NCBI RefSeq assembly: GCF_964355755.1 | Contig: NC_092670.1 | Coordinates: 37,311,795 to 37,375,794 of the forward strand | DNA: 64,000 nucleotides | Source: Antedon mediterranea | Taxonomy: Eukaryota; Echinodermata; Crinoidea; Comatulida; Antedonidae | Direction of reading: 5' to 3' | Part shown: piece by piece, positions 1-64,000 of the stretch | How positions within the stretch are numbered: the first letter of the stretch is position 1 | Layout: the number at the start of each line of letters is the position of its first letter | Made by a program: the position numbers and the translations under genes | Notes under the pieces: model-generated | The model's input: the letters and a program-made list of their open reading frames with translations, nothing else | Database searches by the model: none | Told to the model about the DNA's origin: nothing

Positions 1-203
1 ATTTGGGGGTTTTTAAAAATATTCTTCGAAAATAACTGCTGAACCTCCTAAGGACGATCATAGCATACTGATCAAAAAGTTTAAAAACTCAACAGTCCAG
101 AGACCTATTACGTGGTTGTACTTTGAACTTGATACCATTAATTATATTGATTTGTGCAGCAAACCAAAATTAATTATATTTACCTTTCATCTTCTCTTTT
201 TAG

Positions 204-334
204 ATGCCTTGTACAATCTAACTGGGTCGTACGATACGGCCCTATATGCATATGGTGTACTCTACTTTGTATGTGGACTTTCGTTTGGTGTTACTGTTTT
301 GAAGTTGAGGAAAATGAAGCAAAGACAGAAATAA
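204..334 (+). CDS. Monocarboxylate-transporter-like protein, copy 0, last exon only (5' part outside window)
   Basis: Terminal exon of an SLC16-like major facilitator transporter whose other exons lie left of the window. It follows a pyrimidine-rich tract and AG acceptor ending at 203, enters in phase 1, and reads ALYNLTGSYDTALYAYGVLY, then a hydrophobic segment, then a basic tail ending KMKQRQK and a TAA stop at 332-334. The same exon, with the same acceptor and phase, closes the three complete copies downstream (5676, 11624, 16251), where the start reads NLYDLTGSYDTALY. In the SLC16 family this segment is the loop before the twelfth helix plus that helix (VDLTG is typical of the family). 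It is the most divergent of the four copies. The call rests on paralogy inside the window. Confidence 0.8.
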
Positions 335-1114
335 CGATTTTATATATTTTTAAAACTGAAAAGTTCTTTATTCTTTAAAAAAACAAGCACGAATGTGCGA
401 TACTCGGCGTACAGCAATAGAAGCTGTAATGACGCCATAAGACCGGATGTAACGTCACATACACATAAATAACCTCACTACCAAATACGGCTATATGGTA
501 CCAGCTTCGAGACGTCATATGGCTGCATCCGGTTTGAAATTAAAAAATCCGGCTCTATAGCTTTGAGGACGTCCCTGTAGTATATTCATGCCAAATCCCA
601 GCTCAATACTACAACGAATAAGGGAGGAGTAGTACTTTATAAATCGCACTTTTTACTCAATAGTGTCCAGATGGAGGAGGAGAAAAAGAGTCCTAGACTC
701 GGGTACCCCGAGTAAAAAAATGTATACTCAATAAAATACCAGAAATAGAAAGGTATGGAAAAATTACATACAAAGATTTGTTTTTGTGAAGAAATTGAAA
801 TTGTTAGTTTAGGATTAGGCCTATTCAAATTTACCCCTTCTTTTGCATGTAAAAGAATAGGAAATTACAAGTCGCGAAAAGGCTAGAAAATCGTACATAT
901 TGAAAACAAATATAAACAAATATGAGGTATGAGGGATGATTGAAATGTATGAAAAAGAGACATTTTCTGGATGGAGCACCACTTTAACCTATCCTAGAAA
1001 ATTCAATACTGTTGCTTTCAGATTTTTAAACAGCTCCCTCATGCGATGTATACAATCAGTGGCGCGTATCTACTTTCGACCACTGTTGTTGTGGGATGAT
1101 GAAAAAAACAGATA

Positions 1115-1190
1115 GTTACTGGTTGAACAAAATTCATTATGATGACGTAGTATGTATTTAGGCATGCGTAGAAGAAGTCCTGGGTTGGAG
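1115..1190 (+). promoter_or_regulatory. Conserved upstream block of transporter copy 1 (putative promoter/5'UTR)
   Basis: About 75 bp upstream of copy 1 is nearly the same as 7695-7768 upstream of copy 2. Both contain TTACTGGTTG, a TGATGACGTAGTAT stretch with a CRE/ATF-like TGACGT core, and GGCATGCGTA. Upstream of copy 3 I could not find it. Conservation may reflect recent duplication only; the regulatory role is inferred. Confidence 0.35.
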
Positions 1191-1257
1191 GTATACCACC
1201 TTGAACAATAGACAAAGCGACAATGTAAATTATGTAATACTGAAGCACGAATGATTC

Positions 1258-4200
1258 ATGAACACGATGTTTACAAATTCACATAGAGGTTTAGCTTTGG
1301 TTGTTGCTGGTTTCTCTCTAAATTTGTCAGTGCTAGGAATCACATTAAATTACAACATTCTCCATCTGAAGCTGCAGGAACAATTTAATGCAACGGCCAG
1401 TGAGACCGGTAAGTATGGTATGTTGTCTTGTCCAGGGAGGTAAAAATACATCCCTGATTGTCACATGTATGGCACGCCAGGACGGACATAAAAACTATGT
1501 CAAGTTGACCTCGCACTTGTTATGTTGATGCATACTGACAACCTGACCTGAACATTTGCTATGTTATGTTAAATATATTTGTTTCAAAAAAATAGTCGAA
1601 GTAGTAGGGATCCCCTGCCATGTGGTTGACATTACATGGTAAAACATGATCGCCTCGCTTGTTTGAGGGTTGATTGTGTCGGTATAATTAAGTCCTTTTA
1701 AAAGGGTGTCTCGAGGGAGGGTTCTATTCTATTGTATACAATGGCATCATGAAGTGAATGATGAAAGGTTATATTGCAACGAGGAATTTATTTAGGTGTT
1801 TTATATTATATTAATAATACTTTTTACAGGCTTAAATTACATTTGTACCAATAAATCAAGCAGTTTAATTTGAAAATTCTTTTCGGAAAAGCTGGCTAAT
1901 ATATCGTCACTTCCCCTACGGGGCGCCGTCCGACACACAAACCTATTCTGTCTTACAAAAACCAACATTAATTTTATCTTTTACAAACCATGGGTTTTGA
2001 AGGACAGAATATGTAGTGTGTCAGACGTCGCCCGGCATCCCCTTCTCCTCTTCTAAAAATCAGGGCCCCTCGTGTTTGACTGACTGTCATTGTATCCCTA
2101 CAAATCTGAATCGCAAATGGGGGATGTGGGAAGAGCAAAAGGTTCATTTTTTAGGCCTCTAGGCCTGACATTTTCAAAGTATAATTGCAATTTATGAAGA
2201 CCTGCAGCTCTAAGTGTTCTAGCTCAGCCTAACTTTAAGAGCTGGTCATGTAAACCTAATTTCGTTTCATATTTTAATGTACTGCAATTTCCGGGGACCC
2301 ATCAGCCCTATTTTTTTCAAAATAGCTAAGCCCCAAACATAATAGTTAATACGGCTGGTCTCGAAGACCGTCTCATATGTTGATTCATATTATATCCAAG
2401 TATAGGCCTATAATCCAATTTCCGGGGATCTAGCAACTATATTTTTCAAAATGTTCTTATGTCCATCCCAACCATGGTGGGCTGATTCTGTAGACTTATA
2501 ATATCGTTTCATATATCAATTTATAAGTGCAGCTTTATTTTTCAAAATTTTCTTACAGATCAGTCCCGCATTTACAATTTTCGCCAGACAGCAACCAGCC
2601 TACACCGTACCTATGTTTGCCTCTTTTCAACAAAAAGGGGCTGTGATCATAGCGAACAAAATAATTTGGCTGCTGGCTGCCGCACAAAAATATTACATGC
2701 ATTTTTTAGCCAAGCTATATATCTGTGTTATATTATGTGTACTGGGTAATAGGCCCGCATTATTAAGATGAATGTTTGTATTTGTAATAAACACAATCCA
2801 TGGCACATTCTACTTAGTAATATAACGATCGTCGGTGCAATTCGAACGCACCTGATAGTATGGCGCGCCAAGCTGGGCCTATATGATATACCCAAATACT
2901 ACGTCAGTACCTGAAAAATCAATAATTAGTGATGACGTGCTTGTCTTGCCTCACTACTATTTAAAAACAAATTTTGCAGGTATAGTTGGTGGAGTTGCTG
3001 TTGGACTTTGGAGTATTGCCTCCCCACTCTCAACGTTCCTCTGCCAAGTGTGTAGCCCCCGACTTGTCGTTATCGCCGGAGTCGTTATGTGCGGTTCAAG
3101 TCTCGTCGTATCCACTCTTTTATCACAGTTTAGCTATTTGATTTTCTCTTACGGAGTATTGTTTGGCGTAGGATCAAGCTTTGTACACATTGCTCCACTC
3201 TATCTACTGGTCTTCTACTTCTCTGGAAAGCGTTACAACCGAGCATGCGTTGCTATTCTCGTGGGAATAGGAGCAGGTAAGTAATTCAATGTAGTTTTAT
3301 TTGGAGTTGTATTATTTTCGTCAAGACGCAACCATGTGCTGGAATGGCCTGGATGTAGGCTATCAGTAACACGATCATCATTATTTATAATCCCGCTGCA
3401 CACATTCCGGCAGTGGCAGCACGTCGACCAAGATAAACAGTACTGTCCAGGCTAGTCTGGGTTCCAAACGGAGTTTTGACTTGATATATTAGTAAAAAGA
3501 TAAATATTTGGCACATATGGCGTTTCATACGTATACTACTTGTAAACGCCTTGTATTTTCAGACAAAATTCGGTCCGGCCCTAATCAATATTTCAGAGCT
3601 TGTGTTACCGATGTTTTTTCGTGTTCGTCTATTTTGACATTTCATGTATACAAGTAGGCCTACATGTATCTAACGATTTAATTACTTTTATCAGGTGTTG
3701 CTATAACTTCGCCTTTACTGGAAAGATGCTTTTCGGTTTACGGATTTTTCTACACTTTACGAATGTACGGTGCATGTACAATATGCATCGGATTGACGGC
3801 GTCATTAGCAATGGGAAAGCCAAGATTGACACGAACTAAGACTTGCAAGTACGGCCCAATCGGAAACGCAAAAAACGACCACGTTAATGATTTAAGTTTA
3901 AAGTTAATAAACCATTCAGTATCAGCAGAGTTAAGAGAAAAACAAGATAGTAACGATTTCAAAGATGAGAGAACAGAGACCAATAGGCCTAAAGATAAAG
4001 AATTACCATTCTGCGAAGAGAAAACTAGCAAAAAAATCTTGTTACAGGAATTAGAGATGGAAAAGCCAATATTGAAACAAAATTGCAACGGTTCAATATC
4101 AAACACCAAAGATCACCAGGAGATAACTAATGAAATTAAACATTCAGTGCCGATAGAGTTAAAAGCAAAACAAGAAAATAATGATTTTAATGATGAAAAT

Positions 4201-4752
4201 ATAATTAAAGATATAGAATTCAGGGAAGACAAGATTAGCAAAATAATCTTGTTAAAGGCTATGTTAAAGAGTTCTAATTTTTGGATATGTCAACCGATGT
4301 TTTTTCTTTATTCAATTGGAATCACATTCAGCTTTGTGAGTGCGGTAAGATAGGCTTATTACATAATTATATATATATAATATATGAATGAAGGGCTAGT
4401 GTTGCCCGAAAGCTCTGCTAACTTTTCTGGCTGTTTTACTTCTCGTTTTGATTTAGCTTTTCGCTTTTATTTTGTATCTTCATTGAGATCCAGCCACTGA
4501 TACCCACAGCATTGTCATTTTTTTCAGTAATTTGCCTTTGGATTTTTATATATATATATGTACCATGAAAGCCCCAGTGGTCTAATGGTTAGGACAACTG
4601 CATATCAAGCAGGCGGTCCGAGTTCGAGTCTCGATTGGGGCGACTTTTTTCTCATTGTCACAGATTTCCTCATCTTTATCGTTTCAAATTAATTAATTCA
4701 ATTTTCAGTATATCACCGGGCGGTTTAAAATTACTGTTCTTTGCCTGATTTG

Positions 4753-4786
<34 letters not shown>

Positions 4787-5797
4787 CAGCGAATACAGCA
4801 GTATACAATAATTACTTCAAATATGTGTACTATCTAGTGGGCATTATACAGCATACATGGAGATTGCCAATTATGTCAAAGGTTGATTTGTAACCTTATT
4901 TATAATCTAAATGACAGTGTTTTGAATTTTGTTGATTGTTCTTACAGGCGAACTTTATGGATGAGAAGGGTATATCGTCAGAAGAAATTGCGCGTACATT
5001 GAGTTTCATGGGATTTGGTAGTCTGATTACGCGCGTAGGTTTCGTTGTCATCGCAAGTTGTCTGCCCGTTTCGATAAAATTCATTATTTCGATTTCGAAT
5101 CTTCTTCTCTGTGTCATTTTAATTGTGCTGACCTTTGACATTTCCAACTCATTTGTTATTCTGTTATTTATAGGTAAGTTTTATAAAGATACGTTGCTGC
5201 TAGTCTTGTTTTCCACTATAACCAGAACGCGCGTCAGCTCACTCATCTGTGACAATTACAGTTGATGGCGATGTGTGAAATTTTGTCAAATATATCATTT
5301 CAGGTCTCAGTATACCGAGGGCTCTGTGCATGGTACTTCCGCTGCCCGTTTGCGTAGAGTTATTTGGGAAACGTATATCAACGGAGGCTGTGTCGGTTGC
5401 TTACTGTTTCTTTGGTATTGGATCATTAGTTAGCCAAGCTGTAACAGGTGAATATAGTAGACATTTTAAATAAAAATAAAACAAAAGTAGACCTACAGTA
5501 TATAACAATATTGATAATTAACACTCTATATCTGATTCCATTTCCCATAGATAGATTGTTTAAAGATAGTAGGCCTACCCGATTGTAAATGAATCCTGAC
5601 TCAAACCCAGCACATTAGTGAACCACTTGATGTTTTCTAAATGATTCATGAAATTAATTCTCTTTCTCATTTTAGATAATTTGTACGATCTAACTGGATC
5701 GTACGATACGGCGCTATACACGTGCAGTGGGCTCTTCATTGTGTGTACAATTTCGTTTGGTGTTGTTATTTTGAAATCGAGGCAAAAACAAAACTAA
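1258..5797 (+). CDS. Monocarboxylate-transporter-like (SLC16/MFS) protein, copy 1, six exons, intact
   Basis: Exons 1258-1408, 2980-3276, 3695-4344, 4948-5173, 5304-5447 and 5676-5797 join in frame (junction phases 1,1,0,1,1) to 529 residues with GT-AG introns. Probable role: proton-linked or facilitated transport of a small carboxylate or related solute across a membrane; the substrate cannot be read from sequence. Exon 1 has helix 1 and LQEQFNATASETG, which matches the SLC16 segment after helix 1. Exon 2 has helices 2-4 with the family-like YFSGKRYNRACVAI. Exon 3 has GVAITSPLLERCF, helices 5-6, a long charged cytoplasmic loop (about residues 190-345, with an internal duplication) and helix 7. 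Exons 4-6 have helices 8-12, ending in NLYDLTGSYDTALY. The usual SLC16 DGGWGW-type motif before helix 1 is absent. Start: the ATG at 1258; the ATG at 1267 (MFTNSHRG) is the alternative and corresponds to the start of copy 2. Confidence 0.85.
4365..4790. repeat. Insertion in intron 3 of transporter copy 1, bounded by (TA)n runs
   Basis: Intron 3 of copy 1 is 603 nt, but only about 225-229 nt in copies 2 and 3, which lack this stretch. The extra DNA lies between TA-dinucleotide runs (about 4367-4385 and 4754-4782). It includes GAAGGGCTAGTGTTGCCCGA near 4389, a motif I associate with the 3' parts of some retroelements, and a tRNA-like sequence. It was probably inserted after the array duplicated. 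Confidence 0.5.
4571..4642 (+). tRNA. tRNA-like sequence with anticodon ATC (probable tRNA pseudogene or SINE head)
   Basis: It folds as a cloverleaf. The acceptor GCCCCAG pairs with TTGGGGC; the D stem is GTCT/GGAC with an eight-base loop; the anticodon stem is ACTGC/GCAGG with one mismatch and the loop ATATCAA; the T arm is CCGAG-TTCGAGT-CTCGA with one end mismatch. Pol III A-box (TGGTCTAATGG) and B-box (GTTCGAGTC) motifs are present and resemble tRNA-Glu. The loop implies anticodon AUC (Asp codon GAU), unusual because tRNA-Asp normally has GUC. It lies inside an insertion in one transporter intron. A functional tRNA cannot be excluded. Confidence 0.45.
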
Positions 5798-7694
5798 GGA
5801 TAACGATACTAAAAGTCTTCAGCACCAGCAGTGGACAATCCGTCGTCTCCTCTACACCAAACCAATACACACACCGTTACCGAACTGCTGCAGCACCAAT
5901 TAGTTACGTCATTTTTCAGAAGAACACAAAGATAGACAACATAATTATGGTTCAGTAAACTCTGACAGAGAGAAACTCTAACAGTTTGGTAAAGTTTATT
6001 AGGTTAGTCTAGTTTACTAGGTTAGTCTAGTTTACTAGGTTAGACTAGTTTACTAGGTTAGGCTAGTTTACTAGTGTAGACTAAGCACACTAATTGTTTA
6101 GTCTACACAATGATATTGAGCAAACTTTGAGTAGACTAGGCTTTTAGAAAACGTGTTTTTAAACTGATCTCCACTACACTAGTAAACTTTTAAAAAACTT
6201 GGGTGTTTGCTCGAGTTGGCCAGTCTTGACGTACGTGCCAAATTTAAACTATATATTTTACTCCTGTTTGAAGGACCATGGAGGGAAAATGGGTTTTTTT
6301 CTCCGTGGAAGGGACTTACCTTATCTTCTGTGTTACTAAAGTCTTCTGCAAGATCACATGATCACTGAACACGCTGCTGAATAGCCTCATATTCTTTCAC
6401 TTGTCGGAACTGATTGTGTGGACTGTTTGTGCTTTTGACAATACAATACAAGGGATAATAATAGATTTTATTATTTTAAAGCAAGGATATATAAATACAA
6501 AACTACCTCATAGACAATTTACCTACGTTTAGATATAAATAAAAAACAGAATTTTATACTTTTTTAAGCTTAATATATTTCAACAGACATGTTTGTAGCC
6601 ATAGTTACAATTGACTAGACTAGAAGAGCTTGACTGAAAGTCCCACGAGTCGCAATTGGCCAATCACACAAGTGGTGGCAGTTCGGACGATCCATCGCGT
6701 CGCATTGGGTAAAATGACATGCGTACCAGCCGTCTCCTGATGTTGCAAACTCAGTGAACGAGCCGCTGCTGGACTCACGAGCCGCTGCTGGACTCATGAG
6801 CCGCTGTTGGACTCACGAGCCGCTGCTTGACTCACGAGCTGCTGCTTTGACTTACGAGCCGCTGCTGGACTCAAGAACCGCTGCTGGACTCACTTGCCGC
6901 TGCTGGGCTCACGAGCCGCTGCTGGACTCACGAGCCGCTGCTTGACTCACGAGCCGTATATATTAAACCAGTGTATTTGCTAACAACTGTATTGTAAAGA
7001 CAATGACAACTTCTTTTATTTTCTTTGTGCGATGAAATGATTTTTTTTTTTAATGGTAAAATTGTTAATCATTGTGCTATAAAAGAAAGAACCCCATTAT
7101 AAACATTAAATCACTGATGATGATGCAGTCATTTTCCTGTTTAAATTGATTGAGAAGACTTGATTGATTGTATCCATTTGGCATTCTATACGAAATTTTT
7201 AAATAAATCTGGTCACTCTTATAATTCAGTCATGTACCTGGTATACAGGCCATATATGTCGTATTGTAAACGTTTCAGAAAAAATGCGAAGATGAGCCTC
7301 AAACATAACTTACTATAGCTTTTAGACGGACATAAGCATGATAGAGTCAATATATACCGAAGTAGCTAAAATATAGCAATAATCACAGTATATGTTTTAA
7401 ATACAGGTACTATTAACCTGTCCTATATTATTTATGAACCTATTTTCGATTCGAATTCTTGTTTTATGAATTATTTATTTTGACGTGGTGGTTGAAGAGG
7501 AACACAAGAAAAATGGAGTTGGTACTACGCTCTGCATTCAGCAGAAATATACGAAAATCGGACTAATATACGGTAAGAGGTGTCTGGTTTGATTAATGAT
7601 TTCCTTTCAAGGCCTGCAGAAAATAGAGAAAGTGTTTTTGCTTTAGTTTTATCGGGTTCAGATATTTCTGTAAACAAACAGCTCCCTCATGCGA
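5798..7694. other. Intergenic between transporter copies 1 and 2
   Basis: No gene seen. At 5990-6080 a roughly 20-bp unit (TAGGTTAGTCTAGTTTAC) is repeated about four times; weaker traces follow copies 2 and 3 at the same relative place (11940-11975, 16550-16575), so it was probably part of the duplicated segment. AATAAA at 6538-6543 is a possible polyadenylation signal, but far from the stop. A 19-bp minisatellite lies at 6757-6956. Confidence 0.6.
6757..6956. repeat. 19-bp GC-rich minisatellite
   Basis: About ten imperfect copies of GAGCCGCTGCTGGACTCAC. The period is not a multiple of three, so the reading frame cycles through all three frames with each unit. GC-rich against the AT-rich surroundings. 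Confidence 0.85.
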
Positions 7695-7768
7695 TGTTAC
7701 TGGTTGGACAAAGTCCATTATGATGACGTAGTATATTTAGGCATGCGTAAAAGTCCTGGATTGGATGT
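7695..7768 (+). promoter_or_regulatory. Conserved upstream block of transporter copy 2
   Basis: Partner of the block at 1115-1190, with the same TTACTGGTTG, TGATGACGTAGTAT and GGCATGCGTA elements, ending about 45 bp before the copy 2 start codon. Promoter or 5'UTR role is inferred from position and conservation. Confidence 0.35.
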
Positions 7769-7810
7769 AGGAGTATGGAGAATGTTCCTTGAACATTTAG
7801 ACAAGTGACA

Positions 7811-10800
7811 ATGTTTACACATTCAAATAGAGGTTTAGCTTTGGTTGTTGCTGGGTTCTCTCTAAATTTGTCGGTGCTAGGAATCACATTAAATTACAAC
7901 ATTCTCCATCTGAAGCTGCAAGAACAATTTAATGCAACGGCCAGTGAGACCGGTAAGTACACAGTACTGTAGTAACTTTATCGTATGTTTGTACAGTGTT
8001 CGCATATATTGATTGACACAACGATCGTGTTATACTTAAAACCTGACCTTGGACATTAATTTTTTGTTTTTTTTGTTGTTGTTGAGATCAGGTCATCGTG
8101 TCCTGGAGGCCCCATTGTTATTCTAGTCCACATCATTCACAAAGTGATAAATAATTCATCTTAAATATATATTTTTTCTAAAATATAGTAGAAGTAGAAA
8201 TCCTTGGCCTGGGGTTGACATTACATTGTGTGTTAAAACATGATCTCCTTTACTTGTTTGTTCACGATTTATAATTTGTTCTCTTAAAAAATCCTTTTAA
8301 AAAAAGGGTGTCTCAGGAAGAGAGGGGTTATATTTTTTCATAGGCTTAAATTACTTTTGCATTGAACAACACTTGTACAAACAAACCAAAGGCCTAATTT
8401 GAAAATTCTTTTCGGAAAGCTGGCTAATCTATCGTCACTTCCCCTACGGGGCCCCGTCTGACACATACTATTCTGTCATACAAGGCAACATTATTTTATC
8501 TTTTACAAACAAAGCCATTTTTTTAGTAGACAGAATATGTAGTGTAGTAGTTTGACTGACTGTCAATTGTATCTCTACGTAATCTGAATACCAAAAAATT
8601 GGGTTGGTGGGGGGGGGGGGGGTGCGCGAACGGTGGAGTTGTGGCTTGGTGGTTATGATGCTTGGCTACCACTCCAAGGGTCCAAGTTTCAAGTTTCAAA
8701 GGTTCAAATCCCGTCACATGTCAGGATTTTTTCTAAGGACAAAATTATAATCCATTCCCAAAGACGTGTAATAAGACTTTGTTTAGGCCTATGTAGAGCA
8801 TATTGTGTATATGTTTGTCTTGTGAACCTGTATTTGAACTCTATTTTTCACATTTTCTTAGGTCCATCCCAACCATGGTAGGGCTGGTCATCCCTGGAGA
8901 CATATTTGGTTTCATATTTCGAGAGTAACTATAATAAGTCCGCGGGTAGACTTTTCGTTTATACATCAATGTATAAGTGCAATATCCGGAGACCTAGCAG
9001 CTCTATTTTACAAAATGTTCTTACAGATCAGAAGATCAGTCCTACACCCCACCCCCCGGCAGCAAAGCTAGATCTGTGTTATATGTGTTAATAGGCCCGC
9101 ATTATTAAAATGAATGTTTGTAATATTTGTACGAAATTCGAACGCACATGATAGTATTATGGCGCGGCAAGCTGGGCGCGCCATATGATATGCCTAAATA
9201 ACTAGTACAGTACCTGGAAAATCAATAATTAACGAGTGATGACGTGCTTGACAATATTTTGCAGGTATCGTTGGTGGAGTTGCTGTTGGACTTTTCAATA
9301 TTGCCTCCCCACTTACAACGTTTCTCTGTCAAGCGTGTAGCCCCCGACATGTCGTCATCGTCGGAGCCATAATGTGCGGTTCAAGTCTCGTCGTATCCAC
9401 TTTTTTATCACAGTTTAGCCATTTGATTTTCTCTTACGGAGTATTGTTTGGCGTAGGATCAAGCTTTGTACACATTCCTCCACTCTATCTACTGGTCTTC
9501 TACTTCTCTGGCAAGCGTTACAACCGAGCATGCGTTGCTATTCTCACGGGAATAGGAGCAGGTAAGTAATAGCATGTAGTTTCATTTTAAGTTTGTATTA
9601 TGTTTGTCAAGACGCAACCATAAAATGTGTAGCTCGATCAGGCAGTGGTAGCGCGTCGAACAAGATAAAAAGTACTGCCCGCCCATGCTAGTCTGGGTTC
9701 CAGAAGGAGTTTTGACTTAATATATTAGTAAAATTTTAGAAATATAAATACTTCGGCACATATGCCGTTTCATACATATACTACTTGAACTAGTAAACTC
9801 CTTGTATTTTCAGACAAATATCGAAACGTCGAATGGTGGACTAACTAAAAAAAAAAACAATACAGACTTGGGGCAAGTCTATGCCCAGACCTAGCCTATA
9901 ATCAATATTTCAGAGCGTGTTTTTTTCGTGTTCGTCTATTTTGACATTTAACTGTATGTATCTAACGATTTGATTCCTTTTAACTTTTATCAGGTGTTGC
10001 TATAACTTCGCCTTTACTGGAAAAATGCTTTTCGGTTTACGGATTTTTCTACACTTTACGAATGTACGGTGCATGCACAATATGCATCGGATTGACGGCG
10101 TCATTAGCAATGGGAAAGCCAAGATTGACAAAAACTAAGACTTGTAAGTACGGTCCAATCGCAAACTCCAAAAACGACCAGGTTAATGATTTAAGGTTAA
10201 ATTTAATAAACCATCCAGTATCAGCAGAGTTGAAAGCAAAACAAAGAAGTAACGACTTCAAAGGTGAGAAAACAGAGACTAAAGATAAAGAATTACCATT
10301 CTGCAAGGAGAAAATTTGCAAAATAATCTTGTTACAGGAATTAGAGATAGAAGAGGCAACATTGAAAAAAAATTGCAATGGTTCAATATCAAACACCAAA
10401 TACGACAAGGAGATAACTAATGAAATGAAACATTCAGTGCCGATAGAGTTAAAAGCAAAACAAGAAAATAATGATTTCAATGATGAAAACAAAATTAAAG
10501 AATTAATATTAAGCGAAGAAAAGATTAGCAAAATAATCTTGTTAAAGGCTATGTTACAGAGTTCTAATTTTTGGATATGTCAACCGATGTTTTTTCTTTT
10601 TTCAATTGGAATCACATTCACCTTTGTGAGTGCGGTAAGTAGGCTTATTACATAATTATAGGCTATAGATATTTACAGCGAATACAAACAGTACTTCAAA
10701 ATAAAACCTTACTTAACATGGTGTACTAGGCTATCTACAATGTAGCCTACAGCAAACATTGAGTTGATCTGTAGCCTATGCTTAGGCCTATTTCAAATAA

Positions 10801-11787
10801 ACAATTGTGGGATAAATCTAAATGAAACAGTGTTTTGGGTTTTTGTTTTGTTCTTACAGGCGAACTTTATGGATGAGAAAAGTATGTCGTCAGAAGAAAT
10901 TGCACGCACATTGAGTTTCATGGGAATTGGTAGTCTGATTACGCGAGTAGTTTTCGTAGTCATCGCAAGTTGTCTGCCAGTTTCGGTCACATTCATTATT
11001 TCGATTTCGAATCTTCTTCTCTGTGTTCTTTCAATTTTGCTGACCTTTGACATTTCGAACACGTGCGTGACTGTGTTATTTATAGGTAAGTTTTATCAGG
11101 GAAGAGTGTTCACTCTTACGTTCTAACCAAAAACGTAATGTTTGAGCGTCGTCAAGCATTCGCCGTCCGCGCGTCAGCTCACTCATCTGTGACAACAGTT
11201 GATGGCGATGTGTAACATAATTATTGTCAAATATATCATTTCAGGTCTCAGTATACCGAGGGCGCTGTGCCTGGTACTTTCGCTGCCCGTTTGCGTAGAG
11301 TTGTTTGGGAAACGTATATCGACGGAGGCTATGTCGGTTGCTTACTGTTTCTTTGGTATGGGATCATTAGTTAGCCAAGCTGTAACAGGTGAGTAGTAGA
11401 CGTTTTGTTTTTATCTTCCCATTTAAAATTTACGCAAATAAGCGCAATACAAATAATAATAACACTGTATATCTTGATTCCATTTCGGTCATAGATAGAA
11501 TATTTGTTTAAGATAGTAGACCTACCCGAGTGTAAATAAATCCTGACTCAAACCCAGCACATAAATAAATGATTTGGGGTTTTCAAAATTATTCGTACAA
11601 TTCTTCTCTTTTTCTCATTTTAGATAATTTGTACGATCTAACTGGATCGTACGATACGGCGTTATACACGTGCAGTGTTCTTTTCTTTGTGTGTACACTT
11701 TCATTTGGTGTTGTTATTTTGAAATCAAGCCGAAAACAAAACAAAGAATACAAATCATGTTATTCTAAATATCTTCAGCACCAGTAG
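7811..11787 (+). CDS. Monocarboxylate-transporter-like (SLC16/MFS) protein, copy 2, six exons, intact
   Basis: Exons 7811-7952, 9265-9561, 9994-10634, 10860-11085, 11245-11388 and 11624-11787 join in frame to 537 residues, with the same intron positions and phases as copy 1. The start is MFTHSNRGL: the two codons that would place a Met three residues earlier in copies 1 and 3 are not conserved here, so the second Met of the array is the shared start. All twelve predicted helices, the LQEQFNATASETG segment, the KRYNRACVAI motif and the NLYDLTGSYDTALY terminal motif are present. The loop between helices 6 and 7 keeps the internal duplication. The C-terminal tail is longer than in copy 1 (RKQNKEYKSCYSKYLQHQ) because copy 1 has an earlier stop. 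No frame lesion seen. Confidence 0.85.
8633..8725 (+). repeat. tRNA-derived SINE-like element, family S1 (plus copy, in transporter copy 2 intron 1)
   Basis: It begins GTGGAGTTGTGGCTTGG and has an A-box-like TGGCTTGGTGG, a stem CTTGG/CCAAG around CTACCACT (ACC in the anticodon position, with one extra loop base), and a B-box-like GGTTCAAATCC. A close copy lies in antisense at 48271-48348. A G-run (8609-8622) precedes it. Confidence 0.65.
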
Positions 11788-13005
11788 TGGACAAACCGTC
11801 TTCTCCTCTACACCAAACCAATTACAAACCGCCACCCTGCGTTGAGTAACGTCATTTTGCAGAAGAAACACAAGAAAGCATGATCCAGTAAACTTTCTGG
11901 CAGAGACAAATTAACTCTAAAAGTGTGATAGAGTTTGTTAGGTTAGGCTAAGTTTACTCGGTTAGGCTAAGTTTGCTAGTGTAGACCAAAACAAACTTTA
12001 GCAGTGCAAATTCGAATAGTTTCTTTTTATTTTCTTTGTGCTATGAAATTATTGTTTTAAAATAAACATGGAACATTTTAAACAATTGTGCTAAAATGAT
12101 GGTGCAGTAATGTTTCTGTTTTAAATTGATTGAGAAGACTTGATTGATTGTATCTGTTTGGCATTCTATCGATCTCTACAGCACCTATGATGGTTGGTCG
12201 GTCGGTCGGTAAATACTAACTCAAATTTGAGCACGCAACTGAAGCCATGTATATGGCCTTGTTTAAAATAAATCTGGTAACTCGGTAGTTTACAGATCAA
12301 TGGTCGAATTGTAATATAAACCAAAGGACGTTGGAGAGGAACAAAAGAAAAATGGAAAATATCGAATGAATATAGTAAAAGGAACCCTTCGGCTTTTAAA
12401 GAGAAAATAATAATTCTGTCCTGTATTGTACCCTACCATCTGTAGGGTGCTTTGAGAAACTGTAGCCTACTAGATTAGTCTTGGTGCTGATATCAAGGAT
12501 GCAGCAGCACCAGTTGCAATTAGAACTGGTTCATCAGATTTGCAGTCCGCACATGGTCCGCTTAATTTCCACTTAGGCGAATTTGTTCGCAAGAATCGAA
12601 ATCGCTATATAAGCATGTGTTGCGTCTCGTATTCATGTTTCCATCTTCAAAATCCTTCTCTACGCATGCGTATAAGCTGACGCATTTGATTCGCGCTAAC
12701 AAATTCGCCTAGTCGGAAAATCGGTCTAGGCATGGTTTTAGGTCCCATGATCTATCTGGTCAACCTGATCCTGAGATTCCTTTCGGGATCAGAATTCACT
12801 CAGAAATATACGAACGCGAACTAAATATAAGAGGTTTCTGGTTTGATGAGTTATGTCAAAGAATATAATTCTTTGGTTATGTTTACTTGACTCTGGTTGG
12901 CTATCTCGACTGATAAATGCCCGTAGATATGATTGAACAAATATAGGCTAGACAGATACAGTAATAAAAAGCAGCGGATGATCCTTGTTTATAACTCCAT
13001 GATCC
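11788..13005. other. Intergenic between transporter copies 2 and 3
   Basis: Begins with the duplicated 3' flank, including a short TTAGGTTAGGCTAAGTTTAC repeat at about 11937-11975. AATAAA at 12061-12066 may be a polyadenylation signal. 12570-12730 has a weak inverted pair (GCGAATTTGTTCGC and GCGCTAACAAATTCGC). No gene and no equivalent of the conserved upstream block seen. Confidence 0.5.
12191..12264 (+). repeat. Dispersed repeat R3, partial copy after transporter copy 2
   Basis: GGTTGGTCGGTCGGTCGGTA, then AATACTAACTCAAATTTGAG and CACGCAACTGAAGCCATGTA. Same order as in 40193-40320. Confidence 0.6.
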
Positions 13006-16000
13006 ATGAACACGATGTTTACAAATTTCCATAGAGGTTTAGCTTTGGTTGTTGCTGGATTCTCTCTAAATTTGTCGGTTCTAGGAATCGCATTAAATTA
13101 CAACATTTTTCATCTGAAGCTGCAAGAACAATTTAATGCAACGGCTAGTGAGATTGGTACGTACTTATTAGTTATGCCTACCTACAGAAAACAGTAGTGC
13201 ATACAGGGAGTTGCACAACTCCCTGCTTTAATTTAATATATATCGTATGTTAATTACTTTGTTTATTGACATTGACACATGCTTCTTTAGGTGACCGTAC
13301 AATAGAATTAGCTATATACACTGAAACCCTGACATCTGTTTTGTTTACTGTATATCGGAAGTTCTTATTAGTTATTCTAGTCCACATCATCCACACTGTG
13401 ATTAATTTATCTTCATATAAATCATCTTAATTTTTTTTTTGTAGATCTCCCCTGTTTTTCTCTTCACGGGATTTTCTTCGGGTGAATATCGCCTTACTGC
13501 AATGCATGTATGTGTAAGGCCCAACCAAAGGAGGGGTTCATATTGTACTTCTAACCTATAATTGGCACTTCCCCGCTTCCGTTTCTAAAAACATCAGTGC
13601 CCCGTGTTTGTTTCCTTACTGAATCCCCCAAAAAGTGTGGGTTTTTTTTCAACAGAAGTAAAGGGATTGCAAGCGAGGACTTAAGAAAATATTATAAAGG
13701 TATTTCCTATGCCTGCTGGCCCTATAAGATAAACAAAATTAGCCTGCTCGCTGCCTAGGTAGAATTGCCGAAAAATCTGAGATATATAATATTATACCAT
13801 GGAGTAAAGAATATAACTCCATGATTATACACAAACATTGTTGTAAGCCAATCTAGATAGATCTGTGTTATGTAATCTATTAGGTAATAGAGTAGACCTA
13901 CATTAATGTTTGTATTTATAATACTATTACAATCGTCTGTGCAAACACAATCATGGGCCTAATATACTACACCTGATCCATAATAAATTAACGAGTGATG
14001 ACGTGCCTGTCTGAAACTTATTTTGCAGGTACTGCTGGTGGAGTTGCTGTTGGACTTTTGAATTTTGCTTCTCCACTCACAACGTTTCTCTGTCAAGTGT
14101 GTAGCCCACGACGTCGTCATCGCCGGAGTCATCATGTGCGGATCAAGTCTCATCGTGTCTAGATCAAGGTCAAGATGTTGATTTTCTCCTACGGAGTATT
14201 GTTTGGCGTAGGATCAAGCTTTGTACACATTCCTCCACTCTATCTACTGGTCTTCTACTTCTCTGGCAAGCGTTACAACCGAGCATGCGTTGCTGTTCTC
14301 ACAGGACTAGGAGCAGGTAAGTAATAGAATGCAGCAGGAAAGAGTGAAATTCTGAATGTATTATGTTCGAATCCAGAAGCAACCATAAAATGTGCTGGGA
14401 TAACAGTAACAGTAGCGGCATGCAGGATGACATAATATACTTTCCCACATGTATACGGAATCAATATTTTCAGAGCATGTGTAACGTTGTTCTCTTCATG
14501 TTCATGTATTTAGACATTTTACGTATATCTAATGACTTGATTATTTTCATCTTTTACCAGGTGTTGCTATAACTTCGCCTTTACTGGAAAAATGCTTTTC
14601 AGTTTACGGATTTTTCTACACTTTACGAATGTACGGTGCATGCACAATATGCATCGGATTGACGGCATCATTAGCAATGGGAAAGCCAACATTGACACAA
14701 ACTAAGACCTGCAATCAGTCCAATCCCAAACACCAAAAACGACCAGGTGAATGATTTAAGGTTAATGTTAATAAACAATCCAGTATCAGCAGAGTTGAAA
14801 GCAAAACAAGAAAGTAACGATATCAAAGATGAGAGAACAGAGACCAATAAGCCTAAAGATAAAGAATTACCATTCTGCGAAGAGAAAACTAGCAAAAAAA
14901 TCTTGTTACAGGAATTAGAGATGGAAAAGCCAATATTGAAACAAAATTGCAATGGTTCAATATCAAACACCAAAGATCACCAGGAGATAACTAATGAAAT
15001 GAAACATTCAGTGCCGATAGAGTTAAAAGCAAAACAAGAAAATAATGATTTTAATGATGAAAATATAATTAAAGATATAGAAACATTCAGCGAAGAAAAG
15101 ATTAGCAAAATAATCTTGGTAAAGACAATGTTAAGGAGTTCTAATTTTTGGATATGTCAGCCGATGTTTCTTCTTTATTCAATTGGAATCACATTCAGCT
15201 TTGTGAGTGCGGTAAGTAGGCTTATTACATAATTATAGTTCTATAGATATTTACAGCGAATACAACGGTATACAATTACTTTAAAAGGAAAACCTGAATG
15301 ATGTATCTAGTGGGAATTATACAACATGGAGATTGCCAATAATATTATGTCAAAGGTTTATTTGTAATCTACTTATTTCAAATGAACATTTGTTTTATAA
15401 TCTAAATGACAGTGTTTTGATTATTGTTTTGTTCTTACAGGCGAACTTTATGGATGAGAAAAGTATATCTTCAGAAGAAATTGCGCGGACATTGAGTTTC
15501 ATGGGATTTGGTAGTCTGATTACGCGCGTAGTTTTCGTGGTCATCGCAAGTTGTCTGCCAGTTTCGATAACATTCATTCTTTCGATTTCGAATCTTCTTC
15601 TCTGTGTTATTTCAATTGTGCTGACCTTTGACATTTCCAACACATTTGTTATTCTGTTATTTATAGGTAAGTTTTATAAAGATACGTTGCTGCTAGTCTT
15701 GTTTTCCACTATAACCAGAACGTAATGCTGGCGCGTCGTCAAGCATTCACCGTCCGCGCGTCAGCTCACTTATCTGTGACAACAGTTGATGGCGATGTGT
15801 GAAATAATGTCAAATAAATAATTTCAGGTCTCAGTATACCGAGGGCTCTGTGCATGGTACTTCCGCTGCCCGTTTGCGTAGAGTTATTTGGGAAACGTAT
15901 ATCAACCGAGGCTGTGTCTGTTGCTTACTGTTTCTTTGGTATAGGATCATTAGTTAGCCAAGTTGTAACAGGTGAGTAGTTGACCTAGGCTAGACGTTTT

Positions 16001-16423
16001 ATTTTTCCTTCTACCAATTTAATTTTACGCAAATATACCCCGTAATATTAAAACAAAAGTAATTCTTTTAAAATAGTTCTTTTACTAACTATAATAGTAA
16101 TATAATAATCTGTATAGATCTTGATTTCATTTCAGCCATAAAAACAGTCATCGTTTAATATTGTACCCGAGTGTAATGAATTCTGGAGCTAAACTAAGTT
16201 CAAAATGATTCATAAATCAAAATTAATATCATTATTCTTTCATTCTTTAGATAATTTGTACGATCTAACTGGATCGTACGACACGGCGCTATACAGTGGG
16301 CTATGCATATGCAGTGGGCTTTTCTTTGTTTGTACAATTTCGTTTGGTGTTGTTATTTTGAAATCAGGGCGAAAACAAAACAAAGAATACAAATTTATTA
16401 CTGAAAATCTTCAGCACCAGTAG
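13006..16423 (+). pseudogene. Monocarboxylate-transporter-like copy 3, frame-disrupted in exons 2 and 3
   Basis: All six exons are present with good splice sites: 13006-13156, 14029-14316, 14561-15211, 15441-15666, 15828-15971 and 16251-16423. Against copies 1 and 2, exon 2 lacks 2 bp after CCCACGAC (near 14112), which gives an in-frame TAG at 14160-14162. A further 7 bp is missing shortly after (exon 288 nt instead of 297), which restores frame but garbles helix 3-4. Exon 3 independently lacks 2 bp near 14713 and meets TGA at 14752-14754. Exons 4-6 are open and well conserved, ending in the longer tail (NLQHQ). The conserved upstream block of copies 1 and 2 is also missing. Reading as it stands gives a product truncated inside the N-terminal half. 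Recent pseudogene is most likely; two assembly errors are less likely. Confidence 0.8.
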
Positions 16424-18507
16424 TGAAAAACCGTCGTCTCTTCCACACCAAACCAATCACAAACCGCCACCCTGCGGTGAGTTACGTCATTTTGCAGAAG
16501 TAACACTCCAGTCAACTTTCTGGCAAACTCTTAAAGTGTGGTAAAGTTGTTAGGTTAAAGTTGTTGCTAGTGTAGACCAGTTTACAAAACAGGTTTGCAG
16601 AAGTCTACACAAGGAACTTTAGCAGTGCAAACTAGAATAATATCGAGCAAACTCCGAGTTTTCAAACACAAAATTGTGTATAGGTTTGATAGTGTAGATT
16701 AAGCCTTTAAAAAACTTTTGTCTGTTTTGTGATTATTGTTAACTGGACTACATTAGCAAATTTTGGAAAAACTTTCTTGACAAATGACAAAAGTTAAACT
16801 TTTATTATTTGCCAGTTTGGAGAACCATGGAGGGATATTTTTTTTTCATGGGAAGACTTTATCTTCTGAGTTACTAAATGCTTCTGAAAGATCACTGAAC
16901 ACGCTGATGAGCCTTCTATTTCTTTCACTTGTCGGAAGTGTCGGATTGTTTGGACCGTTCAACGATATGTAGGCCTACTGTACGTTATATTGGTGGTAAA
17001 ATGTCTATAGCAGATTAACATATTTTATTATTTTAGTATAAATACAAAGCTAATACTCATATAGACAAATAATTTACTTACGTTTAAAGCGTAAAAGAAA
17101 TATAATACAGAATTTTAAGTACTTTTTTAAAACTCGAAGAGTTGGTCCATGTGTTTCATATTTTAGCAAGAAATATTTCTTCAAAAAAATGCTGCTCGAC
17201 GTAACAGTTTTAAATATTGTTCTATCTTAAATAATTAAATTATTGAAGAGATAATGATTTATTGTCAATTATTTTTGTTTACCAATCAGTAATAAAAAGG
17301 TTGTCTTACATAAATATAGTCCTAATTTTAAGTCCTATGTGGTACTGTAGGCCTACATATTCCGGGGTAGGCATTACTCCAAAGGCCGGTGTAAGATTTA
17401 AATCTGTCCGGTGTTTGAAAGTGTCCACTGGACAATTTTCAGCATTGAATATTGTAATACTAGCTGTTGAAAATGGCCGCAACCACCCGGGCAGCTTTCA
17501 TCGATAAAAAAGTAGGACCATCGAGACATCGACATCATATTAACCCCGTAAAAACTAGGGCACTGGACGTTCACCAACTCCCGTTAGGGTAATTATAATT
17601 CCTTAGAATACCAACTTGAATCGCAAAATATCAAGTGGATTGAAATAAATATTACTATTATTATATCTGGAGACATATAGTCTAATCAAATTAAATTGTT
17701 TGTTTTTGATTGAGTATATACAACCTGTTGTCAATTTGAAGTAAATCGACAACTTGAAAAATATATAGCCTACTGTATTATTATTTCGAGGGAATGAATA
17801 TCACTAAATCATATAGGCATAGGGCCTACCTATTTCGTTATCTCGAAATATTATTTCATTCGAAATTCGAATTACTACTTCGCGAGAGAACGAAATAATT
17901 TCCCTCGAAATTATTTCGTTCTCTCGATCATCATCATCATCATCATCATCATTCCTTGTCTCGAAGTAGTAATTCGTTTTTTATATTATTCAGTTCTTGA
18001 AATCTTATTTTGTTCTCCCTAAATATATTCGTTCCATTCCAGTAAACAAACATTCTAATTTCACAGCGGAACCCACATACCCCAAGCTTCCATCAAGTAA
18101 AACAAAATTATAATTTCCCAGCTGCTGACAAACGTAGTACACTAATCAAACAATTCTTCACATTATTCGCCAAAAATATTTACCATAAAATAAGGATTGT
18201 TTTGACAATGATATTGACAGGCAAAACGAAAACATAATTTATTTTTATTGAACAGGTCTTTACACAGACAACTGCCTGCATGTCATAGACTCTCTTCTCC
18301 CAGACGTCCGTTGGGTTTTGCGCATGCCCAGTCCAAGTTTCCAATTACCCATTTTTTTAGCCGTAGTACGTAAAACATCAGAACACTTTTTTGAATATAT
18401 CATGCAACTACTGATGGCGCGAAAAAAACTAATAAACACCGTCTCGTCTATCGGCTCGTCGTTGATGGCAGCAGTAATATGTTGCCTATAGTGTGGTGTA
18501 GCGTAGG
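16424..18507. other. Intergenic between transporter array and IQCC
   Basis: No gene supported. It holds the decayed TTAGGTTA-type repeat after the array (about 16550-16575), a self-complementary stretch at 17840-17930 rich in TCGAAATTATTTCG-like words, and an (ATC)n microsatellite at 17929-17952. The last 250 bp before IQCC are less AT-rich, with a GCGCATGCCC near 18320 resembling an NRF1 site; together with position this suggests the IQCC promoter. Confidence 0.5.
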
Positions 18508-20701
18508 ATGGCGGCGGAATATTCAAAGTGTCTTACTCTAAATAATCATGATTCAGCGAAACTGTCTATATTGCAGGTAAAATACGTTTTTGTAATTATA
18601 CTAGGTTATTAACTAACTATCCTATATGATGCTAGGCGTACCTAGCTAGTTAGGCCTTATAGATTAGCCTAGAGAGAGGTCTACCTAGCCTCTAGTCTAG
18701 GCCTAGGCCTAGGTAGGCCTACTCTAGCTAGCTAGGCCTAGCCCGTACCTACTGTACGTACCATCCATATGGTGTCTGATGACCCCTACCAGTACCATCA
18801 TGCCAACTCGTACCAAAATAATTGGGCCTACTTACATACTGAGCCTACCTACTACAGTACTCCTAGATGGTAGGCTGGCCATACTAGAGGCCGGCTAAAG
18901 GATTATTTAGTCCCTCTACTAGCCTAGTCTCTACTACTACCATCCAGCCAGCAAGGGCCAGGGCTAATTTTAGCAGTGTAGGCCTAGCCTAGTAGTAGCC
19001 TTTCATATCTTAAACTCTAAATACTCTAGACACTTGTGTATAATTAATACTATATTTCACACACACATTGACTCATTGTTGTTTTCTAGGCAGCTGTTAG
19101 AGGCTTCATTGTACGTAGACAACTAGCAAGATTAAGAAAAGAATATGAAGAATTGACATTTAGACTGGAGATGCAGTATAGTAATGAAACTGTCGTAGAA
19201 TGGCATTTACACCAGCCTTGCAGGCCACGTCATTATATAAAGGTGAAAATTTATTAAACTTTTTTTCTAACATCTTAAAACCGAATTTATATATAAACAG
19301 TACAGTACTGTATGTTGTATTCATTACTGATTGTTGATCATATTTTGAAATTTTAATATTATTGTTGTTTCAGAAATACCATATTAGGAAGGCTGTGAAA
19401 GGAAGCAAATCAACAGAATGTAAAAAAGATTTCGATGCTGGAGTTGGAGAACAAAATAAAATAGATGAAAGATTACAAGATGAAGGGAAGGGTTTTATAA
19501 TTCCAGAAAGAGAAGGAACTGTATCAAAGAACAAAGAATGTGTTGTCAATGAACCATCTATACAGACTGATGGAATTACTTCAGATGTCAATGATCCAGC
19601 TTCAGGTGTTTCAGACTCTGTTGGCTCTGTAGATATTGTCGGAGAAATTGATGTTCTTCCTGTCAGGGATAGTGCAGACAGAGGAAGCCTGAATGAGAAG
19701 GATAGTGGAAATCAAAATATGAAAAATGATAAAGAGCCACCACCGGACAGACACTCAATAGACATTTCACCTATGAGCGCTGATGATGCAGACACGGCTG
19801 TCTCTGATATTTATAGTGACACGTCTGCTGCTAGCGGTGCTTCCCTGACCTCTCATGTCAGTAAAATGTCAGTTGAAGAGGATAAAAGTATTGTCTACAC
19901 TGACCATCAAAAGTCCGATTGTGTTCCTTCTGGTTATGAAAGTCCAACATCTGTAGTATCTGATGTTATTTCTCACGGTAATGACAATATATCTTCTACC
20001 ATTCCAAAGTCTGATACTATGCCAGGTTTTGCTGATGATAGTCTGCAATCAGCTGTTACACATTCTGGTCCTACCCCCTCTTATAGTTTTGAACAATTAG
20101 ATGACAAAGACAAGGAAGGTAGTGTTAAAGATGCTGTGCAAGTTGTTATAAACAATTTTAAAACTGATCAAGAAAAACAAACAAAACTTGGAATTCATAA
20201 TGAAACATCAATCTGGGGTTCTGAGTTATCATTCAATGTTCAATCAGGTTAGTTTAAATGTTTCATCCCTAAAGCTTGGTTCCCACTAGGACGTAACGTA
20301 AGTTATTTCACCAATAACAATGCGATGGATAATCGAACTGTCGCCTGCCATTGGTCATCTTGCGTTGCATCTACATCCTTTCGTTACATCCTTTGCTTTA
20401 ATTATTGTACAGTATTATTATTATCATTGTAGCCAACAAGATTTACCCATCTGATCCAGAAAAATTAAAAGAGCTTAGGAATAACGTTGCTATGGAGATG
20501 CTATGGGTCCAGCAAGCCATTATAAGTCGCAAAAATGTAAGGAAAATGCAAAATGTACTTTTTTTGTGCATCTTTTATATAATAGTGCAATTTTCATAGT
20601 TAATTAAGAATAAGTATCGTAATGTTGATTTATTATTTTTCTCTCTTGCTCCCTCTCTTTAGTATCTGAGATTAAAAGACAAAATGGATGCTAAGTTGTG
20701 A
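18508..20701 (+). CDS. IQCC: IQ domain-containing protein C (IQCC), five exons
   Basis: Exons 18508-18576, 19090-19242, 19374-20247, 20433-20536 and 20663-20701 join in frame (phases 0,0,1,0) to 412 residues. The start is MAAEYSKCL. The calmodulin-binding IQ motif spans the first junction: ILQ then AAVRGFIVRRQLARLR (about residues 21-39), followed by EYEELTFRLEMQ, as in vertebrate IQCC. The large central exon (about residues 75-365) is Ser/Asp/Glu-rich, low in hydrophobic residues and probably disordered. The C-terminal MEMLWVQQAIISRKN-YLRLKDKM matches the conserved end of the family (human has [20 protein letters not shown], as I recall). The exact role of IQCC is poorly known. Intron 3 carries a truncated MITE-B copy. 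AATAAA at 20810-20815 is about 110 nt past the stop. Confidence 0.85.
18600..18980. repeat. AGGCCT/CTAG-rich low-complexity tract in IQCC intron 1
   Basis: Dense overlapping short words (TAGGCCTA, CTAGCTAG, CTACCTAG), e.g. around 18690-18750. No unit long enough for a minisatellite. The same AGGCCT word is scattered over the whole window. Confidence 0.6.
20270..20401. mobile_element. MITE-B copy, right end decayed, in IQCC intron 3
   Basis: The left terminus AAAGCTTGGTTCCCACTAGG and internal ACGTAACG plus the ATTGGTCA-type inverted word are present. The right terminus lacks the GTGGGAACCAAG part and ends CCTTTGCTTTA. Confidence 0.65.
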
Positions 20702-20931
20702 GTTGGATTTAATTATCTTACTAACTGTGGAGTACTAACACCGATTCAGCACAGACATGATCCCTCAGAAAAGAGAGAGTTGTTTTGTTAACAGCATTTT
20801 CGGTTTTAAAATAAACTTTAAATTAAATAAATGTCGGCATAGTTGATTTTTTATTGATAAGGACACAGTGCTAATCAGATTGTAATAATACAATACATCT
20901 GTTTAAATGTGTTATCAAACCTAAAGCTCTA

Positions 20932-21092
20932 TCTACACTATCAAACTAGTTTGACAACAAAAAAATGTGTGATGTGCCCAAATGTGGTAGTGATATGCCT
21001 AAATATGGTAGTGGTATGACATCATCATGTCCATATACAGTATATGGGCACATCACATTTCTTGTCACATAAACTTTGATAGTGTAGGTTTA
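20932..21092. mobile_element. MITE-A copy 1
   Basis: Palindromic element: TAAAGCTCTATCTACACTAT at the left, an inner inverted pair around GTGATGTGCCC / GGGCACATCACA, and TTTGATAGTGTAGG at the right. No coding capacity. Confidence 0.75.
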
Positions 21093-21310
21093 GGTATTTA
21101 ATAATGCATCTGTAATCAAACGTGTCAGCGCCCTCATACATTGAATGTAGCACAGGTTGAATGAACTACACGACTTATTTGAAGTTAAGTGTAAACCGAA
21201 CACTACAATCTTTATAATCTTTGATCAACAGTGTATTTATTTCAATTTTAAAACATCGCTGTGGGCAATAGTATAGTATAGGTTTATCCATTTGATGTGA
21301 CATTTAGTCA

Positions 21311-21456
21311 TAAAGCTCTGTCTACACTATCAAAGGTTATGTGACAACAAATGTGCCCATATATGGATATGATGATGTCATACCACTACCATATTTGGGC
21401 ACATCACACTTTTTTGTCAAACTAGTTATTTACACTGATAGTGTAGACAGAGCTTT
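21311..21456. mobile_element. MITE-A copy 2
   Basis: Full element: TAAAGCTCTGTCTACACTAT at the left and the complementary ATAGTGTAGACAGAGCTTT at the right, with a GTCAAACTAGT stretch inside. Confidence 0.8.
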
Positions 21457-21592
21457 GCATTGTAGTATATATGATAAAACAAAACCTGTAAATATAGGTG
21501 TAAGCCTACTGTGTATGATTATTATGTTTGCTATGATGGTTTCTGATCTCTCCAGTTATATAAATAGACATTTCTATATATTATATTTTGTG

Positions 21593-21790
21593 AGGACCAG
21601 TGTGTTGGGAACTATTGATCGTGAGTTCGAATCCAAAGCTCATGTCGCATTACTAATATCCTTAGGCAAGATATGTTACGTGTTTGATCCAAACATGACC
21701 GGGGTTATAATGTAACAGGCTTTGAAGCTTTGTGCAGTAAGCGCTCGCCGCTATATAATATTGACGTATTATTATTATTATTTCGTATAG
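21593..21790 (+). repeat. Possible tRNA-derived SINE remnant
   Basis: Contains GTGTGTTGGG followed by a B-box-like GAGTTCGAATCC and a tail ending near (TTA)n at 21768-21781. A similar GTGTGTTGG...GGTTCGAATC pair occurs at 42660-42690, next to the 23-bp minisatellite. Assignment is tentative. Confidence 0.35.
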
Positions 21791-21895
21791 TATTTGTATT
21801 GGAAGATGATTAAACCAAAAATAAATAAATAAAAACGAAAAATGTATTTGTTTTAAATAATATTATAAAAACTCAATTTAACAACAAGCTGAGCT

Positions 21896-22066
21896 TAAAG
21901 CTCTGTCTACACTATCACATTTTATGTGACAAAAAATGTGATGTGCCCATATAATGGACATGATGATGTCGCATCACTACCATATTTGGGAATATCACTA
22001 TCGTATTTGGGCACATCATACTTTTTTTGTTGTCAAATATCGTTTGATAATATGGACAGAGCTTAA
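21896..22066. mobile_element. MITE-A copy 3
   Basis: Left TAAAGCTCTGTCTACACTAT, right GACAGAGCTTAA. The right arm is slightly decayed (GATAATATGGACAGAG). Confidence 0.75.
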
Positions 22067-22438
22067 CGCAAATGTGTTTAACTTACATCATTGAGAACTG
22101 GATAATACACTGATAATAACATTATTGACATATGAGCTGGCCTCCCTTCATATTAAATATCAATTAGTACAGTGGTTGATGGCATGCAATCAATAGAAAT
22201 AATTTAAACAGCCGACGGCTAGGGAAGGCTCTGAAGGAGTTAAGATGTTGAATTACTATCAGCGAGGGTTTATCCGAAGTATTAGATTCGTATTTTGTGT
22301 GATTAACCTCACATAAAAATCAATATTTAGGTTTTCCATTATACACCTCTGTTAAATAGGGCGTGTATACCCTGCAAGGGGTTATACACTGAACTGTATT
22401 CATTGGTGTGTTTTAGAGACCTAGAAAGTTGATTTTAC

Positions 22439-22648
22439 TTAAAGCGTGGTTCCCACTAGAACGCAACGCTACGACGTATCGATGCAAAGTGCTGTATTTC
22501 GTAATCACAAGTGGGAATCGACGACGCAATAGTGCTACAAACATCGCAGTTTTGATTTCACGCAGGCGGGGGAAAACACAATTATTAGAATGGCATTTGC
22601 TTACGTTGCGTATATTACGTTACGTCGATAGTAGGAACCAAGCTTTAT
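22439..22648. mobile_element. MITE-B copy, full length
   Basis: Starts TTAAAGCGTGGTTCCCACTAG and ends AGGAACCAAGCTTTA, with internal ACGCAACG/CGTTGCGT inverted words. Its interior (CACAAGTGGGAA, TTGATTTCACGCAGGCGGGG) is nearly the same as in the copy at 62793-63014, so these two form a subfamily. Confidence 0.8.
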
Positions 22649-23139
22649 AGAATACCGTTGTTTGTGGTATGATACTTAAAAAAAAGGTCTCCGACTTGTA
22701 GGCCTACGTCCTCACCCCTTCCCCTCCCCTGCGTTCTCACCATATCCCCACCCGGCGTTCTGAACCCATCCTTTCCCCTGCGTTGTGACACAACATGCCA
22801 TGGTTGTGGTAAAATGACGCATCTTGAGGTCGAACTTCTCGCTCATAAAACGATGTTTTGTTTCGATGACTTCTCTCATCATCAAATCTGTATATCGAAT
22901 ATCTGAATAAAGGTAAAATGACCGAAATATCGATTGTTCGCGCACATAAATAATGATAGTACGGTAAATGAACGAATTAGCACCACTTTCGAATCTATGC
23001 GGTCTTGAATAAATATTGTAAATAATAAATTCAAGAAAAACCAAGTTATTTTTTAATTTGATTTGAACAATTCCAACAATGGTTTTCAAAGGCATCAAAC
23101 ATCTTTTTTGAACAAAATAATAAAAGCGCCGGTATTTGA

Positions 23140-23254
23140 ATTGAATGTCACATCGCAATTTGAAATGAATGCCGCTTCGCAATTTACAATGAATGCCGCG
23201 TCACAATTTTAAATGAATACCGCGTCATAATTTGCAATGAATGCCGCGTCGCTT
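23140..23254. repeat. 24-bp tandem repeat (AATGAATGCCGCGTCGCAATTT)
   Basis: About 4.5 imperfect units in which GAATGCCGC and CAATTT recur every 24 bp. The unit length is a multiple of three, so it props open a long minus-strand frame (22712-23182) that otherwise looks non-coding. Confidence 0.7.
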
Positions 23255-23460
23255 GTTCAATCATACGGTGTAGGTGTCAAGTCTTCCAGCATAAACGCAT
23301 AGCCTAGAGTGACACGTTACATCTAAAATGCATTTGAAATGTACAGCTTCGATTGAGTCACATCCTTGTTACAGCTAAACATCACCTGGAATTGTTTAGT
23401 ACGTATAGTGTATCATTAGCAATCAGTTCACCAACCTGACTAAACTAATGTGTTATCGTT

Positions 23461-23615
23461 TAGGCTCTGGCTACACTATCAAACTAGTGGACAAAAAAAA
23501 GATGTTTGCAAATATGGTAGTAATATGGCCGAATATGGTAGTGATATGACATCATCATGTCAATGGGCACAGCGAATTTTTTTGTCAAAAGTTTGATAGT
23601 GTAGACAGAGCTTTA
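23461..23615. mobile_element. MITE-A copy 4
   Basis: Left TAGGCTCTGGCTACACTATC, right TTTGATAGTGTAGACAGAGC. The inner part has two ATATGGTAGT repeats. Confidence 0.75.
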
Positions 23616-23960
23616 GTTCGTATTATTTACTAGGACATCTCAAATGAAAGAGCCATAACATGGTTTCACTTGGTATATAAACACTAATTTAATTAAAATA
23701 CAAATCGTTTGTTATTCGTTGTAAACTTTAACATCAAACATTTCAGGTAAAACGCCTACTTAATTTGAATTACACATTCATGTACATTTTATGGATATGC
23801 CTACAGCGTATCCGAACTAATTGATTGATGGATTAATTGGTGAACGGTTAAAATTAAATTTAATCAATGGAGAAGAAGTTTGATAGAAAGCGCTGTCGAT
23901 TTGCGACGACGACTGAAGACCGACGACCAACATAGGTCAGGTCAGGTCAATCGATGTGTC

Positions 23961-24130
23961 GTCGGTCACCTGTCCCCAGAAACCATTAAACCTGTGTCGA
24001 GGTGAGGAACAAGGACACGCATCCGTACAACAATGTACTAACATGACTATTAGTTTGGACGTCGGTCACCATTAAACCTGTGTCGAGGTGAGGAGCAAGG
24101 ACTCGCATGCGTACAATGTACTAACATGAC
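23961..24130. repeat. Local direct duplication
   Basis: GTCGGTCACC...ATTAAACCTGTGTCGAGGTG...CGTACAA..AATGTACTAACATGAC occurs twice in tandem (23961-24046 and 24060-24130) with a few differences. Confidence 0.7.
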
Positions 24131-24751
24131 GTAGTTTTGTCGTCGATCGTGCAATGTCATAAGGCAAATTGAATCTTTTTCAAATTGAATTGAAATATTT
24201 TCTTTTCAACATTTAGTTATCTTGATGGTTCAATTATATAACAATTCGTTTCCAAAATTGAAAATACTAAAAAAACAACATGCTGTTACTAATTTACATA
24301 AGTCACTTAGAAAATATTCTGCGCATGATATAGTGCACTTAATATTAAGGTATTTTAGATGGCCTGTAATACCACAATGGCACAGAATGACTATTCGACT
24401 CGACAGTCGCATGGTGCGTCGTGAAACGAAATGTCGCTAAATAAAGTACCATTAAGATAAACTGCACGTTTTCGTTAAAAAGCTGATCGGTTTTGTGTTC
24501 TCAATATTAACTATCTTATCTACTCTTAGCTGAGTAGAAAGAAAAAGTACATGTAAATAATTTTGATTTATGATTAAAGCATGGTTACACCAGCTTAAAG
24601 CTGTATACATACTCAACTACAGTGTACACCTTACGACTAACTAGATGAAGCTTGTGTGTGGACATAGCTTTATTCCAAACCATCTACATGCTTCTTAATC
24701 GATTAATTTTGTCATCATCGTTCATCATCTAATCAATCAATCTATCAATCA

Positions 24752-25008
24752 ATTATTCTACAGTTTATTATGTAAACGACAAAATCACAGATTCTTACAT
24801 CATACGTCTACTGTAATGCTCTGTTTTCAAATTATATGTGCTCCAAAGGCTTTCAAACCGAGTGCGATTTATTGCGTTCATCTAATCAATCATTCTACAG
24901 TTTATTATAATGTAAACGGCAAAATCACAGAGTCTACGTCTACTATAATGCTCTGTTGTCAAAATAGTATGTGCTCCAAAGGCTTTCAAATCGAGCGCGA
25001 TTTATTTA
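24752..25008. repeat. Local direct duplication of about 120 bp
   Basis: Two copies (24752-24876 and 24890-25008) of a unit with ATTCTACAGTTTATTA, AAAATCACAGA, ACGTCTACT and GTGCTCCAAAGGCTTTCAAA. Differences are small indels and substitutions. Confidence 0.75.
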
Positions 25009-25450
25009 AATTATGCCGTACGTGACAACTATGTATGCCATTTCACTTTGTGTTTGTTTCTAAATATTTATTATTGCCTCTTCCATAACTATACCATGCT
25101 AACTTTGTAATGATGTTCTTCAGGTAATTAACGAACAAATTTAATTAGTAAATCCTTGGATGTCAAGTTATCCATTAATTGTTATTTAAATTACATATTT
25201 GGGTCGATCATCCATTTAGCCGTAATTGTTTCAAAGTTTATTACGGTTTTCCGCCGTGATTAATGTTATGCAAGAGGTTTTAAATGAAAGTAAATAATCA
25301 GTGTAATGTGGCCATATCTTTCGTCGTGTATATTTCTTTGCCTTCTGAAAACTAGGCCAACACAGGATATAGCCTAAATGCTGCAAATACTAGTTTCTAT
25401 ACCATTTAACCATTATCGATCACAGACGTTTTAATATCAAGCAAATAAAG

Positions 25451-25653
25451 CGAATGAGTGGCCCAGTGCTTAAAACAGTGAAACCGTAATACCTTGCCAT
25501 ACATCGGCAACAGTTCGAAGCTCACTCGCTTCATGGTATTCTCGGATAAGGATTATAAACCGTAGTTCCAGTGTACACATCTGGTTCATGAACCTAGTAC
25601 ATCTTTCGAGACGAGTAGGAGGTTAGTTCACACACAGCCACTGTCACAAACTC
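25451..25653 (+). repeat. tRNA-derived SINE-like element, family S2, copy 1
   Basis: The head GAGTGGCCCAGTGCTTAAAAC resembles the A-box of tRNA-Ser/Leu. After a degenerate B-box (AGTTCGAAGCTCA), the body has CAGTGTACACA, GAACCTAGTACATCTTTC and ACGAGTAGGAGG, ending near CACAGCCACTGTCACA. It matches 59135-59391 over nearly its whole length, with internal deletions. Confidence 0.65.
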
Positions 25654-26529
25654 ATCACACTAGACCCTCTGGGAGAACAGTCTTTGACTGAAGAGGCTAC
25701 CCAGTATAAAGAACAAATAACAAAAAATATAAACAGAAATTGTTTGTATTGGAAATTTAAAGTCAACTAGAATTAAACGGTTCATTTCTTGTTACTTGTA
25801 CTACCTCGTTTTAGAACCCGTGAGATTTCTGACTCGCACACAGTCACCTGACATCAGTTACTTCTGTTTCTGTAAGATTAAAGCAAAACCACATGTATGT
25901 AGGCCTATGTATTTACACCGCGTGTCTCTTTTAATTTGATTTGGAAAGAGGAAAGACGAAGTTCAAATCGAAAATGCTCCGATATGAAACGTCAACTCAA
26001 CAGAATTACAATGTTTACATAATACGGATTAAGGAAACCTCTCCGAGGAAATCGGCAATTTATATAGGAATTATAACATAATCGTGTTGTTGGGAATGTT
26101 TGGTGATAAAACCATGGAAATTTGTCGACCACTAAATTACTGAGCCAGATCTCCAAATTTAGTAGATGACTGATAAAATTGAAAGTATGCATTGGTTGTT
26201 TTGGCTTATTCTTTATTATAATCACTTTTAATTAGAATGATAGATACCCAAAAAGGTAGACCACACAGGCCTAGTCTCCGGACAGTCCACAACCGTTGAT
26301 CTGATCGGCAGTGGACCTTATTGAAAGGAAAACATATGGTATTAGGGTTTGGTCTACGATTTTTATGCTTTCTAAACATGTTACAGTATACATTTTGTAT
26401 AGTACTGTGCGTGAGCTAAGAATTCTGCGTTGTAACTCGTGTCATAATATACTCGTCTATACAGTTCAGTGGGACCAGAAAGAGCGAAATTTTTCTCTTC
26501 TCTGGTGGTGGAACTTAAACTATGCAGTA

Positions 26530-26668
26530 ACGTAACGGCCGTGGGCGCTCACTGGCTAAACCCAGGGACCCCGGAGCTTATGGGGGGGGGGGGGCTGAGC
26601 AGCAGTGCCCGGAGGAAAATATGTCGTTGGAGGGCCTAAACCAGGGCCTCTGCGTTACGCCACTGAAA
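26530..26668. repeat. Dispersed repeat with GGCTAAACCCAGGG core
   Basis: GCGCTCACTGGCTAAACCCA followed by a G-run (26581-26594) and GGGCCTCTGCGTTACGCCAC. The reverse complement of a related sequence is at 49788-49948 inside a receptor intron, so this is a repeat family rather than a gene. Confidence 0.5.
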
Positions 26669-27104
26669 CTATGGCACATAGGGAGCTTTCGTTTTGCGAC
26701 AACATTTCCACTCCATCGCTCTAGCCCTATTCCCCGACACAGTTGGTGGATTCTGGTCCCTAGGCTAGAGGTCGTGGCAACGTTTCTATTCAAACATCAT
26801 TATCCTACACAGTTTGTTCTACTGTTATGTATAGTGATTGATAGATGACGGGTTTCTGTATCGTTTTAACGCGTCATCTTAAAAGCTTCGAAACGCACTT
26901 GAGCCAGGTTGAATTACCAGATATTATAACTGATCATTTTACAACGCTCCATCGATCAATTACTTCAGACGATTGATTGAATTCCTACTAATAGTCTTCA
27001 TAATTAAACAAATTATTCACCTGGCATCGATTCTAATAAATTATAAACAAAATGGCTGCTAGCAAATTCTTATGTCGATCCAGGGTTAGTGACCTGTTGG
27101 CGCA

Positions 27105-27190
27105 GCGGCGCATTAAAAGTCCGCGTTTCAAGTTAGCGTTTACCGACCAACCGACCGACATAGTGAGCTGTAGAGTCGCGACTAAAAACT
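27105..27190 (-). repeat. Dispersed repeat R3 (GTCGGTCGGTTGGTCGGTAA), minus orientation
   Basis: The reverse complement reads AGTCGCGACTCTACAGCTCA then CTATGTCGGTCGGTTGGTCG and GTAAACGCTAACT. It matches 40193-40320 and, in part, 12191-12264. Three copies in one window show a dispersed family. Confidence 0.6.
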
Positions 27191-30100
27191 TACTAAATAC
27201 TTCTTTCTTATAGTTTTAAGAATTATTCTATATTTACAATTAAAAACATTGTACCGTATGTTTTACACATCGTTATTGCCTGTAGTCTGGTCAATAGGGC
27301 GAATCTATCTATCAGGCTTTAACGCAATGCAACACGGGTATGCAATTATTACAGTGTATAACATTATCCTACAATTTATGATTCTGTCACCAAGTTGTGT
27401 TTTGACCGTATAATGGTATGTTAAATCAAAATATTTCGTTATTTAATCCTGACTAGGCGACACATAACTCGGATCACTGCAATGATGTAGCTGCCAAAAT
27501 ACCTCGCACACTACTCGCGTCGCGCGTGATTTACATCATACACTGCCACTGTGCAAATTGGGACTGAACCGTTTTAGAGGTGTTTACCACCTGTTGGTCC
27601 AGATCCTTCACTAACTGAGTTAGTGAGAAGTCGAATAAATAAATAAAAATAAATAAATAAATAAATAACATGAAAGAAAAGAAAATCAAAACTTTTCGTA
27701 AACTTTTTCCATTAAAAGCACGTAAATTACACACCATATTTGAAACTCTAGCGTCGATGCGATTATCATATGTCCAGTGTTCTCAGAATCCGGGGTCTTC
27801 TTACTGGATATGTCAAGTGAATGGATAACCTCTGATCGTAGCTCATGGCACGGGTTTAAAAAAGGATACGAAACAGGTAAATTTCGAAGGCTCGCTTTTA
27901 CGTAAGCACAAAACGCACTGGCAAATTCTTGTTTACTAATACTCATTAAACTAAAACGCACGAAACATTTGTTGCTTCAATTTTGCTAAAAGGAATAGAA
28001 AAATATTCTAACATAGGAAAAAAAATCAAACCGATTAGGAAGTTAATGAATCGATTAGTTCTACGGAATGGAATTATTAGCAGGCATATAGAGTTTCACA
28101 TAGTTAAGTCGTTCAAGCGATCCTGATTGTCAATCAGTATAATTCTAAGACACTTTGCGAGGAGTGTTCTAATTGATATAGAGAGATAACATAACGTGAG
28201 AGGTACATTGCGGATTGCTATGATATTGATTGCAATGTTGTTTACCTTAGGTGTTAGAACATAAAGAAGGGCACTGAAGTAAAGTTTACTATTCATCAGT
28301 GACACCACACAGATTATATATACTCTTTTGCGTTAAAATGTTGATGATAAAGCATAAAGCAGCTTTTGTACGTGCGCGTTCAAACGTTGACAATAATATA
28401 GTAGCCACTTTTGTACGCGCGCGTTGACAATAGTTGCACATAATAACACAATAATGCATTTTTATTTAGTCGAAAGAAGATCATATCTAAAAATAAAAAA
28501 TAATAACGACTTTTGAACGTTACGATACTGTTGGTTCAACGTATTTTGTTTTATGTTGTTTATCATTAATTCTCGGCCATGTTATTGTGTGACGCAATAA
28601 CAAAATATATAAATAGAAATACATACAAATATTATTTACGTCCCAATAACATGTTCCTGCAGATGGCTGATGGTTCATTCCATGCCAGATTTTTTTTTAT
28701 TAACACACCACGAAGTTGACGCGCGCGTACAAAAGCCTTATATTGTTATCAACTTTTGAATGCTCGTGTCAAAGTGTGGTTTCTTCGTTTTAATACTAAC
28801 ACAGATGAACTATTATAACATAGTATTTTAGAACAAGGACCATGGTATTACCGACTCGGTATTAATGCCTGAAATTAAGGTCACTTTTTCTAACGACTTT
28901 AGACTCATTGTCCATTAATTGAAACGTAATAATGAGACTTTATGTGTTAACAACAAGGGTATTCGGTAGCAACTATAGCATTTAGCGGATTACATAGTTT
29001 TGAGTTTGACACTGACCCACGTGCGTTGTCAAATCCGACTGTTTCCTAATGGTTTTAGGCAGATAAATGAGTCGTAAACAAAAGTGGTGCGTTGAGTTAA
29101 AACTACTTTGTATTATAAAGACGCATCGAATACGTTAAAAAGCCGCGAAGAAATTCGATTTTAAAGATTTTGATTCCGTATTTTGTTTTTATTATACGTG
29201 TTTTTTTTTATGTGCGCGTTTTAACACGCGGTCTTAACACGCGATCAACAAAGTAGGGTAGTGTGTATCAGGGTATCAGTATATAGGCTGTATTATCGTT
29301 AATAGGTAGCCTTTCGTATTACGTAAAAGTCAAAGTACATTTTATGTACAGTTGCCTAATTAGTATCTTCGTCCTCGTGGTTGTAATTCATGTTATCATC
29401 ATCGTCATCAACGCTTTATCGTCATCGTTTTGTTTCGGTTTTGTCATCTAAATTAACATTTTATTTTAAAATATTCTCAAAATCATCTCTAATAAACTAA
29501 CATAACAAGACATTCAATCACATAACATGCGATTTAATTACTCGCCGGAAAGCTAACAATATTAGACGTGAAATCCAATTAAATAACTTCTAATGTAATT
29601 CAATGTCACACAAATCTATTATTACGACATCTTCATTTTGTCCTTTTTTATGTATATATAGATACCGATACTATTTTATTTTTATTTTATTTAATCGAAA
29701 CCAACAACGATAATTACCGCCACTAACAGGTTTGATACAAACAAATCTAGGACTGTTTAAAGCACATTGACTGGTCGTTACATAAAAGTATCGATAATTT
29801 CAATAATTATGGTGATGGTACGTACATATTTGACGCGTTTAGCGCACCATACAAAGTCGTACCACACCAATTTTCACTTGCAAATTTACTCGAAATTTTA
29901 AGTTTTTTTCCCGGCCGGTTGTTCATATTTCGTGTCGATGCGTCAAAATTGTTTTATCAATTACATGACACGAAGAGACGCAATTAATATTTAACAGTAT
30001 CTGTACGCGCGCGTATAAATATTGCGCTCCTATGGAAACATTAACTCAATAAAACGACATTATTTTATTCCCACTTTAGGCAAATTGCAAAGGATAATCA

Positions 30101-31554
30101 CAAGTGAATTCATTCACTATCCTTCTCACTAAAGATGGCAATCCTGTTTTACATCAATTTACATGATATGATAGAGAAAAAATCTATAGTTGATCGTTTG
30201 CTGTTAATTTCTATTAAATCGTACATCATGTTTGTCCGTGTACAAAAATGATACATCGGACCACAGAAATTGATTGTTTGGGCTCTGGCAACACAACTTA
30301 CACTAACACGTTTAACATTTTAAATACGTTCAGTTTATAGAGTTGACAATATGCCGACCGTTGATAGATGTAGTTTGCGATTTTTTTTAACTTACTTGAG
30401 TTAACGAATATTATTTTTTTGTATTTTTTTGTTTTTAATAAATCTTTTTCTTTTGTACCTATTCTTTTATTTCTATATTTAGACGTGATAATTATCTTGT
30501 TCTTTAGTAGACCTAATTAATTGTTGTGGGTACCGATACCACCACCAGTGTCGCTTCAAAAGTAGTTATCGGGCAGCATGGGCTAAATAGGCGCTAAATT
30601 TTAATGAGGAATATATAATACTTTAGGCCTATAAGAAATTATTTCGGTACTTTTTTATACTTTTTGTTATAACATTTAGCGTTTGGGAGCCATAGCAGCA
30701 TTAATTACGATAACCATGCAGAAATAAATTATAAATATACCATTTTTATGATAAATATTGTTATATATTATGTCAGTCACCTTTCTGTTAAATACAGCAA
30801 AATATATCACCAGAGATTATAAAATAAAATGGACATTAAACCCCTAAGCATGTTGTATACATTCTGATAAGCTGTATACCCATTCTACAGCATTGAATTC
30901 CTATGTGCTTTCGCGCCAAGGACGGGCATAAGTAAGTTGGCGGCGATCGTCAGTGAACATCGGCAAACTGGAATTATCATGGGATTGCACTTAAATGTGT
31001 CCATGTTGCAATAGTAATTATTCACATACATCTCGAATGATAGTTTCTCCCCGGAGGAAATCATCTTCACCGTGAGCTCTAACCTAGTTTTCAAGGGTTT
31101 AGGTGTCGTATACTGCTGTTGATGACTAAAATGGCGTTCGCCCCCCGCCCGGAAACGTATACAAGTTTCTAATTAAAAATTAAGCAACATAATCTCAACA
31201 TTGCAATTTTAGATCTATACTAGCTAATGTGAAAAGTATATAGTGTTTTCATTTACTGACGATCCGAGGAAAGCATCGTAAATAGGGCGGGATGACTTGG
31301 TGACGTGTGCAAGGAAGTATCAACGTCATCCAGTGCAGTATGTGCAGGTGGACGTCGACCTAGGATTAATGAGTATATATATTTTGCATAATAAGATGTT
31401 CTTTCTTGCTGTCATTTTTAATACACATTAGTATCATCATTAACAGCTAATATTCATGCTAACGTAAGTATCATTGTTTATTAAAATATCTTTATTAATT
31501 AATATCATCATTAAATATCTTTGGAACGAACTCGTTACATTGTATAAAGCCTTG

Positions 31555-31735
31555 TCTGCACTATCAAACTCTTATGTGACAAAAATAATGTCATGTGCCC
31601 AAATATGTTATTGATATGCTTAAATATGGTAGTGATATGCTTAAGTATGGTAGTGATATGACATCATCATGTCCATATAGGGCTATGGGAACATCACATG
31701 TAACATAAACTTTGATAGTGTAGACAGAGCTTTAA
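31555..31735. mobile_element. MITE-A copy 5
   Basis: Left TAAAGCCTTGTCTGCACTAT, right TTTGATAGTGTAGACAGAGC. Three internal ATGGTAGTGATATG-like units make it longer than the other copies. Confidence 0.8.
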
Positions 31736-33079
31736 ACAATTTCATTTTGCGCAATTCCGATTCTGTCATTTTTAATCAAAGAGCCAATGATGGGATTCAT
31801 TCACAACTCTCGGTTTTCAAGTTCCGTTATTCTGATTGGCTAATCGCTAGTGAACGAGTGCACGTCCAACCAATCACGTTCGATATTAAGTAAGTTGAGT
31901 GTTTTAACGTGACTGCATGGGTCTCACTTGATCCGAACAAAAATGTAATGTCATCACTTTTACTCTTAAAGCTAATCTGTTGGATTTGCACTAAGAATGT
32001 TGTGTTAGGACGAATGCTGATTTCATCCTGAAATATAATTCCTCGATCTTTAAAATCATAGCTTTTCATCAAAGAAATCGGTTTTTTTTCTTCTAAAAAT
32101 ACCGTTTTGTTTACCGAGGAGGTACGAACTGGTACGCATTGCTTAAAGGTAAGCTATTTATGTAATAATATAACAATAATAATAATATAAATGTATTGGT
32201 ATATTCTTTGTTGTTATGACTATAGTATCGTCATTATCATAACCATCATAATAATATTATCATCATTGTTCGTCAATTATATCTTTTTACCATTCATCCC
32301 CATCATAATCAATTGATAACATAACAAACATCGAACAAACATAATCTGTCATCAATATTATATCATTTACTAATATCAACCCTATCATAATCAATTGATA
32401 AAATCTAAAACATGTCATATATATCATTTTATCGTGGTCATCCTTACAATGATAACATCACAAACATCAACATTGTTATGTTGCCATCATTCTACATAAA
32501 TATTATATAATGTTACCATTATCCCCATCAGTAATCACAATGTTATAATCATTACCTTATCAATAATATATCATTTTAACATTATCATCTTCATCATAAT
32601 CAGTTGATAACATCGACTTTATGATTTTACCATTATAATTTCCTTATTATCACCATCGCCCTTCCATTTTCCCTGTACCACATTGGTTGTCAGTATTTTA
32701 ACCATCATCGCCACCACAGCCACCATCAAATCAGCATTTGTCACCACAATTCACCACAAACATCATACATTGTCACCATAACCACCATATATTGTTACCA
32801 CAACTATGATCAACAACAATTGTCACCATAACCCTAATCAACATTGTCACCACAACCATCATCAATTGTCACCAAAACCATCATCAATTGTCACCAAAAC
32901 CATCATTAATTGTCACCAGAACCATCATCAATTGTCACTAAAACCATTAAATCATCATTTGTCGCCATAACCCCAATCATCAATTGTCACCACAACCATT
33001 CTGAGTATCATCAATTGTCACCACAACCATCACCAATTGTCATTACAACTATGATTATCAACCACAATTAACACTATAA

Positions 33080-33470
33080 CCCTGTCAATTGTCACCACAA
33101 CCATTATCATCACTTGTTACCACAACCGTTATATCAACAATTGTCACCACAACCATTATATCAACAATTGTCACCGAAACCATTATATCATCAATTGTCA
33201 CCACAACCATTATATCATCAATTGTCACCACAACCATTATATCATCAATTGTCACCGAAACCATTATATCATCAATTGTCACCGAAACCATTATATCAAC
33301 AATTGTCACCACAACCATTATATCATCAATTGTCACCTCAACCATTATATCATCAAATGTCACCAAAATCATTATATCAACAATTGTCACCACAATCATT
33401 ACGGTATATCATCAATAATTGTCACCACAACCGTTACGGTATATCATCAAGTGACATTATCACAAATGTC
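33080..33470. repeat. 27-bp minisatellite
   Basis: Units of CAATTGTCACCACAACCATTATATCAT in tandem with point variants (CCGAAACC, CCTCAACC), grading upstream into looser ATTGTCACCA repeats from about 32720. Because 27 is a multiple of three, several frames on both strands stay open; the resulting repetitive frames are artefacts. Confidence 0.85.
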
Positions 33471-34000
33471 ATAATTTGATTAAGGATTATTTAGACAGTT
33501 CAATCCAACTATTTTGTTATAAGGAATCGGTCGTAACGCTCACAAAAGCAGTATTTTTATCTTTCTAATCTCAGTAACATACGGTAAATTATAAAAATGC
33601 ATTTAAATTGTTGAATGAATGTTATGATAATGAATATGTATCTTTATTCAGCAGACGATTGACTCAGTTTCTCATTAATTTTTTTTTAATTTCCAAGTAT
33701 CGGAACATTTTACGAAAAGTACCACCAATTTGCACACTGTTGAAGCCGCCGACGAAGCACTCAACCTATACTTACATAATACCTTTACACTATGCGAAAA
33801 CATTACTGTTTATAATCACCGAGCGTTAATAGTCTCTAATGATATAATATTGGAAAACATTCTGTTTCTCTTCATCGGCAAGTGTTTAATAGTCTCTCAT
33901 ATTATTATTAGAACTTATTTTTACTACTCTTACTTCATGAACATCCATTGATTTACGTGAAAGGTTTAATTGACTCGGTTCGTCGTTGGACACCTTTAAC

Positions 34001-34037
34001 ATGGAACATCGCTGGCTCCTTTTCCGCTTGCAACTCG
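34001..34037 (+). other. Proposed first coding exon of the LDLa-LRR-GPCR (start of signal peptide)
   Basis: ATG at 34001 in a good context (AACATGG), then [12 protein letters not shown] and a consensus GTAAGT donor at 34038 in phase 1. Joined to the phase-1 acceptor exon at 43407, it continues [19 protein letters not shown], giving a textbook signal peptide. The alternative, an in-frame ATG at 43313, lies in what looks like a SINE tail and would place a 30-residue polar stretch first. The implied intron is 9.4 kb. Confidence 0.6.
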
Positions 34038-37000
34038 GTAAGTTATAACCACTCGCTAAGTTAATTTAATGCGTTGCTATTTTGATCATGTTGATTACGA
34101 ACTTTCTAATGTTATATGTATATTATTATGTTTCTCACTGCAGGGAACAGGTTGGCATGATCAATGTTCAACCCAATAGCTGCTATAATGTATTCTAGAT
34201 TCTGTTTTCCATACTTTGTAGTTTTTGGAAATTCATTTATAGTTGATTATTTATAGCATTTTCTTTCCATTTTCCATACCAAGATTCTTTTTATTACAGC
34301 TTTATTGTCCCCCTGATTTATTTTTTTGGGAATATGTCATTTTAATGTCACAAAATTTAGGTTATTTATTTTGATCAAAAATTGGATCGGGGAAAACAAA
34401 TTTACCTAACTAATTTAAAGCAAACAATAGTCAAATTGGCTGCCGGCCAGCAGTGAAAACATTATTTTTTCGAAGTATTTTTTTCTACGGAAGTGATTAG
34501 GCCTAACTTTGTTAAAACTACAAAATGGCATTTGATTTTATTAATTTTCATTTTTCATGTGTTTGGGGAACAATACATCTATAACATTAATGTGTATTAT
34601 TCATTTTATTTGTTATTTTGGCAGAAAATTTAATCCGTATCATCCAATCACTACTTGGAATAGTGAAAATAAGCCTATACTGTATAGGCTATATTGCATA
34701 ATAGTTATATAAAATAGGTATATTTAACTCTTATGCGGAATGTCGAAAATATACTGTAGCCATGGAATAGTATAAATACTGTATGGTATATATAATATAC
34801 TGATTAGGCCTACAAAATGGGGATAATTATTCGTTAAATGTATCCATCCATTCGATGTTATAAATGTTATACAACCTCATGCTATTTATCGATGTAGAGA
34901 GATATGGATTCAATGCTGCAGGCCCCTTTCCATAATCTGCCGCTGAGAAAGCTTCGTTGGATTACAATCGGCTAATATACCTATAAACCAATTCGAAGCA
35001 ATAGATGATTTATGTCCAGACGATTTAGAATCATTGAAATATATTATAATGTAACTTTAGCTAAAATCTATTGAATAAATCGACATTCTCAATTTAAGGC
35101 TGACAATAAAAATATTAAAACAGGCACTACTTTCATATTTTAGGCCTAAGTGAAATTAATGGTTAAGTACTATATGAACTTTCTCGGAATGAATCGGCAA
35201 ACAAACAAAGTCAGAAGATCAACAATCAGTTTGTTTATTCTTCACAAAACCATCAAGACAACTTTTAATTATTAATATAGATAATCACAGTGTGTATGTA
35301 GAGGTTTGTTGGCCATTTATCGTCGGTTTGACCACAAAGAAATTCGGAGAAATCAATTTACGCGGGTTTTTGTTTTTGTTCAATTTGTGTTATAAAGATA
35401 ACAGTCACCTGTGTGAGAGCATTGCATTACTTTTATATACATCACTTAAATGAAGATTGATAATTTGGTTTAAAGATCTGTCTACACTATCACTATCACT
35501 TTATGTGACAATAATGTGATGTGCCCATATATGGCCATGATGATGTCATATCAATACCATATTTAAGCATATCACTACCATATTTGGGCACATCAACATT
35601 TTTTTTTCTAGTTTGATTGATTTGATTTTATTGATAACGTTCTTACAACTTTTTTATTCCTACCCCTCCACTTTTTGAACGCTTGCCTTTTTTGACTTTT
35701 GACTTTTTTGCCTTTTTTGACTTGCCATAATATATTGGTATATAGGTTTGTGTAGAGTGGCGGATATAGAAGCGGAACCCACTTGCACGTTTAATCATCA
35801 TGTTTTACATTCGCGCTCCCGTCTAGCTGATGATTAATGTCTGTGATGGTCTTTGGTCCTAGACACTACTGAAGTTTGTAATGAAATTTAAGTATAGATG
35901 AACAACATTAATTAATTAGAGCCACTTATAACACAGTCTACACTTCCTTATTGCGGGGTAACAGCAATAGCTATATATTCATATTCAAGTGTTCCGGAGT
36001 GTTCCGTGTATTTAGTTATGCAGAATTACATTAAGACTATTTGCACGGCGACGGATACGTTAGAAACGAAGATATGATGTCACTTAAGTCGCTGTCGATC
36101 ATCGTATGGTAATATGTAATGCGTCGCGGTGTGTTTAAAGAGATATGGGAATATGAAATAACATTATAACCTAACCATTTCTCTATTTGGTGATACATAC
36201 CTAGTACGTGATGTTAATTCAATTTGCGCATGCGCGAACATTGGTACGTATCCTTTTTCGGTCGATTCCTCGACACAATTTTGGTGGATTAGGTCCAATC
36301 ATAACACAATATGCGTAAGGTCCTTTTAAGTAGTCGAAAATCAAAAGCTACGCCACACGCTTTATCAAAAATAAATAAACTTTTTTTTTCTTCAAAATAG
36401 TGATACAATTTTTTCCCGCGTTTCCAGCTAATCTTCCAATATTTCATTGCGTTAAAAACAGATAAAAACAATTCTCGATCAAGTCAATTAAAATTGAGTA
36501 ATTATTTAAATATTGATCGATGGAGAAATATGTCCGTTTTAATCACGTGAACATACTGTTGGATTAATGAAGCAGTTATAACGATGATGACAAGCATATT
36601 GTGCGTCCGGTTATCAAGTGTTGCGATATCTACAGCTGATAAAACTGCGTGTTTTTTAATTGGATATTTAAACGATTAAAGATGTATTGTACTAAAAATA
36701 TAATTTTTTTGTTGAATATGCCATTTTAATGTCACATAATAGTTTACCTAAAAAAATGTAATTTTAAGCAAACAACGGCCAAGTTGGTTTTTGGTTGAAT
36801 TTAAACATTTATTTTGTCATTTTATAAGCGAAAACATTACTTTTTTCCGTTTTTCTTTCTACGAAAGTTATTAACTTTATTAAAACTACAAAATAATCTA
36901 TTCTATTCTATTTTTTATGTTTTGGGGGACAATACATCTTTAACGCAACTCATGAAAGAGAAACATTTTAATTCCCACTATGATATGTTTATATTTGATT

Positions 37001-40000
37001 ATTATATACTCTGCCATACAATTCGTACTCACAGTGCAGATTATATACTCTGCCATACAATTCGTACTCACAGTGCAGATTATATACTCTGCCATACAAT
37101 TCGTACTCACAGTGCAGATTATATACTCTGCCATACAATTCGTACGCACAGTGCAGATTATATACTCTGCCATACAATTCGTACTCACAGTGCAGTTGAC
37201 TGAAACACATCTCAGATTGGAATCTCAAAACCCACTCAAAACCTTACTTAGGACACAACACAATTGCGCGCACGCAGTGCAAGTGACGTCATAAAAAAAT
37301 ATCACGAAGATTTGTACATTATAAAATAAACATGTTGACATTACAAAACAAAATGACGTCTATAATCAGTAAAGCTCTGTCTACACTAATCAAACTAGTT
37401 TGACAAAAAAAACGTGATGACGTGCCCATGATGGTAGTAATATGCCCAAATATTGCATATTGTTGTCACATAAAGTTTTAGTTTTGTAGTGTATACTCAT
37501 CCGTGACACTGAAAATATGTACAAAAAGTCATCAGATTTTAAACGCGCGCGTAAAATTGTTTTCCTCTGAGGTGTCAGTGACTTTTGTTTATCATTTTTT
37601 TCAAATGATTTTTTTTTTAACTTTATGACTAGTTTTTACCCGGATTAAAGGATTTAATAGAAACGTAATTGACCTAAATTAATGCAATATTATCAGTTGG
37701 TAAAATAAACTGATTTCCCCTTTATGAGTTTAGGATTTAAAATGTCGGAAATAAATACACTGTAATTTATATGATAGTTTAAGGGTGGGAATCAATCTAA
37801 AGTTAAAAGTACACAGTGTAAATCGGCAATGATCACAAAATAATTAATATCACAAAATACTTAATAAAACAATAACTGGTCTAGGCATATAGCTACCGGA
37901 GCTTTGATTTAAAGATGTATTGTCCCACTGAAAAAAAAATTAATTTTTTTTTACATTTTTTGTTGAATATGCAATTTTAATGTTACATAGGCCTAATAGT
38001 TATTCCATATTACTAAAAATTTAAAGCAAAAAAATAGTCAAATTGGCTGCCAACAATAATTCAAGACACAATTTGTTTGATAGCCATTGGTTAAAACATG
38101 TTCCTGTCACTGATTGTAAAATGTGTGTCTCGTTGTGAACATTGGACGTTGTTGTTAGAAAAATTGTTGTTTGTCCCTTTAGTGCAAAAATTATTCATTC
38201 ATTCATTTCATTTATATATTCGACATCAAAAATTTCCTTGTACCCCAAAAGCAACAGAGTCACCATAACATGATATATCTTGGAGCCCCAGACGAATTTA
38301 ACTACATGGAATTATTTATCAATATACATTTAAAAATTTAAAAACATAAAAAACCGGTAAAATAAAATAATAGCACACATGATTCGTATGAACGACGAGA
38401 GAGATATATAAAATGACGTTTGGGTATTTCGCAGCAATGTATATAATTACGATCGCGTTTGTACAGGTCTATTGATTATTCTGCCTTTTTGTAAAAGAGG
38501 TAATTACATTGTAAACGAAAGCAGTATAGTATCATGTTTAATTGTCCGTAACCGTCTATATAGTTTATCATTAAACTATAAACTATTAGGAAATAAGGCA
38601 GAGACCCGTATTACTCGTCATAAACTGGTTTATGAACACACTCGTTATTTTTATTAGCATTATTGCGCCAGCTACTGATTTAAAACGTTAAATTGATAAT
38701 TTAATGTTTATAAGAGGAAAGCGGATTTGATTCAGTTGTAACTCATGTTTCGTAGAAAATCATGATTGTTGCCGTTTATCCAATAACACTCGCATTGTTT
38801 TATATAAGCAACATAATAATTTTAATTAGTTTGAAGTATCATTAATGTCAATTCACATCCCACTATAGAAGAAGAAAAGAAAGTCATAATTGTAGCCGTT
38901 TATCCAATAAAACTCGCATTGTTTTATATAAGCAACATAATGATTTTAATTAGTTGGAAGATATAGGTATCATTGTCTCATCCTCCGCTTGATAATGTAC
39001 TTTTTAGTAGATGTATTGCATTTAATCAAAGTACTGGAATGCGACATAATGTACCCACTGTATAAGAAGTTTAAACACCAAAGAGATAAAGTACACAATT
39101 TCACTCCTCCGTGGTTGTAATAAATACGACATTTGTTACAGGCCGTCGCAAGATTAAAGTAATTTTTTATTCAATCGAAACCAACAGCGACAATTACCGC
39201 TACTAACAGGTTTGATACAAACAAAGCCAGGACTGTTTAAAGCACCTTGATTGATCCTAATATTGATCAAGGGCTTCTCTCGTCCAGTGCCCACCTGATT
39301 TCGGACCACTTGCCTTTGTCAGGCCGCCTGTAAATTACGATAGTCACTGCCTTAAGCCCTGTTTACAGTGTCAAACTTTGACAAAAATAGCGTGATGTAT
39401 CAAAACATGGTAGTGATATGCCCAAATATGGTAGTGATATGACATCATCATGTCCATATATGGTTTGATAAAGTTTGATAGTGCTAGCTTTATATAGTTG
39501 GTTTAGAGCGAGTTGCATTATGGGAGATTTATTCACGCGTACAACACGATAATTTGTCGGACGCACGCACGACGAGAGTAGTCAGAAGTTTTAGCCTTTT
39601 CCCGCTTTTTTCATACCATCTGTTATTTGGATCGAACCAGAAAGGTTAATGGAACGTCCTATAAAATGAGCAAATGCGTTAAAGGTGTGATTTTTCCATT
39701 CGTTTAATTTGTAGATATAACCTTGATATTTAAAAATATTAATTTGTAGAAACCAAGCCAGCAATTGCCAAACTAAGCGCCGATATTCCTAGGCGGTGTA
39801 ATGCATAATTTAATTAGTTCCAACGTCGTTGGTCAGAGCTAATAGGCCCAACATCACATTACGGCACCATTGGAAAGTATGTCATGGGCGATTTATGGTT
39901 ATGCAATCTTTATGTTTTGTTTTCCTATAGTTCAAGTGGTGTGCCATGCAATGTGTATACAACATACAACTCTGTACACTTGTGAATAATTTAGGAAAGT

Positions 40001-43000
40001 TTGTCATCGTATTGTACAATTGAGTTCAGCTTATTGGATCTAAGCGCCACCCGGTTTAACTTAATCTGAGTGACTGGAAAATGCAAATCATGGCGTTTCC
40101 GATATTAGAAACGAGAATTGGCTCGCGCACTGACATCAACCGGTGTCATACCTCAAGATTTAGTATGTGTACAGTAGGCTATACATACTTTAATATTTTT
40201 AGTCGCACGCTCGCGACTCTACAGCTCACTATGTCGGTCGGTTGGTTGGTCGGTCGGTTGGTCGGTAAACACTAACTCAAATTTGAGCACGCGACTGCAG
40301 CTATGTATATGGTCTTGTTAATTAGCCTCCCTCTATATTCTCTTGAAAATTGGTTTCTAAAGCCTTGTCTACACTATAAAACTTTATTATATGCCCATAT
40401 ATGGACATGATGATTTCTTTGGGCATACCACTACCATACATGAGCACATCACACTATTTTGTCACATAAAGTTTGATAGTGTAGACACGGCGTAATTGCT
40501 TTATTTTCGACATCATACTATTGACAAATTTCTATTTACGGTAGCTTTAAAATCTCCCCCACCCCCCACCCCCCCCCCCCCTCCCCACCGCAAAAAGTTA
40601 TCTTAATAATAATAATAAATGCATATAATGTAAAGGCTTTTCTTTTAGATATTATAAAATGTTCGTGTTCAATAGATAATAATTTCTCTCACGTTACTTT
40701 AAAATGTCAAATTTAATTTTAAAGATTTATTTGTTTTTCATCGACAAAATATGTAGATGTTAAGTTACAAATCGTAATCATTAGTAAGTTAGGTACGTAT
40801 GCATTGATAATTAAGTATTCTGAGCCGTTAGCTAGTGTGGAGATGCATTAACTCCAGTGGAAACCAATCGTAACGATTAGGCCTAGAGCACATTATAGAA
40901 TATTGATTGTCGGAACGACTGTTTGGTTCTAACATAATTCAGAGATATAGGTGTAATTTGATTGTACTATATGGTAACTCTCTGTGGTGTGTAAACACAC
41001 CTTAGCTAACGATAACTATCGTTTAATTCAATGTGAACACACACAGAAAGTATTTAATTCTAATAGGTATAACTATCTGTGGTGTGCATAATAGCTAAAT
41101 AATCGCTGGTTTGTTCCTTCATTTAAATTGGTAAGATTGACTGTTATGGCGAGCCATTACAAATTGAAATATCGAAGTAAATTACTTCATGAAATTGATA
41201 ACAGTCATCTATATTCTTCAACCATCTGTAATTAAGTTGTTGATGTATTGCAATTATAATTAAACGTATTTTATTATTAGGTGTTGATAAGTTGAAATGT
41301 CAATGGAAATTGACGAAACGGGTTCTGATATCTCGTTGATGTTTAATTCCGTATCGTGTTTTTCTTGTTATGAAAAGTTAAGTCTATAAGTCACATTTAG
41401 TGCCAAGTATCTTAAATAATGTAGTTTATCAATGACATTAATGCTTGGTTACCACTAGAGACACAGCACAAGGACGTAACGCAACGTAAAGCTTGGTCTC
41501 CACTAGGACACAACGCTAGGACTAAGACGCAACGCAGGCGAATTGACCAATCAAAAGCAATGGATTATTCGAACTGTCGCGTGTGATTGGTCAATTCCCT
41601 TGCGTTACGTCCTAGTGTGAACCAAGCTTAAGTGAGTTGACCAATCACAAACGATGGATTATTAACTGTGGCTTGTCATTGGTCAACACGCTTGCGGTGC
41701 GTTTACGTCCTTGCGTTGCGTCCTAGTGGGAACCAAGCTTTAGAAAGAAGTTGACGTGTGTGTTAGGCCTTGCCAGAGCATCAATTATAGGTCCATGATC
41801 AATGTATGAACGCCCGGGTTGTGCATCTCTTTCGCTGTGACTTAATCGAAATAATCTACTCATATACCTTTTACATACTTTTACTCTACTCTCTAGCCCT
41901 TTCTATTGGCATTTTTAACCATGAGATTTTCCTGACAAGTTGTTTGAATTTCCTAGGATTCGCTGTAACAAGCTCGTTGCTATGTGTTCACGCCTATCTG
42001 ACATTTGTAAGCTCCGTCTACACTATAAAACTTTATGTGACAAAAACATGTGATGTGCCTATATATGGACATAATGACATCATATCACTACCATATTTGG
42101 GCACATCACACTTTTTTTGTGAAACTAGTTTGATAGTTATAGACAGAGCTTAAGAAACTTTGCCTTTATGGACAGTTTTGACGAGACAGAACGTTATTCC
42201 TGCGGCCGTTATTTTGCTGATCGGTTTAGTGGGTTTAACTCTCACATCGATATTTTGATGTTAGTCTCTCCTCCTCAGACTAAAAAGAATACACTGTATT
42301 TGTAATTTTATAGTAAGCTATTACGAACTATTTTCAACAAATGTACGTGGAAATCCGTGTCATCATGAGCTAGTATTCGAATTTCTTGTTTTAATTTTCC
42401 AGAATATTAGCGTTGTTCTGTTGTAAAATGATTGGCTTGAGTTTATTCCCATAATGGGACTGCGTGTCATACCCAATTACCCTACCTACAAAACATGACC
42501 AAATGTCATATATCGTTGACTACTGTGTTAAGCGATCAAAGAATTAATTCATTCACGTAATGCCTAAATGATGAAATCATTTGTGTGAAAAAAGAATATA
42601 GTCTCTCCGTTTTATTATACCTCTACTCGGGGACCGGTTCGACAGTTTGGAAAGTAGCGGTGTGTTGGACGTTGGTTCGAATCTAACTCTCGTCAAATTG
42701 CCCCGACACAGGTTCAGGATTGAACCCGGGCACAGGTTAGGATTGAACCCCGGCACAGGTTAGGATTGAACCCCGGCACAGGTTAGGATTGAACCCCGGC
42801 ACAGGTCAGGATTGAACCATTGAAAAGGTCAGAATTGAACCCGGCACAGGTCAGGATTGAACCCTGGAACAGGTCAGAATTGAACCCTGGAACAGGTCAG
42901 GATTGAACCCTGGAACAGGTCAAGATTGAACCCTGGAACAGGTCAAGATTGAACCCTGGAATAGGTCAGGATTGAATCCTGAAACAGGTCACGATTGAAC

Positions 43001-46000
43001 CCTGGACAGCTCTACTTCCTATGACATTGCATTATCATTTCAATATGTCACAATCAGCAGTGTGCTCGTCTCCACTGTATTGTATTGATAGCTTTTAAAC
43101 AAAAGTTATGATTTATGTATTTTGTGAATTCCATTAAAAATTGACTTTTTACAACTTGACGTTAATTACTTCATGGTATCTAAATCATCTGTCTATTTAT
43201 GTGCATTTAGCTTTTTAATGTTTATATTGGACGCTTTGTAAGAAAGAAAGCCCACAGTTGTATTGTATTAGGCCATTGCACTTGGATTGCAAGAATTATT
43301 TTTATCATCTTTTTGGAATTGGTACTATATAAATGTAAGATTGATTTGATTCATTTTGAAAATCTCTTTTCCTTGTTTGTTAAATGTCTTTTGTTTTACA
43401 TTTCAGCTACATCAATAGTGTGGCTAGCGTTTTTAGTGGCAAGCAGTTGTGAGTCTCATGGTTCAGTGGTCGACTGCAACCCCACAACAGAAGTAAAGTG
43501 TGACGCGGGCGGATGCGTTGCCCTGAACTCGACCTGCAACTCAATCAGTGACTGCCCCGACGGATCCGACGAAAGCCCTCGCGTTTGTGGTGCGTATACC
43601 AATCATGAAAGAGCTAAAAATCAAACCGTTGAATCACATAACAACGCACTTTACTCTTTATTATCTATCCGTGGTTAATGTTTAACGGATTACAAAATTT
43701 GAACCTTGGGGATCGGTTAGTAGAAATGGAATCACGTATAAAAATTAACATTTAATAGATCATTACACGATCTAAAGCTCAGAATAGTTATATTATAGGT
43801 GTGTAACATTTGCCGGTAGTTAGAGGTCAGGGGTGTAACGAACATTCCTTGAAACAAATGTTACAATGAATGTCAAAAATCACATAGCTAGATATAGTTA
43901 ACATATGATGTTCAATTCATTTCAAGGTAACATTTATTCAGAAAAAATAACATTATTACAATGATCTTTACCGTGAAATTACTTTTCTAGAATCATATTT
44001 TTTTTTTTTAATATAGATCATGACATAAAAAATTATCTTGACAAAACTATTGAAACAAATTATTATTTTTTAAATGGCTGTATAAATATATAGTTATAGT
44101 TTGATGATAGAGGTTATTTTATACCAACATGGGTTTATGAAAGACATTTTTGTACAGGATTATCACTAATTTCATCTTGCTTACATTATTATATTATTTA
44201 GGCTGTCTACCTGCTGAGTTTATGTGCTCTAATTCTTGTATTAGTATATACCGACGATGTGATGGAATTTGTGATTGTGGGGTTTCATGTGAAGATGAAG
44301 ATGACTGTGGTAGGTTCTACAAACAATATCTGTGGTATTATTTCCTGTAGAAATCATAATAATAGCGTGAAATTGTTTAGTTGTATTACTATTACTGATA
44401 TTTTTACTGATTGATTTCTCTTTTTCTAGACCAGTACCCGTGCCCAAGTACTCACATGAAGTGCGCCACTACACATGTATGCATTCACCTAGCTCTGCAG
44501 TGTGATTTTAATGACGACTGTGGCGATGGCTCGGACGAGAATTGCGGTAAGAGGGGTCTCATCAATCATTATATGATGATTATATGATGATCAGTCCTAT
44601 CGTCTCTACTACCACCAATAGATTGTCCTTTTCCACTTTGTTCTGTTTTACTTCCTCCAGTAGTGCTTTTTCTAATTTCTGTGTCCACATTCTTGCTTAC
44701 ATCTTCTCATGCTTCCCCCATTAAATATCCATCTTTTGCATTCACCAGTAGATTACCTCTTTCCACTTTCTTCCATCTTTTGCGGTTACCAGTAGATTGC
44801 CTTTTTTCCACTTTTTCCATGTTATGCGTTCACCAATAGATTGCCTCTTTCCACTTTTTCTATCTTCTTCCTTCACCAGTAGATTGCCTTTTTCCACATT
44901 TTCCATCTTCTGCGTTCGTCAAAAGATTGCCTCTTTCCACTTGTTCCATCTGCGTTCACCAGTAGATTGCCTCTTTCCACTTTTTCTCTCTTTTTCGTTC
45001 ACCAGTGGATTGCCTCTTTCCACTTTTTCCATCTTCTTCGTTCACCAGTAGGTTGCCTCTTTTCACACTTTCTATCTTCTTTGTTTACTAGTAGATTGCC
45101 TTTTTCCACTTTTTTTCATCCTCTGCATTCACGAGTAGATTGCCTCTTTCCACATTTTCCATCTTCTGCATTCACCAGTAGGTTGCCTCTTTCCACTTTG
45201 TCCATCTTCTTTGTTCATCAGTAGATTGGCGCCTCTTTCCACCTTTTCCATCTTCTGCTTTCCGATTTTTTTTTTCAACACATTTTTGTTGAAATTTCTC
45301 CATCCTACAGTAATAAAACAAAAGGCTAAAATAAAAAGTATTGTAAATCAGCAAAAAGGATAGAGAGATTCCACGCTTTGTTTCATTAGTCTAAAATATT
45401 CTGAAATAATGACTAACCTTCAACCTTTAATAAAGTGGACAGTGCACTTAATTTGTATATCACAGATCGATTCCTTTACCTATCAAAGATCATTGAACAT
45501 TTATTATTGCAGAGCATCGATCGTGTTACAACCTAGAATTCCGATGTGCCAACGGCGAATGTTTGAAACCAGGATATAGATGTAATGGTGAAGTTAACTG
45601 CCGTGGAGATGACAAGAGTGACGAAGAGAATTGCTCTGAAGGTAAGTTATATTGTTTCCTCTAACAATGTTGACGCTATTTCAAAAACTTACTATTGGCT
45701 TCTTTTAATCTGGACGATCCAAATCGTGAACGTTTTTTTTAATTGAAATTACTCCACTGAAAATAATCTTGAATTGTATTTTCTTTAAATTTGTACTGTT
45801 CTCCACTTCATTTATTAATAACAAAATGAAATTCTTCAAATAACATTAGTAGAGAAAATTGTCTTTATTACTTTATAGTATAATCAAATTAATGTACAAT
45901 GTATAGGCCTACATTCGTCCTTTTCAAGGTTGTTTTCAATTATTCGCAATGTGTCTTCCCAACACATCACATGACATTGATAAATTACAGGGTGAAATCA

Positions 46001-49000
46001 TCTTGGGGATAGCAGGTAGTCTAATCTCATTTGAGATACAAAAGGAGGGATCAAACGGCTGAATCCAACCGAACAGCAATGTTGGCAGAGAGGCCAAATT
46101 TTTTTTAAGAGCTGTTTAAGCAATATTCCATTTAAAAAGTTGAATTATCCATCAAAACATTGTTTTTCATACAGTCGTAGTGTGTGATGGTCGTCGGATA
46201 TTCCGTGAGCATTTTTGTGATTTCTACGCCGAATGCTCCCTTTCTGAAAAAGATGAAAAACAAGATTGTCCATGTGATCCAACTGAGGCGTTTATGTGCA
46301 GCACTGGCAGATGTTTTAAAAGATCTCGGTTATGCGACGGAAAATGTGACTGCCTAGGGTCTTGTGAAGATGAAGATAATTGCGGTAATTATGTAATAAT
46401 TGTATATTTATTAATAATAATTCATGCAACATATGTTGAATAGTTGTAATATTCTTGTTGCTTGTGTTTGCAAAGATATGCTCCATAACTCAAAAATGTA
46501 TTGTAGATGGAGGAGTATCCTATATATTTAAGCTTAGAGTTTGCGAATTTTCTTTTTTTCATTTTCTGTTTGTACGTTTGTTGATGTGGACGAAATTTCC
46601 GAAATAAAAGAAATTGAATTGAATTGAATAGTATATTTACATTCCTTTGTTGTTGTCTTATCATAGTAAACATTTGAGTTTTCAAATTGGGTGGACAAGT
46701 TGCTTTCCAATTTTTTCAATAACTCATTTTACTGAATTCATGCCCATATAAGATATAAACAATTTGTGAAAACCGTAATTTCTTCAGTAAAATCAAAATT
46801 GTAATTTAGTAATGTCACCTACATTAGAAGGGAAGTCAAATTTTCTAAATATGTGCATGTTTTGAAAACAATATCCTAAATTGACGTGATTTTAATTATA
46901 CGTAAAACTTCACCTGCAGGTTCCTCTGTCTGTGTACCGGGAGAAGACTATTTCTGTTCACAATCGTTTCGTTGTTTGGACGCGGAGTTTTTATGTGATA
47001 GCACTAATGACTGTGAAAATAAAGACGATGAATTATGCAGTACGGTTTATGGAAATGTTTTTTAATACATTATATACAGAACTTTAGAGAGACTTTTAAG
47101 TTATTGGATGATAAGGCCAAGTATTTGAATAAGCTTACTTTATACACAAGTATAAAAACAATCAATTTTTATTCAGGACGACATTGTTGTTATTATCACG
47201 CTTATTTGTAAATACAATGAAGTACTGCGTATGATCCGATGAAGTTTCTTTTAAAATAAATATTTAGTGTTTTACTTTAACTTTTCTTTTCCATACTCAT
47301 TTAGTATTTTACACCTATGATTGGTTTCAAAGAATTTGTATTAAAGGTACCATTAATTTATTACTTGTTTTTAGGCAGTCTCTATCAAAGTAAAGATGGC
47401 TATGAATGCAAGTCCGAGAATGAGAGAGAGAATATGTGCCATATAGGCAACAAGCCGTATTGTTACCCAACGAACTATTATTGTGATCATCATCCCCAGT
47501 GCCAAGGAGATTCTGATCGAAGCTATTGTAAAGAAAATGGTATGGTATGGCATATTTACTGTAATCAACTGTAAAATTGACTGTATGCATATATGAAATG
47601 GGCCTACAATAATTTAAGATTTGTATGCCGTTTTGTAGTAGGCTAGCATTTTACTTTCATTTTTAGCAAGCAATATTTTCGTAGGCCAAATATACTGACA
47701 TGATTCGTGCAGCCCACATTCTGTGCACTGTAGGCCTAGTAAATCGAGTCAGCGAATAATTTGATATTTGATGAAATTTCTGCTATATTTTGAAGTTTTA
47801 AGGATCTGCTAAAAAGGAGGAGTCGAATATGTTTAGGTTGACAAATGGCGAGTTTAAAAAACATTTTTTTTTCTCTTTGAAGCTGTATGTTCTTCCAATG
47901 AATACACATGCGCAAACGGTATGTGTATAAAAGGTTCCTTCAGGTGCGATATATATTCTGACTGTCTGGATCACAGTGATGAACTTAATTGCGGTAAGTA
48001 ATCAGTCTGATTATTTTTATCACAATTCTTTATCATCATCATCGTTATTATTAATACTATTCTTGTCTTGTCACGACGCTTGCCACCACTGCTATATTTT
48101 TTTTTTTTTTTTTTTTCATACTCATCCAACAGCGATTAACCCGCCAATTACAGGATGGATAAACTATTTAATAATTTCACAAGACAAACATATACACGAT
48201 GCTCTACATAAACAAAGACTTATTATTAAGTCTTTGGGAGTAGAGTTGTAAATTGTCATGAGAAAAAAACCCTGACATATGACAGGACTTGAACCCAGGA
48301 CCCTTAGATTGGTAGCCAAGCATCATAACCACCAAGCCACAGCTCCACTTCGTTGATTATAATATAATTTACGTGACTTCATTAATTGAAATTGTAATAA
48401 TCAAAATGAAATTCACAGAATCGCATCAATGTGAGGAGGGTATGTGGCAATGTACATCCGGGCACTGTATTGACGTCAGAAAGCGATGTGACACCTTTGT
48501 AGACTGCGCCAACTTCGGGCCATACCGTGATGGTTCAGACGAAGAAAATTGTAGTAAGATCATTGTTTTTGTTACAGGCCTACTTCGCTCACGATCGGCA
48601 TAGTGCTTCCGGGGGACAAACAGGATTATTTTATACCTCACCTGTGGTGGTCACTTTGAATGGTGGTAACTACTATTAAAGCAGAGGGAAATTTTCCCCG
48701 AACCCCCACAGGGGAGTGCAGCAGAGGTGATGAGCGGTCGTGAGCGACCAATGTTTTTTACTTTTGTTGTTGTACATAATTGTTGTTGTATGTATGTACA
48801 TGTAGATGCATTTAAATAATAGTCACCAAACTGACAACCACTCACTTTTTGGTGTACTGATGGGTGTTGTTGTTGTAAAATGTTAAATTGTGAATTGGAA
48901 TAAATCATGTTATTTTATTTTATAAAATTAATTTAAAAAACTTATAATAGGACAATAGTCAGTATACGAAACAGGAGACAGTGATGACGACAATTGTGTG

Positions 49001-52000
49001 ATGATGCTTAGGCCTAGTCTAAAAACAACAATTATTAACATAACCTTTTCAGTCGCTCTGGTTCAGTCGTCCTGAATCGTATTATCTCGATCTCAGTAAG
49101 AATGTATCCAGTGTGGACACAACCTTAACTTAACTAATGTCTTTGTCATTAATACTTAGTGGACTTCTTGATAACTATTTTATAGATTTTGAAGATTGTG
49201 TGGAAACTGAATTTCAATGTGACAGCGGCGTTTGCATTGACAGTGGTAGCGTTTGTATTAACGATTCGTACTTGCCGCAGTGTCGAGACAAATCTCATTT
49301 ACTTGAATGTGGTATGTTCTTTATGAGTGGTTAAATTGTAAATAAATACTTTAAAACACGTACTCTTCCTACATACAACGGGTTTTTACAACCTCTTTGC
49401 AACGGCGTTAAATGCATTCACAGAGCTTCTTCCAAAATGGTTCGGACCGTTCTATTTGCCATGCCATTTGTTCTGAATTATCGTCATATACATTGTATGT
49501 GTAAAGCCTTGTCTACACTATCAAACTTCATGTGACAACAAATAGTGTAGACAGAGCTTAAAAGAATATCAATTTAGGCCTGCTCTCTTTCAAGTATAGA
49601 TACTATTAAATTATTTTCAGATGTCTTTTAAAATGATTTACTTTCAGATGATTTCGAATGTCCAGTAGGCTATTACAAATGTCAGAACTCTTATTGTATA
49701 CCAGACAAAGGACGTTGTAATGGATATGTGGAATGTAATCTCTTTTGGGATGATGAAGTTAATTGCCGTAAGTTCAGTGGCGTAATACTGGCTTGGGAAC
49801 CCTAAGTGACCCTCCAACGCTGGAGGCCTCGGGTGTTTTTAGCCTTTTTCGACATATTTTAATGCTTGCTCTTTCCTTTGGACAGGTGCCCACGTAAGAT
49901 CCGAGGCCCCTGGGTTTAGCCAGTTAGCGCCCAATGCGTAAGTTATACGTTGCGGCAAACAAGCACTTTAATAAGAAGAATAGGAACTGTATTTTAATCA
50001 GTGATTTGTAAGAAAATTGCTTTTCCATGGTCGGACATAGTAGTCTGTGATTGGACAAATATTCTGGCTATTAGTAGTAGTAGTAGTAGTGTGGATATTA
50101 ATGTGTCCGATCAGAGGCGACTAAGTCCGTTCATTGAGATGAGTGTTGCTCCATGGTCCGACAATGGTGTGCAGCAAATTAAGTTTAGAATGAATAGTAA
50201 AAATCGAGTTGTCAATGTTGCAGTTTTCATTTAAATACATTCAAGGAACACATTATTTATATTGAAGTTATGGTCTAATAAAGCTACATTACATGAAATA
50301 CTGTACTCGTAAATTAATGGAAAATTAAAAGTAGTGAGAACAGCGCTGTCTTCAAAGTGCGAATGCAGTTTAAAGCTCTGTCTACACTATAAAGCTTTAT
50401 GTGACAAAAAAAAGTGATATGTCCATATATGGATATGATGATATCATATGTCATATTTGGGCACATCACACTTTTTTGTCAAACTAGTTTGATAGTGTAG
50501 ACAGAGCTTAAGCATACAGTTTGACATTTCATTTCTGAGATTATTTCAATGCTTATCTTCATATTATTAAAATTCAAATAATTCTATATTTTTTTAGCTG
50601 GACGATGCAAAGAAGATTTTACGTATTATTCAGTTCCTGATTGCATTTGCAATGATAAAACCATCGATTGTAATGGTAGGCCTAATGTTTCAAAGACAGT
50701 CAACTTTTCTGAATTAAAACATATGAATATACTGTACGTATTTGCTTTAAATTGTTTTTGCTTACGCTTTTGTTATATAAAACAAATAATGAATGTTTTT
50801 ATATTCGTTCGATGGTACAAATAATTATTTGTAACATCGTACTCATAAAAAATCATTATTTGTATATCGAAGTAGGCCTATACCATTTCTAATAGCTTGT
50901 ATTAACTGACGTACACAACTGCAGTAGAATAGTTGTTGTTTAACATCCATTGTTTTTTTTTTCTACATCCATTGTTATTAAAAGTGTTTATAATTGTTAA
51001 TTTATTTAGGAAATTTTCTGGAACAGAAATCGAATTAACGGAAGAAACATTTATTAACGTGACGTGGGCAACAGTGCTGTAAGTATTCTAACTAATTTAT
51101 TTGTATCCCTTACTATAATGAATTTACGATAGCAATTAGCTTTCTTATAACATAGATAATTTGTTTTTTCTTTTAAACAGAGACCTAAGTCGAAACAACA
51201 TAGTAAGCGTCGGAGAGGGATATTTTAAAGACATGTTTCTTCTGCAAAACCTGTAGGTGTTTTCTTTGTGTTGGCCGAAAATTAGATCATCGTTAGTTTG
51301 CAAGTATTATTACCCGGCGGAAAGGGTCTAATCGATAGATACTCATCAACCACCATTTTGCTTTTAACTGCGAGGTGGTAATACTTGGTAGCTACGCCTA
51401 CTAATAGCTGTGTATTATTGTAGTTACCATGGAGAAATACGTTAGGATTCTCCATGGTAGAACATCAAGAGTGATATAGACACGCGTCCCTTATAAATCT
51501 ATAGGGCCTAACTAAGTGACTAACCAATGTTTATAACTATAACATTATTAGTGTCGTAGAACAGTAAGTAGCCTATTAAGCCTTAATTTAATATAACATT
51601 ATTCTTTGTAGAATATTGTCAGACAATAAAATCAAGAGGTTAAAAGCGGGAGGATTTAGAGGTTTATCTAACCTTCGACATTTGTAAGTAAAAAAGTTCA
51701 TTAAACTGTTTGTCAAATCAAAGTTCATAGTTTGTCTACAAAGCATTGGCCTAAGACGACCTAGGCTAAGTTTACGGCTTCCTCGCTGTGGTTGAAATAC
51801 ATTATAGCAGGCGGCAATGATTGTACACTGCATAGTCTGCGCGGGAGGTATTTTGTTATCCAATGAGAAGCGATCTAATATAGACATTCGGTGTGTGTCT
51901 TTAGGAGGAACCTGCTCATCAAAACTACATTATGCTAGACATAATACGTCATAGATATGTTCGCAGTACTCGCTTGCACTTTGCAATTTCTAGTGTCTTG

Positions 52001-55000
52001 AATGTTTTACTCAAATTATTTACAATTTTTAATTTATATATATATTTAGAAATCTGACGGGAAATATCATTGAGGAAATTGAAGCCGATGCTTTTTTTGG
52101 ACTGGATTCACTAACAACATTGTGAGTAAAAACGTACCTTAAAAATGTTGGTTAATGAACTGGTCTTCAAAAGATTGTCTTGTCTAATAATTTTTTTAAT
52201 GTAAAATACCATATAAAGCTTATTTGTACCATTATATTATGTATTAAATTACGGTATATAGTCTATCTATTATTATGATGTAATTTATTATATATCGTTT
52301 TCTTCAGAGACTTAAGTTACCAAAATATAAAGAAACTGCCAATAAACGCTTTTCATGGATTACGCCGACTAAGAAGTTTGTAAGTGCAAATTAAAAGCTT
52401 AACTTAATTTCAAAACATACATACACGGCTTTTAGTGCTTAAAATAACGTAGCTCTACTAAATAAAAATAATTTATTAAAGATGTATTGTCCCATGAAAA
52501 ATAATTGTTAGTATATTTTTGTTGTTAAATATGCCATTTTAATGTCACATAATAGTTATCCACTTTCACCAAAAATAGATTAAAACAAATGTATTTACCT
52601 GAAAAAATGTAATTTATAGCAAAAATAAAAGTTCAAATTGGCTGCTAGCCAATGGATTTTTTAAAACCATTTATTATGTTATTTTATAAGTGAAAACAGA
52701 CGTTTGGAACGTTAGAAAATTGCAAATGCAGACACCGATATCAATTCCTTAAAAATATAATTCCTAATGTTAAAAGAACAACAATAGTTTTTAATGTATA
52801 TTTTTGTATTCGTAATTGTATTTTATAGAAATCTACGTGGAAACCATCTCCAATTCATAGTTGCTGGAACATTTAGCGGGCTTTCAAATTTACGATCGTT
52901 GTAAGTTTTGATAATTTATATTATTGTAATTGCAATTAGAAGCGGATGTTTGTCACTCTGATGTGGCACAACATGTGTTTATATTAAAATAAAGAAGTGA
53001 AAGAGTATTAAAAAAAAGTGAAAAAATTAATATCAAATATCTCTTTGAGGGGATAAAAATGGAGGAAGCGAAACATTTCATAAGCCGTTAAAAAAAAAAT
53101 TATGATTCTGTAATCGCAATACTGTAACTCAATTGCGACTGTGTTTTATTCATTCATCAGTGGAAAATTACTTCCATTTATTGTCATTTGCATATAAAAT
53201 ATACATATATATTATGTTTGCTCTGAGATATATAAAAATGAAAAACCAGAACAATTACAAAGTGTCACATCACTCTCGTACGGTATACTGACTGATTTTT
53301 ATTTTAGGGATATTACTGAAAACAAAATTAACACAGTGGACAAAAGAGCGTTCAATGGTTTACCATCCTTACAAACCTTGTAAGTATACTTGTTCTTTCT
53401 TAAACATTGATTAAAACATACACAAGTATTTGAGTACACCGCAAGTTCAAAAGCCTATACTTTGCATAGGCGGATTAAGAACGAACTTATTATTCGGCTG
53501 TGACTCCTTAAGCAAGTTGAAGAGTGGGAAGTTAACCCTCTTTTCATATTATCATGAATCTGCACCTACAACTTTTGAAATCTTTCTAGGTACACAGATG
53601 AATATCGTTTTTGTTGCGTTTCAAACGGCGTTCCAAACTGTTTTCCTGAGCCTGACGCGTTCTCATCGTGTGACGATCTGATGTCAAATTATGTTCTTCG
53701 GATAAGCATATGGGTTTTAGGCGCAACAGCATTTCTTGGGAACCTAGTTGTCATAATATGGCGGGTGACACACAGTCGAGATAATAAGGTAATTTTGATT
53801 TGTTGTCGTTGTTTTGAAGGTTACATCGGACAGACTGGTCATTATTTAGGCCGGCCTAAGTGAACTGTTAGGTTAGGTATGCTGCAAATCTATCTTGTTA
53901 AAATAATTTGATGTATTAATTAAGATTTGGGATTTGAAGATCTTTATGATTTTGAAATTCGAAACCTTAAAGCCTAGTCACTACACTAGAAATCCTTGAG
54001 TTTGCCAGCTCATGAAAATCCCAAGTTTGGCAAGACAAAGTTGGCAAGGCAGACAAAGTTAAGAAACTTTGGCAATCTAAGAAAAGGTTTCAGAAAAAAA
54101 CAATTTTTGATAACATTTTTGCCGAGGTTTATCAATGCAGAAAGAATCAATTGCAGTCTTTGTAAGTAAAAAAGAATGGGAAAATGCCTCAATACCGTAA
54201 CTAGTGTGGACATGCAACGGCACCACAGTTTGACTAGATTTAGACAACTTAACTGAGCAGCAGCTGAGAGAACAATTATATTTGATATTTTTTCTCTAGG
54301 TACACTCGTTCCTGATTACAAATTTAGCGGCTGGGGACTTCTGCATGGGAGTTTATCTTCTAATCATAGCCATCGTGGACCTGATATACCGTGGCGAGTA
54401 CATCATCCACGACAAGCAGTGGCGGAGCAGTTTATGGTGCCATTTTGCAGGTTTCTTATCAACCTTCTCTAGCGAGCTCTCTGTGTTTAGTCTGACGATA
54501 ATAACATTGCAAAGGTTGACATCGATTCTTTTCCCGTTCCGCTCTAAGAACATGGAGCTAGGCTGGGCAATGAAGATGATGGTAGCCACGTGGCTGCTCG
54601 CAATATTCCTTGCCGTTCTACCTCTATGCGGAATTGAATACTTCGGTAATTTCTACGGAAGATCGGGTGTCTGTCTGGCGTTACACATAACGGGTGAAAA
54701 GACATCTGGGTGGGAGTATTCAGTTTTCATATTTCTTGCAATCAACTTTGTTTCGTTTATTATTATAATCGTATCGTATGTGGTGATGTTTGTTGTGGCA
54801 CGTCGCACGCAGAGAGCTGTTCGACCACAGAATCACAACGACAGTATGGCAATGCGCATGACCGTGATTGTCATGACTGACTTCTGTTGTTGGATACCTA
54901 TAATATTTCTTGGAATTTCATCGTTACTCGGTGCACCAATCTCACCAAAGGTATCTATATTTTAGGGTCTTATATCGCTTCTGTCCTTTAAGGGTACGTT

Positions 55001-56393
55001 CACACTGAGTCTGGATTTGGTCCTGTGACCGCGAGAAGAATTCGGGCTTCGTTACATTCTATTACAGAGCGCCTACAAATACTACTAGTATTATTAATTA
55101 AAAGGAAAAGTTTTAAGTTGACGTTTAGATAGAGGTGCCGAATTTGCACCTCTCAAATCGACAGGTAGCGCGTTCCAGGTCCGCGGAGCAGTGAAAGAAA
55201 AACATTGTCACCAGCTTTCCGATCGGAAACGAAAAGTACGTTTTGTACAGAATCCATAAAACATTGATGTGAACGGTTCCTTAAACACTACATCCTATTT
55301 CTAACCGGTCACCGGACCGGATTTCGGTCTCAATGTAAACATATTATGTTTATGTAGGAGATATACTATACAGCAGGCCTACACTTCTCATGGTTGAATT
55401 TCTTATTCTCTTTTCAAATACTAGGTTTACGCATGGATAGCAGTGTTTGTTCTTCCACTCAACGCGTCTGTTAACCCTTTACTTTACACGCTGTGGACCT
55501 CTCCGTACGTTCGTCGATTCCTGAAGAAGGCCAGGCCGTCATTACGCTCGCTGTCTACGTATTACACTGATACGAGGCACACGAGTGTCACAGGTATTTG
55601 ATTGCGTTACCTTGTTAAGGTCAATTTACACACAGACGAGCGGTAACGGTAATTTAAAAAACTATAGAATCTCTGTTATTCCTGTTGACCATTTACACAC
55701 AACGTGGAGCGGACGAGCGGTTTCCGCTCACTAGATATGCCAATTGATGAGATGACAAGCTTATCGTTACCACTGTGTAAATTGGCCTTTAATAACCATT
55801 CTTTTGAAGTCACATAATTGGAAAAAATACAAATGTTTGATGGAAGCGTTGATTATAAAGGTTGATGGCAGAAAGTGGTATTAGAAATTCAGATCCCAGA
55901 ACTAAAGTAAAGCTCTGTCTATCAAGCTTTATGTGACAAAAATGTGCCCATATATGGACATGATGATGTCATATCGCTACCATAATTGGGCACATCACAT
56001 TTTGTCAAACTATTTTGATAGTGTGGACAGAGCTATAGGCACACATAGCGTATACAGTTCAGATTTCTATGCAGAAAAACAATTTTTACATAAGTTATAC
56101 AAATAGCGGGAAATTCAAAAGTATTTCTGACCATGCTGTGATTGTTTCTTCCAAACAAGGAATTTTTCCAGATATAACGTTAATTTGAATTTTAATTTTC
56201 AGAACACCATCGCTCAAGTAATAATTTCAAGTTGAAAACAAGTCAAAGGTCAAAAAAGACTTCAATCAAGTTTTCGCCACCAAAGAATAATAACAGCACC
56301 ACAAAACGGATGACGGATGGAAATATCATGTCAGACGATGAACAGTGTAACAAGTTACTCTCAAGCCAAAGAAAACAAGAATCGTTTCAATAA
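34001..56393 (+). CDS. LDLa-LRR-GPCR, GRL101-type relaxin-receptor relative (LGR type C), about 24 exons
   Basis: Exons: 34001-34037, 43407-43589, 44202-44309, 44430-44546, 45513-45641, 46175-46384, 46920-47039, 47375-47539, 47883-47993, 48419-48553, 49186-49311, 49648-49767, 50598-50675, 51027-51078, 51181-51252, 51612-51683, 52050-52121, 52308-52379, 52829-52900, 53308-53379, 53590-53788, 54300-54950, 55425-55593 and 56203-56393. They join in frame to 1110 residues. Order: signal peptide (1-26); 12 LDLa modules, one partial (36-520); a Cys cap [16 protein letters not shown] (about 523-546); LRRs on 72-nt exons (about 547-708); a hinge [15 protein letters not shown]; seven helices (about 730-1020) with CWIP in helix 6 and NPLLY in helix 7; and a basic, Ser/Thr-rich tail. 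Helix 3 ends [12 protein letters not shown], so the DRY/ERY acid is Gln. Snail GRL101 has the same layout and, as I recall, about 1,115 residues; vertebrate RXFP1/2 have one LDLa. The ligand is unknown; a peptide hormone is inferred. The first exon is the least certain part. Confidence 0.85.
34302..34582. mobile_element. MITE-C copy 1 (receptor intron 1)
   Basis: Left TTATTGTCCCCC and right GGGGAACAATACATCTAT are inverted. The interior has ATGTCATTTTAATGTCACA, AGCAAACAATAGTCAAATTG and TTGTTAAAACTACAAAAT, shared with the copy at 36677. Confidence 0.7.
35471..35618. mobile_element. MITE-A copy 6, right end truncated
   Basis: Left TAAAGATCTGTCTACACTAT and interior GATGTGCCC...GGGCACATCA present; the right arm stops after CTAGTTTGATTGA without the GTGTAGACAGAGC terminus. 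Confidence 0.7.
36677..36943. mobile_element. MITE-C copy 2, most complete
   Basis: Begins TTAAAGATGTATTGTACT and ends GGGGGACAATACATCTTTAA, giving clear terminal inverted repeats of about 16 bp. Interior AATATGCCATTTTAATGTCA and TTTATTTTGTCATTTTATAA. No coding capacity. Confidence 0.8.
37001..37195. repeat. 39-bp tandem repeat, five units
   Basis: Exactly five units of ATTATATACTCTGCCATACA-ATTCGTACTCACAGTGCAG, with one substitution (GTACGC in unit 4). Such near-identity indicates recent expansion. The unit length is a multiple of three, so both strands carry repetitive open frames with no other coding sign. Confidence 0.95.
37370..37492. mobile_element. MITE-A copy 7, internally deleted
   Basis: Left TAAAGCTCTGTCTACACTAA, with an interior shortened around TGATGGTAGTAATATGCCC and a decayed right end TTTTGTAGTGTATACTC. 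Confidence 0.65.
37910..38062. mobile_element. MITE-C copy 3, left half only
   Basis: TTAAAGATGTATTGTCCCAC, AATATGCAATTTTAATGTTA and TAGTCAAATTGGCTGCCAAC are present; no matching right terminus is found. Confidence 0.65.
38758..38962. repeat. Local direct duplication of about 75 bp
   Basis: GCCGTTTATCCAATAA and CTCGCATTGTTTTATATAAG, then CAACATAAT and TTTTAATTAGTT, occur at 38770-38835 and again at 38893-38960, about 120 bp apart, with few differences. Confidence 0.75.
39353..39492. mobile_element. MITE-A copy 8, decayed
   Basis: Left TAAGCCCTGTTTACAGTGTC, interior ATGGTAGTGATATGACATCA, right AAGTTTGATAGTGCTAGCTT. Confidence 0.6.
40193..40320 (+). repeat. Dispersed repeat R3, plus copy
   Basis: CTCGCGACTCTACAGCTCAC, then GTCGGTCGG-type tandem words, AAACACTAACTCAAATTTGA, GCACGCGACTGCAGCTATGT and ATATGG. 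Shares its right half with 12191-12264 and its left half with 27105-27190. Confidence 0.6.
40358..40494. mobile_element. MITE-A copy 9
   Basis: Left TAAAGCCTTGTCTACACTAT, right AGTTTGATAGTGTAGACACG. Confidence 0.75.
41440..41742. mobile_element. MITE-B compound of two nested or tandem copies
   Basis: Left termini at 41441 (ATGCTTGGTTACCACTAG) and 41488 (AAAGCTTGGTCTCCACTAGG), right termini near 41630 (GTGTGAACCAAGCTTAAG) and 41742 (GTGGGAACCAAGCTTTA). The interiors carry ATTGACCAATCA / CATTGGTCAA inverted words. Two insertions or a local duplication explain the double ends. Confidence 0.65.
42008..42153. mobile_element. MITE-A copy 10
   Basis: Left TAAGCTCCGTCTACACTATA, right TTTGATAGTTATAGACAGAG followed by CTTAA; interior TGTGATGTGCC / GGGCACATCACA. 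Confidence 0.75.
42700..43010. repeat. 23-bp minisatellite
   Basis: About 13 units of CCCGGCACAGGTTAGGATTGAA with graded variants (CCTGGAACAGGTCAGG). It directly follows a SINE-like B-box (GGTTCGAATC, 42673) and may have grown out of that element's tail. Confidence 0.9.
44618..45262. repeat. 43-bp minisatellite in a receptor intron (between LDLa exons)
   Basis: About 15 imperfect units of ATTGCCTCTTTCCACTTTTT-CCATCTTCTGCGTTCACCAGTAG, strongly pyrimidine-biased on the plus strand. It lies between the exons ending 44546 and starting 45513, so it is spliced out. Confidence 0.85.
48271..48348 (-). repeat. tRNA-derived SINE-like element, family S1, minus copy in receptor intron
   Basis: The reverse complement reads GTGGAGCTGTGGCTTGGTGG, TTATGATGCTTGGCTACCAA and GGGTTCAAGTCCTGTC. 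Nearly the same as 8633-8725, with A- and B-box-like words. The two copies lie in unrelated genes. Confidence 0.65.
49502..49560. mobile_element. MITE-A copy 11, minimal (termini only)
   Basis: Only 59 bp: TAAAGCCTTGTCTACACTAT joined through TGTGACAACAA to ATAGTGTAGACAGAGCTTA. The middle is lost, a deletion product of the palindrome. Confidence 0.8.
49788..49948 (-). repeat. Dispersed repeat with GGCTAAACCCAGGG core, minus copy in receptor intron
   Basis: It has AGTGGCGTAATACTGG at one end and CCCTGGGTTTAGCCAG with TTAGCGCCCAATGCGTAA at the other, the reverse complement of words at 26530-26668. Confidence 0.5.
50371..50511. mobile_element. MITE-A copy 12, best-preserved termini
   Basis: TAAAGCTCTGTCTACACTAT at the left and ATAGTGTAGACAGAGCTTA at the right are almost perfect inverted repeats. 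The flanks read TTAA on both sides (overlapping the ends), suggesting a TTAA target site. Confidence 0.85.
52476..52697. mobile_element. MITE-C copy 4 in an LRR intron
   Basis: TTAAAGATGTATTGTCCCAT, AAATATGCCATTTTAATGTC, CAAATTGGCTGCTAGCCAAT and TTATTTTATAAGTGAAAAC. The right terminus is not recognisable. Confidence 0.65.
55908..56035. mobile_element. MITE-A copy 13 in the last receptor intron
   Basis: Left TAAAGCTCTGTCTATCAAGC (CACTA deleted), right TTTTGATAGTGTGGACAGAG; interior short. Confidence 0.75.
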
Positions 56394-57767
56394 CCATATC
56401 GAAAGATTTGCGCATGACCAAAAAGTCAAATAGAGCTCGGGCGCTGGGTATATATGGTGAAGCGTCACGTAAGCAAAATGCAGGAAGGGGACTTTTTTTT
56501 CAAGCGTATAAAAACCGAATAACACATCTACATTTTTCTGGGTGCATATTACATTTTGATAAAACTACGGGTACATAAAAAGTATATGGGTGCGCGCGAA
56601 ATGAAATGAACTGTGTAATTTATGCAGCCTTTATGCTGCTGCTCACAGCTAGCTACCAGCAGAAGGCATACAAGTGCTTGTTTCATATTAATAGGGCTTC
56701 GCCTAATACCTGTGTGTATTGTATAAAGTTGTTAAATATAAGGACGTAGAATAAAAGTATTTATTATTACAAATATTTACCTAACTATATAACTTGTAAA
56801 TGAATATATATATTTAAGTTTTTATGGATACAATATTATGTGAAATAAATAATTTAGAAAAACGTACTATATGTGTTGGAATATTGTTAAATGTGTGGTT
56901 ACTTGTATTAATCAAAAGGCAAATTAATTTTAAAAAAACACTGCTGTAGATATCAGTGGCTGGATCTCAACGGAGTTATTATCATTACTCACACACTTTA
57001 TAATAGAAAACTGCATTCTTCTGAGATATCCATCTTTTATTTTATTCAAAAATATGTAAATGCATCTTTCACGTTCCATAGTTCCTAGTGTCATTGTTAA
57101 TTTATGGTGGCGCACTTGAGGCTCGTAACGTTCGACACACGAACAAAACACAACACACGAAAAAACAAGACAAAATCCTGAAATAAATAACGTGTGTAAG
57201 TAAATAAATACATTGTTTTCCATTTTATGCATTGAAGTTAATTATAAACGAGAGTGGCTTCTTTGAGCTAGGCTTAATTTGTAGATATAATTAAACTAGC
57301 TAGGCCTATCCTAGGCTAGCCGCGACTCCACAGCAGGTACGGTACGAACGATTGTTTGGTAAGACTAGCCTAGGCCTAGAGGCTAGTCTCAGTCAGGACC
57401 TGTCCTAAACGTAAATTTAGGTCTAGGTCTACTAGTTTAGAGGCTTTGACGGACTTAGTCGAGGTTGTCCACTATAGTCTAGCTAGAGTAAGCTAACTAG
57501 CCCCCTACTCAATCAAGGCCAAGTTTAGACAGTATTATTACTATATAATTAGTACCATATTAGTTAGTAGACTAGAAGTCTGCGCTTTGGTCCCACACCG
57601 CACTGCCTGTGCTGCTCTGGCTGGCAATACCACAAACAAATGAGTATCTCTGGTGGTTAGTAATGGTATCATCATGCATGGCAAGCCGAATAGGCCATGA
57701 TTACAGACAGACACTGGTTTATATTCTTTACACTTACAGGCTCATTGTGTGATTATTCATTTATGTG
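56394..57767. other. Receptor 3'UTR and MED30 upstream region
   Basis: No gene seen. After the receptor stop come an AT-rich 3'UTR-like stretch and then 57270-57540, a GC-richer tract full of CTAGGCCTA/CTAGCTAG words like the one in IQCC intron 1. The MED30 promoter must lie here; no TATA box is evident next to the start. Confidence 0.45.
56750..56755 (+). terminator. Candidate polyadenylation signal of the receptor gene
   Basis: AATAAA about 360 nt past the receptor stop; further AATAAA words near 56840-56850 are alternatives. Confidence 0.35.
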
Positions 57768-59584
57768 ATGGCCAATAGAGAGTCAGCGCTGAATCCAACG
57801 GCTCTATGCCAGATGGGGCAAGAGACTGTGCAGGAGCTTGTGATGAAAACAATGGAATTGTTTAATTTACTCAAAACAACACAGGTATGACAATACAATA
57901 TGTATATTCCCATTATTTTATAACCCATTGTCTAACCCCATCCTTGTCTAATCTCATCCTTGTCTAATCCCACCCTTGTATAATCGCACCCTTGTCTAAT
58001 CCCACCCTTGTCTAATCTCCCACCCTTGTCTAATCCCTCCCTTGTCTAACCCCACTCTTGTCTAATCCCGCCCTTATCTAACCCCACCCTTGTATAATCC
58101 CATCCTTGTCTAATCCCGCCCTTGTCTAATCCCGCCCTTGTCTAACCCCACTCTTGTCTAACCCCACCTTGTCTAATCCCATCCTTGTCTAATCCCATCC
58201 TTGTCTAATCCCACCCTTGTCTAATCCCGCCCTTGTCTAATCCCACCCTTGTCTAATCCCATCCTTCATTAATTTCATCCATATATATTAGAACTTCCCA
58301 TTATACTGAAAATTGTATTCGCTCTAAACTCTCTAATGTAATAATAGTTATTTGTATTCTTAGACAATTGTTTCTTCTAAACTGAAAGCTCTCCATATCA
58401 TAAGGAAACTTATATCTTTTTATAAAATATTATTAGCTACCAAACGGCGTTCATTTTCGATATGCAAACCATCAAGACCGCAAGAAAAAAATTGATGAAC
58501 AACTGCACAGTATTACTGTCTTGTTTCGTCAACTAAAGATTGTCTATGAGAAGTGTAAAGAAAATTGTAATGCACTAGAACTTTCATCCACGCCAATGGT
58601 AAAGTTTTTTTTGTTTTTATTGCCTTGGTAAATTTAACCAAGGTACTGTAAATTTGTGTGTTCGGATTAGTTTTTTCTTGGTCAATTTAGCTGGCGACTC
58701 GGTTAATTTGGCCAAATCCAGTGCGAACAAGGCTTATAACATCCTGGTTGTAGCAAAATGAAATCTTCTCCTACTAACGATGTAGCCCTTCATTAATTAA
58801 TTACTTCCATTTTAGGCATCGCAAATTCCATGGGCTAATGAACAAAACCAAGAGAAACCAATTCCTGAACGACAACAGAGGATGGCTGAAACAATTCAGG
58901 TATTATAATTGTATTTTTGATTAAATTGCATTCCTAAACATTTTTTAAATTTGTATATTTATAATCTATTTTAAATTATAATACTTCTTTCTTAAGTAGT
59001 GCATAAAAGAAATATACAAATACAATTATATTCTAATAAATGAATCCCAAGTAAATTGAGTGAAGCAAAAATGATTGCATAGAAAACATGCTTTTATAAA
59101 TAAAGGCTTAACTAATTGGAAGCCGTGTTCAAGCGCGAGTGAGTAAGTGGCCAAACGGTTAAGACAGTGGAACCATAATACATAGCCATAATATCGGCAA
59201 GGTTTCGAGACTCACTCACTCCATGGTTCTGGTGGTAGAACAAGTCTTCTCGGATGATGAGGACTATGCACCGTATGTCCAGTGTACACAAAATGCTTAT
59301 ATGCACTTTAAAGAACCTAGTACATCTTTCAAGACGAGTAGGAGGTTGCACCCCGGTGTACTACTTCACACAGCCACTGTCACACACTTAAAAAGTAGGC
59401 CTAGTTTTGTAATAATAAATTTGTTGATAACTTATGAAGACGAAGAAACGCAATTTTTTTTTGTGATTTGTTGTAGAATATTGAAGCAAAAAATCGAAAG
59501 TTAAAACTGATGATGGAACAGATACGAACCATAATATGGGATATCAACACAATGATGGCTATGCGAAATGCTGGTATCACTTGA
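57768..59584 (+). CDS. MED30: Mediator of RNA polymerase II transcription subunit 30 (MED30), four exons
   Basis: Exons 57768-57884, 58437-58598, 58816-58899 and 59477-59584 join in phase 0 at every junction to 156 residues (human about 178; the difference is mainly the N-terminus). MED30 is a metazoan subunit of the Mediator coactivator, which bridges activators and RNA polymerase II in the nucleus. Family signatures are clear: CQMGQETVQELVMKTMELF then LLKTTQLPNGV in exons 1-2, FRQLKIVYEKCKENC in exon 2, and the C-terminal helix NRKLKLMMEQIRTIIWDIN-TMMAMRN in exon 4. The start MANRESALNPTALC has GTG ATGG context; no in-frame ATG upstream looks better. Intron 1 contains a 16-bp minisatellite and intron 3 a SINE-like element. 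AATAAA at 60106-60111 is a plausible polyadenylation signal. Confidence 0.95.
57915..58270. repeat. 16-bp minisatellite in MED30 intron 1
   Basis: About 22 units of CCCTTGTCTAATCCCA with small variants (CCATCCTTG, CCGCCCTTG, TAACCCC). Purine-poor on the plus strand. Confidence 0.9.
59135..59391 (+). repeat. tRNA-derived SINE-like element, family S2, copy 2 (MED30 intron 3)
   Basis: The longer of the two copies. It has AGTGGCCAAACGGTTAAGAC (A-box-like, tRNA-Ser/Leu type), AGGTTTCGAGACTC (B-box-like), and then a body with CTCGGATGATGAGGACTATG, CAGTGTACACA, GAACCTAGTACATCTTTCAA and GACGAGTAGGAGGTT. Its open frame on either strand is not a gene. Confidence 0.7.
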
Positions 59585-60105
59585 CTTTAACGTGGATAAC
59601 GAGGTCAAACCAGCTATAAAAAGCACTTAAAGTTAAAAAACAAAAATGTTGTGTGCCATCAGGGAAACAGAAGCAAAGAAAAATACCTAAGTGTATAGAA
59701 GACTAAACATCCTAATGTACCATTTCTTGAATGAAAATGCCATACTCGCATAGATGAAGGTCTGTGCACTTTGGGCTTATACTGTATGATGCTAACAGAC
59801 ATTTATATTATCATAAATATCAGTATATAAAAGTTGAATGCAAAAATAGAGACTTTAAACCACCCAGTGATGCTAACAATGTTTTAGCAACTTTGTGTAG
59901 ATAAAAAAACAATTTTTAACTTTTTCATACCATCAAATAGCAAATACATGACTCGCCAAGAATGAGAACCCCATTTTTTAAACCAAGGCTTGTGTAGTAA
60001 CACTTGCCGTAATATAAAACAAAATAACAGAAAAAAAAGCCATTAATCTCAAGTTAATGCTGTATTGCGTGTTTATAAAGCTTTGTACATTAATAGAAAA
60101 ACATT

Positions 60106-60111
60106 AATAAA
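60106..60111 (+). terminator. Candidate polyadenylation signal of MED30
   Basis: AATAAA about 520 nt past the MED30 stop, followed by sequence with no further gene on this strand. Confidence 0.4.
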
Positions 60112-61439
60112 GATAGAAAAACGTTTGTGTAATGCGTTTGTACTGTAAATTAATATTTTTGGGTAAAACCACAATTATATTTTTCACTCCCAATTATTTA
60201 TTTACGATCGCCACCACCAGATCATTACGTTTTTATCCAGTTCATGTATACATATGACACGCCATGTGTGCCAAAATATTTATCTTTTTACCAATTACGA
60301 CTGCACGGTATTGAAGTTTCATTTATTTATTTCGTTTGTTTTGATTCGTTTGCGTTCAATAAATCGACAAATTAACCGTGTATCCCCTCGCAGCTCATCC
60401 CCCCCAAAATCAGAATGAAGTAGTCCAAAATGGAGTCACCATGACTTGTTTGACACCAATTTTTCCCAGGCCCGTTTTATAGGTTTTAATCCAGTAATTT
60501 TAGGCTGAAAATTAATCCGGTTTGAATACCACAAACCATTATCCGTAAATGAAGTTACACACTGTCCACAAAAGCTTTATTTGTGGCGAGTATAATATCA
60601 CAAAGCTTGAATGTGTAACAAATCAATATTCAATCAAAATTTCACTTGTTAAACACTGTGTGCTTTTTTGGCAATCGTTGATTAGGCCTAAACTGTTTTA
60701 CTGTTTTATTTTTGACAATTCAAAATTGACTTATCGTTTTGACAACAATACTTATTATGTATCGCCTAGTACATAATTCCGCTACGCGCTCTTTACAAAA
60801 AAAAAGTAATAGGCCTACCAATAAAATTGACTACTGTAAATCTTTTAATAGTAACCCACTACTCTAATAACAACCCCCTCCCCTTCTAATAGTAACCCAC
60901 CCTTAAAGAATAATAACCCATGGTTACAATTAGAAGATTTACGGTATCCCCCGTCGCACACATCCCCTATATTATTGAGAATAACGGGTAGCGTATGATT
61001 TTTGTGTTTGCAGTAAACTGCGGTAATAACCAGTAAACGTAGTAGCTGCAAGGGTTGCTCCACTCCCCAAGCCTCAAATGAGACTTCGTTTATAAGCACG
61101 ATAACTTATAAAATCCATCCTGTAATGTAATGTAATAATTTTGGATGCGTATGGGAAAACAAATTGTAATTTTAGTATTGTAATAAACTACAGGATACAG
61201 CAATCGTTGTTTTGTCTTTTTTTTATTCACATCAAACACCACCATTTAGCCTGTACCCTAAATCAAATCTACTTTGTAAAAACATCATTAATTTTTAAAG
61301 TAATGCAATTGTATAAACAGACAGTATTGTACTGTACTAATATTTTTAATTTATAAATTCAGGTTTACAAGATAAAAATCGAAAATGTATATAATATAAA
61401 GAATACCATCTAAATTTCAATTACAATAGAACCCCTTCT

Positions 61440-61790
61440 TTGGAACGCCTAATCATGTGACTACAGATGACGCCATCTCATACCAAGAAGACATTTTAGG
61501 TCCCAAAGTTATTGTCTTAATATGGATGGAACATCTCATAACAGGGAGACATTTTAGGTCCCAAAGTTATTGTCTTAATATGGATGGAACATCTCATAAC
61601 AGGGAGAAATTTTAGGTCCCAAAGTTATTGTCTTAATATATGGATGGAACATCTCATAACAAGGAGACATTTTAGGTCCCAATGTCTTAATACGAGTTTT
61701 ACTGTTTACACATTGATGGAACATCTTGTCAGGTGACGCCATCTCATACCAAGGAGACATTTCAGGTCCCAAAGTTATTGTATTAATAGG
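61440..61790. repeat. 58-bp tandem repeat
   Basis: About five to six units with ATGGATGGAACATCTCATAA, CAGGGAGACATTTTAGGTCC and CAAAGTTATTGTCTTAAT. Outer units diverge (GACGCCATCTCATACCAAG at both ends of the array). Confidence 0.85.
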
Positions 61791-62536
61791 AGCTCTACTG
61801 TGTACAATAAATTCTTAGTAATAACTAACTATTTAGAAAATGAACGATAAACTTCGAATTATCGAATAATTATTTGCACGACTATCCTGACCTTCATCCT
61901 CAGTGTTTCTATAAAAAAAGAAAACACTTCGAAGACAATTTATTTAAAATTGTGCATCGGATGAATGTAAACACAATTATAGAACTTACAATGATGAAAA
62001 AGTGGATTTAACATTTAAATGCTCTGATTTTGGTGAAAAGGTAAATCTATACAAATAATATAACAATTGCAACAACGTTAATGGCAATTAAAAGCAAGTA
62101 AAAGGAAATTATATGTGCATAGCATCACTCACGATATTATACATTCAATATAGCTGCATTTCAAGCTGTCAGAAAATATTGATCAATTTTTGTTTGGTAT
62201 AAAACAAAACGCAAAATAAGCTTATTAACAGAGAGACCTATTATTCGTTTAATGGTCAATTACCCACAATTTATTAAGCTGTTAAGTCAATGAAGAACCG
62301 TTTAATTGGACACACAAAGGGGGCGGGATGAGGATGGGAATCATAGTAGCCTGTTTACGGTTCGCAAAAGTTCCGGCAAAATAAAAGGTGTGCAACCTAT
62401 GCTATTCTAAACTAACTAATTATTATTTTGTATGTTAATATCGACAACATTAATGCCTGTTTATATCATGTGCGCTTGCGTTAGGTGGTTGACAATGATG
62501 ACATTAGATTACGTACATGTATTATGCGTGGATCTA

Positions 62537-62722
62537 TAAAGCGTGGTTCCCACTAGCGACGCAACACAAGGACGTAACGCAACGCAAGTGAATTGACCAA
62601 TCACAAGCGATGGCTTATTCGCTTGTGATTGCAAACTGTCTATAACTTCGCTTGTCATTGGTTAAAACGCTTGCGTTGCGTTTACGTCCTTGCGTTACGT
62701 TCTAGTGGGAACCAAGCTTTAA
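62537..62722. mobile_element. MITE-B copy, full length, perfect-looking termini
   Basis: TAAAGCGTGGTTCCCACTAG at the left and CTAGTGGGAACCAAGCTTTA at the right. The interior has ACGTAACGCAACGCAAG / CTTGCGTTGCGTTTACGTCC and ATTGACCAATCACAAGCGA / TCGCTTGTCATTGGTTAA, so almost the entire element is one long hairpin. Confidence 0.85.
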
Positions 62723-62792
62723 TGATGTACACGTAACAACCAATCGTGTGATAGTGTACAGCTGCGCTTGTATGCAAACGTACAAAACTTTC

Positions 62793-63014
62793 TTAAGCGT
62801 GGTTCCCACTAGAACGCAACGCACCGACGTACGTACGTATAGACCCAAAGTGCTGTGTTGCGTAATCACAAGTGGAAACCGACGACGCAATAGTGCTGCA
62901 AACATCGTAAGTTTGATTTCACGCAGGCGGGGGCAAACACACTGATTGGAAGAGCATTGTCTTACGTTGCGTAGCCTGCGTTACGTTGCGTCACTAGTGG
63001 GAACCAAGCTTTAA
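62793..63014. mobile_element. MITE-B copy, subfamily with GTGGAAACCGACGACGCAAT interior
   Basis: TTAAGCGTGGTTCCCACTAG and CACTAGTGGGAACCAAGCTT form the termini. The interior (AATCACAAGTGG, TTGATTTCACGCAGGCGGGG) matches 22439-22648. Only about 70 bp from the previous copy. Confidence 0.8.
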
Positions 63015-63425
63015 TTGTTAACATAAAATGCAATCAACAGTAATCATGGATTATATTATTATTAGATTATAATTCAATATGTATTATTACTACAATGTTC
63101 AAAGTAGAAAATGATGATTCCTTTAAATAGGCAAAACCACACACAATGTAATTCTTAAAATTGGATGGCATTCGACAAAATGAGCTACGTTTCTTCAAGG
63201 TCTTTGGTGCATAACGTTCAAATATAAAATATTTAGGTCTGTGTGGTCCAAACATGGATGGATTCTATATACCACCATACATGGTCCAAATATTTTTAAT
63301 ACAGTACTGTTTCAGTACAGTTTTCCCATTTATTTATTCAATTTGACATAATAATAATTGTATTAAACTAATCTTACCAACACCTTAAATAAACTGGTAT
63401 TTTCACGTATCATTTTGATAAAATC

Positions 63426-63941
63426 TTACTTCTTTTTCTTTTTCTTGATGTGTGATCTGATGTTAGTTTTCTGTACTTCACTATAATTCAACATAGAGAG
63501 CATTGTTTTCAAGTTATTGTCCGGTTCTTTGTCCGTTAAAAAGTAATATACAGCACTTTTTAAAAGCTCTACTCTGGCTTCAGAATCGCTTTCTAATGGA
63601 ATAGCTCCCTCGTAAACCTCCAACCGTTTGGTCTCTCTAACCTTTGCCAACTCCATTTCGGTCTTTTCCAGTTTCTTCAGCAGCTGCTTTATGTTGGCAC
63701 TCTTGGGATCTGCTTGTGCACCAGCTACTAATTCCTCATCATGTTCTATTGTCATTGCTGCCATACCTTTTTGATACATCTCCAGATATCTCTCCTGGTG
63801 AACTCCCTCACGTTCTTCGTACTCTTGTTCCATGTTGACTATCACTTTCTCTAGACGATTGATTTTCTCCTCTCGTTTACTTAATGTTCTCTCGGTTTCT
63901 TCTAATTTCTGCCGAACTTCTGCAGTTTCTTCTTGAGATTT
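63426..63941 (-). CDS. Coiled-coil protein with GRIP-like C-terminus, last coding exon (5' part outside window)
   Basis: Open to an acceptor (TTATAG) at about 63942, this exon encodes 171 residues and a stop. The first part, KSQEETAEVRQKLEETERTL and onward to LEKVIVNMEQEYEER, is heptad-patterned coiled coil. A middle part includes KQLLKKLEKTEMELAKVRE. The end, ELLKSAVYYFLTDKEPDNNL then KTMLSMLNYSEVQKTNI, resembles the Golgi-targeting GRIP domain pattern (YLKnvv..fl....e....l.vl..mL.fs.eE). The chain finishes in a run of lysines. GRIP domains bind Arl1 at the trans-Golgi; here the key Tyr of the YLK motif is Leu, so that function is uncertain. I cannot name the orthologue. Minus-strand AATAAA words at 63329-63338 fit its 3' end. 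Confidence 0.65.
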   Translation of the reverse strand, partial: KSQEETAEVRQKLEETERTLSKREEKINRLEKVIVNMEQEYEEREGVHQERYLEMYQKGMAAMTIEHDEELVAGAQADPKSANIKQLLKKLEKTEMELAKVRETKRLEVYEGAIPLESDSEARVELLKSAVYYFLTDKEPDNNLKTMLSMLNYSEVQKTNIRSHIKKKKKK

Positions 63942-64000
63942 CTATAATGAAAAATTGATATTATTTTTTAAAAATGCAAATATTATCTTTTTATGATAGA

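Follow-up and report, generated by a model that had tools for sequence, protein, structure and literature searches.

A probable GRL101-type (LGR type C2) receptor gene with an array of LDLa modules in the crinoid Antedon mediterranea

The literature describes GRL101 as absent from vertebrates; it is an orphan receptor that is thought to be the third LGR of the insulin/relaxin type. Type C LGRs are divided into C1, comprising RXFP/LGR3 and LGR4, and C2, comprising GRL101 (PMC11863921). The mark of C2 is the presence of two or more LDLa modules (PMC8660763), and that of C1 a single one, or two in some starfish LGR4. The GRL101 of Lymnaea stagnalis carries 12 LDLa modules, an LRR block and a rhodopsin-type seven-helix domain, and IGF has been proposed as the GRL101 ligand (PMC8286064). 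In the class Crinoidea, one GRL101 has been reported for the feather star Anneissia japonica, with its LRR block at 576-717 and no additional LGRs (PMC8286064). RXFP/LGR3 genes have phase-1 introns within the TM2 and TM5 coding sequence (PMC11863921). The thyrotropin receptor, like type A in general, has no LDLa modules.

The stretch of DNA analysed here (the window) comprises 64,000 nucleotides of Antedon mediterranea (NC_092670.1, positions 37,311,795 to 37,375,794 of the forward strand). A gene of 24 exons was rebuilt from the raw sequence on its plus strand (34001-56393), encoding 1135 aa in frame and ending in TAA. The joined frame contained no internal stop, and all 23 introns were GT-AG. 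The protein runs from a signal peptide through 12 LDLa modules, a Cys cap, seven LRR exons, a hinge and a seven-helix domain to a tail. Introns between LDLa exons are in phase 1 and those between LRR exons in phase 2; both introns within the seven-helix domain are in phase 0, and the tail intron is in phase 1. The original prediction of a 24-exon, in-frame multi-LDLa, LRR and seven-helix gene was thus reproduced independently, with intron phases matching the domains; the in-frame joining held, while the predicted length of 1110 residues fell about 25 short. Its LRR and seven-helix parts are homologous to those of RXFP1, LGR4 and TSHR, and its hinge has motifs in common with other C2-like genes of the genome. 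On this basis we consider it probable that this is one intact GRL101-type (LGR type C2) rhodopsin-class GPCR gene giving a single protein. It adds a member to a kind of receptor already published in Crinoidea.

All exons from E2 to E24 fall within 43407-56393. E2 (43407..43589) encodes the remainder of the signal peptide and LDLa 1; because it opens inside the signal peptide and has no methionine of its own, an additional upstream exon is required. E1 (34001..34037), 9.4 kb upstream of E2, supplies the start codon and the first part of the signal peptide and ends in a phase-1 GTAAGT donor. It was the sole candidate with a full-consensus phase-1 donor following an ATG in the 11.4 kb searched (32.0-43.4 kb). 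Across the whole window, plus-strand ATG-GTAAGT pairs lay largely in apparently real exons, and the minus strand had three short ones. E1 is likely to be the true first exon, and it is the only uncertain one of the 24. Tandem minisatellite arrays at 33055-33474 and 36990-37200 were a source of spurious open frames.

The LDLa array occupies 11 exons and 12 modules, with a Pfam LDLa total of 142.2 bits over the joined protein. Six modules passed the Pfam cut-off one by one: those of E2 (34.1 bits), E4 (44430..44546) and E5 (45513..45641), which together gave 62.2 bits in two stretches, E9 (47883..47993; 46.8 bits in the genome-wide Pfam search), E10 (48419..48553; 31.6 bits) and E12 (49648..49767; NSYCIP, 26.0 bits). 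Five were weaker, at 14.8-20.4 bits (E 0.0006-0.034): E3 (44202..44309; 16.3 bits), the second module of E6 (46175..46384; 18.3 bits), E7 (46920..47039; 20.4 bits), the degenerate LDLa 8 of E8 (47375..47539; 14.8 bits) and E11 (49186..49311; 20.1 bits), which has a long CRD.SHLL.C loop. The remaining module, in the first half of E6, is partial and gave no Pfam match. The predicted twelve modules, one of them partial, are upheld by this per-module analysis as a fair count, half of the modules being divergent. At four examined paralogous loci (L087, L088, L090, L091), the LDLa third from the LRR side best matched E11 in every case, and the module after it best matched E12 in three of the four. 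Self-trained LDLa and LRR profiles, which would be circular for the window, were applied to the paralogues only. LDLa-like matches under 10 bits were discarded as chance.

E13 (50598..50733) encodes the Cys cap at the N-terminal end of the LRRs, where the RXFP1 LRRNT aligns. LRR exons follow at 51010..51078 (E14, 69 nt), 51181..51252 (E15), 51612..51683 (E16), 52050..52121 (E17), 52308..52379 (E18), 52829..52900 (E19) and 53308..53379 (E20), all seven taken from the rebuilt model and Pfam. E15-E20 are each exactly 72 nt and span residues ~589-733; the predicted Cys cap and 72-nt LRR exons were both recovered. E21 (53590..53788) holds the hinge, with the cysteines CC...C and the segment FSSCDDLM, together with TM1. 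E22 (54300..54950), flanked by the two phase-0 introns, one past TM1 and the other between TM6 and TM7, encodes TM2-TM6. E23 (55425..55593) contributes TM7 with NPLLY and the beginning of the tail, and E24 (56203..56393) the C-terminal tail and the stop codon. The domain search named in advance as a check placed LDLa, LRR and seven-helix domains of the joined protein all above the Pfam cut-offs (LRR_8 134.7 bits, 7tm_1 95.6 bits). Against solved structures, the LRR and seven-helix part matched RXFP1 best (PDB 7tmw; 302.6 bits, E 4.7e-89), with LGR4 and LHCGR next; for the seven-helix part alone the order was RXFP1, TSHR, LHCGR, FSHR and LGR4. By its sequence, the gene is an LGR of type C. The acidic residue of the E/DRY site is replaced by Q (QRL, in E22) in this gene only, with D, E or N in every relative compared; this Q could alter the basal activity of the receptor.

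A genome search with the seven-helix part of the gene gave at least 92 matches. At least 67 near-complete relatives, a few with internal stops, formed a clade (support 100/96) in which the seven-helix domain lies in one unsplit exon. The window gene falls outside this clade, and its split seven-helix domain is unlike that of all 67. Other LGR types were represented by single genes, L078 for type A and L079 for type B. In both of these the seven-helix exon is unsplit as well, so the most parsimonious reading is that the window gene gained its two phase-0 introns. Two C1 genes were found: L082, an RXFP/LGR3 gene that groups with RXFP1 (100/97) and, like published LGR3 genes, has its coding sequence interrupted in TM2 and TM5, and L072.

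The LDLa exons and the LRR and seven-helix exons could in principle belong to two neighbouring genes, which we regard as very improbable. All exons lie on a single strand with compatible phases and no stop, and the arrangement recurs at the four paralogous loci named above, where LDLa exons are followed by LRR exons and then by the seven-helix exon, which argues against two separate transcripts. The assignment to C2 needs more weighing. An array of twelve LDLa modules N-terminal to the LRRs agrees with C2 and GRL101, as do the LRR domain and the rhodopsin-type seven-helix domain of the LGR kind, and the array exceeds the single LDLa of C1. In the seven-helix trees, which were to place the gene among LGR types A, B and C, membership of A or B (no LDLa; with TSHR or LGR4-6) was excluded at 100/100; the choice between C1 and C2 was left undecided by the tree alone. 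The gene adjoins C1 there (92/79; 91/81 in a reduced set), and its best solved match is RXFP1. Both observations would fit a multi-LDLa stem relative of C1 (RXFP/LGR3, LGR4), in which case C1 would descend from an ancestor with several LDLa modules and have lost some of them, since such a tree position implies that loss. However, trees constrained to unite the gene with the 67 C2-like genes were not rejected (AU p 0.196 and 0.115), and identity was 46% to the nearest C2-like genes against 35-42% to C1. Adjacent hinge cysteines occur in the window gene and most of the 67 and are absent from C1, with CG in RXFP1 and TSHR. In the segment before TM1 the window gene reads FSSC, and the 67 read F[SA]SC except for a single member with FATC; TSHR reads FNPC there, and RXFP1, L072 and L082 have no cysteine. 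The ectodomain modules also match those of C2 genes. A stem position on the C1 side is accordingly unlikely, and the multiple LDLa modules, the hinge CC, FSSC and the identities place the gene in C2 with moderate confidence. Its separation from the single-LDLa RXFP1/2 type, as originally predicted, is borne out by the number of LDLa modules, the hinge CC, FSSC and the introns, which are in phase 0, one following TM1 and one separating TM6 from TM7, rather than in phase 1 within TM2 and TM5.

Instead of being the conserved single-copy GRL101, the gene might be one more product of a sensory-type radiation specific to this lineage. The presence of at least 67 relatives in the genome, together with the enrichment of a GRL101-like transcript in starfish sensory tentacles (PMC6267866), lends some weight to the radiation, but the position of the gene outside the clade of 67, its split seven-helix domain and the agreement of its LRR position with the published Anneissia GRL101 make such an origin doubtful. 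The GRL101-like architecture and size foreseen from the sequence agree with both described receptors: 12 LDLa modules as in Lymnaea, though with one partial and several weak modules and compared by published description rather than by sequence, and an LRR block at ~589-733 against 576-717 in Anneissia (PMC8286064). The number of further genes differs, with at least 67 C2-like genes in Antedon against none reported in Anneissia, and this family may contrast with the published picture of a single GRL101 in ambulacrarians.

Within the 67, monophyly of the LDLa-bearing genes (L010-L023) was rejected with nine representatives (AU p 0.0013). The remaining branch of 53 LRR-GPCR genes (L024-L077) nests beside the LDLa-bearing L012, L011 and L013; many of its members lie in tandem clusters that include near-identical copies, on contigs C1, C2, C5, C7, C8, C9 and C10. 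When 7-15 kb upstream of four of the 53 (L024, L033, L061, L075) was examined, LRR exons were present and no credible LDLa exon was seen. None of the 53 had an LDLa match from the genome top-150 within 30 kb upstream, compared with 12 of the 14 LDLa-bearing tree rows. The two rows without such a match were L022 and L023, and for L022 the LDLa exons were shown directly in sequence. Because the branch nests among LDLa-bearing genes and the four members examined directly have no LDLa, it appears to have lost every LDLa. The original prediction expected this gene to inform how relaxin-type receptors lost LDLa modules; evidence of loss came from the 53-gene branch, and for the vertebrate RXFP line the tree placement beside C1 was not decisive.

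Another group of relatives, on contig C3, has gained a different module. Seven kringle exons above the Pfam cut-off lie between LDLa exons of these receptors (C3:3191463, 6975699, 7007230, 7040454, 7092207, 7119716 and 7167406), at loci near 3.18 Mb and 6.97-7.17 Mb (L015-L021, L081, L090), giving the order kringle-LDLa-LRR-GPCR; the exon of L090 (C3:3191463) was read directly in sequence. Kringles in GPCRs are known from amphioxus adhesion receptors (PMC2246102), and no report of a kringle in an LGR was found in the open-access literature. Taken jointly, the data make it reasonably likely that a radiation of the C2 line in this crinoid gave rise to at least 67 genes whose seven-helix exon is unsplit, that 53 of them, forming one branch, have shed every LDLa module, although these modules are the defining feature of type C, and that another branch gained a kringle; the window gene would be the only intron-split relative, standing outside this radiation. 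The family may form a large repertoire for chemosensing or recognition. These relatives suggest that type C receptors can lose LDLa modules and take in other modules, and such natural variants allow testing which modules bind ligand and which activate.

For the window receptor, an insulin/relaxin-related peptide would be the expected ligand. Following the GRL101/IGF proposal (PMC8286064), its folded core could sit on the LRR face and its basic stretches on the acidic LDLa array. Activation might depend on FSSCDDLM in the hinge, a segment aligning with FNPCEDIM of the thyrotropin receptor (PDB 7utz). RXFP1 carries its single LDLa on a linker of 32 residues (PMC4837482), whereas the window protein has 12 modules and only three residues between the last LDLa and the next cysteine; a swinging tether of the RXFP1 kind is therefore unlikely to act from the last LDLa. 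RXFP1 also lacks the hinge CC and the FSSC cysteine, both present here. The hinge segment seems a more likely trigger than a tethered LDLa. A complete crinoid GRL101-type gene would offer an expressible construct for the orphan receptor.

Elsewhere in the window, a transporter-like gene is present in three tandem copies at 1.2-16 kb (weak MFS_1 match, 20.7 bits). The palindrome TAGGCCTA occurs 32 times in the whole window, against about one occurrence expected from length alone. Two related inverted-repeat elements starting AAAGCTCTGTCTA, at 50370-50510 and 55910-56040, are likely small non-autonomous transposons. Elsewhere in the genome, which has eleven large contigs (22-41 Mb) and no mitochondrial one, the start of a crinotocin (vasopressin/oxytocin-type) precursor was located at C4:25447225 (L100). 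Crinotocin, CFWRTCPVG, is a crinoid-specific peptide (PMC9793003), and its exact coding match points to a crinoid as the most likely source of the genome; it is encoded exactly once, preceded by a signal-peptide-like stretch and followed by GKR.
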